Assembly (NCBI RefSeq): GCF_001244545.1
Contig: NZ_LN852694.1
Span: 316,172 to 380,171, forward strand
DNA length: 64,000 nucleotides
Reading direction: 5' to 3'
Source of the DNA: Candidatus Stoquefichus sp. SB1
GTDB lineage: Bacteria; Bacillota_I; Bacilli_A; Erysipelotrichales; Coprobacillaceae
Below are positions 1-64,000 of this stretch, one piece after another (positions within the stretch are counted from its first letter, which is position 1; every line of letters begins with the position of its first letter). The notes under the pieces were generated by a model. It made no database searches and was not told the origin of the DNA. It worked only from the letters and a program-made list of their open reading frames with translations. Made by a program: the position numbers and the translations under genes.

Positions 1-1424
<1,424 letters not shown>

Positions 1425-1429
1425 CTAGC

Positions 1430-1458
1430 TTGACATCATTATAGTCTTTATTAATAAT
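1430..1458 (+). promoter_or_regulatory. Overlapping divergent promoters for the araC-type and GH1 genes
   Basis: On the + strand TTGACA (1430-1435), 17 bases, then AATAAT (1453-1458), directed at the AraC gene. On the - strand a perfect TATAAT occupies 1438-1443, inside the spacer of the + promoter, with a weak TTCATT 17 bases upstream, directed at the GH1 gene. The two polymerases would compete for the same DNA. The weak -35 on the GH1 side suggests that promoter needs the AraC activator. Inference from sequence only. Confidence 0.55.
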
Positions 1459-1522
1459 AAAATGAATGTTATAATCTTTATATAAATCCGACATTTTCTT
1501 AGATTTGAAAGGATGTGAAATA

Positions 1523-2620
1523 ATGATTGATCGTTATGTGGCATATCAAGATATTCATAATTTAATGGCTTCACATATCAAAAAAACAGGGGAACCTTGT
1601 TCATTTCATGAAGCTCTTCAAAAAGCTATTTCAAAGAAAATGTATACAACTCAAAAGAATGTTTTAAAAAAAAGAATGAATCTAAGTGAGGAAGAATTTT
1701 TAAATTGTATTGCTCATACCCAAATTGATATTAATTATTATAATTGTACAAATCATATGTATACTGATTCACGTCTAATACCTAGTGATTTAGATGTATT
1801 TGCAATTAAGCATTTGACATATAAAGAACAAGTCATTCATCCCCATGATTGTTTTGATATTCATTATGTTTATAGTGGGAAGGCTTGTCTGATTTTTGAA
1901 GAAGAAGTCAAACTATTATCAAAAGGTGAAATCTGTATTATGGCACCCCATTCAAAATATCGTATTTATACTGAAGATGATGAGAGTGTTGTTATGACAA
2001 TATATATTCGCAACAGTAGTTTTGAACAATTGTTTTTTGATGCATTTACAAAATATGATTTGATATCTATTTTTATTAGAAATGTGCTTCATGATTCTAA
2101 AGGATTATCAAACTATCTTTTGTTTCAATCAGAAAATACAAATGATATGCGAGAAATCATTCAAAATATTTACATTGAAACAAATTATAAAGATTCTTAT
2201 TCTAATCAGGCAGTCATTGAACATACTCATCTTTTATTTATTACAATACTTAGAAATTTTAAGCTTGTTCATTCATATAAAATTTTTCAAAACAAGAAAA
2301 ATGATTTATTCTTTGAAATCGTAGAGTATGTACAGAAAAATTATCAGACTGTTTCAATGAAGGAGTTAGCAACCAAATTTCATTATAATGAATCTTATTT
2401 AAGTACATTATTTATTAAGTATCTAGGAATGAATTTTACAACAATCATATCTCAATTTAAAATAGATCATGCGAAATCATTGTTGAGTGAAACAATATTA
2501 CCGATTAATGAAATCAGTGATATTGTTGGATATCATAATGTTGATCATTTTTCCCGAACATTTAAAAAAATGAACCGATGTTCACCTAGTGAATATCGTA
2601 AGAAAAATCGTAGATGTTGA
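1523..2620 (+). CDS. AraC family transcriptional regulator
   Basis: About 365 aa DNA-binding regulator with a sugar-sensing type cupin domain (roughly residues 90-190, including FDIHYVYSGKACLIF and KGEICIMAPHS) and a C-terminal double helix-turn-helix (roughly 265-363, ending IVGYHNVDHFSRTFKKMNRC then SPSEYRKK). The conserved second helix of the AraC signature is clear. ATG 1523 is chosen because AAAGGATG lies about 8 bases upstream; a TTG six codons earlier has no suitable RBS. It is divergent from the GH1 beta-glucosidase, so it probably activates that gene (and PTS genes outside the window) in response to a beta-glucoside. The inducer is not visible. Confidence 0.92.
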   Translation: MIDRYVAYQDIHNLMASHIKKTGEPCSFHEALQKAISKKMYTTQKNVLKKRMNLSEEEFLNCIAHTQIDINYYNCTNHMYTDSRLIPSDLDVFAIKHLTYKEQVIHPHDCFDIHYVYSGKACLIFEEEVKLLSKGEICIMAPHSKYRIYTEDDESVVMTIYIRNSSFEQLFFDAFTKYDLISIFIRNVLHDSKGLSNYLLFQSENTNDMREIIQNIYIETNYKDSYSNQAVIEHTHLLFITILRNFKLVHSYKIFQNKKNDLFFEIVEYVQKNYQTVSMKELATKFHYNESYLSTLFIKYLGMNFTTIISQFKIDHAKSLLSETILPINEISDIVGYHNVDHFSRTFKKMNRCSPSEYRKKNRRC

Positions 2621-2762
2621 GGAAACAACGAAAATTATTTGATATTTTTAGTAACTGTTATACTAATAAATAGTGGAATCAAAATTAACATATAGAGTAG
2701 TTAGGTTATACGTTTAATCAATTAAGTTGGTCATTTTAGAGAATAAGAAAGGATGGTCTTAA

Positions 2763-3212
2763 ATGAAAAACTATATAGAATTTAAAATAAAGAAAATCAA
2801 TTTAGTCATATTTGGTATTATTATATTCATGGTTTGTAGTATTGGAGGATACTATTTTTGGTGTTCATATCATCCTGAAGTGATGATTAAAATTAGCGAT
2901 GGTCCTACAGGAAAAGAAGGCATTAAAATTGAAGCTCCACATATAAGTATTTTGCCAACTGGAATTGCTAACCCTGCTGCATCTATAGACTTGAAAACTA
3001 ATCATATTATTATGCAGCATGAATTCTTTTGTGTATATATAAGAGAAAATTATGAAACATCTGATATTAAACTAGATATAGAAATCAAAGATAATGAAAC
3101 AACTCTAAAATATTCTGGAACAGCTACTACTAAAGATGGAAAAGTTGATAATATTGATAAAAATTTTGATTGTGGATTTGCATTAAATGCAAATATAATT
3201 GATGATAAATAA
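2763..3212 (+). CDS. Membrane-anchored hypothetical protein
   Basis: 149 aa, start ATG 2763 with AGAAAGGATGG upstream. One N-terminal membrane helix (about residues 12-32, LVIFGIIIFMVCSIGGYYFW) follows a short basic segment (KIKKIN), so the rest is probably outside the cell. The exposed part looks beta-rich (IKIEAPHISILPTGIA, DIKLDIEIKDNETTLKYSGTA). I do not recognise the family. It precedes a stretch of decayed genes, and there is no obvious operon partner. Confidence 0.7.
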   Translation: MKNYIEFKIKKINLVIFGIIIFMVCSIGGYYFWCSYHPEVMIKISDGPTGKEGIKIEAPHISILPTGIANPAASIDLKTNHIIMQHEFFCVYIRENYETSDIKLDIEIKDNETTLKYSGTATTKDGKVDNIDKNFDCGFALNANIIDDK

Positions 3213-3394
3213 GTTTGTTTGATATAAATTAAATCAAGATTAACCAATCCATTATGGAAATAAAACCAATAATAACATATTTACTAAAGGTTTTGTAAGA
3301 ATATCTTTTACTACAAATCAGTTGATAGAAATATTAGAAAAAGCGTAATGTATTTCAATATATCATACTATTATAAAGGCTGTTGCTGCACTGT

Positions 3395-4041
3395 AACTGC
3401 TCGCTCTAGACGACAAATCATTTTGATGACCATAGAAAATGTGAGTTTGCAGAATTTATAATCTTCATTGATGCTATTGAACCATCAAAGTCCATAACTT
3501 CTAAGAAGTCCAGTGAGCATATTGACAAGATATATTCATTGACTAATGAGGAATAAATACATAGATTAATGTATAATAGTTATTCTGCTGAATGTGTAAA
3601 ACCTGATAATGAGCAAATATATAATATTGTTGATACTATTAATAAAGTAATCAAAAATTATAAAAAATTAGCTAATATACTGAACTAAAAAAGAAAATTC
3701 TTAAAAATAAGGATGACGTATATGTAATAAGTCTTTTTAGTCTAATATAGTTTAAAGATTATTATTAGTTGCTGAATATATTAAACAAGGATTTTCTATA
3801 TATGGTGGTGAGCCGGTGGAGGTTAACTTTCACTATGATAACTCTCTAATGAAAATGATGATTGATTTGATAAAGATGTGACAACATTTGCCTATGATAT
3901 AGAATTGTTTAGATTACTGACTACGGTATCAACAAATCCTACTATCTATGGCTTGTTGTTTAGACTTGAAGGAAAAGTAGAAATACGTGGTCCAAAAAAG
4001 TTAAGAATGAATATGCAGATATAAACATTCAGGAGGTTTAG
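3395..4041 (+). pseudogene. Decayed WYL-domain transcriptional regulator
   Basis: Pieces of one protein can be read across frames in order: KCEFAEFIIFIDAIEPSKS and SKKSSEHIDKIYSLTNEE, then IHRLMYNSYSAECVKPDN and IYNIVDTINKVIKNYKK, then KDDVYVISLFSLI, then (after an apparent internal deletion near 3745-3765) AEYIKQGFSIYGGEPVEVNF, FDKDVTTFAYDIELF and GLLFRLEGKVEIRGPKK, ending VKNEYADINIQEV and stop at 4039. This order matches HTH-WYL regulators (middle region, WYL core, C-terminal WCX domain). At least four frameshifts plus stops show it is dead. The N-terminal HTH is not recognisable. Confidence 0.78.
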
Positions 4042-4046
4042 AAAAT

Positions 4047-4079
4047 AGGTTATTGTATAAACTATATATACAATAACCT
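4047..4079. other. Perfect 13-bp inverted repeat (hairpin)
   Basis: AGGTTATTGTATA (4047-4059) and its exact complement (4067-4079) flank a 7-base loop, directly behind the dead WYL gene. The stem is AT-rich and lacks a run of T, so it is not a typical terminator. It could be a relic terminator or an element end. Confidence 0.45.
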
Positions 4080-4254
4080 TAAGTATGATGATCAAGGTAT
4101 TTTGGAACATTTTTCTGCTCTTTCTTGTGATGGTGATGTCGAATGTGATTTTTGTTACTTATTTCTAAAGTTGATTCAAGTATTTATAGCGGAGATATTT
4201 CTGATAAATAGAGAACTAATATAAATAAAGGCAGATATTTAGAATATTGGTGAT
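4080..4254 (+). pseudogene. C-terminal remnant of an unidentified gene
   Basis: YDDQGILEHFSALSCDGDVE is readable, then after a frameshift near 4160 ISKVDSSIYSGDISDK, an in-frame TAG, then INKGRYLEYW and stop. The conserved-looking peptide pieces in shifted frames suggest a decayed gene rather than random sequence. The family is not recognised; the style resembles small immunity or DUF proteins. Confidence 0.45.
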
Positions 4255-4276
4255 TAAAGATATGGAGGTATGATGG

Positions 4277-4996
4277 ATGTGGAAATGTTCAAAGTGTAAT
4301 AGAGAATTTAGTGAACAGAACCAACAGCATTATTGTGATGATAGTCCCAAGACAATAGATGAATATATCCAGTCATTTGATACGGATGTAGCAAAGCAGT
4401 TGTTGTCAGTGCGAAAGGCAATACAAGAATCAATACCTGAGGCTCAGGAAAAAATAGTGAGGGGTATACCAACGTATTGGAAAGAGCAAAATATTATCCA
4501 TTTTGCAGGTCAAAAGAAACATATTGTGCTTCATATTGGTACTGAGGCTGTGGCACATTTTTCAAAAAAGCTTGATGCCAAAGGGTTAAAATATAACAAA
4601 GGTACAATTCAAATCCCTTATAGAGATTCTATGCCATTGGATTTGATTCAAGAAATAGCAAAGAGGTGTTATAAAGTTATTATAGAGAATGATATAAAAA
4701 GTACAGAAAACAAGTCTTTTCTCTATGAATTTGATGCTGTAATTGAACCTGTTCCTGATAAGGGTGGGGCATTTGTAAGAGTTCCGATAGATATAAAAAA
4801 AGAATTTGGTAAAGGTAGACTCAAAGTTCATGTCGAGTTCAACGGCGTACCATATGATGGAAGTGTCGTCAATATGGGTGTAAAAAGTGATGATGGTTCT
4901 GTTTGTTATATAATCGGTGTTCGTAAGGATATTCAAAAGCTAATGAGAAAAAGTATCGGAGATACAGTTCATTTAACAATTAAGCCAATTATATAA
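4277..4996 (+). CDS. Zinc-ribbon / DUF1801 / DUF1905 fusion protein
   Basis: 239 aa, start ATG 4277 with GGAGG 8 bases upstream. Residues 1-20 form a small metal-binding motif (WKCSKCNREFSEQNQQHYC, Cys4/Cys7 and His/Cys near 18-19). Residues about 25-135 match the DUF1801/YdhG-like fold (PEAQEKIVRGIPTYWKEQNI, FAGQKKHIVLHIGTEAV, NKGTIQIPY). Residues about 150-238 match DUF1905 (IEPVPDKGGAFVRVPIDI, GKGRLKVHVEFNGVPYDGS, YIIGVRKDIQKLM, IGDTVHLTI). All three parts are intact in one frame. Cytoplasmic; function unknown, with stress or surface-binding roles only suggested for these families. A terminator follows at 5098. Confidence 0.85.
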   Translation: MWKCSKCNREFSEQNQQHYCDDSPKTIDEYIQSFDTDVAKQLLSVRKAIQESIPEAQEKIVRGIPTYWKEQNIIHFAGQKKHIVLHIGTEAVAHFSKKLDAKGLKYNKGTIQIPYRDSMPLDLIQEIAKRCYKVIIENDIKSTENKSFLYEFDAVIEPVPDKGGAFVRVPIDIKKEFGKGRLKVHVEFNGVPYDGSVVNMGVKSDDGSVCYIIGVRKDIQKLMRKSIGDTVHLTIKPII

Positions 4997-5097
4997 GAAA
5001 CTAAAAAGTTGGAGATGTTAATGCTAACAAAATCAATACAAATACTTGTATCTTTTAACATGGAGAACATTGTGACTCTATCCCATTTTAGTGACTT

Positions 5098-5125
5098 GGA
5101 CATATCAATATGTCCTTTTCTTTTT
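5098..5125 (+). terminator. Intrinsic terminator
   Basis: GGACATA-TCAA-TATGTCC (7-bp stem, 4-base loop) followed by TTTTCTTTTT. It would end transcription about 100 bases downstream of the 4277 gene. The design is very like the terminator at 26074. Confidence 0.75.
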
Positions 5126-5664
5126 GCTAATGATAAGTTTATATTTGATGATGTATAAAAAGATATTTTTCACACAATATTAAAGAAACATAAATTTTAT
5201 CAAGTAAATTAAGAATAATATCATATAAGCTATAGAAACTCAGCTTTGGATTAACATAATTTGTGTTATGATGGTAAGGGATTAAGAAATGGTGGTATCC
5301 TATGAAAATAAGTCAATTATTTTTAGCATTATTATTAATGAGTGTTTTTGTGATAGCCTATGCTTCAGATTTGAACAAAGCATCTAGTCATAATTAAAAA
5401 TAAAGGAAGAAATTTAATCATGAAATTGATTTTGTTTTTAATTAGGCAGTGGATAAAGTTTACTTTATGCTATATATAGGCTTGCGTTTATTATTCCTTG
5501 TACTGAATATACATATGTTATAGTATTTTAATATTTCACATTTTTTAAATTATGCTTTATTTGATTGAATTAAGGAATTAATCAATGATAAAATTATATT
5601 AAAGAGAAGCAAAGCAGATTTTGTCGTTGATTATATATGATAAGATTACAAAGGAGGAAAAAAT
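5126..5664. other. Gene-poor spacer with remnants
   Basis: No intact long gene is visible. A broken frame around 5150-5215 reads FIFDDV, stop, then KDIFHTILKKHKFYQVN, probably a gene remnant. A 31-codon signal-like frame lies at 5302-5397 (listed separately) and a 19-codon frame starting MKLILFLIRQWIKF with AAAGGAAG upstream near 5420. The rest is AT-rich and unexplained. Confidence 0.4.
5302..5397 (+). CDS. Possible 31-aa secreted or membrane peptide
   Basis: ATG 5302 to TAA 5397 gives MKISQLFLALLLMSVFVIAY then ASDLNKASSHN. The lysine, hydrophobic core of about 17 residues and small polar tail look like a signal peptide with a short mature part or a one-helix peptide. The RBS is weak (GGTGG 9 bases upstream), so coding status is uncertain. 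It precedes a run of small membrane or unknown genes. Confidence 0.3.
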   Translation: MKISQLFLALLLMSVFVIAYASDLNKASSHN

Positions 5665-6252
5665 CTGAAAAATTTGATAAAAAAATATAAGTCGATAGTT
5701 TTAATAGTTTTATTATTATTGGTAGTTATTAATTCTTTTGCTTTACAATATTTATCAACTTCTAGTTTGTTTTTGTGTATTTTATGTTTAATATTTTTGT
5801 TAGAAGATTTTTTTGATTTTATTTATTTCTATAGAAAAATAATTATAACTATATTCATTGGACTTCATATTCTATTGACAGTTATTTGTTATATGAATTT
5901 TAAAAATATAGAATATTTTAATATGGCAACAAGTTACTTTAATGTAGTTGTATTGAAAACAAATGAATATTCTGCTATATCAAAACCCCAAGGAAGAAAG
6001 AATTTTGAAAAGTCTTTAGATTTGCCTTATAAAACTGGTCATGTCGGAAGATCAATAGATAGTTTTAGATATTTGGTGGATAGAAAAGAGACTTTGGATG
6101 AGCAAATGTTGTTGATATCTCAGATTGTAGGTAATATTGCTAGTTATGAGTATTTTTATGATAATTATTATAGAATTAATTTGGAAATAGAAGGTACTAT
6201 TTATATTGAAATAAATAGTTTCTCAAATTTTATAATCATTACATTTGGATAA
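5665..6252 (+). CDS. Hypothetical membrane protein, unusual start codon
   Basis: About 195 aa. Three hydrophobic segments occupy roughly the first 80 residues (SIVLIVLLLLVVINSFAL; LFLCILCLIFLLEDFFDF; IIITIFIGLHILLTVICY), followed by a soluble part of about 110 residues with no known motif. AAAGGAGG at 5650-5657 lies 7 bases before CTG 5665 (which would give an MKNLIKKYKS start) but 16 bases before TTG 5674. The better-spaced codon is therefore the rare CTG. It is the first of a run of small genes (6268, 6561, 7106). Function unknown. Confidence 0.65.
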   Translation: MKNLIKKYKSIVLIVLLLLVVINSFALQYLSTSSLFLCILCLIFLLEDFFDFIYFYRKIIITIFIGLHILLTVICYMNFKNIEYFNMATSYFNVVVLKTNEYSAISKPQGRKNFEKSLDLPYKTGHVGRSIDSFRYLVDRKETLDEQMLLISQIVGNIASYEYFYDNYYRINLEIEGTIYIEINSFSNFIIITFG

Positions 6253-6267
6253 AAGGAGATTAAAATT

Positions 6268-6534
6268 ATGGAAATGACATTTGTTATAAGTGGAATATTC
6301 ATTATTTTGGGTTTGTATACAATAATAAAAGGAAGAATACCATTTATAAAAAAGTATAGTGGTGTAAAAAATATTAAGCGACATTGTCAAATAGAAGGAG
6401 TAGCATCTCTTATATGTGGATTATTGATTATATTCAGTCATTTTGTATTTATTGGATCAGTTACCATGATGATTATAATTTTAGGAATCTGTATTCTAAC
6501 TATTGCTGTTGAAATCGTGTTAAAGGTCATATAA
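6268..6534 (+). CDS. Small integral membrane protein
   Basis: 88 aa, ATG 6268 with AAAGGAG upstream and only 15 bases after the previous stop, so co-transcribed. Three predicted membrane helices: FVISGIFIILGLYTII, IEGVASLICGLLIIF and TMMIIILGICILTIAVEIVL. A basic loop (KGRIPFIKKYSGVKNIKRH) separates helices one and two. The layout resembles DUF3784-like small proteins of Firmicutes. No function can be assigned. Confidence 0.75.
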   Translation: MEMTFVISGIFIILGLYTIIKGRIPFIKKYSGVKNIKRHCQIEGVASLICGLLIIFSHFVFIGSVTMMIIILGICILTIAVEIVLKVI

Positions 6535-6560
6535 TCAATAAGAATTGGAGTGAGTACATT

Positions 6561-7016
6561 ATGAGTCAACAGGAGGGTTTATTAGCACATAAAATTGCTA
6601 TACAATCTACAAAAAATATGCTTAAGCAATTATCTGGTATTGATGTATTGAAAATTTATGAGAATAATGAGAATCAAGAACTTAATGAATTGTATTTGGC
6701 ATATTGTTCTAGATATGACTATAATGAAGAACCATATAGTCAAATATCATATGATTGTTCAGAAGAAGAAATTTATCAATGGCTTATTGATATTATGGAA
6801 TTAAAACAAGAAGAATATTTCTTTTTATGTAATCAATTATGGTGTAAAATCAAAATGATAGATTTGTATGATGCAATATCATCTTTATGGAAGTCTCATA
6901 AAAATACCAAAGGTTTTTTACTTGCAGAAATAGACTTAAGTCGCATCATTGATTGTGGTTCTGATTCTCGGGATGAATATAACTATCTTATAGATATTTG
7001 GGAAAGACAGAAATAA
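6561..7016 (+). CDS. Hypothetical acidic protein
   Basis: 151 aa soluble protein, ATG 6561, with a GGAGTGAG-type RBS. It is largely helical and acidic (SYDCSEEEIYQWLIDIMELK) and rich in Tyr, Trp and Cys, with no signal or membrane segment. I do not recognise a family. Size, composition and position between a small membrane protein and another unknown resemble stand-alone immunity genes, but no toxin gene is visible, so this is only a guess. Confidence 0.6.
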   Translation: MSQQEGLLAHKIAIQSTKNMLKQLSGIDVLKIYENNENQELNELYLAYCSRYDYNEEPYSQISYDCSEEEIYQWLIDIMELKQEEYFFLCNQLWCKIKMIDLYDAISSLWKSHKNTKGFLLAEIDLSRIIDCGSDSRDEYNYLIDIWERQK

Positions 7017-7105
7017 CTCATTCTTGTTTTTCATATTTTATTTAATTTTTATACAAATCTACTGATTAAGATCTATTCAAACAATTTGAGGAGGCTTTTA
7101 ATAAA

Positions 7106-7450
7106 ATGTTTATAAAAATGTTTATCAATGCTGATACAGAAGATGAGTCAATGAAAATCGTTGAAGATATTTTATCTCCCCTTAATACCTATTTCAAAAG
7201 AACAAATAAAATTAAATTAGAACCCTATTGGAAAATAAAGGATATGTATAGCATTGATGTTGATATCGATTTAAATGTTAATATTTTAGAAAAAGAAAGA
7301 TTAGAGACATTTTTAAAAACAATAGCTAACAAATGGATAAGTTATGGAAAGCCAATAAATGAAATTCTTATTTCAAGAAACAATAATGATATAATCATTT
7401 ATCATGAAAAAGTTGAAATGATAAATATATATATAGATGATATAGAATAA
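7106..7450 (+). CDS. Hypothetical small protein
   Basis: 114 aa, ATG 7106 with GAGGAGG upstream. An alternating beta/helix pattern: MFIKMFINADTEDESMKIVE, then DMYSIDVDIDLNVNILEK, then IIIYHEKVEMINIYIDD. It could be a small ferredoxin-like fold and also resembles immunity-type proteins. No known motif. A bidirectional terminator follows. Confidence 0.6.
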   Translation: MFIKMFINADTEDESMKIVEDILSPLNTYFKRTNKIKLEPYWKIKDMYSIDVDIDLNVNILEKERLETFLKTIANKWISYGKPINEILISRNNNDIIIYHEKVEMINIYIDDIE

Positions 7451-7484
7451 TAAAAATCCAATATGAAAATAACGTTTAAAATAA

Positions 7485-7514
7485 ATAAGGTTTCTCAGAA
7501 ATGAGAAACCTTAT
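7485..7514. terminator. Bidirectional hairpin between convergent genes
   Basis: A 13-bp perfect stem, ATAAGGTTTCTCA and complement, with a GAAA tetraloop, between the stops of the 7106 (+) and 7527 (-) genes. There is no strong T-run on the + side. Confidence 0.65.
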
Positions 7515-7526
7515 ACCATATCAATA

Positions 7527-8093
7527 TTATTTTTTGAGTTGTAAACCATCATGAAATGCTTCACCTACTCTTTCACCCACTTTATAGTAGCCACGTGTAT
7601 AGGGATCAAAAGCAATGGCATTGACTAAGGACATATCAATTTGATCGTCTATCATAACACTTTCATCTGCTGTTACACCTACAACTTTACCGATAACACC
7701 ACACCCATATTCTCCATTTTGATACTCAATGAATTCACATTCTAAGCAAAGTGGAAATTCATTAATAATAGGTGCATCTACAATTTCAGATTGAGTTGCA
7801 GTTAAACCGCTATTTTCAAATTTGTTAGTAATCCTATTACCAGATTCAACACCGAAATAGTCTGCTTCAATAACATGAGCTGAATCAGCAATACTGATTG
7901 TAAAAGCACCTCTTGCCTTGATGTTTTTTACTGTCTTGTGTGTTTCACTTAAATTTAATACAACATGTCCTCTTTCTTGCATAGTGCCCCATGCTGCATT
8001 CATGACATTAACACTCCCATCTTCGTTATAAGTTGCAATCATTAAAACTGGCATAGGGAAAATACCTTCTGTTATTTTGAGTTTCTTTCTCAT
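7527..8093 (-). CDS. Flavin reductase-like (DIM6/NTAB) FMN-binding protein
   Basis: 188 aa cytoplasmic protein of the flavin reductase-like split-barrel family, which binds FMN and often acts as an NAD(P)H:flavin oxidoreductase. Typical features: PMPVLMIATYNEDGSVNVMN near the N-terminus, the flavin-contact stretch LNLSETHKTVKNIKARGAFT, then SIADSAHVIEADYFGVESG and the C-terminal NAIAFDPYTRGYYKVGERVG. ATG 8093 is chosen because AGAGG is about 8 bases upstream; an ATG two codons earlier is too close. It is divergent from an HxlR regulator at 8220, the usual arrangement for such enzymes, so it is probably repressed or induced by that protein. Substrate unknown. Confidence 0.9.
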   Translation of the reverse strand: MRKKLKITEGIFPMPVLMIATYNEDGSVNVMNAAWGTMQERGHVVLNLSETHKTVKNIKARGAFTISIADSAHVIEADYFGVESGNRITNKFENSGLTATQSEIVDAPIINEFPLCLECEFIEYQNGEYGCGVIGKVVGVTADESVMIDDQIDMSLVNAIAFDPYTRGYYKVGERVGEAFHDGLQLKK

Positions 8094-8219
8094 TATCATA
8101 ACCTCTTTTCTTATTTAAGTTGACAGAATTTATGTTCTTATATAGAATTATAACAAGTCATAGAAAGAAAACAAGTACCATCTTTTATGATAGGTACTAT
8201 CAAAAAGGAAAGTATAAAA

Positions 8220-8552
8220 ATGATAAAAACATATATTGAGAATGCTAATTTTGAAGATACTGGATTCAGTTATACATTATCACTCATATCTGGAAAGCAT
8301 AAAATGGTTATTCTTTACTGTTTAATGGAGTTTGAAGTTGTAAGGTTTAATCAGTTAAAACGATATCTAAAAAATATAACTGATAAAACCCTTAGCAATA
8401 ATTTAAAAGAACTTGAATCAGATAAACTCATTATAAGAAAAGAATATCCTCAAATTCCACCAAAGGTTGAGTATAGACTAAGTGAAAAAGGGAAATCTTT
8501 AGTTACTGTATTAGATCAACTATGTATTTGGGGTGAAAACAATAAAGAATAA
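8220..8552 (+). CDS. HxlR family transcriptional regulator
   Basis: 110 aa winged-helix regulator. Conserved family pattern: LISGKHKMVILYCLMEFEVV, then RFNQLKRYLKNITDKTLSNN, LKELESDKLIIRKEYPQIPP and VEYRLSEKGKSLVTVLDQLC. ATG 8220 has AAAAGGAAAG 8 bases upstream, so the ATG 33 bases earlier is not needed. HxlR proteins usually control a neighbouring redox enzyme in response to aldehydes, quinones or electrophiles. Here the divergent flavin reductase-like gene is the obvious target. Confidence 0.92.
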   Translation: MIKTYIENANFEDTGFSYTLSLISGKHKMVILYCLMEFEVVRFNQLKRYLKNITDKTLSNNLKELESDKLIIRKEYPQIPPKVEYRLSEKGKSLVTVLDQLCIWGENNKE

Positions 8553-8855
8553 TATGAAAGTTATAATTTCTTAGAAAAATACTTTTAGGTACAGATAATA
8601 ATTTTGATTGAATAAACGAAGATATGTTATAAAAACAAATTAATTCTTTATCACAAAAAAAGATATACAATTCTATATATGGTGTTTTTTCATCTGCCAT
8701 TATAAGAATACAGGGATGTATATGAATTATATCGGAATGGAAGCAATCAAGTTTAATATTATTATGGCGAAATAGAAGAGACTCTTATTTCTATTGATAA
8801 GAATGGCAAATATGAAGTCATGTCGGTTAATAGATTTAATGAAATAAAAATTTAG
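8553..8855 (+). pseudogene. Remnant of an unidentified gene
   Basis: Near 8718-8855 a frame reads VYELYRNGSNQV, an in-frame TAA, then YYYGEIEETLISIDKNGKYE and VMSVNRFNEIKI before TAG 8853. One nonsense codon and the missing 5' part point to a decayed gene. The family is not recognised. Nothing clear is visible in 8553-8717. Confidence 0.4.
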
Positions 8856-8865
8856 GGAGGTAAAC

Positions 8866-9069
8866 ATGGAATTTCAAAAAGATGATTTAATAGAAGCCAA
8901 AAGGCAAATCGATTCAATATTACATAAGTTAGAAGAAACGATCAAAACATTTGAATCAAAAGAAAATGTAGAAAGATATAAGTCACAAATCACATTAGCA
9001 AAAAGGCGAGTCAAAGCATTTGAAATTGCAAATTATCTCATAGAAAATGAAATGAACAATAAGAATTAA
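8866..9069 (+). CDS. Small coiled-coil hypothetical protein
   Basis: 67 aa, ATG 8866 with a good GGGAGG RBS. Highly charged and almost entirely helical (LIEAKRQIDSILHKLEETIK, then AKRRVKAFEIANYLIENEMN), with heptad-like spacing that suggests a two-helix hairpin. Similar short proteins occur widely in Firmicutes without a known role. Confidence 0.65.
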   Translation: MEFQKDDLIEAKRQIDSILHKLEETIKTFESKENVERYKSQITLAKRRVKAFEIANYLIENEMNNKN

Positions 9070-9180
9070 ATAAAATATAGTTAATCAGTATTTAAGTTGT
9101 ATTTGTTATTGTGTATGTATAAAGTTGTTTACATTAAAAATATTTGGTATATATAGAATATGTATTGAAATATTTACGAT

Positions 9181-9408
9181 ACTTTAATTTATTCTGGGGT
9201 CAAGTCTAAATAGGCTTTAAATCACTGGGGGTTTAAGTATCAAATAAAGGTAGAATAAAGTGATGAAGATTTCACTGATTTCTACCTTTTTATTTGGCTT
9301 ATTTAATCTTGTTTAGTTATTGTTTTATTATTTTATTTTCCACGTTTTCTTCCTTGTCTTTTTATGATTTGTAGTTTGTCTAAAGAAGATGGAAGTGATT
9401 TTTTATTT
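9181..9408 (-). mobile_element. IS fragment: terminal repeat plus transposase C-terminus
   Basis: The end sequence ACTTTAATTTATTCTGGGGT (9181-9200) and about 228 bases in total are nearly identical to 15599-15826. On the - strand the frame ends KLQIIKRQGRKRGK with stop at 9333, the C-terminus of a transposase whose upstream part is missing. Homology stops at about 9408, so this copy is truncated and cannot move. Confidence 0.7.
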
Positions 9409-9431
9409 ACTGAATATTATAAGAAGATTAA

Positions 9432-9499
9432 TTTTATGAGAAGTTAGACAATAAAGTCTTATATTTTAAGGATTATTGTCTTTTTAACTTCTCATAAAA
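9432..9499. repeat. Long imperfect inverted repeat
   Basis: TTTTATGAGAAGTTA (9432-9446) plus GACAATAA pairs with TTATTGTC, a 4-base bulge and TAACTTCTCATAAAA (ending 9499), leaving an 18-base loop: 23 bp of pairing. It lies between the truncated IS and the higher-GC fragment, so it may be an element end or a strong terminator. Confidence 0.5.
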
Positions 9500-9539
9500 A
9501 ATTGATGAAATTATTATATATTCAAACAAGAAGGAGGAG

Positions 9540-10020
9540 ATGAAAAATGAATACACAAGATATATTAATTTTATACCTATTTATATTAAAAGATTGGAGG
9601 AGGATGGATTTTCAAAAGATACAGTGGATATAGGAAAACAGATCAAAGAATATAACAATGGACTTAAGCGAATGCGGTCATCTGGCAAAGATTCAGAAAA
9701 CTGCAGGGAAAGATATATTATGGATTCTGCAGTGTGAAAAGGATACCATCGATATGAAGATACATATTGGAGTCAGGGGACCAGAGAGCTGGAAGGGCAG
9801 GGAACTGTATCTGTATGAATACAGAGAAGAAAAGCTGGTGCTTCAGGAGCCAAAGATAAAGGCAGATAAAGAGGGATATGCAGAAGTTCTGCTGAAATAT
9901 GGTGTGGACCAGATCATCACAGACAGACCAGTCAGTGACAGGAATCTGTCAGGCTGGGTGGAAGGACTGACAGGAGAAAACAGGGGAGTAATCAGATGTA
10001 TGCAATTATCTCACTGGTAG
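9540..10020 (+). pseudogene. Truncated surface-protein fragment of higher GC
   Basis: An AAGGAGGAG RBS at 9531-9539 leads into two short alternative frames (ATG 9540 or ATG 9547). From 9658 another frame gives 120 aa (MDLSECGHLAKIQKTAGKDI, MKIHIGVRGPESWKGRELYL, ADKEGYAEVLLKYGVDQIIT). This resembles the last beta-sandwich domain of large secreted or cell-wall proteins, where such a domain precedes a membrane anchor. Codon use (CTG, CAG, AGG) and GC are clearly above the neighbours, suggesting acquisition from another lineage and truncation. No signal peptide is visible. Confidence 0.5.
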
Positions 10021-10079
10021 CTTTTCTGACTGCAGTGGGAGGTATGATCTATCTGTTCAAGAAAAGAAAAAGTAGTTAA
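9996..10079 (+). CDS. 27-aa single-helix peptide, probable anchor remnant
   Basis: ATG 9996 gives MYAIISLVAFLTAVGGMIYL then FKKRKSS and TAA 10079. A hydrophobic helix followed by a basic tail is the usual C-terminal anchor of wall-attached proteins. It is in a different frame from the 9658 fragment and overlaps its last codons, so a frameshift may have split one protein. No LPXTG motif is seen. Confidence 0.35.
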   Translation: MYAIISLVAFLTAVGGMIYLFKKRKSS

Positions 10080-10123
10080 TCAGTCAAAGAAATCAGTACA
10101 ATGAATAATAGTGTTTATAAGAG

Positions 10124-10166
10124 AAAATAGAAATCAAACTTTGATAGAGGAGATTTCTATTTTTTA
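10124..10166 (+). terminator. Intrinsic terminator
   Basis: AAAATAGAAATC (10124-10135) pairs with GATTTCTATTTT (10152-10163), with a 16-base loop and T-run. It separates the surface-protein fragment from the phosphonate operon. Confidence 0.7.
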
Positions 10167-10196
10167 TATGTCGTATTATTGAAAAACATAAACTTT

Positions 10197-10263
10197 TTTA
10201 CTTTCCCTTAACAAACTCTTAAACAAAAGTGCATAGATAAGAGAAGTAAAGAATGTGTATAAT
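10197..10263 (+). promoter_or_regulatory. Phosphonate operon promoter with candidate Pho-box repeats
   Basis: TATAAT at 10258-10263 (extended by TGTG) has no acceptable -35 at 17 bases. Upstream are three 6-mers with an 11-base period: TTTACT (10197), TTAACA (10208) and TTAAAC (10219). Direct TTAACA-like repeats with 5-base spacers are the signature of PhoP binding sites in Gram-positive bacteria. A poor -35 plus such repeats fits an activator-dependent, phosphate-starvation promoter. Binding is inferred. Confidence 0.5.
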
Positions 10264-10291
10264 GCATGTGAACATGAAAAGGAGGAAAAAC

Positions 10292-11053
10292 ATGTTAAAA
10301 ATAGAACATATTCATAAATCATTTGACGGCGTTAATATTTTAAATGATGTTTCTCTAGATATTCCTAATGGTGAAATTGTTTCTATATTAGGACCATCTG
10401 GTAGCGGAAAAACAACATTGTTAAATTTGATTCTTGGTATTACTGAAGTCGATGAAGGAAAAATAATCTTTAATGATCAAGATTTAACAAATGTTCCTAT
10501 GGAAGAACGTGGATTTAATATTGTCTTTCAAGATTATGCATTATTTCCTAATCTTAATGCTTACGAAAATATCACATACGGTTTAAAAAATAAACCACAT
10601 ATTTCTTCATTAGAAGAAGTGAATGAATTAATTCATCTATTAGGTCTTGAAAAACATTTAGAAAAAAAGATAGATCAATTATCTGGAGGACAAAAACAAA
10701 GAGTCGCTTTAGCAAGAACACTTGTTATGAAGCCTAAGATTCTTTTATTGGATGAACCATTAAGTGCTTTAGATGGAGTTATTAAAGAATCAATTAAAGA
10801 AAGAATTAAAATGATTGCAAAAGAATATAATCTCACAACAATTATTGTGACTCATGATCCAGAAGAAGCTCTTACATTATCAGATAGAGTCTTAATTATT
10901 AATGAAGGACAAATATCACAGTATGGAAGACCAGAAGATATTATCAATCAACCAAGTTGTGATTTTGTTCAAGATTTTATTCTTAATCAATTAGAAATCA
11001 AACGAAGAAATATCTTTGCTTTGTTTAGTCCTTTACAAGAACGAATGGTATAA
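10292..11053 (+). CDS. ABC transporter ATP-binding protein, 2-aminoethylphosphonate type
   Basis: 253 aa ATPase that powers import by the permease encoded next. Walker A GPSGSGKT at 34-41, Q-loop FQDYALFPN, signature LSGGQKQR from residue 130, Walker B ILLLDEPLSALD, and the H-loop in TIIVTHDPEEAL. It belongs to the group of Fe/spermidine/phosphonate importers. ATG 10292 is chosen for the AAAAGGAGG 9 bases upstream; an upstream in-frame start lacks an RBS. First gene of the operon ATPase-permease-binding protein-phnW-phnX; the phosphonate substrate is inferred from phnW and phnX (PhnT-type). Confidence 0.9.
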   Translation: MLKIEHIHKSFDGVNILNDVSLDIPNGEIVSILGPSGSGKTTLLNLILGITEVDEGKIIFNDQDLTNVPMEERGFNIVFQDYALFPNLNAYENITYGLKNKPHISSLEEVNELIHLLGLEKHLEKKIDQLSGGQKQRVALARTLVMKPKILLLDEPLSALDGVIKESIKERIKMIAKEYNLTTIIVTHDPEEALTLSDRVLIINEGQISQYGRPEDIINQPSCDFVQDFILNQLEIKRRNIFALFSPLQERMV

Positions 11054-11055
11054 CA

Positions 11056-12687
11056 ATGAAAAAGAGTTTAGAAATAAAAGTTATTTATATTTTTGTAACT
11101 ATATTATTTGCTATCTTTTTAATTGTTCCACTTGGTTCTTTATTATTTCAATCTTTTCAGAGTCAAGGGAGCTTTTCAATAACGCATTATGTCAATGTCT
11201 TTACCCAAAATGGCTTTGTCAATGCATTAAGAAATAGTTTTCTTGTTTCAGGAATAAGTGCACTTGTTACAACACTTTTTGCATTTATGATTGCATATAC
11301 AATCAATTATACAAAAATACCTTCATTCCTTAAAAAAGGAATGAAAAATATCACTATGTTACCAATGTTATTACCAACCATTACTTATGGATTTGCGATT
11401 ATATATTCATTTGGAAAACAAGGTTTATGGACAAAAGTGTTTGGTTCTCAATTATTTGAGATATATGGTTTTGCAGGTCTTTTATTAGGCTATGTGATTT
11501 ATACACTACCAATTGCGTTTATGCTTATTCATAATGCAATGGAATATATAGATAAGAAGTTTATTATTGTTTCAAAACTGATGGAAGACAATTCCATGAA
11601 AACATTTCTTGTGACACTTTTAAGGCCTATGCTGCCAACTTTAGCAGCAGCCTTTATACAAGCATTTTTCTTAAGTTTTACTGATTTTGGAATTCCTGCA
11701 TCAGTAGGTGGGAAATATGAAGTTGTTGCGGGAGTATTGTATAATCAAATGCTAGGAAGTTTACCAAATTTTGCTAATGGTGCTGTTGTTGCAATGGTTA
11801 TGCTGATTCCTTCAATCTTAAGTATTGCATTATTGCATTGGTTAGATCGTTATCACATTCGTTATACTAAAATTTCACAAATTGAATTAAAGGATAATAA
11901 GCTGAGAGATCTATTATGGGGAATTTTAACGACTCTTATCAATATTATTATTTTAGCAATCTTTGCAGTTATATTCCTGATTCCATTTATTAAAGAATGG
12001 CCATACCATATTTCTTTAACCTTTGAAAATATTATATCTGTTATTCATGATCCGGCTTTGTTTGGAGTTGTACAGAATTCTCTGATAGTCGCAATTTGTA
12101 CAGCCTTGTTTGGTACATTTGTTGTTTATGGAAGTGCCTTGACAGTTGCAAGGAGTCATCTTAATAGCAAACTCAAAAAAGCAATAGAAGTCATTGCAAT
12201 GATTACCAATACCATTCCAGGAATGGTTCTTGGAATTGCCTATCTGCTTATTTTTTCAGGAACACCTATTCAAAATACATTTGTCATTATCATTATATGT
12301 AATATAGTCCATTTCTTTTCATCACCTTATTTGATGATGAAAAACTCATTAATAAAAATGAATGCAGGTTATGAAACAACTGCTAAACTAATGGGAGATA
12401 GTTGGATAAAAACAATTGTCAGAGTAGTAACTCCAAATGCATTATCATCTCTTCTAGAAGTTTTTAGTTATTATTTTATTAATGCAATGGTGACTGTAAG
12501 TGCAGTTATTTTTATTGCTGGTGCCAGAACAATGGTTATGACTACCAAAATCAAGGAATTACAACATTTTGCAAAATTTAATGAAATTTTCGTATTATCT
12601 ATATTTATACTTATGATTAACTTAATAGCAAAAGGAATATTTTATTATTTAACATATAAAAAAGGGAGAAAACAAAATGAGAAATAA
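11056..12687 (+). CDS. Fused ABC permease (two-domain), 2-aminoethylphosphonate type
   Basis: 543 aa membrane protein carrying two binding-protein-dependent permease domains in tandem, about 12 helices. Each half has the EAA-type loop that contacts the ATPase: first half near KLMEDNSMKTFLVTLLRP, second half near KLMGDSWIKTIVRVVTPN. The length matches the single-permease (PhnU2-like) 2-aminoethylphosphonate importers, where one fused protein replaces the PhnU/PhnV pair. It starts 3 bases after the ATPase stop and overlaps the binding-protein gene by 11 bases, so the three are translated together. Confidence 0.88.
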   Translation: MKKSLEIKVIYIFVTILFAIFLIVPLGSLLFQSFQSQGSFSITHYVNVFTQNGFVNALRNSFLVSGISALVTTLFAFMIAYTINYTKIPSFLKKGMKNITMLPMLLPTITYGFAIIYSFGKQGLWTKVFGSQLFEIYGFAGLLLGYVIYTLPIAFMLIHNAMEYIDKKFIIVSKLMEDNSMKTFLVTLLRPMLPTLAAAFIQAFFLSFTDFGIPASVGGKYEVVAGVLYNQMLGSLPNFANGAVVAMVMLIPSILSIALLHWLDRYHIRYTKISQIELKDNKLRDLLWGILTTLINIIILAIFAVIFLIPFIKEWPYHISLTFENIISVIHDPALFGVVQNSLIVAICTALFGTFVVYGSALTVARSHLNSKLKKAIEVIAMITNTIPGMVLGIAYLLIFSGTPIQNTFVIIIICNIVHFFSSPYLMMKNSLIKMNAGYETTAKLMGDSWIKTIVRVVTPNALSSLLEVFSYYFINAMVTVSAVIFIAGARTMVMTTKIKELQHFAKFNEIFVLSIFILMINLIAKGIFYYLTYKKGRKQNEK

Positions 12688-13660
12688 AACAATAAAAGGT
12701 TTATTAGCAACAACATTATTATGTACAACATTATTGGCAGGATGTAGTTCACCTACATCAAGTCAAGTTGTTATTTATTCTAATGCAGATGATGAAGCAG
12801 TAGCAGCAATGAAAAATGCATTAGATAATAATGGATATAAAGATCAATATATCTTTCAAACATTTGCAACTTCAGAACTTGGTGGAAAATTATTAGCAGA
12901 AGGAACAAATATTGAAGCAGATTTGGTAACTATGAGTTCATTTTACTTAGATAGTGCTCAAGATCAAAATAAAATGTTTGTTGATTTGGATTTTGATGTC
13001 AAAACGACAGAGAAGTTTCCTTCATTCTATGCACCTATAACTTCACAAGAAGGAGCTATTATTGTCAATACAGAAGAATTAAAAGCTAACAATTTAGCAA
13101 TGCCAACAAGTTTAAAAGATTTAGCAAAACCAGAATACAAAGATATGATTTCTGTTACAGATATTACTTCTTCATCAACTGCATGGTTATTGATACAGGC
13201 ATTGGTGAGTGAATATGGTGATGATGGTGCAAAAGAAGTTTTAAAAGGTATTTATCAAAATGCAGGTGCCCATATTGAATCATCAGGTTCAGCTCCACTT
13301 AAAAAGGCAAGAGCAGGAGAAGTTGCGATTGGTTTTGGTTTAAGACATCAAGCAGTTCAAGATAAAGCATCAGGATTACCAATTGATTTTGTAGATCCAA
13401 CTGAAGGAAATTTCAGTTTAACTGAATCTGTTGCTATAGTGAATAAAAAATCAAGTGATAATCAAAAGAAAGCAATGGAGATGGCAAAATGTATTATTGA
13501 AAATGGCAGAGAAGAGTTGTTAAAAACATATCCAAATCCATTATATGAAGGTGAAACAGCGAATTCAGCCAATCAATCAACATATCCAAAAGTATTCTCA
13601 GAAAAACTAACAGTCGATTTATTAAAAAAACATCAAAATTTATCAGAAGAATGTAAATAA
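12677..13660 (+). CDS. 2-aminoethylphosphonate-binding lipoprotein of the ABC importer
   Basis: 327 aa extracellular solute-binding protein. A lipoprotein signal with lipobox LLAGC (Cys23) tethers it to the membrane. The mature part begins SSPTSSQVVIYSNADDEAV, the type-1 (iron/thiamine/phosphonate-like) binding fold, with later TDITSSSTAWLLIQAL and GEVAIGFGLRHQAV. AAAGGGAG inside the permease end is its RBS. It captures the substrate outside the cell and delivers it to the fused permease. Ligand inferred from the adjacent phnW and phnX (PhnS2-like). Confidence 0.88.
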   Translation: MRNKTIKGLLATTLLCTTLLAGCSSPTSSQVVIYSNADDEAVAAMKNALDNNGYKDQYIFQTFATSELGGKLLAEGTNIEADLVTMSSFYLDSAQDQNKMFVDLDFDVKTTEKFPSFYAPITSQEGAIIVNTEELKANNLAMPTSLKDLAKPEYKDMISVTDITSSSTAWLLIQALVSEYGDDGAKEVLKGIYQNAGAHIESSGSAPLKKARAGEVAIGFGLRHQAVQDKASGLPIDFVDPTEGNFSLTESVAIVNKKSSDNQKKAMEMAKCIIENGREELLKTYPNPLYEGETANSANQSTYPKVFSEKLTVDLLKKHQNLSEECK

Positions 13661-13670
13661 GAGGTCAATT

Positions 13671-14762
13671 ATGAAAACATATAAATTATTAACACCAGGT
13701 CCCTTAACAACTTCAGAAACGGTCAAACAGGAGATGTTGTTTGACCATTGTACATGGGATGAAGATTATAAAAAAATTACTTTAAAAATAAGAAAACAAT
13801 TATTAGAATTAGCACATGTTAATGATACAGATTATACTGTTGTTTTCATGCAAGGGAGTGGTACATTTGGAGTTGAATCTGTCTTAACAAGTGTTATTGG
13901 CGATAATGATAAACTGCTTATCATTGCTAATGGGGCATATGGACAAAGAATGAGAGAGATATGTGAACATGCAAGAATTCAATATACTGTTATTGAATTC
14001 GCTGAAAATGAAAATCCAGATGCACAAATGATAGCAAAGGAATTAGATAGGGATGCATCGATAACACATGTAGCTATGGTACACAGTGAAACGACTTCAG
14101 GTATTTTAAATGATATTGATTCAGTTGCAAAAGTTGTCAAGGAAAGAAATAAGGTCTTCATTGTTGATGCAATGAGTAGTTTTGGTGGTGTCGACATAGA
14201 AGTTGGTCAATTAGGAATTGATTTTATAATTAGTAGTGCTAACAAATGTATTCAAGGAGTACCAGGATTTTCATTTATTATTGCCAATAAAAAACGACTT
14301 ATTGAAAGTCAAGGGAAAGCAAGAAGCTTATCACTTGATTTATATGATCAGTGGAAAACCATGGATAAAGATGGAAAGTGGCGTTTTACTTCACCAACTC
14401 ATGTTGTCTTGGCATTTGCCAAAGCACTTGATGAGATGCTAGAAGAAGGTGGAATTGCAGCAAGGTCAAAACGTTACTATGATAATAATCGTTTGCTCAT
14501 TCAAAAAATGGCTGGAATGGGAATGGAAAGTTATGTTGACTTGGAATATCAAGGTCCAATTATTACAACGTTTTACTATCCTAAAGATAAACATTTTGCT
14601 TTTGGCGATATGTATCATTATATTAAAGAAAGAGGATATGCGATTTATCCTGGTAAATTAACTACTGCTGATACATTTAGAATTGGTAATATTGGTGAAA
14701 TTTATGAAGAGGATATATTGAAATTATGTGATATTATTGCTGATTATTTGGAGGAAGTATAA
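13671..14762 (+). CDS. phnW: 2-aminoethylphosphonate--pyruvate transaminase
   Basis: 363 aa PLP enzyme converting 2-aminoethylphosphonate plus pyruvate to phosphonoacetaldehyde plus alanine. The start YKLLTPGPLTTSETVKQEML and MQGSGTFGVES are hallmark PhnW motifs. The PLP-binding lysine is K192 in ISSANKCIQGVPGFSF, and the cofactor aspartate lies in FIVDAMSSFGG. Length is as expected for the family. ATG 13671 follows GAGGTC and lies 10 bases after the binding-protein stop. The stop directly abuts the phnX start, so the two are coupled. Cytoplasmic. Confidence 0.96.
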   Translation: MKTYKLLTPGPLTTSETVKQEMLFDHCTWDEDYKKITLKIRKQLLELAHVNDTDYTVVFMQGSGTFGVESVLTSVIGDNDKLLIIANGAYGQRMREICEHARIQYTVIEFAENENPDAQMIAKELDRDASITHVAMVHSETTSGILNDIDSVAKVVKERNKVFIVDAMSSFGGVDIEVGQLGIDFIISSANKCIQGVPGFSFIIANKKRLIESQGKARSLSLDLYDQWKTMDKDGKWRFTSPTHVVLAFAKALDEMLEEGGIAARSKRYYDNNRLLIQKMAGMGMESYVDLEYQGPIITTFYYPKDKHFAFGDMYHYIKERGYAIYPGKLTTADTFRIGNIGEIYEEDILKLCDIIADYLEEV

Positions 14763-15551
14763 ATGAAAAAAATTGAAGCAGTTATTTTCGATTGGGCTGG
14801 GACAACAGTGGATTATGGGTGCTTTGCACCTGTACAGGCATTTCAAGATGCCTTTGAAAGTTATGGGTTACATCCAACGTTTGACGAAATCAGAAGACCA
14901 ATGGGAATGCTCAAAATTGATCATATCAAAACAATGTTAAATATGGGAAAATTGAATCAAGAATTTCATAGTGTTTATCAAAGAGATTTTAATGAAGAAG
15001 ATATTCAAAATATTTATAATATTTTTGAAAAGGCACTAATGAAAGGAATTACACAGCATACTAAGGTTAAACCGTATGTTATTGAAACTGTTCATAAATT
15101 AAGACAAATGGGATTAAAAATTGGTTCAACTACTGGTTATACTGATATGATGATGGAACCTGTATTAAAAAGTGCGCAAGCACAAGGCTATCAACCTGAC
15201 TGCTGGTATTCACCAGATTCTACAAATAGTTTTGGAAGACCATACCCTTATATGATTTTTAAGAATATGATGACACTTCAAATTACAGATGTCCATGCTG
15301 TTATAAAAGTTGGAGATACAGTTTCTGATATTCAAGAAGGTGTTCATGCAGGTGTTTATACAGTTGGTGTTATCGAAGGAAGTTCTTTACTTGGTTATAA
15401 TGAAGAAGAATATTTATCGCTTGATATCAACACAAAGCATCATGCTATAGATAATGTAAGGGAAACTTATCTTTCTTATGGAGCAAATGCTGTTATTATG
15501 AATTTAAGTGAATTGCCTTCACTGATTGAAAAGATAGAGAACGAAAAATAA
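14763..15551 (+). CDS. phnX: Phosphonoacetaldehyde hydrolase
   Basis: 262 aa HAD-superfamily enzyme cleaving the C-P bond of phosphonoacetaldehyde to acetaldehyde and phosphate. The nucleophile is Asp10 in VIFDWAGTTVDYG. The Schiff-base lysine unique to this family is K51 in RRPMGMLKIDHIK. The motif IKVGDTVSDIQEGVHAG binds Mg. ATG 14763 follows the phnW TAA without a gap. Together with phnW it yields phosphate, with alanine and acetaldehyde as by-products. Terminator at 15558. Confidence 0.97.
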   Translation: MKKIEAVIFDWAGTTVDYGCFAPVQAFQDAFESYGLHPTFDEIRRPMGMLKIDHIKTMLNMGKLNQEFHSVYQRDFNEEDIQNIYNIFEKALMKGITQHTKVKPYVIETVHKLRQMGLKIGSTTGYTDMMMEPVLKSAQAQGYQPDCWYSPDSTNSFGRPYPYMIFKNMMTLQITDVHAVIKVGDTVSDIQEGVHAGVYTVGVIEGSSLLGYNEEEYLSLDINTKHHAIDNVRETYLSYGANAVIMNLSELPSLIEKIENEK

Positions 15552-15557
15552 TAAATT

Positions 15558-15593
15558 AACCAATTTATATTTTAAAATATAGATTGGTTTTTC
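15558..15593 (+). terminator. Terminator of the phosphonate operon
   Basis: AACCAATTTATATTTT and AAAATATAGATTGGTT form a long stem (one mismatch), followed by TTT. It lies 7 bases after the phnX stop. Confidence 0.8.
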
Positions 15594-15596
15594 TTG

Positions 15597-16179
15597 ATAC
15601 TTTAATTTATTCTGGGGTCAAGTCTAAATAGGTTTTAAATCACTGGGAGTTTAAGTATTAAATAAAGGTAGAATAAAGTGATGAAGATTCACTGATTTCT
15701 ACCTTTTTATTTGGTTTATTTAATCTTGTTTAGTTATTGTTTTATTATTTTATTTTCCACGTTTTCTTCCTTGTCTTTTTATGATTTGTAGTTTGTCTAA
15801 AGAAGATGAAAGTGATTTTTTATACCTCGAATAACCTGATGACTGAGTTTGACATTGCGATAATCCTTGATATGAAGTTTTGAAGACAGTAAGGACAGAT
15901 AATATCCTTTCTTATAAGTGTAATATAATAAGTAACACAATTATTTTCTTTTTTAAAATACAAGACTGTACATTAGAGTGATTAAGATTTAAAATATTAA
16001 TGATATCATTATATATGATATTACTCCTTTCTTGATAGATTGAAATAAGCAGTCAAATCATATCACGAAAGGAATTTTTATGTATAGAAAAGGATCATCA
16101 CAAAAATGATCCCAAATAAGAATTAAAGGAAGAAACGAAAATTAAAGGATGCCGTTTACCCCAGAATAAATTAAAGTGC
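15597..16179 (-). mobile_element. Non-autonomous IS derivative with inverted terminal repeats
   Basis: About 583 bp bounded by ACTTTAATTTATTCTGGGGT (15599-15618) and its exact complement (16158-16177). Near the left end a - strand frame ends in GYSRYKKSLSSSLDKLQIIK then RQGRKRGK with stop at 15750, a transposase C-terminus. The remaining 300 bases hold no matching open frame, so most of the transposase is deleted. The first 228 bases match the fragment at 9181-9408 with few changes. IS family not certain. No other gene is seen in 15552-16327. Confidence 0.72.
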
Positions 16180-16327
16180 CATATTTATTCAGTATAGATT
16201 CTTTAAAATACAGAAATTTATATCTAAGATAATAAAAACTATAGTTTTTTTTGAAATAACATATTATCTATATTTACTTTCATACAAGTGATATAATTAA
16301 ATAAATAAAAACTTGTGGAGGGGTTTT

Positions 16328-16675
16328 ATGTTTAATGAGATATGTATATATGAAGCAAAATTAAATAAGTTGGAAGAAATCGAAGAATTGATGAAAGAAG
16401 TTGCTGAATTTTATCTAAAACAAGAAGGTGTTATTGAAGTACACTATATAAAGCGAACGCATAGGCAAAAGGATTTTGCTGCAGTTAAAGAAGGTGAGTT
16501 GCCTGTTCGACTTACAAGAAATGTAGGAAAAGTTACTTATGTTTTATATTGGGTATTGGAAAATGAAGAGGCCCATGCGAGAGTATCCAAACTGGGCATA
16601 GAGAAATTCTACAAACGTTGGAATAGATGTTTAACAACAATGCCTAAAATAATTTTAGGCGAGAATGTAGTATAA
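16328..16675 (+). CDS. Putative quinol monooxygenase/ABM-like small protein
   Basis: 115 aa, ATG 16328 with GGAGGGG upstream (the in-frame TTG before it has no RBS). MFNEICIYEAKLNKLEEIEE, then the long helix LMKEVAEFYLKQEGVIEVHY, and later VGKVTYVLYWVLENEEAHAR follow the beta-alpha-beta pattern of dimeric ferredoxin-like (ABM/quinol monooxygenase) proteins. Catalytic residues cannot be confirmed, so only the fold is suggested. A broken VOC gene follows. Confidence 0.6.
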   Translation: MFNEICIYEAKLNKLEEIEELMKEVAEFYLKQEGVIEVHYIKRTHRQKDFAAVKEGELPVRLTRNVGKVTYVLYWVLENEEAHARVSKLGIEKFYKRWNRCLTTMPKIILGENVV

Positions 16676-16708
16676 CTGATAAAATTAAATTCATAGGAGG
16701 GTTTGTAT

Positions 16709-17060
16709 ATGAATTGTCATATTCGCTCATTATATTTATGTGTAAAAGATATGGAGCGAGCAATACATTTTTATGAAAATTTTTTTTGAAAAGAAAGTGA
16801 TGATAAAAAATGATATTTATAGTGTTTTTGATATCAATGGATTTCGTTTAGGTTTATTTGCTTATGAAAAGATGAATGAAATTCATACATTTGGAAGCAA
16901 TTGTCTTCCAAGTATTGAGGTAGAAACTATTGATATTCTCAAAAATAAGATAAGTGGATTAGAAATTTGTTTCCCTCTGAGTCAAATTGGTAAGAATTGG
17001 GTAGTAGAAATTGTTGATACGGAAAGTAATCATATTGAAATAACGACTCCAATTAGATAA
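16709..17060 (+). pseudogene. VOC (glyoxalase/bleomycin-resistance-like) protein broken at a T8 run
   Basis: ATG 16709, behind AGGAGGG, opens MNCHIRSLYLCVKDMERAIH then FYENFF and meets TGA at 16787-16789, immediately after eight T (16780-16787). Removing one T gives a continuous VOC-fold protein of about 117 aa going on FEKKVMIKNDIYSVFDINGF, RLGLFAYEKMNEIH and ending NHIEITTPIR. The rest of the frame is undamaged, so this is a recent slip, a reversible phase-variable switch, or a sequencing error in a homopolymer. Listed as a pseudogene because as written it cannot make the full protein. Confidence 0.75.
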
Positions 17061-17182
17061 ATTTTAATTGGTTCGTTTAAAGAAATAATATGGTTTTGCG
17101 TAGAGAAAAATAAGTAATTATCAGATAATTAATAATATAAATAGAAGTGTTACACTAATAGAAACATATAACATAGTTTTAG

Positions 17183-17256
17183 AAAGGAAGATGAAAATGA
17201 AACTTGGACTCAATAAAGCCTCTTAAAACAAAAGACAAAATTTTAGGAGGCAGAAA
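17183..17256 (+). promoter_or_regulatory. Translational attenuator of the cat gene
   Basis: Order: RBS AAAGGAAG (17183-17190), a 9-codon leader frame (17197-17226), then a stem formed by GCCTCTTAAAA (17218-17228) and TTTTAGGAGGC (17241-17251) with a 12-base loop. The right arm contains the cat RBS GGAGG (17246-17250), and the left arm contains the last leader codons and stop. A ribosome stalled in the leader by chloramphenicol would open the stem and free the RBS. This is the known logic of inducible cat genes in Gram-positive bacteria. Confidence 0.75.
17197..17226 (+). CDS. cat leader peptide
   Basis: Nine codons, MKLGLNKAS, then TAA, with a good RBS 6 bases before the ATG. An in-frame ATG two codons earlier abuts the RBS and is less likely. 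The last two sense codons and the stop lie in the left arm of the RBS-masking hairpin, as expected for a stall-sensing leader. Confidence 0.65.
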   Translation: MKLGLNKAS

Positions 17257-17907
17257 ATGAAATTTACAAAATTAGATTTCAATACATGGGATAGAGCAGA
17301 ACTCTTTCAACACTTTATAAGTGATTTGCGTTGTGTTATGAGTATGAGTGTTAACATTGATATTACAGAATTTTTACAAGTCATTCATAATAAACAATAC
17401 AAATTTTATCCATCAATGATATGGATTATAAGTTCAGCAGTTAATAGTCGCGAAGAATTACGAATGGGATATAATGAAAAAGGAGAAGTTGGAATATGGG
17501 ATTATATTTCACCATATTACACACATTTTCATCAAGAAGATGAAAAGTTTGTAAAATTGGTTATTGAATACAATTCTAACTTTCAAGAATTTTATCAACA
17601 GTTTATAAAAGATATGGAAAAATATCAGAATTATCGATGGTTTGATCAAAAAAATATTCCTTTAAACACATTTGATGTATCTTGTTTGCCATGGATACAT
17701 TATCAAAGTTTTGATATGCATATTTTTGATTCAGGTACATATATAGCACCTGTTATTACTTGGGGAAAGTATAAAGAAAATGAAGATGGAAGAATCATTA
17801 TGCCATTATCTTTAAATATTCATCATGCAGTGGCTGATGGATATCATCTTTGCAGATTTTTTACAGATGTTGAAGACTGTTTAAAAAAGTTTAATAAAGA
17901 ATCATAA
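17257..17907 (+). CDS. cat: Chloramphenicol O-acetyltransferase (type A CAT)
   Basis: 216 aa cytoplasmic trimeric enzyme family that transfers acetyl from acetyl-CoA to chloramphenicol. The catalytic signature is NIHHAVADGYH, with His190 as the general base and Asp194 four residues on, exactly as in known CATs. Other family stretches: FNTWDRAELFQHF at the N-terminus, VNIDITEFLQVI, FYPSMIWIISSAVN and MPLSLNIHH. Length is standard. ATG 17257 lies 6 bases after GGAGG, which is sequestered in the attenuator hairpin. A VOC gene follows 21 bases later and may be co-transcribed. Activity on chloramphenicol is inferred; some relatives are poorly active. Confidence 0.92.
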   Translation: MKFTKLDFNTWDRAELFQHFISDLRCVMSMSVNIDITEFLQVIHNKQYKFYPSMIWIISSAVNSREELRMGYNEKGEVGIWDYISPYYTHFHQEDEKFVKLVIEYNSNFQEFYQQFIKDMEKYQNYRWFDQKNIPLNTFDVSCLPWIHYQSFDMHIFDSGTYIAPVITWGKYKENEDGRIIMPLSLNIHHAVADGYHLCRFFTDVEDCLKKFNKES

Positions 17908-17928
17908 AATATAAATAGGAGAGTATCT

Positions 17929-18351
17929 ATGAAACAAGCTATTGTTCACATTGCCTTAGTTGTCAGAGACTATGACGAAGCAATTGAATTTTACACACAA
18001 AAGTTACACTTTACTTTAGTTGAAGATACATACCAACCTGAACAAGATAAAAGATGGGTCATTGTTTCACCGCCAGGTAGTCAAGGAACAACATTATTAC
18101 TTGCAAAAGCATCGAAACCGATACAAAACAATTTTATTGGTAATCAAGCTGGAGGAAGAGTTTTTCTGTTTTTAGGAACTGATGATTTTTGGAGAGACTA
18201 TCAGGATATCGTTGATCAAAATATTGAAATAGTCAGAAAACCTAAAGAAACTGATTATGGGATTGTTGCTGTTTTCAAAGATTTGTATGGAAATTTATGG
18301 GATTTGGTTCAATTTAATAAAAATCATCCTATTTATAAGAGAATAAAATAA
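17929..18351 (+). CDS. VOC family (glyoxalase-like) protein
   Basis: 140 aa vicinal-oxygen-chelate fold: IVHIALVVRDYDEAIEFYTQ, KLHFTLVEDTYQPEQDKRWV, the glycine-rich GNQAGGRVFLFLGTDDFWRD, and the C-terminal VAVFKDLYGNLWDLVQF carrying the usual metal-ligand Glu/Asp/His region (here VFKDLYGN). ATG 17929 with AGGAGAG upstream. Such proteins are lyases, dioxygenases or antibiotic-binding resistance proteins; the specific role is unknown. Its position behind cat makes a detoxification role plausible. Confidence 0.85.
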   Translation: MKQAIVHIALVVRDYDEAIEFYTQKLHFTLVEDTYQPEQDKRWVIVSPPGSQGTTLLLAKASKPIQNNFIGNQAGGRVFLFLGTDDFWRDYQDIVDQNIEIVRKPKETDYGIVAVFKDLYGNLWDLVQFNKNHPIYKRIK

Positions 18352-18402
18352 AAAGATGTATTTTGCTCCATATTGAAATGGAGCTTTTATTATGCATCTT
18401 TT
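18351..18402. terminator. Bidirectional terminator between convergent genes
   Basis: Inner stem GCTCCAT/ATGGAGC (18365-18384) with a TTTTATT tail on the + side, and an outer AAAAGATG/CATCTTTT pair. It serves the VOC gene (+) and overlaps the end of the LysR gene (-). Confidence 0.7.
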
Positions 18403-19277
18403 TCTAGTTCTCTTCTTAATGTTTTTAAAAATTGTTCTGCTGCACGTGAAAAAATTTGATATTTTTTCCATGCTAAAGTTAAACCAACTTCTAATTGAGG
18501 TTCTAATGGACGAAAACATAGTGGGCTTTCACCAGTTGTATTAATGAGTTTATCTAATGTTAAAGCATAAATATTTCCTTCCTCAACAACTAAAGAAGCA
18601 TTATAAATTAAATTATATGTAGCAACAATATTTAATTGATTAAAATCACTATTCATCCAACCAGAAATTTCATTTCTGACTAATTTTTGATGTGAACAAA
18701 TTAACGGAATGTTTTTTAAATGATCAGCTGTGATGGTCTTTAAAGAAGCTAAAGGGCTATCTTTACGCATAAGTAATCCCCAGATATCCTTATCAGGTAA
18801 TTTCAAAAAATCATATTTTGAAACGTCAGCCGGTTCTACAAATATTCCAAAGTCTAATAGTCCTTTTTCAATACGATCAGCAACATCTTGAGCATTACCA
18901 CTATATAAATGAAATTTGATATCAGGGTATTCTTGTTGACATTTTTGAATAACTTTAGCAATCAGTCTCATGCCCTTTGTCTCGCCACCGCCAATATAGA
19001 CATCTCCACTTATCGATATATCTGAACGCATAATATCACTTTCTGTTTTTTCTACCAGATTAACAATTTCTTCAGCTCTATTTCGCAAGAACATACCATC
19101 TTCTGTGAGTGTGATTTTCCGATTTCCACGGATAAATAACTGTTTCCCTAATTCATCCTCTAACTCTTTCATTTGTCGAGAAAGGGTTGGTTGAGTCATA
19201 TGTAAATGTTCGGCTGCACCAGAAATTGTTTCTTCACGAGCAATAGCTAAAAAATATTGTAAAACTCGAAATTCCAT
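18390..19277 (-). CDS. LysR family transcriptional regulator
   Basis: 295 aa. N-terminal winged helix MEFRVLQYFLAIAREETISG then AAEHLHMTQPTLSRQMKELE is the LysR HTH, followed by a periplasmic-binding-like effector domain from about residue 90. ATG 19277 is preferred: AAGGGGTG lies 6 bases upstream; an in-frame GTG three codons earlier overlaps that RBS. Divergent from the 19405-22310 cluster (small protein, flavodoxin-like reductase, DUF3737, MalY-type lyase), its probable target. Effector unknown. Confidence 0.92.
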   Translation of the reverse strand: MEFRVLQYFLAIAREETISGAAEHLHMTQPTLSRQMKELEDELGKQLFIRGNRKITLTEDGMFLRNRAEEIVNLVEKTESDIMRSDISISGDVYIGGGETKGMRLIAKVIQKCQQEYPDIKFHLYSGNAQDVADRIEKGLLDFGIFVEPADVSKYDFLKLPDKDIWGLLMRKDSPLASLKTITADHLKNIPLICSHQKLVRNEISGWMNSDFNQLNIVATYNLIYNASLVVEEGNIYALTLDKLINTTGESPLCFRPLEPQLEVGLTLAWKKYQIFSRAAEQFLKTLRRELEKDA

Positions 19278-19335
19278 AAATTTCACCCCTTTTTATTATT
19301 ATACATTTCATAGCTATGCTTATCAAGTATGGAAT

Positions 19336-19350
19336 CCTATTTGATATAGG
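19336..19350. promoter_or_regulatory. Candidate LysR operator
   Basis: CCTAT-TTGAT-ATAGG, a perfect 5+5+5 palindrome midway between the divergent LysR gene and the redox cluster, with related ATTTGATA repeats on both sides (19325-19360). Binding is inferred from position. Confidence 0.4.
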
Positions 19351-19404
19351 TATTTGATAATACTAAAAGGAGGTTTTATAATGTTTTTCAGGAGGCGATA
19401 ATGA

Positions 19405-19647
19405 GTGGATAATCCATTGTCAAATGAAGCAATTGTCAGAAACTTACAAGATGCAGGTTGTGATCATATGCAAATTCAAAAGTTTATACAGTATTTAGAA
19501 AGTCAAGATATTCAAAAACAATTATCATTTTTAAAATGTCATCGTTGTACTCTCATAAATGAAGTACACAATGTCCAAAAGAAAATAGATTGTTTAGATT
19601 ATTTAATTTATCAGTTAAAAAAGGGGGAATGCACTTATGAAAAATAA
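19405..19647 (+). CDS. Small helical Cys-containing protein
   Basis: 80 aa, GTG 19405 with AGGAGG 9 bases upstream. Helical, with LSFLKCHRCTLINEVHNVQK then KIDCLDYLIYQLKKGE; the CxxC and the IDCLDYLIYQ pattern recur in small proteins next to flavodoxin-like reductases, and the latter resembles the effector end of some MerR proteins. Overlaps the next gene by 11 bases, so translationally coupled to the reductase. No function assigned. Confidence 0.7.
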   Translation: MDNPLSNEAIVRNLQDAGCDHMQIQKFIQYLESQDIQKQLSFLKCHRCTLINEVHNVQKKIDCLDYLIYQLKKGECTYEK

Positions 19648-20185
19648 AAAGATTCTTATCATTTCAAGTAGTTTTCGTTTGAATGGCAATTCAGATACAT
19701 TAGCAGATGCTTTTCAAAAAGGAGCCTTAGAAAAACAACATGAAGTAGAAAAGATTTCTTTAAGAGACTATGATTTCCATTTTTGTCAAGGATGTCTTGC
19801 TTGCCAAAAAGGGAAACCATGTGTTTTAAAAGATGATGCTTCTTTCATTATTGAGAAAATGAAAAATTCAGATGTCATTGTTTTTGTAACACCTATTTAT
19901 TTTTATGAAATGAGTGGACAAATGAAAACTTTACTTGATCGCAGCAATCCATTATTTGTCAGTCAGTATCAATTTAGAGATATCTATTTATTAGCAACTT
20001 CAGCTGATGATGATGAAACAGCAATGGATGGAGCCATACTGGGATTAAATGGTTGGATAAAATGTTTTGAAAAAGCTTCATTAAAAGGTGTCGTTAAGGG
20101 TTTAGGTTTAGACCAATATGGTGATGTCAAAAAAGATACACATATTTTAAAACAAGCTTATTTAATGGGGAAAAGTATTGAATAA
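19637..20185 (+). CDS. NADPH-dependent FMN reductase / flavodoxin-like oxidoreductase
   Basis: 182 aa with a flavodoxin-like fold. KILIISSSFRLNGNSDTLAD is the FMN phosphate loop, and GCLACQKGKPCVLKDDASFI is the conserved Cys-bearing stretch of the multimeric flavodoxin/iron-sulphur flavoprotein subgroup. VFVTPIYFYEMSGQMKTLLD is the second flavin-contact motif. ATG 19637 behind AAAGGGGG. It likely reduces quinones, azo or nitro compounds with NAD(P)H, cytoplasmic. It is part of the LysR-controlled cluster. Confidence 0.9.
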   Translation: MKNKKILIISSSFRLNGNSDTLADAFQKGALEKQHEVEKISLRDYDFHFCQGCLACQKGKPCVLKDDASFIIEKMKNSDVIVFVTPIYFYEMSGQMKTLLDRSNPLFVSQYQFRDIYLLATSADDDETAMDGAILGLNGWIKCFEKASLKGVVKGLGLDQYGDVKKDTHILKQAYLMGKSIE

Positions 20186-20248
20186 ATCAAAATATATTTG
20201 ATATACAAAGCAATAATCATTGAATGAAAGGTAAAGAAAGGGAATAAA

Positions 20249-21133
20249 ATGAAAAATATAAAACAACAATTTTTAACAGGAGAAAGAGCATTATTTCAAA
20301 GTGCTGATTTAAAAATCGAGGATTGTGTCTTTGCTGATGGAGAATCACCACTAAAAGAAAGTCATCATATCGATATTGAACAGAGTATCTTTAGATGGAA
20401 ATATCCTTTATGGTATTGTCAAAATATCAAAGTGATGAATTCAACTTTATTAGAAACAGCACGTTCTGGAATTTGGTATACAAATCATATTGAAATCAGT
20501 GACAGTATTATAGAAGCACCTAAAACATTTCGTAGAGCAAGTGACATTCATTTAAACAATGTTGATATGCCAATTGCTTTAGAATCATTTTGGAATTGTC
20601 AAAATATCACTTTAAAAAACGTTACAGCAAGAGGTGATTATTTTGCAATGAATAGTGAGAATATTGTCATAAGTGGATTGAATTTAACAGGAAACTATTG
20701 TTTTGATGGATGTAAGAATATAGAAATTCATGATTCAAAATTAATATCTAAAGATGCTTTTTGGAATTGTGAAAATGTCATTGTTTATGATTCAATTATT
20801 ATTGGAGAATATTTGGCATGGAATACAAAAAATATCACATTTATCAACTGTACAATTGAAAGTTTACAGGGATTATGTTATATCGAGAATCTAAAAATGG
20901 TGAACTGTAAACTTATCAATACAACTTTGGCATTTGAATATTGTTCACATGTTGATGCTCATATTGTTTCACATGTGGATAGTATTATGAATCCTGTATC
21001 TGGTACAATTCAAGTTCAAAGTATTGGTGAATTGATTTTAGATGAAAAAAAGATTGATCCGTCAAAAGTGGATGTTATTGTTGAACAGCCTACAATAACA
21101 AAAGAAGTTTTAACAGAATGTGTCTGTAGTTAG
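20249..21133 (+). CDS. DUF3737 family right-handed beta-helix protein
   Basis: 294 aa, ATG 20249 with AAAGGG upstream. Successive coils of about 20 residues repeat the pattern x-N-I-x-(I/V)-x-(N/D)-S, e.g. YCQNIKVMNSTLLETARSGI, NCQNITLKNVTARGDYFAMN, SENIVISGLNLTGNYCFDGC and NCENVIVYDSIIIGEYLAWN, giving a left-over-right beta-solenoid. No signal peptide. This is the DUF3737 family, commonly found beside LysR regulators and flavodoxin-like proteins. Function unknown. Confidence 0.88.
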   Translation: MKNIKQQFLTGERALFQSADLKIEDCVFADGESPLKESHHIDIEQSIFRWKYPLWYCQNIKVMNSTLLETARSGIWYTNHIEISDSIIEAPKTFRRASDIHLNNVDMPIALESFWNCQNITLKNVTARGDYFAMNSENIVISGLNLTGNYCFDGCKNIEIHDSKLISKDAFWNCENVIVYDSIIIGEYLAWNTKNITFINCTIESLQGLCYIENLKMVNCKLINTTLAFEYCSHVDAHIVSHVDSIMNPVSGTIQVQSIGELILDEKKIDPSKVDVIVEQPTITKEVLTECVCS

Positions 21134-21143
21134 GAGAATGAAT

Positions 21144-22310
21144 ATGAGCTATCATTTTTCAAAACTAACCAATCGCTACAATACTCATTCATTAAAGTGG
21201 GATGTAGAATCAGATGAGTTACCTATGTGGGTTGCTGATATGGATTTTGAAACAGCACCAGAAATTATTGATGCTTTGCATCAAAGGGTAAATCATGGCA
21301 TCTTTGGTTATAATATAGTCCCGGATGAATATTTTGAAAGTATTCAAAACTGGTGGTCATCTTATCATCATTATGAAATGAAAAAAGAATGGATGATGTT
21401 TTGTACAGGTGTTGTTCCTGCTATTTCATCAATTGTTAGAAAAATTACAACAGTAGGAGAAAATGTCTTAATTCAATCACCTGTCTATAATATTTTTTAT
21501 AATTCTATTGTTAATAATGGAAGACATGTTTTATCTAGTGATTTGATCTATGATGGTAATGAGTATCATATTGATTTCCATGACTTAGAAGTAAAATTGG
21601 CCATGCCACAAACCACTTTAATGATTTTATGTAATCCTCATAATCCAATTGGGAAAATATGGGATCATAAGACACTTCAACGAATTGGTGAATTATGTGC
21701 GAAACATCATGTGATTGTTTTATCTGATGAAATTCATTGTGATATCACAAGTCCAAATCATGAATACGTTCCTTTTGCTAGTGTTTCTCAAACAAATTTA
21801 ATGAATAGTATCACTTGCATAGCACCAACAAAAGCTTTTAATTTAGCTGGTTTACAAACAGCTTGTATTGTTGCTGCGAATCCTATTTTGTATCAAAAAG
21901 TCAATCGTGGAATCAATACAGATGAAGTAGCTGAGCCTAATAGTTTTGCAGTTACTGCCTCAATCGCTGCATTTCAAAAAGGCAAACCATGGTTAGATGA
22001 ATTAAAAGTTTATATCCATAACAATAAACAAATAGCTATTCAATTTATTTGGGATTATTTACCACAATTACATGTTATTCCATCACAAGCTACATATCTG
22101 TTATGGATAGATTGTTCTGGCATTAGTAATGATAGTGTAGAACTTGTTGAATTCATCAGAAGAAAGACAGGTTTATATTTATCTGATGGATATGAATATG
22201 GTGAAAATGGAAAATGTTTTATGCGCATGAACGTTGCTTGTCCAGTTTCTCGTTTAAAAGATGGTTTAACAAGACTCCAAACAGGTATATTGGCATATTT
22301 GGATCAATAA
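21144..22310 (+). CDS. MalY/PatB family aminotransferase or cystathionine beta-lyase
   Basis: 388 aa PLP fold-type I enzyme. MSYHFSKLTNRYNTHSLKWD and LPMWVADMDFETAPEI are MalY/PatB starts; LCNPHNPIGKIWDHKTL and VIVLSDEIHCDITSPNHEYV carry the cofactor Asn and Asp; K230 in CIAPTKAFNLAGLQTA binds PLP; the Arg near FMRMNVACP binds the substrate carboxylate. Best guess is C-S beta-lyase (cystathionine to homocysteine) activity. ATG 21144 has GGAG 7 bases upstream; an ATG two codons earlier is too close. Last large gene of the LysR-controlled cluster. Confidence 0.92.
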   Translation: MSYHFSKLTNRYNTHSLKWDVESDELPMWVADMDFETAPEIIDALHQRVNHGIFGYNIVPDEYFESIQNWWSSYHHYEMKKEWMMFCTGVVPAISSIVRKITTVGENVLIQSPVYNIFYNSIVNNGRHVLSSDLIYDGNEYHIDFHDLEVKLAMPQTTLMILCNPHNPIGKIWDHKTLQRIGELCAKHHVIVLSDEIHCDITSPNHEYVPFASVSQTNLMNSITCIAPTKAFNLAGLQTACIVAANPILYQKVNRGINTDEVAEPNSFAVTASIAAFQKGKPWLDELKVYIHNNKQIAIQFIWDYLPQLHVIPSQATYLLWIDCSGISNDSVELVEFIRRKTGLYLSDGYEYGENGKCFMRMNVACPVSRLKDGLTRLQTGILAYLDQ

Positions 22311-22340
22311 ATTTTCATTTAAACAAAGGGGGAATCATTA

Positions 22341-22631
22341 ATGTATGCCATTTCTGATATAAAGAAAATGATACAGTGGTACCAGTTAAAAATATATATT
22401 AATGATTTAAAAGAGCGATTAGAAGATTTAGATGAAATAAAGAATCTGATGAATAATTATCATGTTCATTGTCAGAACATTTTATTTCAATATTTTTATC
22501 AAAATGACATGACTTTTGATGGATTTATTCAGTATCAGAATTTTAATTTTAAAGAATCTGAAATGAATTATTTAAATCTCTATATATCTTTAGAATTATT
22601 AAAACATCAACAATATGAATTTCTTATGTAA
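22341..22631 (+). CDS. Hypothetical helical protein
   Basis: 96 aa, ATG 22341, RBS AAAGGGGG. Rich in Tyr, Phe and Asn, mostly helical (LKIYINDLKERLEDLDEIKN then LMNNYHVHCQNILFQYFYQN). No known motif. It lies 30 bases after the aminotransferase and before a strong terminator, so it ends that operon. Confidence 0.6.
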   Translation: MYAISDIKKMIQWYQLKIYINDLKERLEDLDEIKNLMNNYHVHCQNILFQYFYQNDMTFDGFIQYQNFNFKESEMNYLNLYISLELLKHQQYEFLM

Positions 22632-22660
22632 AAACAGTTCAAATGAATTGAACTGTTTTT
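22630..22660. terminator. Bidirectional terminator
   Basis: AAAAACAGTTCAA and its complement form a 13-bp stem with loop ATGAA between the convergent 22341 (+) and 22665 (-) genes. A/T runs on both sides. Confidence 0.88.
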
Positions 22661-22664
22661 ACAA

Positions 22665-22916
22665 TTATGACATCTGTGAAGCAAATTTTTGTTTAGTCTG
22701 CATGATTTTTTGTGGTTCAGCCTGTTCAGTTGGATACCAGCCTTTAGCAGCCATCTTTTTGTAAATTTCATTTTGCATTGTTAAAGTATCACAAAGGGCT
22801 TTATCAAAAGCATTATGAACATTATCTGTATTTGATTCAATTGTTCCATGTAAATACAAATCTGAGACACCTTTGATTGTCATTAATAGACTTTCCATTA
22901 AACATTTATCATCCAT
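22665..22916 (-). CDS. Coat F-type spore coat protein
   Basis: 83 aa. The pattern ESLLMTIKGVSDLYLHGTIE then MQNEIYKKMAAKGWYPTEQA EP matches the CotF-like domain, whose C-terminal GWYxxxQA motif is characteristic. Preceded by AAGGAATG-type RBS. It forms a pair with the similar small gene at 22941. A structural spore coat role is inferred from family; it is one of few hints here that the organism sporulates. Confidence 0.78.
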   Translation of the reverse strand: MDDKCLMESLLMTIKGVSDLYLHGTIESNTDNVHNAFDKALCDTLTMQNEIYKKMAAKGWYPTEQAEPQKIMQTKQKFASQMS

Positions 22917-22940
22917 ATATAAACATTCCTTTCTTTTTTG

Positions 22941-23114
22941 TTATAAGAGATTTAAAAATTGTTGAAATAATTGTTCGTGTTCATTTACAAGTTGTGTCAC
23001 ATAGTTTTTTAATTCATTATCCTGAATTTTAGAAGCAACCTCTAAACATTGTGTTTTCATAAATTTTTCGTGACCTAATGCATCTTCAATATAAAGCAAT
23101 TCTTTGGGACTCAT
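22941..23114 (-). CDS. Small coat-associated/DUF protein
   Basis: 57 aa from ATG 23114, chosen because GGAGGTG is 6 bases upstream. MSPKELLYIEDALGHEKFMK then NYVTQLVNEHEQLFQQFLNL is the pattern of short two-helix proteins found next to CotF-type genes in spore-forming Firmicutes. It has the E..LxHE and EHxxLFQxFL motifs of that group. Lies 24 bases upstream of the CotF-like gene, same operon. Confidence 0.7.
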   Translation of the reverse strand: MSPKELLYIEDALGHEKFMKTQCLEVASKIQDNELKNYVTQLVNEHEQLFQQFLNLL

Positions 23115-23188
23115 GATTTCACCTCCATATTCAGTTTTCACAACTTTATCATAAACATACATAGACTTTTTAATTCCTAAATATTGAC

Positions 23189-23218
23189 AAAAAAAGAATG
23201 CTGGGCATTCTTTTTTTT
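23189..23218 (-). terminator. Terminator
   Basis: GAATGC-TGG-GCATTC flanked by A-run and T-run; works on both strands. It lies upstream of the coat genes and directly downstream of the 23223 gene, reading on the - strand. Confidence 0.75.
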
Positions 23219-23222
23219 AAGT

Positions 23223-23720
23223 TTATTTTTTTCGATAATAACGTAAATGACAAATGTCATCACCTTTAGCAATTGTTTTTTGTAAATCTAACTGACAGCC
23301 ATAAGCTTCACCTATACCACGATCTCCACACATTGCAATATCACAATACATTGCAATTTCTTCATCACTGCAGCCAGCTTTTTGCCATGCTTTTACTAAA
23401 GGGCAATAATGAAAATGAATTTCTAATTGATCATCACTACAGTTTTGAATTTTCATTTCAAAAACCCATTGAGCTGGTTTGGTAAAGAGTGTTTTTTGTA
23501 ATCCTTTAAGACTTTTTGTTTGTCCTTTTTTGATGAGTTCTTCACCCTGTGATAAACCACAACGACGAATAGCTGAAGGTCCAATTTCCATTGGGTCGAC
23601 ACCCTTTTTTTGAGCTTCATCACAAAGAAGATAAAGCCAACTCGCTCTTTGTTCTAACTGACCACGAACAGCAGTTATAATAGGATTTTTAATTTGAGGT
23701 TCATTATGAATAATTGACAT
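23223..23720 (-). CDS. L-2-amino-thiazoline-4-carboxylic acid hydrolase family protein
   Basis: 165 aa. The family pattern is visible: PIITAVRGQLEQRASWLYLL near the start, IRRCGLSQGEELI in the middle, then FHYCPLVKAWQKAGCSDEEI and CDIAMCGDRGIGEAYGCQLD, with conserved His, Cys and acidic residues. Members hydrolyse the thiazoline ring of ATC to S- or N-carbamoyl-cysteine or are uncharacterised relatives. The substrate here is unknown. Single gene, - strand. Confidence 0.82.
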   Translation of the reverse strand: MSIIHNEPQIKNPIITAVRGQLEQRASWLYLLCDEAQKKGVDPMEIGPSAIRRCGLSQGEELIKKGQTKSLKGLQKTLFTKPAQWVFEMKIQNCSDDQLEIHFHYCPLVKAWQKAGCSDEEIAMYCDIAMCGDRGIGEAYGCQLDLQKTIAKGDDICHLRYYRKK

Positions 23721-23876
23721 TGGTTAACATCCTTTCTTTTTTATTATTATAGCATTTTTTATAATGATATGAATAAATATAAAGAAAAGAGTTTAATAAA
23801 AATATTATGAATAAGGTTATTTTACTTTTAGGATAAAAAAGTGGTAAAATAGAATTAAAGAAGGAGATGAAGTTTT

Positions 23877-24170
23877 ATGAATAATTTAAGTGAAGATTTA
23901 AAAAAGGTTTTGTTAGCTGGATTAGGAGCAGTGGCTGTAACAGCTGAAAAATCTAAGGAAGTGGTAGAACAGTTAGTTAAAAAAGGTGAACTAACAGTGG
24001 AACAGGGAAAAGTTTTAAATGAAGAATTAAAACATACAGTTGCAGAAAAATTAAGAGAACCAGTCAATGCCCAAAAAGTGAGTCAGGATTTAGAAAAACT
24101 CAATTCTCAGGATTTAGAGTTATTGAAGGCTAAGATTGAAGAATTACAAAGACAAGAGAATGAAGAATAA
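23877..24170 (+). CDS. Phasin-like coiled-coil protein
   Basis: 97 aa, ATG 23877 with AAGGAGATG upstream. Starts NNLSEDLKKVLLAGLGAVAV, then a long charged helix (EVVEQLVKKGELTVEQGKVL, ending KAKIEELQRQENEE). This is the phasin/PhaF-like family found in many Firmicutes directly upstream of an AarF/UbiB kinase gene. It overlaps the kinase start by 11 bases. It probably works with that kinase; no PHA synthesis gene is present here. Confidence 0.8.
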   Translation: MNNLSEDLKKVLLAGLGAVAVTAEKSKEVVEQLVKKGELTVEQGKVLNEELKHTVAEKLREPVNAQKVSQDLEKLNSQDLELLKAKIEELQRQENEE

Positions 24171-25758
24171 ACATCAAACATTAAGTAGTAAGCGTCGTTT
24201 AGCTCAGATTGTCACTATTTTAAGAAAACATCATTTAGCAAAAGGAATTGATCCTGTTAAGTTTCGGATGATATTAGAAGACTTAGGACCTACATTTGTC
24301 AAGATTGGACAAATTATGGCTTCTAGACAGGATATGTTTTCACAACGTTATTGTCAGGAATTGGTTAAATTAAGAGATAATGTTGCACCAATGACTATGC
24401 AAACTGTGAGAACTGTCATTGAAGAAGAATATGGGACAGAATTAGAAAAGATTTTTGCACACTTTGAGGAAGAACCTTTAGGTAGTGCATCAATTGCTCA
24501 AGTGCATAAGGCAACTTTAAAAGATGGTCGTGATATTGTTGTGAAAGTCCAAAGACCACATATCTATGAAATGATGGAAAGAGATATTTCTTTGGTTCGT
24601 CGTGCAATCAAATTATTGCGATTGAATGAAGTATTAGGTAGTGTTGTTGATTTAAATATTGTATTAGATGAATTTTGGCATACGGCTAAAGAAGAGATGG
24701 ATTTTTTAAATGAGGCTGAATTTGCCAGACGTTTTTGCCATCTTAATGAAAATATAGTCTATATTGGCTCACCTGTTATTGAAACAGAATACAGTACAAG
24801 TAAAGTACTGGTCATGGAGTATATTGCTGGTTATGAAATTGATGATTTGCATCAATTAACAAAAAATGGTTATGATACTCAAGAAATTGCTGCTAAATTA
24901 GCTGAAAATTATATAAAACAAATCGTTGATGATGGCTTTTTTCATGCTGATCCTCATCCTGGTAATTTGCGTATTAGAGATGGAAAAATTGTTTGGATTG
25001 ATTTTGGAATGATGGGTATTTTAGGACATGCGGAAAAGGATTTGATGAAAAATGCTGTTTTAGCAATTGGCGAGAATGATACCCAGAAATTAGTTGATGT
25101 GATTTTGACATTAGGAGAACACGATGATCGTATTGACTATACCTTGTTTTATGATCACATAGAAACTTTTATGTCTCACTATGTGAGCATGGATTTAACG
25201 GATATTAATTTAGGAGATGTTGTACAGGAAATTTTTACGATTGCACATCGTCATCGTATTTCTATGCCAAAAGGTGTGAGTATGTTAGCACGAGGACTCG
25301 TAACAATTGAAAGTACTGTTATGTTGATAGATCCGCATATTAGTATTATAGAAATTGCTGCCAATCATGTTGCAAGTCATATGGCAAATCAATTTGATCT
25401 AAAAAAAGAATTAACCAATTCTGCCCATAAGATTTATGAATCAACTCAAAATGCTTTAGATATTCCTATCCATCTTTCAGAAGTGATCAGAATGATGATG
25501 AAGGGTCGACTAAAAATTAATCTAGATATTATGGATTCTAGTGTTCCATTAACAACTATTAATCATATGGTTAATAAATTGGTTGTTGGTATTGTGAGTG
25601 CGGGATTATTGATGGCAAGTAGTCTTTTGTGTACAACCCAAATGACTCCCAAAGTTTTTGGTATTCCTGCGTTAGGATTTATTGGTTATATGACAGCAGT
25701 TGGCTTAGGTATTTGGCTGTTATTGACAGTTCTGAAAGAAAAAAGACATAAAAAATAA
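24160..25758 (+). CDS. ABC1/UbiB (AarF) family atypical kinase
   Basis: 532 aa. Family motifs: LGPTFVKIGQIMASRQDMFS (KxGQ motif), EEPLGSASIAQVHKATLKDG (alanine-rich nucleotide loop), VVKVQRPHIYEMMERDISLV (catalytic Lys), GFFHADPHPGNLRI (HADxHPGN) and IVWIDFGMMG (DFG-like). Two membrane helices at the C-terminus (VGIVSAGLLMASSLL; LGFIGYMTAVGLGIWLLLTV). In proteobacteria UbiB supports quinone synthesis; in Firmicutes the role is unclear. ATG 24160 overlaps the phasin-like stop. Strong terminator at 25835. Confidence 0.94.
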   Translation: MKNKHQTLSSKRRLAQIVTILRKHHLAKGIDPVKFRMILEDLGPTFVKIGQIMASRQDMFSQRYCQELVKLRDNVAPMTMQTVRTVIEEEYGTELEKIFAHFEEEPLGSASIAQVHKATLKDGRDIVVKVQRPHIYEMMERDISLVRRAIKLLRLNEVLGSVVDLNIVLDEFWHTAKEEMDFLNEAEFARRFCHLNENIVYIGSPVIETEYSTSKVLVMEYIAGYEIDDLHQLTKNGYDTQEIAAKLAENYIKQIVDDGFFHADPHPGNLRIRDGKIVWIDFGMMGILGHAEKDLMKNAVLAIGENDTQKLVDVILTLGEHDDRIDYTLFYDHIETFMSHYVSMDLTDINLGDVVQEIFTIAHRHRISMPKGVSMLARGLVTIESTVMLIDPHISIIEIAANHVASHMANQFDLKKELTNSAHKIYESTQNALDIPIHLSEVIRMMMKGRLKINLDIMDSSVPLTTINHMVNKLVVGIVSAGLLMASSLLCTTQMTPKVFGIPALGFIGYMTAVGLGIWLLLTVLKEKRHKK

Positions 25759-25801
25759 AAAAAAGCGTGACATTACATAAAATTTGTTATATAGTATATT
25801 T

Positions 25802-25873
25802 GCCCATTTCAATGATGGGCATTACAAACCGCTTGAGCAGATGTGGAATCCTTACACATCTGCTCGTTTTTTT
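25802..25873 (+). terminator. Tandem hairpins, the second a strong terminator
   Basis: GCCCAT/ATGGGC (25803-25820) then GAGCAGATGTG/CACATCTGCTC (25835-25865, loop of 9) followed by GTTTTTTT. Ends the phasin/UbiB operon. Confidence 0.88.
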
Positions 25874-25965
25874 CGTTAATAAATAAAAAAGTTAAATTTT
25901 TGCGTATAGGTATAGGGATTTTTTAATAGAGAGAAGTATTGGTTGAAGGAGAGACAAAAGGAATA

Positions 25966-26067
25966 ATGAATATGATTAAAAATGATGAAACATTTAAAGA
26001 AGCATTAAATTTTTTTGATATTCCTGAAAAAGAGTGTTTTACATACATAGAAATATTGACTTCTTAA
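25966..26067 (+). CDS. Possible 33-aa peptide
   Basis: ATG 25966 to TAA 26067: MNMIKNDETFKEALNFFDIP then EKECFTYIEILTS, with AAAAGG upstream and a terminator directly after (26074). The peptide is neither hydrophobic nor basic. It may be a real small gene or the truncated start of a larger one. The rest of 25874-26205 is promoter and terminator sequence with nothing else visible. Confidence 0.35.
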   Translation: MNMIKNDETFKEALNFFDIPEKECFTYIEILTS

Positions 26068-26073
26068 AACATT

Positions 26074-26096
26074 GGACAAATTGATTTTGTCCTTTT
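26074..26096 (+). terminator. Intrinsic terminator
   Basis: GGACAAA-TTGAT-TTTGTCC followed by TTTTC. Closely like the one at 5098. Confidence 0.7.
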
Positions 26097-26205
26097 CTTG
26101 CAGATGAGCTCATATTACAACTTCTATGTATCAGTTATGATGAGAACTTGTGAGTTTTTCATCATGGTGGTATAATAAAAACAATCGTACGAAGGAGCAT
26201 GAGGA

Positions 26206-29076
26206 ATGAGAGAAAGATTATCTAAATTGATTATTGTGGTTTTGTTGCTCATTTTTTGCTGTTTTCCACAAAAAATATATGCATTAGAGACAATTAAGGT
26301 AGGTTTTATAGATTATAAAGGGTTTATTGAAAAGAGTAAAACGGGAGTATACAGTGGATATGCTGTAGACTATTTAAATGAAATTTCTAAATATACACAG
26401 TGGGAATATCGTTATGTTTTTGATACTTGGGAAAATTGTCTAGAAAAATTAAAAAATGGAGATATTGACATTTTATGTAATGCCCAATATACAGCAGAAA
26501 GGGAGCAATATTTTGATTATTCTGACTTACCAATTGGTAATGAATATACAATCATTTATACACAGTTAGATACCCCAATTTATTTTAATGACTATAGTGC
26601 AATGAATAATAAAGTGATTGGTCTATTAAACGATAGTTATCAAAATCAAAGTCTACAAAAATATGCAAAAGAAAATCACTTTCAATATCAAGAAAAATAT
26701 TATGCTAATGAAGAAGACGTTTTTGCAGCATTAAATAATAAAGAAGTTGATATGATTGCTGTAGGAAGTTTACCATTACATGATCAAGTGAAAGTCGTTG
26801 CAAAATTTGATCCTCAGCCTTTTTATATCACTGTACAAAAAGGTAATCATCAATTATTAGATAAAATGAATCATGCATTACATCAGATTCATGACAACAC
26901 ACCTTATTTTGAAATGGAACTCTACAATCAATATTATAGTCAGTGTGCCTATTCTACTCAGCCTCTTTTAACACGAGAGGAAATAGAATATATCCAAAAA
27001 CAAAAAACAATCTCTATAGGATTATTTGATAATTTGTATCCATATTCATATGTGAATGAAAATCATCAACAAGCTGGAATCCTTATTGAAATGATGGATA
27101 AAATTTCCGAAAAAACAGGATTAAACTTTACTTATCATTTTGTATCTTCTGATAAAGAAAGTGAATCTTTTGTTAAGAATCAACAAGGCTTATTTTGTGG
27201 TGCACTCAAAGATACAAAAGATATTATATCAGGTAAATATTGGTCTTCTCAATCGATATTAGATGTCGATCAAGTAATTGTCTCGCATAAGAATACTTAC
27301 ATAGAAGACTTTAATCAATCAACAATTGCATTAACATTTCCTTTTGAAGCATTAGGACAAGAATTATTAAGAGATTATCCTCAAGCCCAAATTCATTATT
27401 ATACATCAATAGAAGAATGTCTTGATGATGTCTCACAAGGAAAAGCTGATTTTGCTATTTATAATGCTTATACAATGAATTATTTAATTCAAAAGCCAGA
27501 ATATGAAAATAAGTTAAGTGTTCATAGTATTTCATTAGAACCTGTTTCTTTTTGTATTACTGCTCATAATCAAATTGATGAACAACTTGCAAGTATTATT
27601 AATAAATCTATTGATAGTTTTAGCAAAGTTGAAAAAGATAAAATGATTTATGGACATACTATTGGTTATCGTTATCAATATTCATTATGGGATACAATGT
27701 ATATGTATCGTTATGTCATTATTTTTGTCATGATTATATTTGTTTTAATTAGTGGTATGATTTATATTTTAAATAAACGTCATACTCAATATTTGATTCA
27801 TAAAAAAGAATCAGATATATTAAGAGAAAAGATTGAGATTGATGCATTGACAGGATTATATAATTCTGAAGTTTTCTTTGATAAAGTGAAAAATATTTTA
27901 GAGACAAATAATCAGGATTTCTTTATTATGTATATTGATGTCAACCGTTTTAAGATTGTTAATGAATTATATGGAATGGAAACAGGTGATGAATTATTAG
28001 CCTATATTGGTCAGCAGCTCCATTTGCTTAATCAGTTATCTTCAGATATTATCACATGTCATTTTAATGCAGATAAATTCTTTATCTTTGCTCCAAGTCT
28101 ATACTGTGATGAAATCAGTCAAACAGATTTATTAAAAGATTATGCAATTGAAATAGATGTATCATTACGATATGGGCTTTATCCTATTATTGATCGTACA
28201 ATACCAGTTAATTTAATGTGTGATAGGGCAGCTTTGGCATCACAGGATGTACGTGATAATTATTTTCAGAAAATAGGTATTTATGATGATAAAAAACGTT
28301 TGCAAATATTACAAGAGCAGGAAATTGTTAATGATATTCAAGATGCTATCTTACATGAGCAATTGTTTATTATGGTTCAACCTAAGTATGATATTCAAAG
28401 GGAAAGAATTATTGGTGGTGAAGCCCTTGTTAGATGGAAACATCCTACAAAAGGATTTATTGCTCCTAATGAATTTATTCCAGTCATTGAAAATAATGGT
28501 TATATTATCCATTTAGATTATTATGTTTGGGAAAAAACATGTCAGTTTTTACAAAGATTAAAAAAATTAGGAATAGATATGGCTTTATCAGTGAATGTCT
28601 CACGTCTTAATTTTTATCGTCCTCATTTTGTTTCTATGCTTACAGAATTAATACAAAAATATGATTTAGAACCACGTAATCTCCAGTTAGAAATTACTGA
28701 ATCCATTTATTCAGAAGATAGTGAATTTATTTATTTAGTAGCAAGAGACTTACAAAAACATGGTTTTATTATTTTAATGGATGATTTTAGAAGTGGTTAT
28801 TCATCATTGAATATGTTAAAAGATGCACCTGTAGACATCATTAAATTGGATATGGCATTTTTAGGAGATACTGAAGAAACAAAACGAAGTCAGGCCGTAA
28901 TTGAGGGAGTTGTCAATTTAACATCTTCACTCAATCTACCAGTGATTGTAGAAGGGGTAGAAACAGCACAACAAGTTTCATTTTTAAAACATATACAAGT
29001 TCGTTATATACAAGGTTATTATTTTTCAAAGCCATTAATAGAGGATGATTTTATTAAACTTTATCAAAAAAGATAA
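26206..29076 (+). CDS. Dual substrate-binding-domain sensor with GGDEF and EAL domains (probable c-di-GMP phosphodiesterase)
   Basis: 956 aa. Signal peptide (1-26), two tandem family-3 solute-binding domains outside the cell (about 28-245 and 265-485), one membrane helix (502-522), then cytoplasmic GGDEF (about 545-690) and EAL (about 705-950). The GGDEF site is replaced by NADKF (621-625), so cyclase activity is unlikely. The EAL domain is intact: GGEALVRW (E739), EITES (E829), DDF (859-861), IIKLD (K880), VEGVE (E916). It should sense an amino-acid-like ligand and degrade c-di-GMP. ATG 26206 has GAAGGAG upstream; single gene ended by the hairpin at 29086. Confidence 0.95.
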   Translation: MRERLSKLIIVVLLLIFCCFPQKIYALETIKVGFIDYKGFIEKSKTGVYSGYAVDYLNEISKYTQWEYRYVFDTWENCLEKLKNGDIDILCNAQYTAEREQYFDYSDLPIGNEYTIIYTQLDTPIYFNDYSAMNNKVIGLLNDSYQNQSLQKYAKENHFQYQEKYYANEEDVFAALNNKEVDMIAVGSLPLHDQVKVVAKFDPQPFYITVQKGNHQLLDKMNHALHQIHDNTPYFEMELYNQYYSQCAYSTQPLLTREEIEYIQKQKTISIGLFDNLYPYSYVNENHQQAGILIEMMDKISEKTGLNFTYHFVSSDKESESFVKNQQGLFCGALKDTKDIISGKYWSSQSILDVDQVIVSHKNTYIEDFNQSTIALTFPFEALGQELLRDYPQAQIHYYTSIEECLDDVSQGKADFAIYNAYTMNYLIQKPEYENKLSVHSISLEPVSFCITAHNQIDEQLASIINKSIDSFSKVEKDKMIYGHTIGYRYQYSLWDTMYMYRYVIIFVMIIFVLISGMIYILNKRHTQYLIHKKESDILREKIEIDALTGLYNSEVFFDKVKNILETNNQDFFIMYIDVNRFKIVNELYGMETGDELLAYIGQQLHLLNQLSSDIITCHFNADKFFIFAPSLYCDEISQTDLLKDYAIEIDVSLRYGLYPIIDRTIPVNLMCDRAALASQDVRDNYFQKIGIYDDKKRLQILQEQEIVNDIQDAILHEQLFIMVQPKYDIQRERIIGGEALVRWKHPTKGFIAPNEFIPVIENNGYIIHLDYYVWEKTCQFLQRLKKLGIDMALSVNVSRLNFYRPHFVSMLTELIQKYDLEPRNLQLEITESIYSEDSEFIYLVARDLQKHGFIILMDDFRSGYSSLNMLKDAPVDIIKLDMAFLGDTEETKRSQAVIEGVVNLTSSLNLPVIVEGVETAQQVSFLKHIQVRYIQGYYFSKPLIEDDFIKLYQKR

Positions 29077-29085
29077 ATATATTAT

Positions 29086-29120
29086 AAAAGAGTATTCAAT
29101 TGTTATTTGAATACTCTTTT
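29086..29120. terminator. Intrinsic terminator
   Basis: AAAAGAGTATTCAA and its perfect complement (29107-29120), loop of 7, A-run on one side and T-run on the other. 10 bases after the GGDEF-EAL stop. Confidence 0.85.
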
Positions 29121-29174
29121 GACTTGTTATGAAAATAATGATAGAGTTTTAAGCACTTATTACATCATAGAAAG

Positions 29175-29293
29175 GTTTGTTAAAGTAAACTATTGAAAAC
29201 TGGCTTAATAAACTCATTTTTAATATATCTACATGTGTATTTTACACTTTTTTCCATATAAACACAAGTTTTTTAATGTTTACTTTAGCGAAC
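29175..29293. repeat. 119-bp segment with 16-bp inverted terminal repeats
   Basis: GTTTGTTAAAGTAAAC (29175-29190) and, reversed, GTTCGCTAAAGTAAAC (29278-29293) agree at 14 of 16 positions; similarity fades further inside. The interior is AT-rich and non-coding. It could be a miniature inverted-repeat element or a pair of operator sites upstream of the 29319 gene. Confidence 0.4.
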
Positions 29294-29318
29294 TTCAAAT
29301 GGTAAAGGAGAAACAGAT

Positions 29319-29570
29319 ATGATGTTAAATAATGATATATTTGAAGATATAATTGATCAATTAGATAACTGTCAATATATATCTGATTTACGTGCTATCG
29401 TAGATTTTCAGCAATATGATGAAATAACAAAGGTCATTAGCAACATATCTGTAGATGATTATTCTACAAAGCAATGGAATGAATTATATCATTATTTATT
29501 TGGCAATCATGATACTTTTACAAGTGGAGAAGAAGTCAAACAAGCGATTTTGAATCATTTTAAAAAATAA
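29319..29570 (+). CDS. Hypothetical small acidic protein
   Basis: 83 aa, ATG 29319, AAAGGAG 10 bases upstream. Helical and acidic (NDIFEDIIDQLDNCQYISDL, SVDDYSTKQWNELYHYLFGN). No known motif or membrane segment. It converges on the Crp/Fnr gene, with only 3 bases between stops. Confidence 0.6.
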   Translation: MMLNNDIFEDIIDQLDNCQYISDLRAIVDFQQYDEITKVISNISVDDYSTKQWNELYHYLFGNHDTFTSGEEVKQAILNHFKK

Positions 29571-29573
29571 GCA

Positions 29574-30218
29574 TTATTTTTTCTGTAATAGAAGAGATAA
29601 TGCTTTTTCATTAAGAACGATTATTTTTTTATATTCATTGATAATATATTTTTTATGTGCGAATTCATTAAGGACTTTGGTTGTTGTCACTCTAGAGAGT
29701 CCAACAAGAGAGGCGATTTCTTCATGTGTATATGTTAATGTATTATTAAATATATCTTTATCTAGAGGATTTGAATTAATTTGTTCAAGTAAGAATGAAG
29801 CAACTTTTTCATAACGATTATAGGTATATGCTTTTTTGATGAGTGATGATAAATAGTCACAGGTCTGAGACATCATCTGCAATAAAGAGACAGTTAACTC
29901 TTTAGATTCATTAAGATAGGGATATAAATCATCAAGATGGCATGAAATCAATTCAACTTCTGTAATGGCAGTCACTGTTGTAGGGCGTGAAGAATTTTGT
30001 AAAAAAGATGATTCACCAAAGATTCTTCCTTTTCCTAAAATCTCTAAAGTTGTTTCATCTCCATTTGCACTGATGACATAAACCCTGACTCTTCCTTTGG
30101 TAATTAAATAAAGATTATTGGCATCATCTTCTTGCATATAAATGATATCTTGAGAATGATATTGAACTTTGATGCCAGCTGATTCAAAAAAATGAAATAA
30201 TTCTTGTTTTATTTTCAT
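29574..30218 (-). CDS. Crp/Fnr family transcriptional regulator
   Basis: 214 aa. Cyclic-nucleotide-binding-like barrel (about 15-125, with NNLYLITKGRVRVYVISANG and LGKGRIFGESSFLQNSSRPT), a dimer helix, then a winged helix (YTHEEIASLVGLSRVTTTKV). There is no N-terminal Cys cluster, so it is not an iron-sulphur FNR; the GESSFL and Arg-Pro-Thr pattern is CRP-like but the ligand is unknown. It is divergent from the YitT gene and 6 kb of redox genes, and the palindrome at 30240 is its probable autoregulatory site. Confidence 0.92.
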   Translation of the reverse strand: MKIKQELFHFFESAGIKVQYHSQDIIYMQEDDANNLYLITKGRVRVYVISANGDETTLEILGKGRIFGESSFLQNSSRPTTVTAITEVELISCHLDDLYPYLNESKELTVSLLQMMSQTCDYLSSLIKKAYTYNRYEKVASFLLEQINSNPLDKDIFNNTLTYTHEEIASLVGLSRVTTTKVLNEFAHKKYIINEYKKIIVLNEKALSLLLQKK

Positions 30219-30239
30219 AAATTCACCACTTTCTTGTTT

Positions 30240-30261
30240 AATTGTAACATAGGTTACAATT
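30240..30261. promoter_or_regulatory. Crp/Fnr-type operator palindrome
   Basis: AATTGTAAC-ATAG-GTTACAATT, a perfect 9+4+9 palindrome, 21 bases upstream of the crp-type start and 43 bases upstream of the yitT start. The TGTAAC half-site and spacing fit this regulator family. Binding is inferred. Confidence 0.65.
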
Positions 30262-30304
30262 CTTGAGAAGAAGATATGATAAAGTTTGCAACGAGGTGAG
30301 GATT

Positions 30305-31150
30305 ATGAAACAAAAATTATTAAATGCTGTTTATATTGTTGTAGGAAATATTTTGATTGCTTTTGCTTTAAGTACACTATTATTGGAAAATAATATTATT
30401 GCAGGTGGGGTATCTGGTATAGGAATTGTATTGAATCATTATTTGGGATTCTCTATTTCTATGTGTGTTGGAATAATTAATGTAGTTTTGTTTCTAATAG
30501 GTTTAATATGCTTAGGAAAAGTCTTTGCGATGACAACATTGATTTCAACATTTTTATTTCCTCTGGTATTAGAATTTTTTGAAACTCAAAGTTTTTTTCA
30601 CCATTATTTAAATGATCCTTTCTTAGCATGCATTATTGCAGGAGTATTAATTGGGGTTGGTATTGGTTTGATTTTAAAAGCGAATGCATCAACTGGTGGG
30701 GTTGATATTTTAGCTATTTTATTAAATAAAAAATTTGGATTACCAGTACATATTGTTTTAAATTGTATTGATTTATCTGTTCTGGTTTTACAAATTTCAT
30801 TTAATGATTCAACACATGTTATTTATGGTATTGTGACAGTTATGTTAACATCTATTATGCTTAATAAGACATTAACTTCTGGAACAAGCTTAATGCAGTT
30901 GGTTGTGATGAGTGATCATTATGAAGATATTAAAAATATGATTTTACATGATCATGATGCAGGTGTCACTTTATTAGCAAGTGAAAAAGGATATACGAGT
31001 GAAAATTCTAAACTTGTTTTATCAGTATTGCCATATCGTAAATTACCTGCTATTAAAGAAAAAATTAATACGATTGATCCTCTTGCTTTTATGATTGTTT
31101 CACATGTTGATGAAGTTGGGGGTAAAGGATTTACATTAGAAAAAAAATAA
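30305..31150 (+). CDS. YitT family membrane protein
   Basis: 281 aa. Five to six membrane helices (NAVYIVVGNILIAFALSTLL; IVLNHYLGFSISMCVGIINV; ACIIAGVLIGVGIGLILKAN), conserved ENNIIAGGVSGIGIVLN and KANASTGGVDILAILL motifs, and a C-terminal DUF2179 domain (LHDHDAGVTLLASEKGYTSE, MIVSHVDEVGGKGFT). ATG 30305 has GAGGTGAGG upstream. Transport substrate unknown. Transcribed away from the Crp/Fnr gene. Confidence 0.92.
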   Translation: MKQKLLNAVYIVVGNILIAFALSTLLLENNIIAGGVSGIGIVLNHYLGFSISMCVGIINVVLFLIGLICLGKVFAMTTLISTFLFPLVLEFFETQSFFHHYLNDPFLACIIAGVLIGVGIGLILKANASTGGVDILAILLNKKFGLPVHIVLNCIDLSVLVLQISFNDSTHVIYGIVTVMLTSIMLNKTLTSGTSLMQLVVMSDHYEDIKNMILHDHDAGVTLLASEKGYTSENSKLVLSVLPYRKLPAIKEKINTIDPLAFMIVSHVDEVGGKGFTLEKK

Positions 31151-31157
31151 AAAAATG

Positions 31158-31185
31158 AAGTGCATATGATTTGCACTTTTTATTT
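31158..31185 (+). terminator. Intrinsic terminator
   Basis: AAGTGCA-TATGATT-TGCACTT followed by TTTATTTT, just after the YitT stop. Confidence 0.75.
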
Positions 31186-31205
31186 TGACATGATAAACTA
31201 CATAC

Positions 31206-31243
31206 AGTTAGCAAAAGCTAACTTAAAACACATAATTATGTGT
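31206..31243. promoter_or_regulatory. Two palindromes upstream of ahpC
   Basis: AGTTAGC-AAAA-GCTAACT (31206-31223) and the perfect 16-bp ACACATAATTATGTGT (31228-31243). They lie 50-85 bases upstream of the peroxiredoxin start and downstream of TTGACA (31186-31191). Probable peroxide- or redox-responsive operators; neither matches the PerR box closely. Confidence 0.45.
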
Positions 31244-31289
31244 ATAAAATAATGAGATAAGTAAAAAATATATATGGAGGTAGAATATT

Positions 31290-31853
31290 ATGTCATTAAT
31301 CGGAAAAGAAATCAATGAATTTAAAGTACAGTCTTATGTAGGTGGAGAATTTAAAGAAGTTAGTAAAGAAGATGTTTTAGGAAAATGGAGTGTATTCTTC
31401 TTTTATCCAGCAGATTTTACATTTGTTTGTCCAACTGAATTAGAGGATTTAGCAAATAAGTATGAAGAATTTAAAAATATAAATTGTGAAATTTATTCAG
31501 TATCATGTGATACACATTTCGTGCATAAAGCATGGCATGATGCATCAAAAACAATTCAAAAAATACAATATCCAATGTTAGCAGATCCAACTGCAACTTT
31601 AGCAAAAGATTTTGAGGTTTATATTGAAGCTGATGGTCTTGCTGAAAGAGGAACATTTATTGTGAATCCAGAAGGAAATATTGTGGCTTATGAAGTGATT
31701 GCAGGAAATGTTGGTCGTAATGCTGATGAATTATTAAGACGTGTGCAAGCATCACAATTTGTATATGAGCATGGTGATGAAGTTTGTCCAGCAAAATGGA
31801 AACCAGGAGAAGAAACATTAAAACCATCTTTAGATTTAGTAGGAATGATTTAA
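31290..31853 (+). CDS. ahpC: Alkyl hydroperoxide reductase subunit C (2-Cys peroxiredoxin)
   Basis: 187 aa. Reduces H2O2 and organic peroxides. Peroxidatic Cys47 in FFYPADFTFVCPTELEDLA; resolving Cys in HGDEVCPAKWKPG near the C-terminus; AhpC-type tail. RBS TGGAGG. TAATG overlap with the next gene shows direct coupling to its reductase. Cytoplasmic. Confidence 0.97.
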   Translation: MSLIGKEINEFKVQSYVGGEFKEVSKEDVLGKWSVFFFYPADFTFVCPTELEDLANKYEEFKNINCEIYSVSCDTHFVHKAWHDASKTIQKIQYPMLADPTATLAKDFEVYIEADGLAERGTFIVNPEGNIVAYEVIAGNVGRNADELLRRVQASQFVYEHGDEVCPAKWKPGEETLKPSLDLVGMI

Positions 31854-33454
31854 TGAGTCAAATTTATGATGCTATTATAGTCGGTGGAGGTCCTGCGGGA
31901 CTCTCTGCCGCTATTTATCTTGCAAGAGCAAAATATAGTGTTCTTGTCCTGGAAAAAGAACAAATAGGTGGACAAATTACAATTACATCAGAAGTTGTGA
32001 ATTATCCAGGGGTTTTAGAAGCCTCTGGCCATAGTTTAACAACCAATATGCGTAAACAGGCAGAAAATTTTGGGGCCTCATTTCAAATTGCAGAAGTTGA
32101 AGCAATGGATTTACAAGGTCATATCAAGACAATCACAACCAATCAAGGACAATTACAGGCTATTGGTGTTGTGCTAGCTACAGGTGCTCATCCACGTCGA
32201 TTAGGATTTCCTGGTGAAAAAGAATTTCAAGGACATGGCATTGCTTATTGTGCAACATGTGATGGTGAGTTTTTTGATGGCTGTGAGTTGTTTGTCATTG
32301 GTGGTGGCTTTGCTGCATGTGAAGAAGCCATTTTCTTAACACAATATGCTACAAAAGTCACAATGATTGTTCGTGAGGAAGATTTTACATGTGCAAAAAC
32401 AATTGCTGATGAAGTTCGTGCGCATCCACAAATAGATATTGTTTTTGAAACAGAAATTATTGAAGCGGGTGGACATGAACAATTAGAATATGCTGTTTTT
32501 AGAAACAATAAAGATAAAACAACATGGCGCTATGATGTCAAAGCAAATCAGCAATTTGGAATTTTCGTATTTGCTGGTTATGTCCCAGCAAATCAATTAT
32601 TTAAAGATCAATTAGATTTAAATAGTCAAGGTTATCTGTTAACTGATCGTCATCAAAAAACCAATAGAGATGGTGTTTATGGTGCTGGAGATATTTGTGA
32701 AAAAGAATTACGCCAAGTTGTAACAGCTGTTAGTGATGGTGCTATTGCAGCAACATCATTAGAAAAGTATATCCCACAAGTAAAATCAGCATATCATATA
32801 GAAACAAAAGCTTATCAGAATCATAAACAGGCAAAAGTTGAAGTTTCTCAAAATGATCAACAATTTATTAGTGCTGATATTCGTAGTCAACTCAAACCTA
32901 TATTAGATAAACTCACAAAAGATATTTATCTAGTTGGAATCCTTAATCAAGATGATTTTTCATTAGAACTCAAAAATTTTATAGAAGAGTTTTCATCATT
33001 AAGTCCACATATTCATATGGATTTACAAGATACACAACAATCCCCATTTATCCAAATATGTGATGAAAACAAAAAACCAGTAGGTGTTTGTTATCACTTG
33101 GTTCCTGGTGGTCATGAATTCAATTCATTTGTTTTAGCTGTATATAATGCAGCTAGTGATGGTCAACCTTTAAAAGAAGATATTCTTGGGCAGATTCAAG
33201 ATTTATCATCACATCAACTACAGATTTTTGTATCCTTATCATGTACTATGTGTCCAGAAGTTGTGCAATCAGCACAACGCATCTCACTGGAAAATAAGAA
33301 TATTCATACATCAATCTATGATTTATCACATCATCCAGAATTTAAAGAACAATATCATATTATGAGTGTACCGTGTATGGTTATTGATGAGAAAAAAGTT
33401 GTATTTGGGAAAAAGAATATAGAAGAAATGATTGAAATTATTAAGACTGCCTAG
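31853..33454 (+). CDS. AhpF-like peroxiredoxin reductase with permuted domain order
   Basis: 533 aa. Residues 1-310 form a thioredoxin-reductase flavoprotein: FAD motif VGGGPAGLSAAIYLARAKY, disulphide C133-A-T-C136 in IAYCATCDGEF, NAD loop VIGGGFAACEEA, and DGVYGAGDICEKELRQVVTA. Residues about 340-533 carry two thioredoxin-like folds with the disulphide C464-T-M-C467 (VSLSCTMCPEV) and a cis-Pro (SVPCMVID). In classical AhpF these folds lie at the N-terminus, so here the order is reversed. It should pass electrons from NAD(P)H to AhpC. ATG 31853 overlaps the ahpC stop. Confidence 0.92.
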   Translation: MSQIYDAIIVGGGPAGLSAAIYLARAKYSVLVLEKEQIGGQITITSEVVNYPGVLEASGHSLTTNMRKQAENFGASFQIAEVEAMDLQGHIKTITTNQGQLQAIGVVLATGAHPRRLGFPGEKEFQGHGIAYCATCDGEFFDGCELFVIGGGFAACEEAIFLTQYATKVTMIVREEDFTCAKTIADEVRAHPQIDIVFETEIIEAGGHEQLEYAVFRNNKDKTTWRYDVKANQQFGIFVFAGYVPANQLFKDQLDLNSQGYLLTDRHQKTNRDGVYGAGDICEKELRQVVTAVSDGAIAATSLEKYIPQVKSAYHIETKAYQNHKQAKVEVSQNDQQFISADIRSQLKPILDKLTKDIYLVGILNQDDFSLELKNFIEEFSSLSPHIHMDLQDTQQSPFIQICDENKKPVGVCYHLVPGGHEFNSFVLAVYNAASDGQPLKEDILGQIQDLSSHQLQIFVSLSCTMCPEVVQSAQRISLENKNIHTSIYDLSHHPEFKEQYHIMSVPCMVIDEKKVVFGKKNIEEMIEIIKTA

Positions 33455-33466
33455 GCAGTCTTTTAT
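33443..33466 (+). terminator. Terminator overlapping the stop codon
   Basis: AAGACTGC-CTAG-GCAGTCTT followed by TTATTTAT. The TAG stop of the AhpF-like gene lies in the loop. Confidence 0.78.
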
Positions 33467-33497
33467 TTATAACATAATATATCTTGAGGTGAAATTC

Positions 33498-33863
33498 ATG
33501 GATGAATATCAATATGATTATGAAATAAGTGATCCATATATGGAAAGACAAGGCTTTTTTATACCACCATGGTTTTGGTGGCTTATATTTCCACCAAGGC
33601 CACCAATGCCAGGACCAGGACCAAGGCCACCATTTCCACCTGGACCACCAATGCCAGGACCAGGACCAAGACCGCCGTTTCCACCTGGACCACCAATGCC
33701 AGGGCCAGGACCAAGACCACCGTTTCCACCTGGACCACCAATGCCAGGACCAGGACCAAGACCACCGTTTCCACCTGGACCACCAATGCCAGGACCAGGG
33801 CCAAGACCGCCATTTCCACCTGGAGGACCAATGCCTAGAAATGATGAAGACACTACTTTTTAA
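33498..33863 (+). CDS. Proline/glycine-rich 15-residue-repeat protein
   Basis: 121 aa, ATG 33498 with TTGAGGTG upstream. An acidic Tyr-rich head (MDEYQYDYEISDPYMERQ), an aromatic stretch (FFIPPWFWWLIFPP), then five 15-residue repeats of PPMPGPGPRPPFPPG and a short acidic tail. No signal peptide; not collagen-like, since Gly is not at every third place. Similar low-complexity proteins occur in spore coats and exosporia. It overlaps the convergent 33853 gene by 11 bases. Function unknown. Confidence 0.78.
   Translation: MDEYQYDYEISDPYMERQGFFIPPWFWWLIFPPRPPMPGPGPRPPFPPGPPMPGPGPRPPFPPGPPMPGPGPRPPFPPGPPMPGPGPRPPFPPGPPMPGPGPRPPFPPGGPMPRNDEDTTF
33600..33824 (+). repeat. Five tandem 45-bp repeats
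   Basis: Five units of 45 bases encode PPMPGPGPRPPFPPG each, differing only at a few third positions (e.g. AGG/AGA, CCA/CCG, GGA/GGG). A sixth partial unit follows. High identity suggests recent expansion and possible copy-number variation. Because the units lack stop codons, many other frames are open here by chance. Confidence 0.9.
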
Positions 33864-34557
33864 GCAGTGCCTTCTTTTGTTTACTTTCAATTTTTTTATA
33901 TTCAATAGATGCAACAACAATTGCTCCAGCCAAATCAAGCATAAGATCCTTCATTGTATCATTTAAAGCTTCATGTCCCTCTAAAGGAATATCTTCCTCA
34001 TCATATAAGGTTGCACGTGTCGATTTCATATATTGCTGATTATTGGTATGAAATATATCATCAACAGTATATTCACCAATTTCCCACACAGCACCAATGG
34101 CTAAAGCCACACTTACAACAATAAGACTCATAAATAATGGTGATACAGATAATGGAATTGTATATTCTTTATCTAAAAATTCAATGACAATAAATCCTAC
34201 ATAGGCAATGACAATTCCAGAGAATGTATGCAAAATAGAATCCCAATAAGGAAATCTTCCATAAAAATTAAAAACATCTCCTAATATTAATCCACTAAAA
34301 GCAAATGCAATAAGAATAAAGTCTAACATATTTGGAATTTGAAAATGATATTTATTTTTAATAAATTGTGGAATTCGTAAGACAAACAACATACCTATTA
34401 ATTGTACCATTGTAAAGATAATTCTTCCTTTATTTGCATCTTTACGTGTAAATAATAATAGAACTGCTATTCCTAACATAATAGTCACTAACCAGAAAAT
34501 AACTTTTCTAGCAATAATTAAGTAATAAGGCTTTTTTTCCTTAATTGATGATTTCAT
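33853..34557 (-). CDS. DUF2238-like integral membrane protein
   Basis: 234 aa, about six membrane helices (VIFWLVTIMLGIAVLLLF; MVQLIGMLFVL; MLDFILIAFAFSGLILGDVF; SGIVIAYVGFIVIEFLDK; LFMSLIVVSVALAIGAVWEI). Conserved motif pieces YWDSILHTFSG, GAVWEIGEYTVDD and DTMKDLMLDLAGA match the DUF2238/YjdF-like family, whose acidic and His residues lie in helices. RBS GGGAGG. Transport or sensory role unknown. Confidence 0.82.
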   Translation of the reverse strand: MKSSIKEKKPYYLIIARKVIFWLVTIMLGIAVLLLFTRKDANKGRIIFTMVQLIGMLFVLRIPQFIKNKYHFQIPNMLDFILIAFAFSGLILGDVFNFYGRFPYWDSILHTFSGIVIAYVGFIVIEFLDKEYTIPLSVSPLFMSLIVVSVALAIGAVWEIGEYTVDDIFHTNNQQYMKSTRATLYDEEDIPLEGHEALNDTMKDLMLDLAGAIVVASIEYKKIESKQKKALLKK

Positions 34558-34597
34558 AACAAAACCTCCCTCGGCATACTAACATGTGAATATGAAC

Positions 34598-35110
34598 TCA
34601 AGATAAATCGATATGTGTAGAATTTTGTAAAATGATTTGCCAAGAATCAATCAGTTTTTCTAATGTATATGTGGCATTGGCTGGTGACGATGAAGGCAAA
34701 CATATATCTTCAATATGAGTCATTGATAAACAATATTTTTGATATAAGCTATGTGCTTTCTTGCCATTTGTATAAATATATTGAATAGATGATGATTCAA
34801 GAACTTTTTGAAGATCATTAATAACAACATTATCAATAGAACTATCACTTGAGCCTTTAATTTCACAACTTTCAATAACATCCCACAAGGCAATATGGTG
34901 TTTCAATAAAAATTGTTTCTTTTCATCAATAGTGATTAAAGGTGGCTCATGGAAAAGAGCTGATAAAACTTTCCAAAAACGATTTTGTGGATGATGATAA
35001 AAAAACGCACCTTCTCTTGATTTGACAGAAGGAAAAGAACCTAAAATTAGAATTTGTGAATCACGGTTATAAACAGGTGGAATATTATGATATTGTTTCA
35101 AATTAATCAA
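34598..35110 (-). CDS. DNA-deoxyinosine glycosylase (uracil-DNA glycosylase superfamily)
   Basis: 170 aa. ILILGSFPSVKSREGAFFYH is motif 1, FWKVLSALF follows, then LWDVIESCEIKGSSDSSI and the second motif LPSSSPANATYTLEKLI near the C-terminus. These fit family-6 (hypoxanthine/MUG-like) glycosylases that remove deaminated bases in base-excision repair. RBS AAGGTTG. Single - strand gene. Confidence 0.87.
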   Translation of the reverse strand: MINLKQYHNIPPVYNRDSQILILGSFPSVKSREGAFFYHHPQNRFWKVLSALFHEPPLITIDEKKQFLLKHHIALWDVIESCEIKGSSDSSIDNVVINDLQKVLESSSIQYIYTNGKKAHSLYQKYCLSMTHIEDICLPSSSPANATYTLEKLIDSWQIILQNSTHIDLS

Positions 35111-35221
35111 CCTTTCTTTTTTCTATTATTTCTATTATATCAATTTACAAAACAATAAAAAAGGTATATGATAATAATGCAGATGATGTGAATCATTGAC
35201 CCATCTTTCAAAATTGAATAG

Positions 35222-35333
35222 AGTCTTTGTGGCAGGGTGTAAGTCCCTACCGATGGTAAAGTCCATGACCCACTTTTGTGGTTGATCTGGTGTGATTCCA
35301 GAACCGACGGTATAGTCCGGATGAGAAAAGACA
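35222..35333 (+). ncRNA. FMN riboswitch (RFN element)
   Basis: Closing stem GTCTT (35223-35227) with AAGAC (35328-35332). Inside are the RFN hallmarks in order: GGCAGGGTGTAAGTCCCTAC, CGATGGTAAAGTCCATGACC, GATCTGGTGTGATTCCAGA, ACCGACGGTATAGTCCGGAT. It sits about 70 bases before ribU. A weak ACCTA/TAGGT hairpin with T-rich tail (about 35347-35378) may be the expression platform. FMN binding should lower ribU expression. Confidence 0.95.
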
Positions 35334-35400
35334 TTTTCTGTGCACACCTAGACATTTTTTGTATAGGTTATTTTTGTTTTAAGAAAGAAGGAGACAGATT

Positions 35401-36048
35401 ATGAAAAACATGAATGTAAAAGAAATGACAACTTTGGGAATCTTATCAGCTTTGGCAATTATTTTGAGCTTATTAGCTTTTTTCCCACTTGTTCCAGCCG
35501 TTCCCTGGCTCACCTATGATCCAAAAGATATTGTGATTGTCATTGGGGGATTTATTTATGGTCCTTTTGCTGCTTTTTTGGTAAGTGCGATTTGTGCTGT
35601 ATTAGAAATTATTTTTAAAGGTGGTACAATTATTGATGTTATGATGAATATTATTTCAACTTGTGCATTTGCATGTGTAGCCGCTGCCATCTATAAAAAG
35701 AATCGCAGTAAAAAAGGGGCGATTATTGGACTTGTCAGTGGGATTGTTGTCATGACAATTTGTATGACAATTTGGAATTATATTATTACGCCAATTTATT
35801 ACAATATGCCACGTGAAGCTGTTGTGACAATGTGGTTACCTGGAATTGTCTTATTTAATATTTTAAAAGCTAGTTTAAATGCTGGGATAACTTTATTGTT
35901 ATATAAGAGTGTTGTGACGATTCTGAGAAAAACCCATTTGGTTGAAGGGCAAGGGCAACATTCTAAAGGTTCTGGATTAATTATTATTGGTTTATTTATT
36001 ACAATTTCAATTATTTGTGTTGTGTTAGCTATTCAAGGCTTAATATAA
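35401..36048 (+). CDS. ribU: Riboflavin transporter, ECF S component
   Basis: 215 aa, six membrane helices. MKNMNVKEMTTLGILSALAI has the Ala-rich helix that docks on the ECF module; FFPLVPAVPWLTYDPKDIVI and GFIYGPFAAFLVSAICAVLE are typical RibU substrate-site loops. Downstream of an FMN riboswitch, which supports riboflavin as substrate. RBS AGAAGGAG. Imports riboflavin with the shared EcfAA'T module encoded elsewhere. Confidence 0.95.
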   Translation: MKNMNVKEMTTLGILSALAIILSLLAFFPLVPAVPWLTYDPKDIVIVIGGFIYGPFAAFLVSAICAVLEIIFKGGTIIDVMMNIISTCAFACVAAAIYKKNRSKKGAIIGLVSGIVVMTICMTIWNYIITPIYYNMPREAVVTMWLPGIVLFNILKASLNAGITLLLYKSVVTILRKTHLVEGQGQHSKGSGLIIIGLFITISIICVVLAIQGLI

Positions 36049-36061
36049 GGAGGAAACGAAT

Positions 36062-36520
36062 ATGGAATTTAAAGAAGCAGTCACATTTTTATTTGAAAAA
36101 TTAGCACCCTCAAAAATTATGGCTTTAGCATCAGGCGTTGATGATCATGTTATGGTTAGAAATGTAAGTTGTTTAATTTATGATGATGCTATTTATTTTA
36201 AGACTGACAAGAATTTTAGAAAAACAAAACAGTTATATGAAAATCCACGTGTGGCTTTATGTTTTAGTGGTATTCAGGTAGAAGGTATAGCAACGATAAA
36301 AGGTTTGGTTACAGAAGAACCTGGTCGTCAATTTGAAAAACTCTATCAAAAGTATTTATGGGGCAGTTATAATGCTTATAGTCATGAAGATACTGAAATT
36401 TTAGTTGAAGTGAAACCTTCGTTTGTTGAAATTTGGGATACAGATGAAAAAAATAAGGCTTATCAAATTTTTATTGATTTTGATAAACAGGAAGTTGAAT
36501 ATAAAAAATATGATGATTAA
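36062..36520 (+). CDS. Pyridoxamine 5'-phosphate oxidase-like FMN-binding protein
   Basis: 152 aa split-barrel protein: APSKIMALASGVDDHVMVRN, DAIYFKTDKNFRKTKQLYEN, and VALCFSGIQVEGIATIKGLV. The family binds FMN or F420 and is of varied function. 14 bases after ribU and therefore under the same FMN riboswitch, making a flavin-linked role likely. RBS AGGAGG. Confidence 0.85.
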   Translation: MEFKEAVTFLFEKLAPSKIMALASGVDDHVMVRNVSCLIYDDAIYFKTDKNFRKTKQLYENPRVALCFSGIQVEGIATIKGLVTEEPGRQFEKLYQKYLWGSYNAYSHEDTEILVEVKPSFVEIWDTDEKNKAYQIFIDFDKQEVEYKKYDD

Positions 36521-36550
36521 AATCTTAGGAATTCTAAGATTTTTTCTTTT
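36520..36550 (+). terminator. Intrinsic terminator
   Basis: AAATCTTAG-GAATT-CTAAGATTT with TTTCTTTTTT, right after the 36062 stop. Confidence 0.85.
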
Positions 36551-36584
36551 TTATCAAAAATGTCCGTTGAATATCCGTTTTTTC

Positions 36585-36613
36585 TTGTCAAATAGAAAAA
36601 AACAATGTACAAT
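36585..36613 (+). promoter_or_regulatory. Promoter of the purine permease gene
   Basis: TTGTCA, 17 bases, TACAAT (36608-36613); the ATG is 34 bases downstream. No purine riboswitch is seen in this short leader. Confidence 0.6.
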
Positions 36614-36646
36614 TTCAATGTTTTTTAAAAAAGAGGGAGGCTATTT

Positions 36647-37969
36647 ATGTTAGAAAAAATCTTTAAGTTAAAAGAAAAAGGAACAACTGTTAAGACAGAA
36701 ATTCTTGCAGGTGTGACAACTTTCTTAGCAATGGCTTATATCTTAGCTGTTAATCCACAAATGTTAGGTGAAACAGGAATGAGCGTACAGGGTGTATTCT
36801 TAGCAACAGCAATCAGTAGTGCTGTCGCAACAATCGTTATGGGATTGTTAGCTAACTATCCTGTTGCATTATCAGCTGGAATGGGAGTCAATGCTTTATT
36901 TACATATACTATTTGTTTTAGTATGGGATTAAGTTATCAGGGAGCATTGGCATGTGTCTTTGTATCTGGTATTATTTTCTTAATCATTTCAATTACTGGA
37001 CTTAGAAAAATGATTATTAATGCAATTCCTGCTCAATTAAAATTGGCGATTGGTGCTGGGATTGGATTCTTTATTGCTTTTATTGGATTAAAGAATGCTG
37101 GTATTATTGTTGCTAGTGAAGCAACAGCAGTTGCATTAGGAAATTTAAAAGATCCAGCTGTTATTTTGGCAGTCTTTGGGATTCTAATTACAATTGTTTT
37201 ATTAGCTAAAAAAGTACCTGCAGCAGTTTTCTATGGTTTATTGATCACTGCAGTTGCTGGTGTTGTGGCTGGATTATGTGGAATTAAAGGAATGCCACAA
37301 TTACCAAGCGGTATTGTGTCTGTTGATTTTGATTTTAGTTTAATTGGAGCTTTTGCTTCTGGAATGGAAGAATTATTGGCTCATCCAAGCTGTCTAGTTG
37401 CGATTTTCTCATTATTATTTGTCGATTTCTTTGATACTGCTGGAACTTTAGTAGCTGTTACTAATCGTGCAAATTTAATTGATGAAAATGGTGAATTGGA
37501 AAATGTTGATAAAGCTTTATTAGCTGATTCAATTGGAACTGTTTTTGGAGCAACAATGGGGACTTCTACTGTGACATCTTTTGTTGAATCAACATCAGGT
37601 GTTGAAGTGGGTGGAAGAACAGGTTTAACAGCTATCACAACAGGAATTTTATTTCTTTTATCAGTATTCTTCTCACCACTCTTATCATGTGTAACAAGTG
37701 CAGTGACTGCTCCAGCATTAGTTGTTGTAGGGATTTTAATGGCTCAACAATTAAAAGGAATTGATTGGGATAATATTGTTTATGCGGCAAGTGGATTCAT
37801 GACAGTTATCTTTATGATTTTAGCATATTCTATTTCTGATGGGATTGCGATTGGATTTATTACATATGCTTTAACTATGGTTGGTGTTGGTAAGGCTAAA
37901 GAGGTCAAACCAATTGTTTGGGTATTGGTTTTATGTTTTGTTGTTTTCTTAGTATTCTTACCAAAATAA
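36647..37969 (+). CDS. NCS2 family purine/xanthine-uracil permease (AzgA/PbuG type)
   Basis: 440 aa, about 13 membrane helices. KTEILAGVTTFLAMAYILAV NP is the AzgA signature; NYPVALSAGMGVNALFTYTI and LFVDFFDTAGTLVAVTNRAN carry the acidic substrate residues; GTSTVTSFVESTSGVEVGGR follows. Proton-driven uptake of hypoxanthine, guanine or adenine is expected. RBS GAGGGAGG. UUCG-capped terminator after the stop. Confidence 0.93.
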   Translation: MLEKIFKLKEKGTTVKTEILAGVTTFLAMAYILAVNPQMLGETGMSVQGVFLATAISSAVATIVMGLLANYPVALSAGMGVNALFTYTICFSMGLSYQGALACVFVSGIIFLIISITGLRKMIINAIPAQLKLAIGAGIGFFIAFIGLKNAGIIVASEATAVALGNLKDPAVILAVFGILITIVLLAKKVPAAVFYGLLITAVAGVVAGLCGIKGMPQLPSGIVSVDFDFSLIGAFASGMEELLAHPSCLVAIFSLLFVDFFDTAGTLVAVTNRANLIDENGELENVDKALLADSIGTVFGATMGTSTVTSFVESTSGVEVGGRTGLTAITTGILFLLSVFFSPLLSCVTSAVTAPALVVVGILMAQQLKGIDWDNIVYAASGFMTVIFMILAYSISDGIAIGFITYALTMVGVGKAKEVKPIVWVLVLCFVVFLVFLPK

Positions 37970-37974
37970 GATTG

Positions 37975-37997
37975 AGAAGCTTCGGCTTCTTTTTTTT
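37975..37997 (+). terminator. Intrinsic terminator with TTCG tetraloop
   Basis: AGAAGC-TTCG-GCTTCT followed by TTTTTTT. Confidence 0.9.
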
Positions 37998-38020
37998 ATC
38001 TAATTTATAGAAAGTAAAAT

Positions 38021-38087
38021 ATTATGGAAAGTAATTGAACTATACATCGAAATATCGTTGCATTCTTTATTATTTACTTTCCATAAT
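38021..38087. repeat. 14-bp perfect inverted repeat
   Basis: ATTATGGAAAGTAA (38021-38034) and its complement (38074-38087) with 39 bases between. Upstream of the TnpB-related gene; could be the left end of that element or an operator. Confidence 0.55.
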
Positions 38088-38132
38088 CTATTAAGAATTT
38101 GGATGCGTCAGTCAATATATTTGCTGAAAGCA

Positions 38133-38161
38133 TTGAATGATAAGTTGCTCTGTGCTATAAT
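38133..38161 (+). promoter_or_regulatory. Promoter of the tnpB-related gene
   Basis: TTGAAT, 17 bases, TATAAT (38156-38161). Transcription would begin near 38168, only about 12 bases before a terminator-like hairpin. Confidence 0.65.
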
Positions 38162-38179
38162 ATGAGTACGGAAGTCTTC

Positions 38180-38235
38180 GAGGATAAAATGAATATACAT
38201 GTCTGATGTATCTTTGTTTTGTCCTCTTTTCTTTC
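38180..38235 (+). terminator. Attenuator-like terminator in the tnpB leader
   Basis: GAGGATAAAA (38180-38189) pairs with TTTTGTCCTC (38217-38226), one G-U pair, with an inner ATACAT/ATGTAT hairpin, then TTTTCTTTC. It lies between the promoter and the tnpB RBS, so most transcripts should stop as a short RNA of about 65 bases unless antitermination occurs. Confidence 0.6.
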
Positions 38236-38251
38236 ATGAAAGGAGATAACT

Positions 38252-39703
38252 ATGCCTAAGATAACGATTTCATCTACCAGAGTCTATTATCATGAATTAT
38301 CCTATGATACTGCATTCGCTATTCAAAATGATATATCACTCTATCAGTCCATGCTTCATAAGTCATATAGAGAACTCTATAATAACAATAGCATCAACTC
38401 CAGATATCTGAAGGATATCTATCATACCAATGACTACTTCCCTTTAAGTGCTATCAGTGAGGCTAAAGGAATACTGAAGTCACAGAAAACATGGCATCAT
38501 AAGTCGATATCAATGAAAAAGAAGAAACTAAGAAAGACTGAAAAGAAGATAGATCAGGAAACAAAGTTTCTTAAACAGTATAGAATGACCAAGTCTACTC
38601 TTATAGCGCTTTCTAAAGCGATTGCACATGGTGAAGTACTTCCGCCTGTCTACAGATGCAGGGATATGAAGTGGTGCAGTCGTGATCCTCTTCACTGCTA
38701 CTATAGAAATCAGTATATGCTTCTCTATATATTTGAAGTTCAGCATCTCAATAAGCTGATGAAAGCAACACGTCATCGCATCAGGATGCTCAAGTACCGA
38801 AAGACAAGAATGGAGCATAAGATAGAAAAGCTTGAAAAGAGGATGAAGCAGATTCGTTTTCATAAAAACAGGTATATGAAGATAACCGGAAGAAGTCAGG
38901 GCAGATACTGCAACAATCTGTTCAAGTATGATCATGAAAAGAAGACAATGACATATATCGATACCCATCAGAGAAAGCATACGTTTTCACTTGATTTTCC
39001 CTATCGCAGGGAAGAACTGATAAGAGTACTGAATCTGAAGCATGCCACAAAGGGAAAGGCAGTGTGCTATACACTCATGGATAAAGGTGATTACTTCATT
39101 ATCAGTGCAGCAATAGAACTTGATGTGAAGTATGAGGAATGCCTGTTTGAAATCACAGAAGGAACAGTTGGAATAGATATCAATAATGACAGGATATCAT
39201 TAAGCGAGATAGACAGACACGGGAATCTGATATACTGCCGTGATATTCTATTTGATCTCAGCAGTAAGACATCAAGTCAAAGAAAATGGATCATAGAAAA
39301 CACAGTGAAACAGATTATCGGGTACTGCAGAGAAGTTGGTAAGCCACTGATCATAGAGGAACTTAACTTTGAAAAGAAGAAAAAGGACTTTGAACTGTAC
39401 AATCAGAATAAGCAGTATCAGAGAATGCTAAGTGAATTCTCATATCGAAAGATCATTGAAAAGCTTTACAGTCGCTCATACAGAGAAAGGATAGGAATCA
39501 ATGAAGTGAATCCGGCGTATACAAGTATCATAGGAAAGTTGAAATATGCCAGACAGAAAGGAATCAGCATACATAAGGCAGCATCATATGTGATAGCCAG
39601 AAGAGGAATGGGATACAGTGAAAGACTGCCATTAAAACAGTATCAGCAAATCAACGAGCCACAACTCACAAGGTGGAGGAACTACAGTCAGCTAGCTGCA
39701 TAA
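38252..39703 (+). CDS. TnpB-related protein (IS200/IS605 OrfB-like), no zinc finger
   Basis: 483 aa, ATG 38252 with AAAGGAG upstream. TnpB-type features: RuvC-I Asp309 in EGTVGIDINNDRISLSEID, RuvC-II Glu369 in KPLIIEELNFEKKKK, then FSYRKIIEKLYSRSYRERIG and NEVNPAYTSIIG. After that point ordinary TnpB has a CxxC zinc finger and DxNAA. Here the sequence runs KLKYARQKGISIHKAASYVI ARRGMGY, with no CxxC pairs and His/Ile in place of the Asp. RefSeq-style name would be TnpB-related protein. No tnpA nearby. GC and codon use (AGG, CTG, ATC) are well above the neighbours, so it is acquired. Confidence 0.85.
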   Translation: MPKITISSTRVYYHELSYDTAFAIQNDISLYQSMLHKSYRELYNNNSINSRYLKDIYHTNDYFPLSAISEAKGILKSQKTWHHKSISMKKKKLRKTEKKIDQETKFLKQYRMTKSTLIALSKAIAHGEVLPPVYRCRDMKWCSRDPLHCYYRNQYMLLYIFEVQHLNKLMKATRHRIRMLKYRKTRMEHKIEKLEKRMKQIRFHKNRYMKITGRSQGRYCNNLFKYDHEKKTMTYIDTHQRKHTFSLDFPYRREELIRVLNLKHATKGKAVCYTLMDKGDYFIISAAIELDVKYEECLFEITEGTVGIDINNDRISLSEIDRHGNLIYCRDILFDLSSKTSSQRKWIIENTVKQIIGYCREVGKPLIIEELNFEKKKKDFELYNQNKQYQRMLSEFSYRKIIEKLYSRSYRERIGINEVNPAYTSIIGKLKYARQKGISIHKAASYVIARRGMGYSERLPLKQYQQINEPQLTRWRNYSQLAA

Positions 39704-39970
39704 TAAAAAAATAACCAGTTCATCATTATGGTTATGATATGAATCAGAGAAAGAATACATGGTCATAGTGAACGAAATGGACTGGCTGTTAAAACAAAAG
39801 AACTATAGAACAGATTCTCGTCGTACTTACAGACAATGCGTTATCCGATAGACAGGAGGAAATGAGATATAGTTATATCCAGATGGCAAGAAACAATCTG
39901 GAGCCTGACTATAAGTCAGGTGGAATTATTGAAAATAATTCCCTTTCTTGCAAGTTGGATACAAAAATTT
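39704..39970 (+). ncRNA. Structured right end of the tnpB-related element (candidate guide-RNA scaffold)
   Basis: Non-coding. TAACCAGTTCAT (39712-39723) pairs imperfectly with ATGGACTGGCTGTTA (39777-39791). Near the end are two clean hairpins: CCTGACT-ATA-AGTCAGG (39904-39920) and GGAATTATT-GAA-AATAATTCC (39922-39942). TnpB guide (omega) RNAs arise from exactly this position, so this may be a guide scaffold. The right boundary, probably between 39942 and 39970 where base composition returns to AT-rich, is inferred. Nothing else is visible up to the promoter at 40038. Confidence 0.45.
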
Positions 39971-40037
39971 CACAAGTTATACATAACTTTAGCATATAAT
40001 AACAAATGTTATGAAATGACAAATAGAAAAATTATAT

Positions 40038-40065
40038 TTGTAATTATGCATTGAGTGTGTATAAT
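40038..40065 (+). promoter_or_regulatory. Promoter of the LCP gene
   Basis: TTGTAA, 16 bases, TATAAT (40060-40065) with TGTG extension; ATG 39 bases downstream. Confidence 0.65.
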
Positions 40066-40103
40066 AAAAGTATTATTGATATTATGTAAGAAAAGAGGAC
40101 AAT

Positions 40104-41618
40104 ATGAAAACATTTATGAAAAAAATACTTTCAAGAAGATTATTATTTATTTTATCTCTTGTGGCAACAATATTTTTTGGGTTTGTTATGTTTGAATTAC
40201 AGATTTTACCATTAAAATATTACATACCATTAATGATTGTTCTATTGATTTTTGTTGTATCTTTATATTTTGGTGAAAAAGATAAACATGATCGACATCC
40301 AGTGAGAGTTACATTTTTAAAACTTGTTAATATTATATTAGCAGTTGCTTTAGTGTTTGGTGGATTATCAGGCATGAAAGGATCAGATCTTTTAGCTGCA
40401 ATTACAGGTGGTGGAGATCAAACTGTTGAGATGGATGTTGTTGTATTGAAAAGTTCAGCATTTGAATCTTTAAAGGATTTAAAAGGAAAACCTTTTGGTG
40501 GCAATACAGCTATGGATGCTATTAATGTCAATAAATGTGAAACAATCATAGAAGATGAAATTGGTAATATTGATGTGACTCAATTAACTACATATGCAAA
40601 TGTTATTAGTGCATTAGAAAAAAATCAAATTTCTGCAATGATTGTCAAAGCGGTTGATCTTGAATCTTTTGATGATATTGAAAAAGGTTTTAATGAAAAA
40701 ATTAAGATTATTAAAAAAATAGATATTAAGATTCCAAGTGTTTCAGCGAATAGTGCGAAAGTTACAAAAGAACCATTTCATATATTAATTAGTGGAACAG
40801 ATAAAGAAGGACCAATTGGGACATTTGCATTATCTGATGTGAATATGATTGCAACAATTAACCCTGTTACAAAACAAGTCTTTTTAACAAGTATTCCACG
40901 TGATTACTTTGTAGATATTGTAGGAATGGATGGTGTGAGTGGTAAGGATAAATTGACGCATAGTGCTAAAGGTGGTATGCAATGTACTATCCAAACAATA
41001 GAAAACTTTATGGGAATTAAGTTTAACTATTATGCAAAATTTAACTTTACATCATTTATGAATGTTGTTGATGCTTTAGGTGGTATTACAGTTAATGTGC
41101 CTAAATATAGAGTAGTTGGCAGAGATGATGGTGTCTTTGTTACAAAAAAAGGAAAATATACAATTAAGCCTGGTGAAAATCATTTTAATGCAAAACAAGC
41201 TTTATCTTTTGTAAGAGAAAGAAAGGCATTTGTTGAAGGTGATACAATTCGTGGTAAAAATCAGATGTTAATGTTAAAAGCAATTTTGAAGAAGTGTACT
41301 TCAGCAACGATTATTACTAAAATGGATGGTGTTTTTGAATCATTAAAAGATAGTTTTGAAACAAATATGACTTCTCAGGAAATTAAATCTTTGATTAATA
41401 TGCAAGTTGATGATATGTCATCATGGGATGTTCAATCATATCATTTAGATGGTGATCCTTCACAACGTACAAAGACTTTAGCAACTGTGGGAGATGTTAC
41501 TAAAGTGAATCCAAATGGAATGTTTATTACAATTCCTGATCAAACATCAATAGATCAGGCAAAACAGTATATACAATCAGTGATGAATGGTGAAATTATT
41601 AAAGTAAAAGATGAATAG
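40104..41618 (+). CDS. LytR-CpsA-Psr (LCP) family cell-wall glycopolymer transferase
   Basis: 504 aa. Three N-terminal membrane helices (LLFILSLVATIFFGFVMF; YYIPLMIVLLIFVVSLYF; LVNIILAVALVFGGLSG), an extracellular insert of about 130 residues resembling a small binding-protein-like domain, then the LCP catalytic domain: HILISGTDKEGPIGTFALSD, TSIPRDYFVDIVG, FVRERKAFVEGDTIRGKNQM. The Arg and Asp residues that bind the polyprenyl-phosphate substrate are present. Attaches teichoic-acid-like or capsule polymers to peptidoglycan. AAAGAGGAC RBS. Confidence 0.93.
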   Translation: MKTFMKKILSRRLLFILSLVATIFFGFVMFELQILPLKYYIPLMIVLLIFVVSLYFGEKDKHDRHPVRVTFLKLVNIILAVALVFGGLSGMKGSDLLAAITGGGDQTVEMDVVVLKSSAFESLKDLKGKPFGGNTAMDAINVNKCETIIEDEIGNIDVTQLTTYANVISALEKNQISAMIVKAVDLESFDDIEKGFNEKIKIIKKIDIKIPSVSANSAKVTKEPFHILISGTDKEGPIGTFALSDVNMIATINPVTKQVFLTSIPRDYFVDIVGMDGVSGKDKLTHSAKGGMQCTIQTIENFMGIKFNYYAKFNFTSFMNVVDALGGITVNVPKYRVVGRDDGVFVTKKGKYTIKPGENHFNAKQALSFVRERKAFVEGDTIRGKNQMLMLKAILKKCTSATIITKMDGVFESLKDSFETNMTSQEIKSLINMQVDDMSSWDVQSYHLDGDPSQRTKTLATVGDVTKVNPNGMFITIPDQTSIDQAKQYIQSVMNGEIIKVKDE

Positions 41619-41624
41619 TTTGAT

Positions 41625-41657
41625 AAGCTTGTTACTTAACGGTAATGAGCTTTTTTG
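41625..41657 (+). terminator. Intrinsic terminator
   Basis: AAGCT..TTAC..GTAA..AGCTT with a two-base internal loop and TTTTT tail, 7 bases after the LCP stop. Confidence 0.75.
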
Positions 41658-41667
41658 TTCTAAATTC

Positions 41668-41696
41668 TTGACATCATTCATAATATTATATAGAAT
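41668..41696 (+). promoter_or_regulatory. Promoter of the first T-box/aroF unit
   Basis: TTGACA, 17 bases, TAGAAT (41691-41696). Immediately upstream of the T-box leader. Confidence 0.75.
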
Positions 41697-41709
41697 ATGG
41701 ATAAATACA

Positions 41710-41951
41710 AAGAAAAGAAAGAGTAAATGATATAAACAATTGTAGAGAGTTCTTGGGTGGTGAAAAAGAACATTGGGTTATCATTGAATACATCTTGGAG
41801 TAGGCGGCTGAATAAAGTAGGTTGGCACGGATACACCCGTTATTGTGTTAGAGTATGTTGGTACTCGAAGAGGTTGCTATTGTGAGATAGTAACGAATTA
41901 AGGTGGTAACGCGATGGTCTCTCTCGTCCTTATGTGGATGAGAGATTTTTT
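41710..41951 (+). ncRNA. T-box leader, tyrosine specifier (TAC)
   Basis: Shared 5' motif GAAAAGAAAGAGTA, Stem I loop TTGGGTGGTGAAAAAG, specifier region GAA-TAC-ATC (TAC at 41789-41791) before TTGGAGTAGGCGGCTGAA, the T-box sequence AAGGTGGTAACGCG (41900-41913), and terminator TCTCTCGTCC/GGATGAGAGA (41920-41945) with TTTTTT. Uncharged tRNA-Tyr should favour the antiterminator and switch on the aroF copy at 41975. The specifier is read by position relative to the conserved flank. Confidence 0.92.
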
Positions 41952-41974
41952 GTATATAAGAGGAGGAAATAAAA

Positions 41975-42991
41975 ATGATTATTGTATTTAAACCAAAAGC
42001 AACTGATGAAGATTTAAAAAGAGTGGTGACAAAGGTAGAAAAGTTTGGCTTGAGTGCGCATGTGTCTCAGGGTGAAGAAACAACGATTGTTGGACTTGTT
42101 GGGGATGTCACAAAAGTTGATCCTAAACAAATTGAAGTTGATGAAGCTGTAGAAAAAGTTATGCATGTCAGTGAGCCTTATAAATTAGCCAACCGTGCAT
42201 TCCATCCAGATGATTCAATCGTTGATGTCGCTGGTGTAAAAGTTGGTGGAGATCATTTGGCATTGATTGCTGGTCCTTGTTCAGTTGAATCAAAGGAACA
42301 GGTGATTGAAATTGCAAAGGCTGCTAAAGCGGCAGGAGCCAATATGTTAAGAGGTGGGGCATTTAAGCCAAGAACATCACCATATGCTTTCCAGGGAATG
42401 GGAACAGAAGGGTTAGATATTTTAGTGGCTGCTAAAGAAGTAACAGGACTTCCTATTGTTTCAGAATTGATGAGTGCTGAATATATAGATGAATTCAATG
42501 AAAAAGTAGACCTTGTTCAAATTGGTGCAAGAAACATGCAAAACTTTGACTTATTAAAAGAAGTTGGAAGAAGATGTACAAAACCAATCCTGTTAAAGAG
42601 AGGGCTAAGTGCAACATTTGAAGAATGGATCATGAGTGCTGAATATATCATGGCAAGTGGAAATCCAAATGTCATCCTATGTGAAAGAGGTGTCAGAACA
42701 TTTGAAACATATACAAGAAATACATTGGATTTACAGGCTATTCCAGTGATTAAGAAATTAACACATTTACCAATCATAATTGATCCATCACATGCCGGAG
42801 GGAAATGGTGGTTAGTAGAACCAATGGCAAAGGCAGCAGTGGCAGCAGGATGTGATGGTTTAATGATAGAGGTGCATAACAGTCCAGAGACAGCCTTATG
42901 TGATGGACCCCAATCATTAAAACCAGAAAAATATACACAATTGATTGAACAAATCAAAGAAATAGGTAAAATAGTAGGTAAAGAAGTTTAA
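41975..42991 (+). CDS. aroF: DAHP synthase (type I-beta, AroF/AroA-beta), Tyr-controlled copy
   Basis: 338 aa, first step of the shikimate pathway: PEP + erythrose-4-P to DAHP. N-terminal ferredoxin-like regulatory domain (about 1-70), then the TIM barrel with ALIAGPCSVESKEQVIEIAK, GGAFKPRTSPYAFQGMGTEG, VQIGARNMQNFDLLKEVGRR, KPILLKRGLSATFEEWIMSA, PIIIDPSHAGGKWWLV. Residues 62-338 are identical to the copy at 45819; residues 1-61 share only about 36 of 61. RBS AGAGGAGG. A single-gene unit under the Tyr T-box. Confidence 0.96.
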   Translation: MIIVFKPKATDEDLKRVVTKVEKFGLSAHVSQGEETTIVGLVGDVTKVDPKQIEVDEAVEKVMHVSEPYKLANRAFHPDDSIVDVAGVKVGGDHLALIAGPCSVESKEQVIEIAKAAKAAGANMLRGGAFKPRTSPYAFQGMGTEGLDILVAAKEVTGLPIVSELMSAEYIDEFNEKVDLVQIGARNMQNFDLLKEVGRRCTKPILLKRGLSATFEEWIMSAEYIMASGNPNVILCERGVRTFETYTRNTLDLQAIPVIKKLTHLPIIIDPSHAGGKWWLVEPMAKAAVAAGCDGLMIEVHNSPETALCDGPQSLKPEKYTQLIEQIKEIGKIVGKEV

Positions 42992-43026
42992 AGTTATATA
43001 ACTGAAAAATATTAATGGAGAAGAAT

Positions 43027-43491
43027 ATGAAAAAGAAAATTGGTCTTGGGTGTTTAGTTGTTTTAATCTTGTTAGGAATTGCTTTGATATATCAGGAATC
43101 TCAAAGGAAAGATGAGGATTCATTAACTGCTAATCCTCAATCAATAATTAATGGATGGAACCTTCAATTACCTGAAAAAATGGAAATAGAATATCAACGA
43201 CAATCACCTATCGTATTTGCATCAGATGGGTTAGAGTATTTTATTGCTCATTTTGAGGATGATGAAATTTTAGATATGATGTCTTTTCAAAAAAAACAAA
43301 ATAATGAAATAGCAGACAAATTTCAAGAATTGTGGGATTGTTGGATTCCTGATGGAACGGATGTTCCTATGCCACCATTTGTTCAAGACTATTATTTCAT
43401 TGAAATCAAGAAAAATGATGGATTTGATACTCTTTATGTTGTTTATTTTCCAATGGAACATCGTCTTTATGTTTTAGAAAACCGTGTATAA
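43027..43491 (+). CDS. Hypothetical membrane-anchored or secreted protein
   Basis: 154 aa, ATG 43027 with GGAG 6 bases upstream. A basic start and one hydrophobic helix (KIGLGCLVVLILLGIALIYQ), then an acidic extracellular part (LQLPEKMEIEYQRQSPIVFA, PFVQDYYFIEIKKNDGFDTL). The single Cys at residue 9 is not in a convincing lipobox. I do not recognise the family. 35 bases after aroF, so possibly read through from the T-box unit. Confidence 0.65.
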   Translation: MKKKIGLGCLVVLILLGIALIYQESQRKDEDSLTANPQSIINGWNLQLPEKMEIEYQRQSPIVFASDGLEYFIAHFEDDEILDMMSFQKKQNNEIADKFQELWDCWIPDGTDVPMPPFVQDYYFIEIKKNDGFDTLYVVYFPMEHRLYVLENRV

Positions 43492-43532
43492 AGTATATGG
43501 TTAATAATTAAAAAATGATAAAGTGAATGAAT

Positions 43533-43565
43533 AAAAAGTGCTGATAGGAATATGAGCACTTTTTA
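43533..43565. terminator. Intrinsic terminator
   Basis: AAAAAGTGCT and AGCACTTTTT, loop of about 12 bases. Confidence 0.75.
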
Positions 43566-43615
43566 TTGACAAAAAATGAAATAGAGATTAAAATAAATGC
43601 AAGTAAACACTTGCA
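43566..43615 (+). promoter_or_regulatory. tetR-type promoter and operator
   Basis: TTGACA (43566), 17 bases, TAAAAT (43589-43594), then the palindrome TGCAAGT-AAAC-ACTTGCA (43598-43615) covering the start region. A second copy with two changes lies at 44234-44251. Placement suits autorepression by the TetR protein that follows. Confidence 0.75.
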
Positions 43616-43626
43616 AAGGAGAGGTT

Positions 43627-44202
43627 ATGGATAAAACAAAACAAAAAATTATAGATGCAACTATGAAACTTGTTATGGAGAAAGGATATGCGTCCATGAC
43701 AACAAAAGAAATTGCTGAGTATGCCCATGTGAATGAGAGTACACTATTTAGAAAATTTGGAAGTAAAAAAGAGATTGTCTTAAGTGCTATGCAAGCCAAT
43801 TGGCATCCTCATCTTACATCTGATGACTTTTATCCAATCACTGGTGATTTATACAATGACCTTCTCCATTTTTCATCTGTTTATATGGAAAAAGTCACAC
43901 CACAATTTGTTAAAGTTTCTATTGGACTCAGAAGTCCAGAATTGTTTCAAGATACAGCTGAGTGGATTATGCAAGTTCCGCAAGTTTTTAAAGATGTGCT
44001 GATACAATATTTTAAAAATATGCAGGAATTAAATCAAATCATTCAACAAGATATGGAAGCATTAGCAATCAGTTTTTTATCAATGAATTTTGGTTTTGTA
44101 TTCTTGAAAGCATCTTTTGAAGATCATCTCACAACACTTTGTGCAGATGAATATATTCAAAAGAGTGTGAAAGTTTTTGTCAAGGGGATTCAAAAGGTAT
44201 GA
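43627..44202 (+). CDS. TetR family transcriptional regulator
   Basis: 191 aa. N-terminal HTH TKQKIIDATMKLVMEKGYAS then MTTKEIAEYAHVNESTLFRK FG is classic TetR; the C-terminal ligand domain is unassigned. ATG 43627 has AGGAGAGG upstream. The palindromes at 43598 and 44234 flank the gene, so it probably represses itself and the downstream DUF1330/MBL pair. Confidence 0.93.
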   Translation: MDKTKQKIIDATMKLVMEKGYASMTTKEIAEYAHVNESTLFRKFGSKKEIVLSAMQANWHPHLTSDDFYPITGDLYNDLLHFSSVYMEKVTPQFVKVSIGLRSPELFQDTAEWIMQVPQVFKDVLIQYFKNMQELNQIIQQDMEALAISFLSMNFGFVFLKASFEDHLTTLCADEYIQKSVKVFVKGIQKV

Positions 44203-44233
44203 CACTTTTGTGTCATTTCTTTTTAGTAAAAAA

Positions 44234-44251
44234 TGCAAGTGAACACTTGTG
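44234..44251. promoter_or_regulatory. Second TetR operator copy
   Basis: TGCAAGT-GAAC-ACTTGTG, matching the 43598 palindrome in 16 of 18 positions, 15 bases before the 44267 start codon. Confidence 0.65.
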
Positions 44252-44266
44252 TAGAAGGAGAGAAAA

Positions 44267-44578
44267 ATGAGTTGTTATTTTATTGTTCAGGTGTTTTGCT
44301 CAGATGAGCAAAAAAGAAAAGGATATGACGAATATATTCAAACTGTGAAACCAATTGTAGAAAGTTATAAAGGTGAATATCTTGTGAGGACTGAAAATGT
44401 CATATCGTTAAGTCATGAGTGGAAACCAGAGAGAGTCATTGTTATTCGTTTTCCTCATCGTAAATTATGTGATGAATGTTTTCATTCACCAGAATATTTA
44501 AAAATCAGTCATAAAAGAGAATTAAATGTTGAAAGTCATGCGATGATTGTAGGAGGAATAGAAAATGAAAATATGTGA
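44267..44578 (+). CDS. DUF1330 family protein
   Basis: 103 aa. CYFIVQVFCSDEQKRKGYDE, YIQTVKPIVESYKGEYLVRT and ERVIVIRFPHRKLCDECFHS then PEYLKISHKR fit the dimeric alpha-beta barrel DUF1330 family. Unknown enzymatic role, possibly monooxygenase-like. RBS AGAAGGAGAG. Overlaps the next gene by 14 bases. Under the TetR operator. Confidence 0.85.
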   Translation: MSCYFIVQVFCSDEQKRKGYDEYIQTVKPIVESYKGEYLVRTENVISLSHEWKPERVIVIRFPHRKLCDECFHSPEYLKISHKRELNVESHAMIVGGIENENM

Positions 44579-45389
44579 AGGTCTTCATCAAATAAAAATA
44601 AATTTTCATGTGACACCACAAATAGAAAGATATGTTTATGTTTATATTTTGACAGGTGAACATTGTTATCTTATTGATACAGGTGTACATGGCTCAGAAA
44701 AGAAAATTGAAGATTATCTTCATCAAATAGGCTATCAAATAGAAGATGTTCATGGTATTTTTTTAACCCATGCACATCCTGACCATATGGGGAGTGCTTA
44801 TGCGATTCAAAAGCAAAGTGGCTGTCCAATTTATGCAAGTCAAGCTGAAAAGGAGTGGATAGAGAATATTGATAAACAATTTAAAGATAGACCTATTCCA
44901 AATTTCTATAGCCTTTTACAAAATTCTGTTGATGTTGATTTTGTTATTGAAAAGGAAATGGAAATTAAATTGGAAGAAAAGTTATCTATGCGTATTTTGT
45001 TAACACCTGGTCATTCTCATGGTTCACTTTCGTTTTTAGTCAATCATCATATATTATTCACTGGTGATGCTATTGCTGTGATTGGAGATATTCCTATCTA
45101 TACCAATGTTTATCAAAGCTTAGAAACATTAAATCAGTTCCTTACAATCCCTTCTATAGACTATTATTGTCCTGCATGGGATACTGTATATCCACAGGAA
45201 GTTGGTCAAGAAAAAATAAGACAAGCTATTCATCTGATTCAATCTATTGACGAATGTGTTCAAAAGATCATGAATCATTATCCATTGCTTAGTCATGATC
45301 GATTATTTGAACTTGTTTGTTATCAAATGAAAATGGAATCTTTTACACAAAATCCGTTATTTAAGAAAACAATACTTTGTCATATTTAG
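44565..45389 (+). CDS. MBL-fold metallo-hydrolase
   Basis: 274 aa. Zinc-binding motif THAHPDHMGS (HxHxDH), upstream CYLIDTGVHGS, third ligand in LLTPGHSHGSLSF and ILFTGDAIAV with Asp, and a helical C-terminus typical of the glyoxalase II-like subgroup. ATG 44565 with GTAGGAGG. Substrate unknown; co-regulated with the DUF1330 protein by the TetR protein, so probably part of a detoxification or signal-turnover response. Confidence 0.9.
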   Translation: MKICEGLHQIKINFHVTPQIERYVYVYILTGEHCYLIDTGVHGSEKKIEDYLHQIGYQIEDVHGIFLTHAHPDHMGSAYAIQKQSGCPIYASQAEKEWIENIDKQFKDRPIPNFYSLLQNSVDVDFVIEKEMEIKLEEKLSMRILLTPGHSHGSLSFLVNHHILFTGDAIAVIGDIPIYTNVYQSLETLNQFLTIPSIDYYCPAWDTVYPQEVGQEKIRQAIHLIQSIDECVQKIMNHYPLLSHDRLFELVCYQMKMESFTQNPLFKKTILCHI

Positions 45390-45463
45390 AACAGGGAAAT
45401 CATAATTTATTTTTCGAATATATGGAAAAATAATGAAAATATTTATATTTTAGATAAAAGTCA

Positions 45464-45492
45464 TTGACAAATGAGAAGATATCGCATAAAAT
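45464..45492 (+). promoter_or_regulatory. Promoter of the second T-box/aro operon
   Basis: TTGACA, 17 bases, TAAAAT (45487-45492). Confidence 0.78.
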
Positions 45493-45520
45493 ACTAACAA
45501 CAAAACTACTGATATAAATA

Positions 45521-45779
45521 CAGTGAAAAGAAAGAGTAGATTATTGAACTTGCGTAGAGAACTCTTGGTTGGTGAAAAAGAGTGAGGGAATTTAATTGAA
45601 TTCATCTTGGAGTAGACGGCTGAACAAAGTAGGCTTAGTCCGGGAATGCCCGTTATAGCATGAGAGTATGAACCTAAAGGTTAGGCGTACTTGATAAGGC
45701 TTTATATAGTGATATATAAGCAAACTAAGGTGGTAACACGAAAGATGTATCTCTCGTCCTTATGGATGAGAGATTTTTT
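45521..45779 (+). ncRNA. T-box leader, phenylalanine specifier (TTC)
   Basis: GAAAAGAAAGAGTA motif, Stem I loop TTGGTTGGTGAAAAAG, specifier region GAA-TTC-ATC (TTC at 45601-45603) before TTGGAGTAGACGGCTGAA, T-box AAGGTGGTAACACG (45727-45740), terminator ATCTCTCGTCC-TTAT-GGATGAGAGAT (45749-45774) with TTTTT. Clearly paralogous to the 41710 leader but with a different specifier and a longer central region. Uncharged tRNA-Phe should turn on the operon from 45819 to 51852. Confidence 0.93.
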
Positions 45780-45818
45780 ATTTATACAGTAGGGGAAAAA
45801 GAAAAGGAGAAAAAGATT

Positions 45819-46835
45819 ATGATTATTGTATTCAAACCAAAAACAAGTGAAGAAGATGTAAAAAAGGTGGCTTCAGTCGTTGAGGCAAAAGGATTAACAA
45901 CACATATTGTTGTGGGGGAAGATGTGACAATTTGTGGTGTGATTGGAGATACAACAAAAGTAGATCCTAAACAAATTGAAGTTTCATCAGTTGTCGAAAG
46001 AGTTATGCATGTCAGTGAGCCTTATAAATTAGCCAACCGTGCATTCCATCCAGATGATTCTATCGTTGATGTCGCTGGTGTGAAAGTTGGTGGAGATCAT
46101 TTGGCATTGATTGCTGGTCCTTGTTCAGTTGAATCAAAGGAACAGGTCATTGAAATTGCAAAGGCTGCTAAAGCGGCAGGAGCCAATATGTTAAGAGGTG
46201 GGGCATTTAAGCCAAGAACATCACCATATGCTTTCCAGGGAATGGGAACAGAAGGGTTAGATATTTTAGTGGCTGCTAAAGAAGTAACAGGACTTCCTAT
46301 TGTTTCAGAATTGATGAGTGCTGAATATATAGATGAATTCAATGAAAAAGTAGACCTTGTTCAAATTGGTGCAAGAAACATGCAAAACTTTGACTTATTA
46401 AAAGAAGTTGGAAGAAGATGTACAAAACCAATCCTGTTAAAGAGAGGGCTAAGTGCAACATTTGAAGAATGGATCATGAGTGCTGAATATATCATGGCAA
46501 GTGGAAATCCAAATGTCATCCTATGTGAAAGAGGTGTCAGAACATTTGAAACATATACAAGAAACACATTGGATTTACAGGCTATCCCAGTGATTAAGAA
46601 ATTAACACATTTACCAATCATTATAGACCCATCACATGCCGGAGGGAAATGGTGGTTAGTAGAACCAATGGCAAAGGCAGCCGTGGCAGCAGGATGTGAT
46701 GGTTTAATGATAGAAGTGCATAATAGTCCAGAGACAGCCTTATGTGATGGACCTCAATCATTAAAACCAGAAAAATATACACAATTGATTGAACAAATCA
46801 AAGAAATAGGTAAAATAGTAGGTAAAGAAGTTTAG
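45819..46835 (+). CDS. aroF: DAHP synthase (type I-beta), Phe-controlled copy
   Basis: 338 aa, same reaction and catalytic domain as the 41975 copy: residues 62-338 identical, and the 834 bp encoding them differ at about 12 positions, all silent. The N-terminal domain (MIIVFKPKTSEEDVKKVASV VEAKGLTTHI) differs at about 25 of 61 positions, so allosteric behaviour may differ. ATG 45819 has AAAGGAGA 8 bases upstream. First gene of the aroF-aroB-aroA-aroC-pheA-aroK operon. Confidence 0.96.
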   Translation: MIIVFKPKTSEEDVKKVASVVEAKGLTTHIVVGEDVTICGVIGDTTKVDPKQIEVSSVVERVMHVSEPYKLANRAFHPDDSIVDVAGVKVGGDHLALIAGPCSVESKEQVIEIAKAAKAAGANMLRGGAFKPRTSPYAFQGMGTEGLDILVAAKEVTGLPIVSELMSAEYIDEFNEKVDLVQIGARNMQNFDLLKEVGRRCTKPILLKRGLSATFEEWIMSAEYIMASGNPNVILCERGVRTFETYTRNTLDLQAIPVIKKLTHLPIIIDPSHAGGKWWLVEPMAKAAVAAGCDGLMIEVHNSPETALCDGPQSLKPEKYTQLIEQIKEIGKIVGKEV

Positions 46836-46845
46836 GAGTGAAATT

Positions 46846-47904
46846 ATGGAAATGAAAGTGAATTTAGGAAAAGACAGTTATCCTATATATATACAACAAG
46901 GATTATTAGATGAGGTTTTAAGTTATATCAAACCTGTTTTTCAAGGCAATAAGATTATGATTATTTCTGATGATCAAGTGTTCTCATATTATGGAGAAAA
47001 AATAGAAACCCAATTAAAAAAAGAATATGAAGTTTCTCATATTGTTGTTCGTCATGGTGAACAGTCAAAAAGATTTGATATTTTACCTGAACTTTATAAT
47101 GAATTGCTTTCATTTCAATTAACACGTACTGATTTAATCATTGCCTTAGGTGGAGGTGTGATAGGTGATTTGGCAGGCTTTGTTGCAAGTACTTTCTTGC
47201 GTGGTGTGAAGTTTGTCCAAATTCCTACTTCCCTATTGGCTCAAGTTGATTCGAGTGTTGGTGGAAAGGTTGCGGTTGATTTACCGGCTGGTAAAAATTT
47301 AGTTGGTGCTTTTAAACATCCCAGTCTTGTTTTGATTGATCCAAAAACACTAAAGACCTTAGATAAAAGATTTATTAGTGATGGCATGGGTGAAGTGATT
47401 AAATATGGCTGTATCTTTGATGCAGAACTATTTAAGCAACTGGCAACTTATTCATCATTTGAAGAATTATATCAGGATATTGATGAGATTATTTATCGTT
47501 GTGTTGATTTAAAAAGAGATGTTGTTGAAAAAGATTTATTTGATTTTGGAGATCGTCTGGCATTGAATTTTGGACATACTTTAGGTCATGCGATTGAACA
47601 ATATTACCATTATGAAAAATATTCACATGGTGAAGCTATTAGTATTGGCATGGTTCAACTAACACAGATTGCTGAAATGAAAGGATTAACAAAGCCAGGA
47701 ACTGCTAGTCAAATCTGTGATGTCTTAAAGACTTATCAATTGCCACATGTTTCTCATTTAAAAACAGCAGATTTAAAACAGGCTATGGCTGTTGATAAAA
47801 AAAATATCAATAAAAAATTGTCTTATGTTCTCTTGCATGAAATAGGACAATCCTATATTTATCCAAGTGATTTAACTTTTATCGATGAAGTGGAGGAGGT
47901 TTAA
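46846..47904 (+). CDS. aroB: 3-dehydroquinate synthase
   Basis: 352 aa, DAHP to 3-dehydroquinate, NAD- and metal-dependent. Motifs: RHGEQSKRFDILPELYN, IALGGGVIGDLAGFVASTFL, QIPTSLLAQVDSSVGGKVAV, ALNFGHTLGHAIEQYYHYEK YSHGEAISIGM carrying Zn ligands. RBS GGAGTG, 10 bases after aroF. Full length. Confidence 0.97.
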   Translation: MEMKVNLGKDSYPIYIQQGLLDEVLSYIKPVFQGNKIMIISDDQVFSYYGEKIETQLKKEYEVSHIVVRHGEQSKRFDILPELYNELLSFQLTRTDLIIALGGGVIGDLAGFVASTFLRGVKFVQIPTSLLAQVDSSVGGKVAVDLPAGKNLVGAFKHPSLVLIDPKTLKTLDKRFISDGMGEVIKYGCIFDAELFKQLATYSSFEELYQDIDEIIYRCVDLKRDVVEKDLFDFGDRLALNFGHTLGHAIEQYYHYEKYSHGEAISIGMVQLTQIAEMKGLTKPGTASQICDVLKTYQLPHVSHLKTADLKQAMAVDKKNINKKLSYVLLHEIGQSYIYPSDLTFIDEVEEV

Positions 47905-47905
47905 A

Positions 47906-49183
47906 ATGGCAATAACAATAACACCTAAAAAATTAAAAGGAAGTGTGGATGTTCCTCCTTCAAAAAGTATGGCTCATCGTGCGATTATTTGTGCATCACT
48001 TGCGAGAGGGAAAAGCGTCATTCGTCATATTGAATACTCTAAAGATATTGAAGCAACCATTTCAGCAATGAAAGCATTAGGAACAATGATTTTTCAATAT
48101 GATGATTATTTAGAAATAGATGGAACAACTACTTTTATAAGAAATATGTGTGATATTGATTGTCATGAATCAGGTTCGACTTTAAGATTTATGATTCCTA
48201 TTTCTATTGTTTGTGAAGCAAATGTTCATTTTATAGGACAGGGACGTTTGGGGAAACGCCCATTGGATGTTTATTATAAAATATTTGATGAACAAAATAT
48301 TGGTTATTTATATCAGGAAGATGTTTTAGATTTATATATTAAGGGACAACTCAAAGCTGGTGAATTTGAAATACCTGGGAATGTTTCGTCACAATTTATT
48401 AGTGGTTTATTGTTTGCATTGCCATTACTAGATGATGATTCCAAAATTGTGATTAGCTCACCATTAGAGTCTAAGGGTTATATTGATTTAACATTGCAAA
48501 TGTTAGAACAATATGGTGTGCATATTGAAAATCATAACTATCAGGAATTGGTGATTCCGGGTGGACAAACATATCAGCCATGTGATTATGATGTAGAAGC
48601 AGATTTTTCTCAAGCAGCCTTTTATTTAGTGGCTGGTGCTTTAGGCAATGATGTTGTTTTAAAAGGGTTGAATTTATCAAGCCAGCAAGGAGATAAAGAG
48701 GCGATTGATATTTTAGAGCGAATGGGATGTCAATTAATGCTTCAGGATGATGGATATCACATGTATCCAGGGCATCTTAAGGCCACAACTATTGATGGCT
48801 CACAATGTCCAGATATCATTCCTGTCATTGCTTTAGCATGTGCATTGAGTGAAGGTGTAACACGTATAGAAAATGTTGGACGTTTGCGTATTAAAGAATG
48901 TGATCGTTTATCAGCAACTGTTGAAGTTATTAATCAGTTAGGTGGCAAGGCTAAAGAAGAAGCTGATGCAATGGTTATTGAAGGGGTGAAAACACTTCGT
49001 GGGGGCCAAGTGTCTTCGTATAATGATCATCGTATGGCAATGATGGAAGCCATTGCTTCAACTGTTTGTCAAGAAAAAGTTGAAATTGATGATAAGGATT
49101 GTGTGCAAAAATCTTATCCTTGTTTTTGGGAACATTTTACGATGTTAGGAGGTGTATATGATGAGTTCAACGTGGGGGACTAA
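47906..49183 (+). CDS. aroA: 3-phosphoshikimate 1-carboxyvinyltransferase (EPSP synthase)
   Basis: 425 aa. KGSVDVPPSKSMAHRAIICA (PEP/S3P-binding), HESGSTLRFMIPISIV, GNVSSQFISGLLFALPLL, RIKECDRLSATVEVINQLGG, and YNDHRMAMMEAIAS. Start ATG 47906 with GGAGGAGG one base after the aroB stop. Converts shikimate-3-P plus PEP to EPSP. The motif LRFMIPISIV has Met/Ile variations of class II enzymes; glyphosate tolerance is not assessed. Confidence 0.97.
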   Translation: MAITITPKKLKGSVDVPPSKSMAHRAIICASLARGKSVIRHIEYSKDIEATISAMKALGTMIFQYDDYLEIDGTTTFIRNMCDIDCHESGSTLRFMIPISIVCEANVHFIGQGRLGKRPLDVYYKIFDEQNIGYLYQEDVLDLYIKGQLKAGEFEIPGNVSSQFISGLLFALPLLDDDSKIVISSPLESKGYIDLTLQMLEQYGVHIENHNYQELVIPGGQTYQPCDYDVEADFSQAAFYLVAGALGNDVVLKGLNLSSQQGDKEAIDILERMGCQLMLQDDGYHMYPGHLKATTIDGSQCPDIIPVIALACALSEGVTRIENVGRLRIKECDRLSATVEVINQLGGKAKEEADAMVIEGVKTLRGGQVSSYNDHRMAMMEAIASTVCQEKVEIDDKDCVQKSYPCFWEHFTMLGGVYDEFNVGD

Positions 49184-50237
49184 TATTGAATTATCTATTT
49201 TTGGTGAAAGTCATGGACAGGCTATTGGTATTGTTATGGGGAATTTACCAGCTGGTATTCCATTAGATATGGCTGATATCAAACATCAGATGAAACGTCG
49301 TGCACCAGGACAAAACATCATGTCAACACCGCGAAAAGAAAAAGATGAAGTTCATATTATGAGTGGATTGATGAATAATGTCACCACAGGAGCACCATTA
49401 TGTGCAATGATTTATAATAGTGATCAACACTCTAAAGATTATTCTTTATTGCAAGAATGCATGCGTCCTGGACATAGTGATTATCCTGCTTATATCAAGT
49501 ATAAAGGTTTTAACGATGTCAGAGGTGGAGGGCATTTTTCTGGCAGAATCACAGCACCAATTGTTTTTGCAGGCAGTGTTGCCAAACAAATCTTAAAACA
49601 AAAAGGGATTGTGATTGGTGCCCATATTCAAAGTATTAAAGATGTTTATGATGACTCTTTTGGCGTTGATATTTCTTCACAGGATATTGAAAATATGTTA
49701 CAGCAACAGTATCCAACTTTAAATCCTGATGTTTTTGAAAAAATGCAGGCAACAATTGAGGAAGCAAGAATGCACCAGGATTCTGTTGGTGGGATGATTG
49801 AATGTGCGATTTTAAATGTTCCAGCAGGTTTGGGAAATCCATTCTTTGATTCCATTGAGTCACATTTATCACCTTTGTTATTTAGTATACCAGCAGTCAA
49901 AAGCGTGAGTTTTGGATTGGGTGAAAAAATCACAGAGTTATATGGACATGAAGCCAATGATTGTTATTACTATGCAGATGAGAAAGTGAAAACAAAGACC
50001 AATCATAATGGTGGCATCACAGGTGGAATCAGTAATGGTATGCCTATTATTTTTAAAGTAGGTATAAAGCCGACACCATCCATTTCTCAAGTTCAGCAAA
50101 CGATTAATGTCAAAACAAAAGAAAATACAGAATTAGAAATTACAGGAAGGCATGATCCATGTATTGTACCTAGAGCAGTTGTCGTTGTTGAATCAATGGC
50201 TGCATTAGGTATTTTGGATATGATAAAAGATATATGA
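49158..50237 (+). CDS. aroC: Chorismate synthase
   Basis: 359 aa FMN-dependent enzyme, EPSP to chorismate. SIFGESHGQAIGIVMGNLPA, RRAPGQNIMSTPRKEKDEV, RPGHSDYPAYIKYKGFNDVR GGGHFSGR, and RHDPCIVPRAVVVVESMAAL. ATG 49158 or 49161 are both reasonable (AGGAGG 5 or 8 bases upstream); the gene overlaps aroA by 26 bases. Stop overlaps pheA start (ATATGA). Confidence 0.97.
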   Translation: MMSSTWGTNIELSIFGESHGQAIGIVMGNLPAGIPLDMADIKHQMKRRAPGQNIMSTPRKEKDEVHIMSGLMNNVTTGAPLCAMIYNSDQHSKDYSLLQECMRPGHSDYPAYIKYKGFNDVRGGGHFSGRITAPIVFAGSVAKQILKQKGIVIGAHIQSIKDVYDDSFGVDISSQDIENMLQQQYPTLNPDVFEKMQATIEEARMHQDSVGGMIECAILNVPAGLGNPFFDSIESHLSPLLFSIPAVKSVSFGLGEKITELYGHEANDCYYYADEKVKTKTNHNGGITGGISNGMPIIFKVGIKPTPSISQVQQTINVKTKENTELEITGRHDPCIVPRAVVVVESMAALGILDMIKDI

Positions 50238-51355
50238 AAGATTTAGAAACATGTCGTCAGGAAATTGATGAAATTGATCAGCAAATGATTGCTTTATTTG
50301 AAAAGAGAATGAATGTTGCAAAAGATGTTATTACATATAAATTAGCACATGATATGGAAATATTTCAATCTGAGCGAGAATTACAAGTGATTGAAAAAAA
50401 TACGAATCGCATTTGCAATGACGAACTGAAAGGTTATGCCAAAACATTTATTCAAGATATGATGAATATTTCAAAGTCCTATCAGGCTTCATTTATTCCA
50501 CCTCAAAATGTTTATGAACTTTTACCAGCCCGTCGTGAAAATATTGTAGTCGGTTATCCAGGCGTGACTGGGGCTTTTTCTGAAGAGGCATTAGATACTT
50601 ATTTTGGTAGTGAAACCAAAAGAAAAAATTATGAACATTTTGATGAGGTTTTTGAAGCATTGAAGAATGATGAAATTGATTATGGTGTTGTGCCTTTAGA
50701 AAATTCTTCAACTGGTGCTATTAATGATAACTATGATGCCATTAGAGATTATGGATTCTTTATTGTTGGTGAACAGAGTCTTTCTATATCTCAACATTTA
50801 TTAGGAATTCCAGGCAGTTCTTTAGCTGACTTAAAAGAAGTTTATTCACATCCTCAGGGCTTATTACAGAGTCGTCAGTTTTTATCTGAACACCCTTGGA
50901 TTCATCAAAGAGAGTTTGCAAATACATCTTTAGCTGCCCAATATGTGGCTAATGAACAAGATAAAACAAAAGCAGCCATTGCTTCTGATAAAGCAGCTAA
51001 ACTTTATGGCTTAGAAATCTTACAAGAAAATATTCAAAATTTAAAGACAAATGCAACACGTTTCATTATTTTTGGAAAACATTTAGAAACATCAAAAGAT
51101 GCTTCTCATGTGAGTATTGTATTGACTTTAAAACATGAAGTGGGATCACTTTATCAGGTGATGAAAGTCATTAATGATCATCATATCAATATGTTAAGAA
51201 TTGAATCAAGACCTTTAAAAGCAACACCATGGGAATATTTTTTCTATGTGGATATTGAAGGAAATTTAGAAAATGAAAATATTATTTTGGCATTAGAGGA
51301 TATGAAAACTCATACCATTACTTTAAGAGTGCTTGGAAATTATGCGAAAAAGTAG
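50234..51355 (+). CDS. pheA: Chorismate mutase / prephenate dehydratase (P-protein)
   Basis: 373 aa bifunctional enzyme: chorismate to prephenate to phenylpyruvate. Residues 1-85: AroQ-type mutase (LETCRQEIDEIDQQMIALFE KRMNVAKDV). About 100-280: dehydratase (GYPGVTGAFSEEALDTYFG, VPLENSSTGAINDNYDAI, NLKTNATRFIIFGK with the catalytic Thr). About 290-373: ACT domain (LKHEVGSLYQVMKVINDHHI, ESRPLKATPWEYFFYVDI) for Phe feedback. Presence of this Phe-branch gene in the operon fits the Phe T-box. Confidence 0.96.
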   Translation: MKDLETCRQEIDEIDQQMIALFEKRMNVAKDVITYKLAHDMEIFQSERELQVIEKNTNRICNDELKGYAKTFIQDMMNISKSYQASFIPPQNVYELLPARRENIVVGYPGVTGAFSEEALDTYFGSETKRKNYEHFDEVFEALKNDEIDYGVVPLENSSTGAINDNYDAIRDYGFFIVGEQSLSISQHLLGIPGSSLADLKEVYSHPQGLLQSRQFLSEHPWIHQREFANTSLAAQYVANEQDKTKAAIASDKAAKLYGLEILQENIQNLKTNATRFIIFGKHLETSKDASHVSIVLTLKHEVGSLYQVMKVINDHHINMLRIESRPLKATPWEYFFYVDIEGNLENENIILALEDMKTHTITLRVLGNYAKK

Positions 51356-51363
51356 GAGAATCT

Positions 51364-51852
51364 ATGAAAAATATTGTATTGATTGGAATGATGGGTTGTG
51401 GAAAAACAACAATCTCAACTCTTCTTGCAAAAAAACTTTTAAGACCTCTTATAGATATTGATGAATACTTAGTTGATAAATATCAAATGACGATTCCTCA
51501 AATGTTTGAGATTTCTGAAGATTATTTTAGGGAAAGAGAAACAATCTGTTGTCAAGAAGTTGGTCAACTAGAAGGTTATATTATATCAACAGGCGGAGGG
51601 GTTATTAAAAATTCTAAGAATATTGAGGCATTAAGAGAAAATGGGATGATTATTTATATTGATCGTCCAGTTGAAGCTATTTTAAATGATGTTGAAATTT
51701 CTACCCGTCCATTATTAAAAGATGGACCAGAGAAACTTTATGATCTTTATCATGAAAGACATGAATTGTATCTTCAGGCATGTGATTTTCACATTCTCAA
51801 TAATAATTCATTGGAATCTGTTGTCGATCATATTATTCAAATGATTGATTAA
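51364..51852 (+). CDS. aroK: Shikimate kinase
   Basis: 162 aa P-loop kinase phosphorylating shikimate. Walker A GMMGCGKTT (residues 8-16), IDIDEYLVDKYQMTIPQMF, FRERE and STGGGVIKN substrate-binding motifs, and RPLLKDGPEKLYDLYHERHE lid region. RBS AGGAG. Last gene of the operon. aroD/aroQ, aroE and tyrA are not in this window. Confidence 0.96.
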   Translation: MKNIVLIGMMGCGKTTISTLLAKKLLRPLIDIDEYLVDKYQMTIPQMFEISEDYFRERETICCQEVGQLEGYIISTGGGVIKNSKNIEALRENGMIIYIDRPVEAILNDVEISTRPLLKDGPEKLYDLYHERHELYLQACDFHILNNNSLESVVDHIIQMID

Positions 51853-51858
51853 AAACAA

Positions 51859-51889
51859 ATAGGTGCAAGATCATTGATCTTGCACCTAT
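51859..51889. terminator. Strong hairpin after the aro operon
   Basis: ATAGGTGCAAGAT-CATTG-ATCTTGCACCTAT, 13-bp perfect stem, T-rich tail weak. A second AGATGATAA/TTATCATCT hairpin follows at 51924-51954. Confidence 0.7.
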
Positions 51890-52028
51890 GTTCCTTTGAT
51901 ATAGAGGAAAAGGATTGAATTGTAGATGATAATTTCTGAGGTCTCTTATCATCTGTTTATATAATAACACAAAGATGTGGACTTTTTGTGTCATATTTTG
52001 TAAACTGAATAAAAAGGAGAAAATTTTT

Positions 52029-52556
52029 ATGAGAGTGAAATTAGTTCCTATAGAAATAAGTTATCAGCAACAAATCCTTGAATATAAACAAGAATTTATA
52101 GAATCAGGAGATAATATGGATGGCACAGCTGGATTACAATTGACTGATGATTTTGATGAATGGTTAAAAAATATTCAGGAGAATGAAAGTGAAATAACTG
52201 TCCATGAAGGATTTGTTCCTTCATCAACATTGTTAGCTATTGAAAAATTAACTGGTCAACTGATAGGATTTATTGATATCCGCCATCGCTTAAATGAGTA
52301 TTTGATGCAGTGTGGTGGACATATTGGTTATAGTGTTCGCCCAAGTCAAAGACGTCAAGGCTATGCCACAGAAATATTATCATTAGGATTACAAAAATGT
52401 GATGAATGGAAAATAAGAGATGTTTTGGTGACATGTAATCAAGAGAATATTGCTTCTGCTAAGACAATTATGAAAAATGGTGGTATTTTAGAAAATGAAA
52501 TCATATTAGATGGAAGAATTATACAAAGATATTGGATTCATAGAGAAGAGAATTAA
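52029..52556 (+). CDS. GNAT family N-acetyltransferase
   Basis: 175 aa. GNAT core: LAIEKLTGQLIGFIDIRHRL, GGHIGYSVRPSQRRQGYATE (acetyl-CoA loop RRQGYA), VTCNQENIASAKTIMKNGG. ATG 52029 has AAGGAG upstream; an upstream in-frame ATG lacks an RBS. Probably acts on a small molecule or antibiotic; substrate unknown. Confidence 0.9.
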   Translation: MRVKLVPIEISYQQQILEYKQEFIESGDNMDGTAGLQLTDDFDEWLKNIQENESEITVHEGFVPSSTLLAIEKLTGQLIGFIDIRHRLNEYLMQCGGHIGYSVRPSQRRQGYATEILSLGLQKCDEWKIRDVLVTCNQENIASAKTIMKNGGILENEIILDGRIIQRYWIHREEN

Positions 52557-52580
52557 AAAAAGTTCATATTCTCTTTTTTT
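52547..52580 (+). terminator. Terminator overlapping the GNAT stop
   Basis: AGAGAAT (52547-52553) pairs with ATTCTCT (52568-52574) and is followed by TTTTTT. Confidence 0.7.
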
Positions 52581-52623
52581 CTAAGAAGTTTTTCTTTATA
52601 ATGGATATATGAGGTGAGAAAAC

Positions 52624-53511
52624 ATGGGAAATTATTTAGCAATAGATGTAGGTGGTACAGCATTAAAAATTGGTTTATTAACAGAAAATGGTGATATTCT
52701 TAAATCAGATTCAAAGAAAACACCAAAAACACTGGAAGCTTTTTATCAATTAATAGAAGAGACATTCCATGAGTACAAAGGAATCAGGGGCTTGGCTTTA
52801 AGTATGCCAGGGGCTGTTGATAGTGAGAAGGGGATTATTGGCGGATCTAGTGCTCTTGATTATATTCATGGTCCAAATATCAAAAATGATTTACAAACCC
52901 GTTTGGGTGTAGATGTTGAATTGGAAAATGATGCCAATTGTGCTGCATTGGCAGAAGTTTGGAAGGGTGCTGCAAGTGATGTCAATGACTGCTGTTTTAT
53001 TGTCAGTGGAACAGGTATTGGTGGTGCTGTTGTTAAAAACAAACGTATCCATAAAGGTCAACACTTACATGGTGGAGAATTTGGATATATGATTGCTGAT
53101 TTTAATTTTGAAACAAAAGAAATGGAAACATGGTCTCATGTTGGTTCAACAGTTGCAGTTGTCCGTGCCGTAGCAAAAGCAAAAGGTGTCGATGTTTCTA
53201 CACTTGATGGTAGAGAAATATTTGATCACTATCATGAAGATAGTGATTATGAAAAAGCTGTTGATAAATTTTATTATGTATTAGCAAATGGGATTTATAA
53301 TCTTCAATATGCTTATGATCCAGAAAAGATTATTATTGGTGGTGGAATCAGTGTAAGAGATGATTTGTTAGATGAAGTGAATCAAAGATTAGATGTGATT
53401 TTCGCTCATTTTACACATGCCAAAATTAGACCTGTCGTCTTGACATGTCAGTATCATAATGATGCAAATTTATTAGGAGCATTATATCATTTCTTAACAG
53501 TGAATTCATAG
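52624..53511 (+). CDS. ROK family sugar kinase
   Basis: 295 aa. ATP motif YLAIDVGGTALKIGLL, AALAEVWKGA and VSGTGIGGAVVKNKRIH, HGGEFGYM. The zinc-binding CxCG motif found in most ROK glucokinases is absent after HGGEFGYM, so this may be a beta-glucoside or amino-sugar kinase. GAGGTGAG RBS. Possibly co-expressed with the 53536 gene (24 bases apart). Confidence 0.88.
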   Translation: MGNYLAIDVGGTALKIGLLTENGDILKSDSKKTPKTLEAFYQLIEETFHEYKGIRGLALSMPGAVDSEKGIIGGSSALDYIHGPNIKNDLQTRLGVDVELENDANCAALAEVWKGAASDVNDCCFIVSGTGIGGAVVKNKRIHKGQHLHGGEFGYMIADFNFETKEMETWSHVGSTVAVVRAVAKAKGVDVSTLDGREIFDHYHEDSDYEKAVDKFYYVLANGIYNLQYAYDPEKIIIGGGISVRDDLLDEVNQRLDVIFAHFTHAKIRPVVLTCQYHNDANLLGALYHFLTVNS

Positions 53512-53535
53512 AAAGAGTATAAAATAAAGAAAGAG

Positions 53536-54225
53536 GTGATGAATGTGGCAAAACAAATGCCTATAGTACAATCAAAATTAAGACATATTGTCAAAGTTCC
53601 AGAATGTATTTATGATGTGTCAGGAATCAATATCAATGGAAAAAGAGTGAAATCACTTGTATTCTCTACTGATGTTGCTGTGATTGCCAATTGTAATGCA
53701 GATGCAGTTATTGCAGTTTATCCATTTACGCCAACAATGCAGATTACCAAATCAATCATTGAAGTTGCACAAAAGCCTGTTTTTGCAGGTGTAGGTGGTG
53801 GAACAACAGCTGGACCAAGAGTTAATAATATTGCTTTGGATGCTGAATTAAATGGGGCATCAGCAGTTGTATTAAATGCTCCTACGAAAACAAGATTTGT
53901 TCAGGAATTAGCTGAAATTGTGGATATTCCGATTGTTTTAACTATTGTTTCCTTAGATGAACCTTTAGAAGAACGAATGCTTCATTCAGGAGCAAGTATT
54001 GTCAATGTTTCTGGTGGTAAGAAAACAGTTGATATTATTAAAGCATTAAGAGAAATTGATAAAGATTTTCCAATTATTGCAACAGGTGGACCAAATGAAG
54101 AAACCATTAAAGAAGCGATTCGTGCTGGAGCTAATGCCATCACATATACACCACCAACAAATGGAGAAATTTTTAAGGAAATGATGGAACGTTACCGTAT
54201 TCAGTGTTCTCAAAATGATGATTAA
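53536..54225 (+). CDS. TIM-barrel hydrolase-like protein of unknown function
   Basis: 229 aa. IVKVPECIYDVSGININGKR, SLVFSTDVAVIANCNADAVI, PVFAGVGGGTTAGPRVNNIA, IVDIPIVLTIVSLDEPLEER, FPIIATGGPNEETIKEAIRA GANAITYTPP. The phosphate-binding GG motifs at the C-terminal barrel strands are clear (ATGGP, GANAITYTPPT). Databases often call this family 'hydrolase' without evidence. The alternative start ATG 53539 is one codon later. RBS AAAGAGGTG. Confidence 0.8.
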   Translation: MMNVAKQMPIVQSKLRHIVKVPECIYDVSGININGKRVKSLVFSTDVAVIANCNADAVIAVYPFTPTMQITKSIIEVAQKPVFAGVGGGTTAGPRVNNIALDAELNGASAVVLNAPTKTRFVQELAEIVDIPIVLTIVSLDEPLEERMLHSGASIVNVSGGKKTVDIIKALREIDKDFPIIATGGPNEETIKEAIRAGANAITYTPPTNGEIFKEMMERYRIQCSQNDD

Positions 54226-54250
54226 AAAGGACTTACTCAGTTCTTTTTTT
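54224..54250 (+). terminator. Intrinsic terminator
   Basis: AAAAAGGACT-TACTC-AGTTCTTTTT, T-run to 54251; starts within the stop codon. Confidence 0.75.
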
Positions 54251-54340
54251 TGTTTAAGAACAAAAGCATTTGTTTGATTATTGACTTTATTTAATGACTT
54301 TTATGAGTGAATCCTATATAATAAACGGGAGGTGAATGGA

Positions 54341-55228
54341 ATGAAACAGTATTTAGAAATGTGTCAGTATATTTTAGATCATGGTGAGGATCGTGATGAT
54401 CGTACAGGAACAGGAACACGCAGTGTTTTTGGCTATCAGACACGTTATGATTTAAGAGAAGGTTTTCCTTTGATGACAACAAAAAAGATGTTTTTAAGAC
54501 CAATAGCTGAAGAACTCTTATGGTTTATTCAAGGAAATACAAATATTAAATATTTAGTAGATAGAAATGTAAAAATATGGAATGAATGGCCTTATGAAAT
54601 TTTTAAAGCTTCAAAAGATTATCAGGGTGAATCTTTAGATGAGTTTGTTGCAAAGATAAAAGCTTTACCTGAAAATGATCCATTTGTTATTCAATATGGA
54701 GAATTAGGACCGGTTTATGGTAGACAGTGGCGTAATTTTAATAATGAAGGAATTGATCAGGTTGCAAAATTAGTTGATTCATTAACTCATAATCCATTTT
54801 CGAGAAGACATATTATTTGTGCCTGGAATCCAGCTGAAGTTGACAAAATGGCTTTACCACCTTGTCATGCTTTTTTGCAGTTTTATGTTTCTCACGATCA
54901 AAAATATCTCTCATGTCAGCTTTATCAAAGAAGTGCTGATACGTTTTTAGGGGTTCCTTTTAATATTGCTTCATATGCATTATTTACAGCTATGTTAGCA
55001 CAAGTTTGTGGATATGAGGCTAAAGAGTTTGTACATACTATTGGCGATGCACATATTTATAAGGATCATTTTGATGTTGTAAAGGAACAGATTTCTCGTG
55101 TTCCATTACCACTATGTCAATTGAAATTAAATCCTGAAGTGAAATCTATTTTTGATTTTAAGATAGAAGATATTCAGATAGAAAATTATCAAAGTTATGG
55201 GAAATTAGTAGGGAAGGTGAGTGTTTAA
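54341..55228 (+). CDS. thyA: Thymidylate synthase
   Basis: 295 aa. Catalytic Cys175 in ALPPCHAFLQFYV; dUMP-binding RRHIICAWNPAEVDKM; RDDRTGTGTRSVFGYQ N-terminus; QLYQRSADTFLGVPFNIASY; HIYKDHFD. ATG 54341 has GGGAGG 8 bases upstream. Makes dTMP from dUMP with methylene-THF; the DHF produced is recycled by folA, whose start overlaps this stop. Confidence 0.98.
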   Translation: MKQYLEMCQYILDHGEDRDDRTGTGTRSVFGYQTRYDLREGFPLMTTKKMFLRPIAEELLWFIQGNTNIKYLVDRNVKIWNEWPYEIFKASKDYQGESLDEFVAKIKALPENDPFVIQYGELGPVYGRQWRNFNNEGIDQVAKLVDSLTHNPFSRRHIICAWNPAEVDKMALPPCHAFLQFYVSHDQKYLSCQLYQRSADTFLGVPFNIASYALFTAMLAQVCGYEAKEFVHTIGDAHIYKDHFDVVKEQISRVPLPLCQLKLNPEVKSIFDFKIEDIQIENYQSYGKLVGKVSV

Positions 55229-55704
55229 TGATAAGTATTATAGTGGCTATGGATGATGAACAATTAATTGGTAAAAAAGATTCATCAAATGGAATGCCTT
55301 GGAATAATAAAGAAGATTTAAAACATTTTAAAGACACAACGATTCATAAAACCATTTTAATGGGATATACAACATATCAGGCGATTGGTAGACCACTACC
55401 AAATCGTAAAACGATTGTTGTTTGTTTTGAACCATTTGATGATGACAGAGTAGAAGTAAGAACATCTTTAGAAGAAGTGATTCAAGAATATAAAGACAAA
55501 GGTGAAGATTTATTTATATCTGGAGGAGCATCTATTTATAAACAATCATTACCATTAGCAGATCAATTATTAATATCAAGAATTCCTGGAACACATATTG
55601 GAGAAACATATTTTCCTGATTTTGATGAATATGGATTTGAATTAAAAGAAACAAGACCATTTGAAACATTTGAACTTCAAATCTATCAAAGAGGTACAAA
55701 ATGA
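55228..55704 (+). CDS. folA: Dihydrofolate reductase
   Basis: 158 aa. MISIIVAMDDEQLIGKKDSS then NGMPWNNKEDLKHFKDTT and HKTILMGYTTYQAIGRPLPN, ISGGASIYKQSLPLAD. The active-site acidic residue in MPWNNKEDLKHF is Glu, as expected. TAATG overlap with thyA and 4-base overlap with the next gene. Target of trimethoprim. Confidence 0.97.
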   Translation: MISIIVAMDDEQLIGKKDSSNGMPWNNKEDLKHFKDTTIHKTILMGYTTYQAIGRPLPNRKTIVVCFEPFDDDRVEVRTSLEEVIQEYKDKGEDLFISGGASIYKQSLPLADQLLISRIPGTHIGETYFPDFDEYGFELKETRPFETFELQIYQRGTK

Positions 55705-56426
55705 AAAGAATTTTATTTTTAATTATAAGATTATTATACCGTATTCCAGGTTGGTTATTAAAGATTCGTTATTATAATAAACATTTAGAAGAGACATCTT
55801 TTGAAGAAAGATTTGATTTTGGACAAAAGATGATCCGTAAAATCAATTCAAAATCAAGAGTCAAAATTCATTGTTATGGGGTTGAAAAATTACCAGTTGA
55901 ACAAGGTTATTTAATAGCACCTAATCATCAAGGATTATTTGATGCATTAATTTTGTTTGAAACACATGATAAACCTTTTAAAGCTATTGTTAAAGAAGAA
56001 TTAATGAATGTCTTTGTCTTAGGAAAAGTTTTAAAAATGTTACAATTTGAAGCAATGGATCGTCAAAATTTAAGATCATCAATGAAAATTATTAAAAAAG
56101 CAACACGTGAAATGAGTGCTGGTAGAAATTATGTTATTTTTCCTGAAGGAACAAGATGTAGAAAACAAAATCAAATGCTTGAGTTTAAAGGTGGAACTTT
56201 TAAAACAGTTATTGATGCGAAAAAGCCAATTGTTCCTGTTGCATTGATTGATTGTTATAAGGTGTTTGATAATAATACAATTGCACCTGTAGATGCACAA
56301 ATTCATTATTTAGAGCCATTATATTATGATGATTATAAAGATATGAATAGTACAGAAATTGCTCACGATGTGCAAGCACGTATTGCAAAATGTATTGAAG
56401 AAAATGAAATGAAATTTTCATCATAG
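55701..56426 (+). CDS. plsC: 1-acyl-sn-glycerol-3-phosphate acyltransferase
   Basis: 241 aa. Motif I NHQGLFD (HX4D), motif III FPEGTRCRKQNQMLEFKGGT, motif IV IVPVALID. N-terminal hydrophobic helix (RILFLIIRLLYRIPGWLLKI) anchors it to the membrane. Makes phosphatidic acid from lyso-PA. Overlaps folA by 4 bases (ATGA), so read with the folate genes. Confidence 0.93.
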   Translation: MKRILFLIIRLLYRIPGWLLKIRYYNKHLEETSFEERFDFGQKMIRKINSKSRVKIHCYGVEKLPVEQGYLIAPNHQGLFDALILFETHDKPFKAIVKEELMNVFVLGKVLKMLQFEAMDRQNLRSSMKIIKKATREMSAGRNYVIFPEGTRCRKQNQMLEFKGGTFKTVIDAKKPIVPVALIDCYKVFDNNTIAPVDAQIHYLEPLYYDDYKDMNSTEIAHDVQARIAKCIEENEMKFSS

Positions 56427-56497
56427 AACTCTTTTCTTTTTCAATTTTTGAAATTTTTAATGAAATAATTAAGAACGTTGTATACTTTTATTAAAGA

Positions 56498-56516
56498 TTC
56501 GTCAAAAGTTGACGAA
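56498..56516. promoter_or_regulatory. Palindrome before the MFS gene
   Basis: TTCGTCAA-AAG-TTGACGAA, perfect 8-bp arms, followed by AGATTTTTATG, 31 bases before the start codon. Could be an operator or an attenuator. Confidence 0.45.
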
Positions 56517-56546
56517 AGATTTTTATGATGAGAGGGAGGAAAAGAA

Positions 56547-57749
56547 ATGGAAAGTAAGTCTTTAGATATTCGCTATGCCTGCATTCATGGTTTTTATTGG
56601 ATGATTTGCTGTGCTATGATTGGTTATGCATCTGTATTTTTGTTAGATAGAGGATTTGGTAATACAACAATTGGAATTGTTTTATCAATATCTAATATAT
56701 TGGCTGTTTTTGGACAACCAGCCATTGCTTCTTATATGGATAAGACAACAAAGTTATCATTAAGAATGCTGATTTCAATTATTTTGGTTGCAATTATTGT
56801 TTTGTCACTTATATTAAGTTTTATATCAGGGGCATCAATAGTTATGGTTGTTTTAACAATTACAGTGTTTACTTTGATGTTAGTATTACAACCATTTATT
56901 AATTCATTAACATTTGCTTTTGAAAAAAATGGAATTCATATTAATTTTGGTTTGGCAAGAGGAATTGGATCTGTTGCTTATGCTGTTATGTCACTTATTT
57001 TAGGGAATGTTGTTGCAATTTTTAGTCCTGAACTGCTTCCTTATTTCTATGTAGGATTATCACTATGTGCTTTATTATTTGTTTATACTTTCTATTTACC
57101 AGGTGGTAAAGATGAAATTGTTCATGAAGAAAAACAAGAAGAACATGATCAATTATCTATGGGACAATTTATTAAGAAATATAAAACATTTATGTTTTTA
57201 CTTGTTGCAACAGTTTTCTTGTTTTTTGACCATTCAATCATTAATAATTTCTTTATTCAGGTTGTTAATCATATCAATGGAAATAGTGCTGATATGGGAA
57301 ATGCTATATTCTTAGCAGCATTATTAGAACTACCAACAATGGCATTATTTACAAAGTTGCAAAAGAAAGTGGGATGTCGTCGTATGATGATTATCTCAGC
57401 TGTATTCTTTAGTGTTAAGCATGTATTGACTTATTTTGCAGTCAATATGATGATGATTTATATTGCTCAAGTTATGCAAATGTTAGCATATGCCGTCTTT
57501 ATTCCAGCTTCTGTATATTATGTTAGACAATTAGTAGATGCTCATGACATGAATAAAGGACAAGCATTAGTAACAGGAGCAATGACACTTGCGAGTGTTT
57601 TTGCCAGTCTTGCTGGTGGTGTTTTATTGGATGCATTAGGGGTATCTAAAGTTTTATTAATTGGAGCTATTATTTCTGTGATTGGTACAGTCTTTATGTT
57701 TTTTAGCGTTGAGGATGTCGATCAAAAAGAAGAAATTGCTGAGGAATAG
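56547..57749 (+). CDS. MFS transporter (LacY/MFS_1-like)
   Basis: 400 aa, 12 membrane helices. HGFYWMICCAMIGYASVFLL start, GFGNTTIGIVLSISNILAVF G, ARGIGSVAYAVMSLI, and a charged cytoplasmic loop (about 190-215, KDEIVHEEKQEEHDQ). Related to the oligosaccharide:H+ symporter/nucleoside-like clade; substrate unknown. RBS GAGGGAGG. Confidence 0.88.
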   Translation: MESKSLDIRYACIHGFYWMICCAMIGYASVFLLDRGFGNTTIGIVLSISNILAVFGQPAIASYMDKTTKLSLRMLISIILVAIIVLSLILSFISGASIVMVVLTITVFTLMLVLQPFINSLTFAFEKNGIHINFGLARGIGSVAYAVMSLILGNVVAIFSPELLPYFYVGLSLCALLFVYTFYLPGGKDEIVHEEKQEEHDQLSMGQFIKKYKTFMFLLVATVFLFFDHSIINNFFIQVVNHINGNSADMGNAIFLAALLELPTMALFTKLQKKVGCRRMMIISAVFFSVKHVLTYFAVNMMMIYIAQVMQMLAYAVFIPASVYYVRQLVDAHDMNKGQALVTGAMTLASVFASLAGGVLLDALGVSKVLLIGAIISVIGTVFMFFSVEDVDQKEEIAEE

Positions 57750-57754
57750 AAAAT

Positions 57755-57787
57755 AAAAAGACTAATGATTCGTGATTAGTCTTTTTT
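57755..57787. terminator. Bidirectional terminator
   Basis: AAAAAGACTAAT and ATTAGTCTTTTT around loop GATTCGTG; between convergent MFS (+) and 57804 (-) genes. Confidence 0.88.
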
Positions 57788-57803
57788 ATTTAGAGAGAAT
57801 TAT

Positions 57804-58697
57804 CTAATAAAGATTGTTTTCAATTTCAATACAAAACTGATATGCATTTTCTGGAAATAACATAATTTTTTTGCCATCTTTACAATGAATCAGTACTTTA
57901 TCTTTAGCATAGCCAATATTAAAAGTATCTCTTTGTTCAACAGATTCAATATCCTGATAAGCAATATGACCACCTTGACGATTCCACAATGCTTTATAGT
58001 AATGCAAACCTGATTCATCTAAGATATATTCATTTTGAGGTGTATGAAAACCATAATACCATAACAAATAAAGGATAAATACTGTTGATGCTAATAAACC
58101 TAATTGAAATAATAAATCATATGATATTGGAAAAAGTGCTAAAATAATAATTGTTATGATAATATAATTGACAACCTGTTTACGTGAACGAAAGCGAATT
58201 TCCCCATTTTCTAATTGCTGTTCTTGCATAATTTGTCCTTTTTGATAAATACGATTGGCTCCTAAATAAATGAGAAGCAGATAAACTGGCCACAATAAAG
58301 CTGTTATAATATAAAAAAATGAGTTGACCTGAAGAAAATCTCCAATAATATGGATTGTATTCAAAATTAAATTAGGTGTAAAAAATAATGCTGGGACAAC
58401 TAAAATTTCAAAATTAGCATCAATACCAATCACTTGCTGATAACAAAAACGAATCAAATAATAATAAGTCAATGCACCAAGATAACTGCTTGATAAACTT
58501 AAAAAGCTAATTTGGCATTCCATATTTCTAAAATCCATATAGCCATATAAGATAATGAAAACCATACATCCCAAAAGGGTAGATTTTGCTAATTCTATAT
58601 AAAGGTCTTTTAATGTATTCATCTGACGTTCATCTAAAGGTGCACGTCCTTTTGTTTTGGCATAACCAATAATATCTTTCAATAAACTATGTTTCAT
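57804..58697 (-). CDS. Multi-pass membrane protein of an XRE-linked pair
   Basis: 297 aa. About six to eight membrane helices (STLLGCMVFIILYGYMDF; LGALTYYYLIRFCYQQVI; LVVPALFFTPNLILNTIH; VVNYIIITIIILALFPISY; LGLLASTVFILYLLWYYG). N-terminal GRAPLDERQMNTLKDLYIEL resembles DUF6773-type proteins; the C-terminal 70 residues look like a PH-like domain (GHIAYQDIESVEQRDTFNIG). Start abuts the regulator stop. Paired XRE/membrane proteins may act as sensor and regulator. Confidence 0.75.
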   Translation of the reverse strand: MKHSLLKDIIGYAKTKGRAPLDERQMNTLKDLYIELAKSTLLGCMVFIILYGYMDFRNMECQISFLSLSSSYLGALTYYYLIRFCYQQVIGIDANFEILVVPALFFTPNLILNTIHIIGDFLQVNSFFYIITALLWPVYLLLIYLGANRIYQKGQIMQEQQLENGEIRFRSRKQVVNYIIITIIILALFPISYDLLFQLGLLASTVFILYLLWYYGFHTPQNEYILDESGLHYYKALWNRQGGHIAYQDIESVEQRDTFNIGYAKDKVLIHCKDGKKIMLFPENAYQFCIEIENNLY

Positions 58698-58913
58698 TTA
58701 GAGTTCCTCCTTATCATAGGAATCATCCCAGAATAAATCATCAAGATGTTTATGAAGAGCAATGCATATATGAATACAAAGATTAATAGAAGGATTATAA
58801 CGACCTGCTTCAATTAATCCAATTGTTTGTCTTGTCGCACCGACTTTCTTGCCAAGTTCCTCTTGTGACATTCCTAATTCCATCCGTGCCATTTTCATTT
58901 TTAAGTTTTTCAT
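58698..58913 (-). CDS. XRE family transcriptional regulator
   Basis: 71 aa HTH_3 protein: MARMELGMSQEELGKKVGAT RQTIGLIEAGRYNPSINLC. ATG 58913 is preferred over GTG 58922 because AGGTGAG lies just upstream. It is divergent from the ABC-2 exporter whose promoter has a palindrome at 58993; it may regulate both. Confidence 0.9.
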   Translation of the reverse strand: MKNLKMKMARMELGMSQEELGKKVGATRQTIGLIEAGRYNPSINLCIHICIALHKHLDDLFWDDSYDKEEL

Positions 58914-58992
58914 AGCACTCACCTAGTTCCTTTCATTATTATTATAGTTTTTTTTATAGAAAAATCAAGGATGAATGAAAGATATAATTTAC

Positions 58993-59037
58993 AAATGCAA
59001 AATATATATTGCATTTATAAAGAAGTCATACTATAAT
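58993..59037 (+). promoter_or_regulatory. Promoter and operator of the ABC-2 exporter
   Basis: TTGCAT (59009-59014), 17 bases, TATAAT (59032-59037). The -35 lies in a palindrome AAATGCAA-AATATATA-TTGCATTT (58993-59016), so a bound protein would block it. Confidence 0.6.
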
Positions 59038-59062
59038 GATGATATCCAAAGGAGGGATAATG

Positions 59063-59980
59063 ATGGAATTAAAAGTCAATAACTTACATAAAAGTTTTGA
59101 TGGAAATGAGGTTCTGCATGGTATTTCATTTTCTATTTCTAGTGGTAAGGCACTTGGGTTATTAGGACGAAATGGTGCTGGAAAATCTACCACAATTCGT
59201 ATTTTGATGGATGTTTTTAAAGCAAATGTTGGGGAAATTCTAATAGATAATCAGCCATTTTGTGCAACTGCATACAATATTGGTTATTTGCCTGAGGAAA
59301 GAGGATTATATCCAAAGAAAAAAGTCGCTGAACAATTGATTTATTTGGCAATGTTACGTGGATGTAGTCGCACGCAGGCAAAAGTGAATCTTAAAAAATG
59401 GCTGAAAAGATTAGGGATTGCTGAATATGAAAATCGTGTGTTAGACACCTTAAGTAAAGGGAATCAGCAAAAAGTACAATTAGCCCAAACGCTTATGTGT
59501 GATCCTGATATCATTATTTTAGATGAACCATTTTCAGGACTTGATCCAGTTAATTCACAAATTCTTCAAGAAGTTGTTCAAGAAGAAATTCAAGCAGGAA
59601 AGTTAGTTATTTTTTCATCTCATCAGATGAACTATGTCGAGGAATTTTGTGAAGATATTGTTATTTTGCATCATGGTCATGTTGTTTTAGAAGGGAATCT
59701 GAAAAAAATAAAAAAAGATTTTGGAAAGAATCGTCTTGTTTTGGTAGCTGCCAATTTGACTTGGCAAGATTTTGAACAGTTATTGTTGAATCAATGCCAG
59801 CATCTATTAAACATTTATGAACGACAAGATGAAAAGTTTATTGTTGAATTATTAGAAAATGTAAGTAAAAAAGATGTTTTAATGGCATTATTACAGCATG
59901 ATGTTGATTTAGATGTTTTCCAGGTTTATGAAGCTTCATTAACAGATATTTTTGTGGCAAAGGCAGGTGATGAGTTATGA
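59063..59980 (+). CDS. ABC-2 type exporter ATP-binding protein
   Basis: 305 aa. Walker A GRNGAGKST, signature LSKGNQQKVQLAQTL, Walker B IIILDEPFSGLDP, H-loop FSSHQMNYVEEF. C-terminal extension of about 85 residues as in NatA-type proteins. ATG 59063 is 6 bases from GGAGGG. Overlaps the permease start by 4 bases (ATGA). Confidence 0.92.
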   Translation: MELKVNNLHKSFDGNEVLHGISFSISSGKALGLLGRNGAGKSTTIRILMDVFKANVGEILIDNQPFCATAYNIGYLPEERGLYPKKKVAEQLIYLAMLRGCSRTQAKVNLKKWLKRLGIAEYENRVLDTLSKGNQQKVQLAQTLMCDPDIIILDEPFSGLDPVNSQILQEVVQEEIQAGKLVIFSSHQMNYVEEFCEDIVILHHGHVVLEGNLKKIKKDFGKNRLVLVAANLTWQDFEQLLLNQCQHLLNIYERQDEKFIVELLENVSKKDVLMALLQHDVDLDVFQVYEASLTDIFVAKAGDEL

Positions 59981-61206
59981 GACAGTTTTTACTTGTTGTA
60001 CGCTTTGAATTAGAAACAATGATGAAGAAAAAATCTTTTATTCTTTCTATTGTCTTGATTGCTTTGGCAGCTTTTATTCTTCTTTCAATGCCGCGTTTTT
60101 TTGATAATTCTAAAAAAAGCGATAATCAGGAAGTCACAAATCAAGAAAAGGATAAAGTGATGATGATTTATGATGAAAAGGGAATAGTTAAAGATTCTGA
60201 TCTCATTACACAGGCATTTACACAATATCATATTACCTTTGAAAGTGATTTATCAGTTATCAAAAATAAAGTCGAAGATGGTAGTGCTGATGCTGGCATT
60301 CAAATCAAATCACCTTTAGAGTTTGTATATTATGTAAAGAATTCATCATTGAATGATGAAACAGCAATGCGTTTTCAATCAGTGCTTCAAAAGGTCTATC
60401 AGTTAAATGAACTGAATCATTTAAATTATGATGCTTCAAAAATAGATCAAATCTATCAGACACCAGCAGTTTTTGAAACAAATGTATTAGGTACAGATGG
60501 AATGAATAATTATTTCTATACATATGTCCTTATTTTCATTTTATATATGATGATCTTATTGTATGGAAATCAAATTGGTATCAGTGTTGCAAGTGAAAAA
60601 AGCAATCGTGCTATTGAAATTTTGGTAACAAGTTGTTCACCTTATGCAATGATTTTTGGAAAAGTGATTGCAGGAGCAATTGCAGGTGTAATTCAAACTG
60701 TATTTATATTGGGTTCTTGTTTACTGGCCTATCAGGTGAATGCTGATGTATGGAATCATGTTTTAGATCCATTCTTGAATATTCCAGTGATTGTTTTAAT
60801 CACATTTGGATTATTTGGTGTATTTGGTTACTTGTTATTTAGTTTTCTATTTGGAGCCATTGGTGCATTATGCTCTAAGGTTGAAGAGGTTAATGGTGCA
60901 ACAATGCCTATCCAATTATTGATTATTGCAGTGTTCTTTATAAGCTTTATATCAATGGGACAGCCTGATAGTGTCTTAGCAACAGTTGCTAGTTATGTAC
61001 CATTGACTTCATGGATGTGTATGTTTATTAATGTTGCACTTGGTTCCGTTTCAATAATTGAAATTATCATTTCTTTTGTGATTTTAGTATTAACGACAAT
61101 TGCTATAGGGTTTGTAGGAGCAAAACTATATCGTCGAGGGACTTTGTCTTATGGTAATTCAATGAAGTTAAGCAATATCATGAAAATGATCAAACAAAAA
61201 GATTAA
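59977..61206 (+). CDS. ABC-2 type exporter permease (NatB-like)
   Basis: 409 aa. One N-terminal helix (FILSIVLIALAAFILLSMPR), an extracellular loop of about 120 residues, then five helices (FYTYVLIFILYMMILLYG; VIAGAIAGVIQTVFILGSCL; IPVIVLITFGLFGVFGYLLF; LLIIAVFFISFISM; IEIIISFVILVLTTIAIGFV). GISVASEKSNRAIEILVTSC is the ABC-2 family signature. Exports ions, antimicrobials or lipids; substrate unknown. Confidence 0.9.
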   Translation: MRQFLLVVRFELETMMKKKSFILSIVLIALAAFILLSMPRFFDNSKKSDNQEVTNQEKDKVMMIYDEKGIVKDSDLITQAFTQYHITFESDLSVIKNKVEDGSADAGIQIKSPLEFVYYVKNSSLNDETAMRFQSVLQKVYQLNELNHLNYDASKIDQIYQTPAVFETNVLGTDGMNNYFYTYVLIFILYMMILLYGNQIGISVASEKSNRAIEILVTSCSPYAMIFGKVIAGAIAGVIQTVFILGSCLLAYQVNADVWNHVLDPFLNIPVIVLITFGLFGVFGYLLFSFLFGAIGALCSKVEEVNGATMPIQLLIIAVFFISFISMGQPDSVLATVASYVPLTSWMCMFINVALGSVSIIEIIISFVILVLTTIAIGFVGAKLYRRGTLSYGNSMKLSNIMKMIKQKD

Positions 61207-61231
61207 AACACATCAAACGATGTGTTTTTTT
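61205..61231. terminator. Intrinsic terminator
   Basis: AAAACACATC-AAAC-GATGTGTTTT then TTTT; between the converging permease and GH2 genes. Confidence 0.85.
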
Positions 61232-61238
61232 ATGTCAT

Positions 61239-62993
61239 TTATTTAGAAATCAATTTACATATTTCTCGATCATAAGTTAATAATCCATTGACTTCTTCTT
61301 CAATATCACTTACTTGTGTATAGACAGCTCCACATAACCCTTGTTTAATAAGTGGTGCAATTGTTTGCTTAAAAAGTTCATGATAAGCTTTGCTAAAATC
61401 TTCAAGATTTTCATAAGCCCCATAGCCATAGACTTTTGATACACTCATATGACTCGCAACTGGACAGGCATAGCCACCATATTCAGAAATTACAAAAGCA
61501 CGTTTATCTGGGATAATTTGAGGTTTATCAAAATAATGATGCTCACTCCTAAAGTCTCCACAATGTTGGTCAAACCAGCCACTTGCAGAATCTATAAAAC
61601 GCGTTTCATCCAACTGACGAATATATTGGGTTAATTCTTTGGTTTGAAATTGTCCCCAAGCTTCATTAAATAATACCCATGTACTAATACAAGGAAAATG
61701 TGATAAATGTTCAATTGTTTTTTGACATTCTAAAATCCATTCATCTTTTCCTTTTTGATTTTTCCTTGATAACAAATAACTATGTTTATCAGAAATATGT
61801 TTCTTTGTCCAACTCAATACAGAAGGCATCCAAGTAATAAACCAAGTATGATAAGGATCACCACCATTAACCATATCCTGCCAAACAATCATTCCTAAAC
61901 GATCACAATGATAATACCAGCGTGATGGTTCGATTTTAATATGCTTACGAATCATATTAAATCCTAAATCTTTCATCGTTTGAATATCATAGATAAGGGC
62001 TTCATCAGCTGGTGCTGTGTAAAGACCATCAGGCCAATAACCTTGATCAAGTACACCATTCATAAAAATTGGCTGATGATTCAAACAAACTCTCGGAATA
62101 TTATTTTGATCCTTTTCAATTGTATATATACGCATTGCAAAATAACATTCAACTTCATCATGCTCTGTTTTTATCTGCAAAGAATAAAGGTAGGGATGAT
62201 CAGGACTCCATGATTGTTTATTTTCTATTGGTAATATATAACAATCATGAGGCTCTATGAAAGATACAGGATTTTGATGAGAGACTATCATTTGAATATT
62301 TGAAGGTGCAATATCACTCCATATTATGGAAACCTTAATTTGATCATGATCATAATCAGGAATAATTTTTACGTCCTGAATATAATTTTGTGGAACCCAT
62401 TCTAACCAGACACTTTGCCATATACCACTTTGTGCAGTATAATACATTCCACCACGGTTTAAACGTTGTTTTCCTTTGCTGTGATATGATGTATCAGATA
62501 AATCTTGAACACAGACTGTTAAAAGATTATCTTTTTCTTTTAAGGCATCAGTAATATCAATCGTAAAAGGCAAATATCCTCCAACATGATGTTCTATTAA
62601 TAATTGATTAATATAAACATCAGCAATCTGATCAACTGCTCCAAAATGTAATAAACAACGTTTATTGCAAGAAGGTGATACGTTAAGTGATGTCTGATAC
62701 CAAAGGTATTCATCAGGCTGTAATTGCCTTTGTACTTGTGATAGCTGACTCTCAGGTGAAAAAGGAACAAGAATTTTTCCTTCAAAAGCATCAGGAAAAG
62801 CAGTTGTTTTGCTAAAGCAATAATCCCATAAACCATTTAACATTTGATAATTGTCTCTTTTCATTTGTGGTCTTGGATATTCTTGTAATATATGCTTTTT
62901 ATCAAGCGATTTTCCCCATCTTGTCCAAAGAGAAATTAAATTTTCTTTTTCCTGAAATAATCGAACTGTTTTGATAGCATTTAATAATTGCAT
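61239..62993 (-). CDS. Glycoside hydrolase family 2 protein
   Basis: 584 aa. Sugar-binding domain (about 35-195, MLNGLWDYCFSKTTAFPDAF; GGMYYTAQSGIWQSVWLEWV), immunoglobulin-like domain, then TIM barrel with acid/base Glu444 in TWVLFNEAWGQF and nucleophile Glu504 in FVISEYGGYACP. Shorter than beta-galactosidases; fits beta-glucuronidase/mannosidase-like GH2 or beta-galactosidase. No signal peptide, so cytoplasmic. ATG 62993 behind AAGGTG. Confidence 0.9.
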   Translation of the reverse strand: MQLLNAIKTVRLFQEKENLISLWTRWGKSLDKKHILQEYPRPQMKRDNYQMLNGLWDYCFSKTTAFPDAFEGKILVPFSPESQLSQVQRQLQPDEYLWYQTSLNVSPSCNKRCLLHFGAVDQIADVYINQLLIEHHVGGYLPFTIDITDALKEKDNLLTVCVQDLSDTSYHSKGKQRLNRGGMYYTAQSGIWQSVWLEWVPQNYIQDVKIIPDYDHDQIKVSIIWSDIAPSNIQMIVSHQNPVSFIEPHDCYILPIENKQSWSPDHPYLYSLQIKTEHDEVECYFAMRIYTIEKDQNNIPRVCLNHQPIFMNGVLDQGYWPDGLYTAPADEALIYDIQTMKDLGFNMIRKHIKIEPSRWYYHCDRLGMIVWQDMVNGGDPYHTWFITWMPSVLSWTKKHISDKHSYLLSRKNQKGKDEWILECQKTIEHLSHFPCISTWVLFNEAWGQFQTKELTQYIRQLDETRFIDSASGWFDQHCGDFRSEHHYFDKPQIIPDKRAFVISEYGGYACPVASHMSVSKVYGYGAYENLEDFSKAYHELFKQTIAPLIKQGLCGAVYTQVSDIEEEVNGLLTYDREICKLISK

Positions 62994-63298
62994 AATCGTC
63001 ACCTTTGCTTTCTACTTTCATTATACAATGTGTCATAGATAAAGTTAATGTTTAATCATTTTAAAAATCTTTTTTTATTAAAAAATGAAAAAATTTTCTA
63101 AAATAGAAAACAAAAAAAGAAATATTTAAAGAAAATAAAAAATGTTGATAAATTCAGTGAAAAAAATCACAAACCTTGTTAAAGATAGCAAAAATGTGTG
63201 AAAAAATACGTATAATCACGTGAAAATATCTTGCTATATAAACGCTTTCAAGATATAATGTAGGTAGTTCAAAAAAGATATATGGGAAGGAGAATTTT
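62994..63298. other. AT-rich divergent intergenic region
   Basis: Between the GH2 gene (-) and the lipoprotein gene (+). 63040-63160 is A-rich with no clear signal. The right part contains the promoter and cre-like site at 63231-63259. Confidence 0.7.
63231..63259 (+). promoter_or_regulatory. Lipoprotein promoter with embedded cre (CcpA) site
   Basis: TTGCTA (63231-63236), 17 bases, TATAAT (63254-63259). The spacer holds TATAAACGCTTTCA (63237-63250), whose complement TGAAAGCGTTTATA fits the CcpA cre consensus at all but one position. This placement predicts carbon catabolite repression. Confidence 0.6.
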
Positions 63299-64000
63299 AT
63301 GAACAAATTAGTAAAAGTATTAGCTGCATCTGCATTAGTTGCAACTGTTCTAGTTGGATGTGGTAAAAAAGATGACACTGCTGGAGGAAGCACTGCTGCT
63401 AAATATGCAAAAGTTGGTTTAGGGATTGTAAGTAGTTTAAATGATGAAGGTCAAGTTAACACAACTATGGTTGCATTAGGATTAGATAGTGCTGGAAAAA
63501 TCAACTATATTGATGTTGATGTTGCACAATCTACACCTGGTGGTGAAGGTGAATTAGACAAAACGAAAAAAGAACGTGGTGCTGACTATAAAATGAAAGA
63601 TGCATCTCCAATCAAAAAAGAATGGGATGAACAAGCCAAAGCTTTTGAAGAATGGGCTAAAGGAAAAACTCCTGATGAAGTTGCAAAAGTAGATACTATG
63701 GATTTCCATGGCGGAAAAGCTGCTAAAGAAGGAACTGACTTAGCTGCTGGATGTACAATCACAATTGATGATTTCTTAGCTGCTGTTGCTAAAGCAAATA
63801 CAAATGCTAAAGAAGTTAATGCTGCAAAAGTTGGTATCGGTGATGTAATGTCAAATGATGCTGAAAAGAAACAATTGAATACAACTGTAGCTTTAGTTGC
63901 TACTGATGATGCTGGTAAAATCGTATATAGTAATTTAGATGTTGCTCAAATCTACAAAAAAGATGACGGAACAGTGGTTACTGATACAAAAGCTGAATTA
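63299..64000 (+). CDS. Lipoprotein with repeated domain (3' end cut)
   Basis: 234 codons visible, open at the right edge. Lipobox LVGCG with Cys21. Two similar domains follow: YAKVGLGIVSSLNDEGQVNT then TMVALGLDSAGKINYIDVDV AQ, and AAKVGIGDVMSNDAEKKQLN then TTVALVATDDAGKIVYSNLD VAQ. The pattern VGxGxVxSxNDExxxNTT...DxAGKIxYxxxDVAQ is shared. Similar lipoproteins occur near flavin-linked electron-transfer genes; role uncertain. RBS GGAAGGAG. ATG 63299. Confidence 0.85.
   Translation, partial: MNKLVKVLAASALVATVLVGCGKKDDTAGGSTAAKYAKVGLGIVSSLNDEGQVNTTMVALGLDSAGKINYIDVDVAQSTPGGEGELDKTKKERGADYKMKDASPIKKEWDEQAKAFEEWAKGKTPDEVAKVDTMDFHGGKAAKEGTDLAAGCTITIDDFLAAVAKANTNAKEVNAAKVGIGDVMSNDAEKKQLNTTVALVATDDAGKIVYSNLDVAQIYKKDDGTVVTDTKAEL

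Follow-up and report, generated by a model that had tools for sequence, protein, structure and literature searches.

The 64,000-nucleotide stretch analysed here (the window) carries a chromosomal gene for a protein related to chloramphenicol acetyltransferase (cat), and upstream of it a short open reading frame runs into a potential RNA stem. This raises the question of how the gene is controlled and to what its leader responds. The earlier note had read the locus as a complete translational attenuator with a leader of its own; the attenuator is indeed complete, with stem, leader length and register conserved, but the leader is not unique. We consider it very likely that the gene, which encodes a CatA-like acetyltransferase, is controlled by translational attenuation of the cat-86/catA8 type. 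The best reading is that the attenuator is of a kind already known and that the leader variant is new.

The features are listed in Table 1. A leader of nine codons with its own ribosome-binding site (RBS) ends within the left arm of a stem, and the cat RBS is masked by the opposite arm, all at the positions claimed for them previously. The leader reads ATG AAA CTT GGA CTC AAT AAA GCC TCT TAA. There is an in-frame ATG at 17191, which was rejected as the leader start because its spacing to the leader RBS is too short. The stem, previously counted as 10 of 11 pairs, is slightly better than this, with 11 of 11 paired (10 Watson-Crick and one G-U).

Table 1. Positions of the attenuator, the genes downstream of it and the related four-segment loci
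Feature	Position	Strand	Evidence
Leader RBS, AAAGGAAG	17183-17190	+	Sequence; 6 nt 5' of the ATG at 17197
Leader ORF, 9 codons, MKLGLNKAS and stop, Gly at codon 4	17197-17226	+	Sequence and homologous leaders
Attenuator stem, left arm GCCTCTTAAAA: codons 8 and 9, the stop and two bases more	17218-17228	+	Folding, alignment
Stem loop, 12 nt	17229-17240	+	Folding
Attenuator stem, right arm TTTTAGGAGGC, including the cat Shine-Dalgarno sequence (SD) AGGAGG at 17245-17250	17241-17251	+	Folding, covariation
CatA-like acetyltransferase, 216 aa, ATG at 17257, stop ending at 17907; R13, S142, T168, H190 and D194 conserved	17257-17907	+	Pfam, NCBIfam, CATIII alignment
VOC/glyoxalase-fold protein, 21 nt 3' of cat	17929-18351	+	Pfam Glyoxalase, E 1.6e-21
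Possible intrinsic terminator of the cat-VOC unit	18365-18384	+	One found, 0.2 expected
Four-segment loci: L071, L073, L074, L081, L082, L084, L086, L087, L091-L093, L095, L097, L098, L100-L104, L106, L109, L111, L118, L120, L123	about 120-140 nt before cat

RNA folding, proposed earlier as a check, bears the stem out: the minimum free energy is -22 kcal/mol compared with -11.5 +/- 2.7 for shuffled sequences (z -3.86), and none of 200 shuffles was as stable. An equally strong stem masking the SD, together with a leader ending in its arm, was found in 0 of 2000 dinucleotide shuffles in which the cat SD was held fixed. In 460 kb of the same genome, a detector with a stem threshold slightly looser than the window stem was passed by only two of 353 SD-bearing genes, the window cat gene and one with a 41-nt loop. 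There was one convincing match in this genome to a covariance model built from homologous elements, and this was the window element (58.6 bits, E 8.6e-9; next best 23.1 bits, E 0.41); the element was in the training set, so the search shows the absence of others and is not an independent detection. Among 395 genomes of the same class the RNA model gave no further convincing case, and the best few weak matches looked like chance.

No described RNA family in Rfam was matched. The only hit, SscA, scored 24.2 bits where the gathering cut-off is 60 and was rejected as a chance match; a scan of four related loci gave no match. A role for the stem in transcription attenuation was likewise rejected. 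The sequence that comes next is AGAAAATG, which has no T run and so excludes the stem as a terminator; none was called there.

The protein encoded downstream belongs to the CAT family (Pfam PF00302, E 1.1e-63, 215 bits against a gathering cut-off of 23.5) and has the HHxxxDG motif (H190/D194). Arg18, Ser148, Thr174, His195 and Asp199 of CATIII, which we take to be the functional residues of that enzyme, align with R13, S142, T168, H190 and D194, so that all are present. The enzyme is divergent, with 38-39% identity to CATIII and 36% to catA8, and at 237 bits it falls under the 270-bit cut-off of the NCBIfam type A CAT model (NF000491). Three other members of its clade score 203-214 bits with this model. 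The nearest genome match is in Candidatus Aristotella avistercoris (L059, 64% identity). The nearest plasmid-borne gene is from Pusillibacter (47%), where no attenuator was seen, and no match in the plasmid collection reaches 60%. The genome contains two more CAT-like genes, L010 (contig C4, 33447-34064) and L014 (67412-67939), with 28% and 23% identity to the window enzyme, respectively; no leader-stem pair was seen in their upstream regions.

With 21 nt between cat and the VOC gene, and a terminator-like site downstream of the latter, the two genes probably share an mRNA. No homologue of this VOC gene was found in the fetched flanks of other cat loci or in the two loci examined in G001, the one sampled congener, and no convincing candidate for a cat promoter was found. 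In G001, phnX is followed directly by the first VOC gene and there is no cat gene. The closest homologue, L059, sits in an unrelated neighbourhood. Taken together, these two observations suggest that the window cat gene was probably acquired or lost; no mobile element adjoining it was identified. Upstream of cat there is a further VOC gene (16709-17060), which is split by an extra T (a run of eight, compared with seven in the intact homologue in G001); either the gene is broken or the extra base reflects phase variation or an error in sequencing.

The earlier note had named a lack of stem conservation in homologues as evidence against the attenuator and had proposed a survey of the leader. From a collection of 84,980 species we kept 80 homologues, to which catA8 and the window were added, and the short leader-stem element is present in the same register at 26 CatA-type loci. 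The leader has nine codons at 25 of these and ten at the other (L070), and at all 26 the left arm opens at codon 8 and pairs with the SD. RNAalifold recovered exactly the window's stem from 24 of the loci. In this 24-sequence alignment there are compensatory changes at three core pairs (38-77, 45-70 and 48-67); in L117, for example, a TGA stop is accompanied by CAGGAGG. Neither the 500 shuffles nor any slid version of the alignment attained the covariation score; the slid control carries more weight, since related rows can inflate the shuffle control. In most other CAT family members a leader-stem pair was not seen upstream, and the viral contigs searched contained no relatives.

Translational attenuation has been described for the class of plasmid cat genes that includes catA8. 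The catA8-type genes (pC194/pC221/pUB112 class; leader MKKSEDYSS) share with the window a leader RBS, a nine-codon leader and a CatA-family enzyme, and in catA8, as read in L057, codon 8 likewise opens the left arm and the arm pairs with the cat SD. The window gene differs in encoding a divergent enzyme and in lying on a 906-kb contig. Chromosomal cat genes of Clostridium, Anaerocolumna and Brevibacillus (among L121-L137) have the same nine-codon attenuator but Ser, Thr or Ala (S/T/A4) at codon 4, and the enzyme of one representative, L125, passes the NCBIfam CatA cut-off with 337 bits. The closest relative, L059, has the leader VRHGLEGAF and a stem like that of the window, but it differs in its GTG starts and its neighbouring genes. 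In ermC-type two-conformation attenuators, leader stalling frees a downstream SD as proposed here; the window element, however, is a single hairpin, and a four-segment layout is found only in related Oscillospiraceae loci.

Codons 2 to 7 of the leader lie outside the core stem. Nevertheless, all 25 distinct leaders of the nine-codon type have Gly, Ser, Thr or Ala at codon 4, encoded by the triplets GGA, GGG, TCA, ACA, ACC and GCA. The leader of cat-86 begins MVKTD; cat-86 and the catA8-type leaders have Ser or Thr at codon 4 where the window has Gly. In the window's group Gly4 is followed by Leu or Ile, and Lys2 is present in most members; codon 4 varies at the third base only and codon 5 mainly at the third base. 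The leader had been called new, and it is unlike the S/T/A4 leaders of catA8 and of the Clostridium and Brevibacillus genes. It is not a one-off, being part of a conserved MKx[G/C][L/I] group. No match to this leader type was found in the open-access literature.

Arrest by chloramphenicol is favoured by Ala, and then by Ser and Thr, at the penultimate (-1) residue of the nascent chain, and is helped by Lys at -3 and Asp at 0 (PMC11832420, PMC8987054). When the P site holds codon 5, the -1 and -3 positions are those of residue 4 and Lys2, respectively. The S/T/A4 leaders, catA8 included, follow the A/S/T rule; the Gly4 leaders follow the Lys part of the rule and not the A/S/T part. We count Gly4 as a variant of a stall determinant and do not use it to define the architecture of the element.

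In the proposed mechanism, ribosomes would pass quickly through the nine codons when drug is absent, the stem would re-form and the cat SD would be hidden. A drug acting at the peptidyl transferase centre, with a phenicol the likeliest candidate, would arrest the ribosome while codon 5 occupies the P site and codon 6 the A site. The arrested ribosome would cover most of the left arm, so that the stem opens and cat is translated, probably along with the VOC gene. To model a ribosome, we blocked the RNA from 14 nt upstream to 15 nt downstream of the first base in the P site. The predicted probability that the SD is unpaired is 0.00 in free RNA and with a ribosome at codon 3. It rises to 0.89 when the ribosome stands at codon 5 or 6 and to 0.98 when it stands at codon 9. 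A stall at codon 5 or 6, as in classic attenuators of this kind, is consistent with the layout, but since the stem would open at codon 9 as well, the model leaves more than one position for the stall.

In a tree of 85 CAT proteins, the window enzyme and L059 are starred sisters. A clade of 62 rows (drawn open, with fork support 88/91) has the Gly4 leaders around its base. The S/T/A4 leaders are mainly in another clade (Clostridium, Lachnospiraceae, Brevibacillus, Virgibacillus and catA8), and L094, which has an S/T/A4 leader, branches beside the Gly4 clade. Gly4 and Cys4 leaders were seen only with the divergent CatA-like clade. The simplest reading of these sequences is an ancestral nine-codon attenuator with one change to Gly4.

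There is a second cat attenuator architecture, with a 12-codon leader of the MKRGLDAAPCKA type, in Oscillospiraceae, Lachnospiraceae and others. At 22-25 loci nested in the Gly4 clade the RNA has been remodelled into four segments, and the leader, MK[RLI][GC][LI]...[AS]P[CY][KR]A, lies some 85 nt upstream of cat. An alignment of 20 of these loci supports two folds that exclude each other, one pairing 1:2 and 3:4 (SD masked), the other 1:3, and covariation for both folds exceeds that of all shuffles and slid controls. Thermodynamic modelling gave a median SD accessibility of 0.44 in free RNA and 0.54 with a ribosome at codon 5, a weak effect, so the switching mechanism is only suggested. The two four-segment loci scanned had no Rfam match. 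The MKx[G/C][L/I] start survives this remodelling of the RNA, which argues that the leader peptide itself appears to be selected.

The case for the attenuator is thus a stem and leader beyond chance in the same register at 26 CatA-type loci, the layout shared with catA8, a small residue at codon 4 outside the stem, Lys at -3, which favours chloramphenicol arrest (PMC11832420), and the modelling, in which the SD is exposed once codon 5 is occupied. Set against it are the score of the enzyme under the NCBIfam cut-off, the search for a promoter, which gave no convincing candidate, and Gly4 at -1, which departs from the Ala, Ser or Thr published as needed for strong chloramphenicol arrest. That the hairpin is vestigial or fortuitous is highly improbable: the gene is absent from G001, but there is covariation, register conservation and codon-level constraint over the 26 loci, and the leader RBS, start and stop are all intact. 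The same attenuator could instead work by arrest at the end of the leader, where Ser9 would occupy the P site, Ala8 would be the -1 residue and the A site would hold the stop codon. Such an arrest would obey the A/S/T rule with no need of codon 4, and its ribosome at codon 9 exposes the SD in the model. Codon 8 encodes Ala, Thr or Ser in 25 of 26 leaders of the nine-codon type, and Ala or Ser in 20 of 22 four-segment leaders even though 8 of the 20 sequences aligned leave its first base unpaired. In the nine-codon leaders, however, codon 8 must pair with the SD and the RNA accounts for its conservation; the small residues at codon 4 and the conservation of Lys2 are left unexplained, and for the four-segment relatives no opening of the SD is predicted when the ribosome stands at codon 9, where it would cover the whole of segment 1. 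We regard arrest at the leader end as unlikely.

Within the attenuator reading, chloramphenicol may be both inducer and substrate. A sub-case, whose probability overlaps with that of the attenuator itself, is that another peptidyl transferase inhibitor fills both roles and that the change from S/T/A4 to Gly4 tracks a change in enzyme specificity. This is possible, if doubtful. The restriction of Gly4 and Cys4 leaders to the divergent clade fits it, as do the NCBIfam CatA scores (203-237 bits for the four scanned clade members, 335-338 for two enzymes with S/T/A4 leaders). Additionally, Met28 and Met154 of the window enzyme stand at CATIII Phe33 and Leu160, which we take to line the chloramphenicol pocket. 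The catalytic residues are kept, however, Gly is still small, and these hosts may need no more than a weaker arrest by chloramphenicol. Moreover, the transition to Gly4 is a single cluster on the tree and so counts as one event, not as a statistical association. A bolder reading, which we hold to be less likely than not, is that MKx[G/C][L/I] leaders control a large CatA-like clade of gut Bacillota, sensing either a non-chloramphenicol peptidyl transferase inhibitor or chloramphenicol through an undescribed nascent-chain context, and that the motif was kept during the change from one hairpin to four segments.

The cat leaders are the classic natural sensors behind the dependence of chloramphenicol arrest on residue -1. 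Leaders with Gly or Cys at this position raise the question of how complete the A/S/T rule is, the alternative being that these genes respond to a different compound. The survey also shows attenuation of cat to be an old chromosomal trait, widespread in gut Bacillota, and no plasmid speciality.
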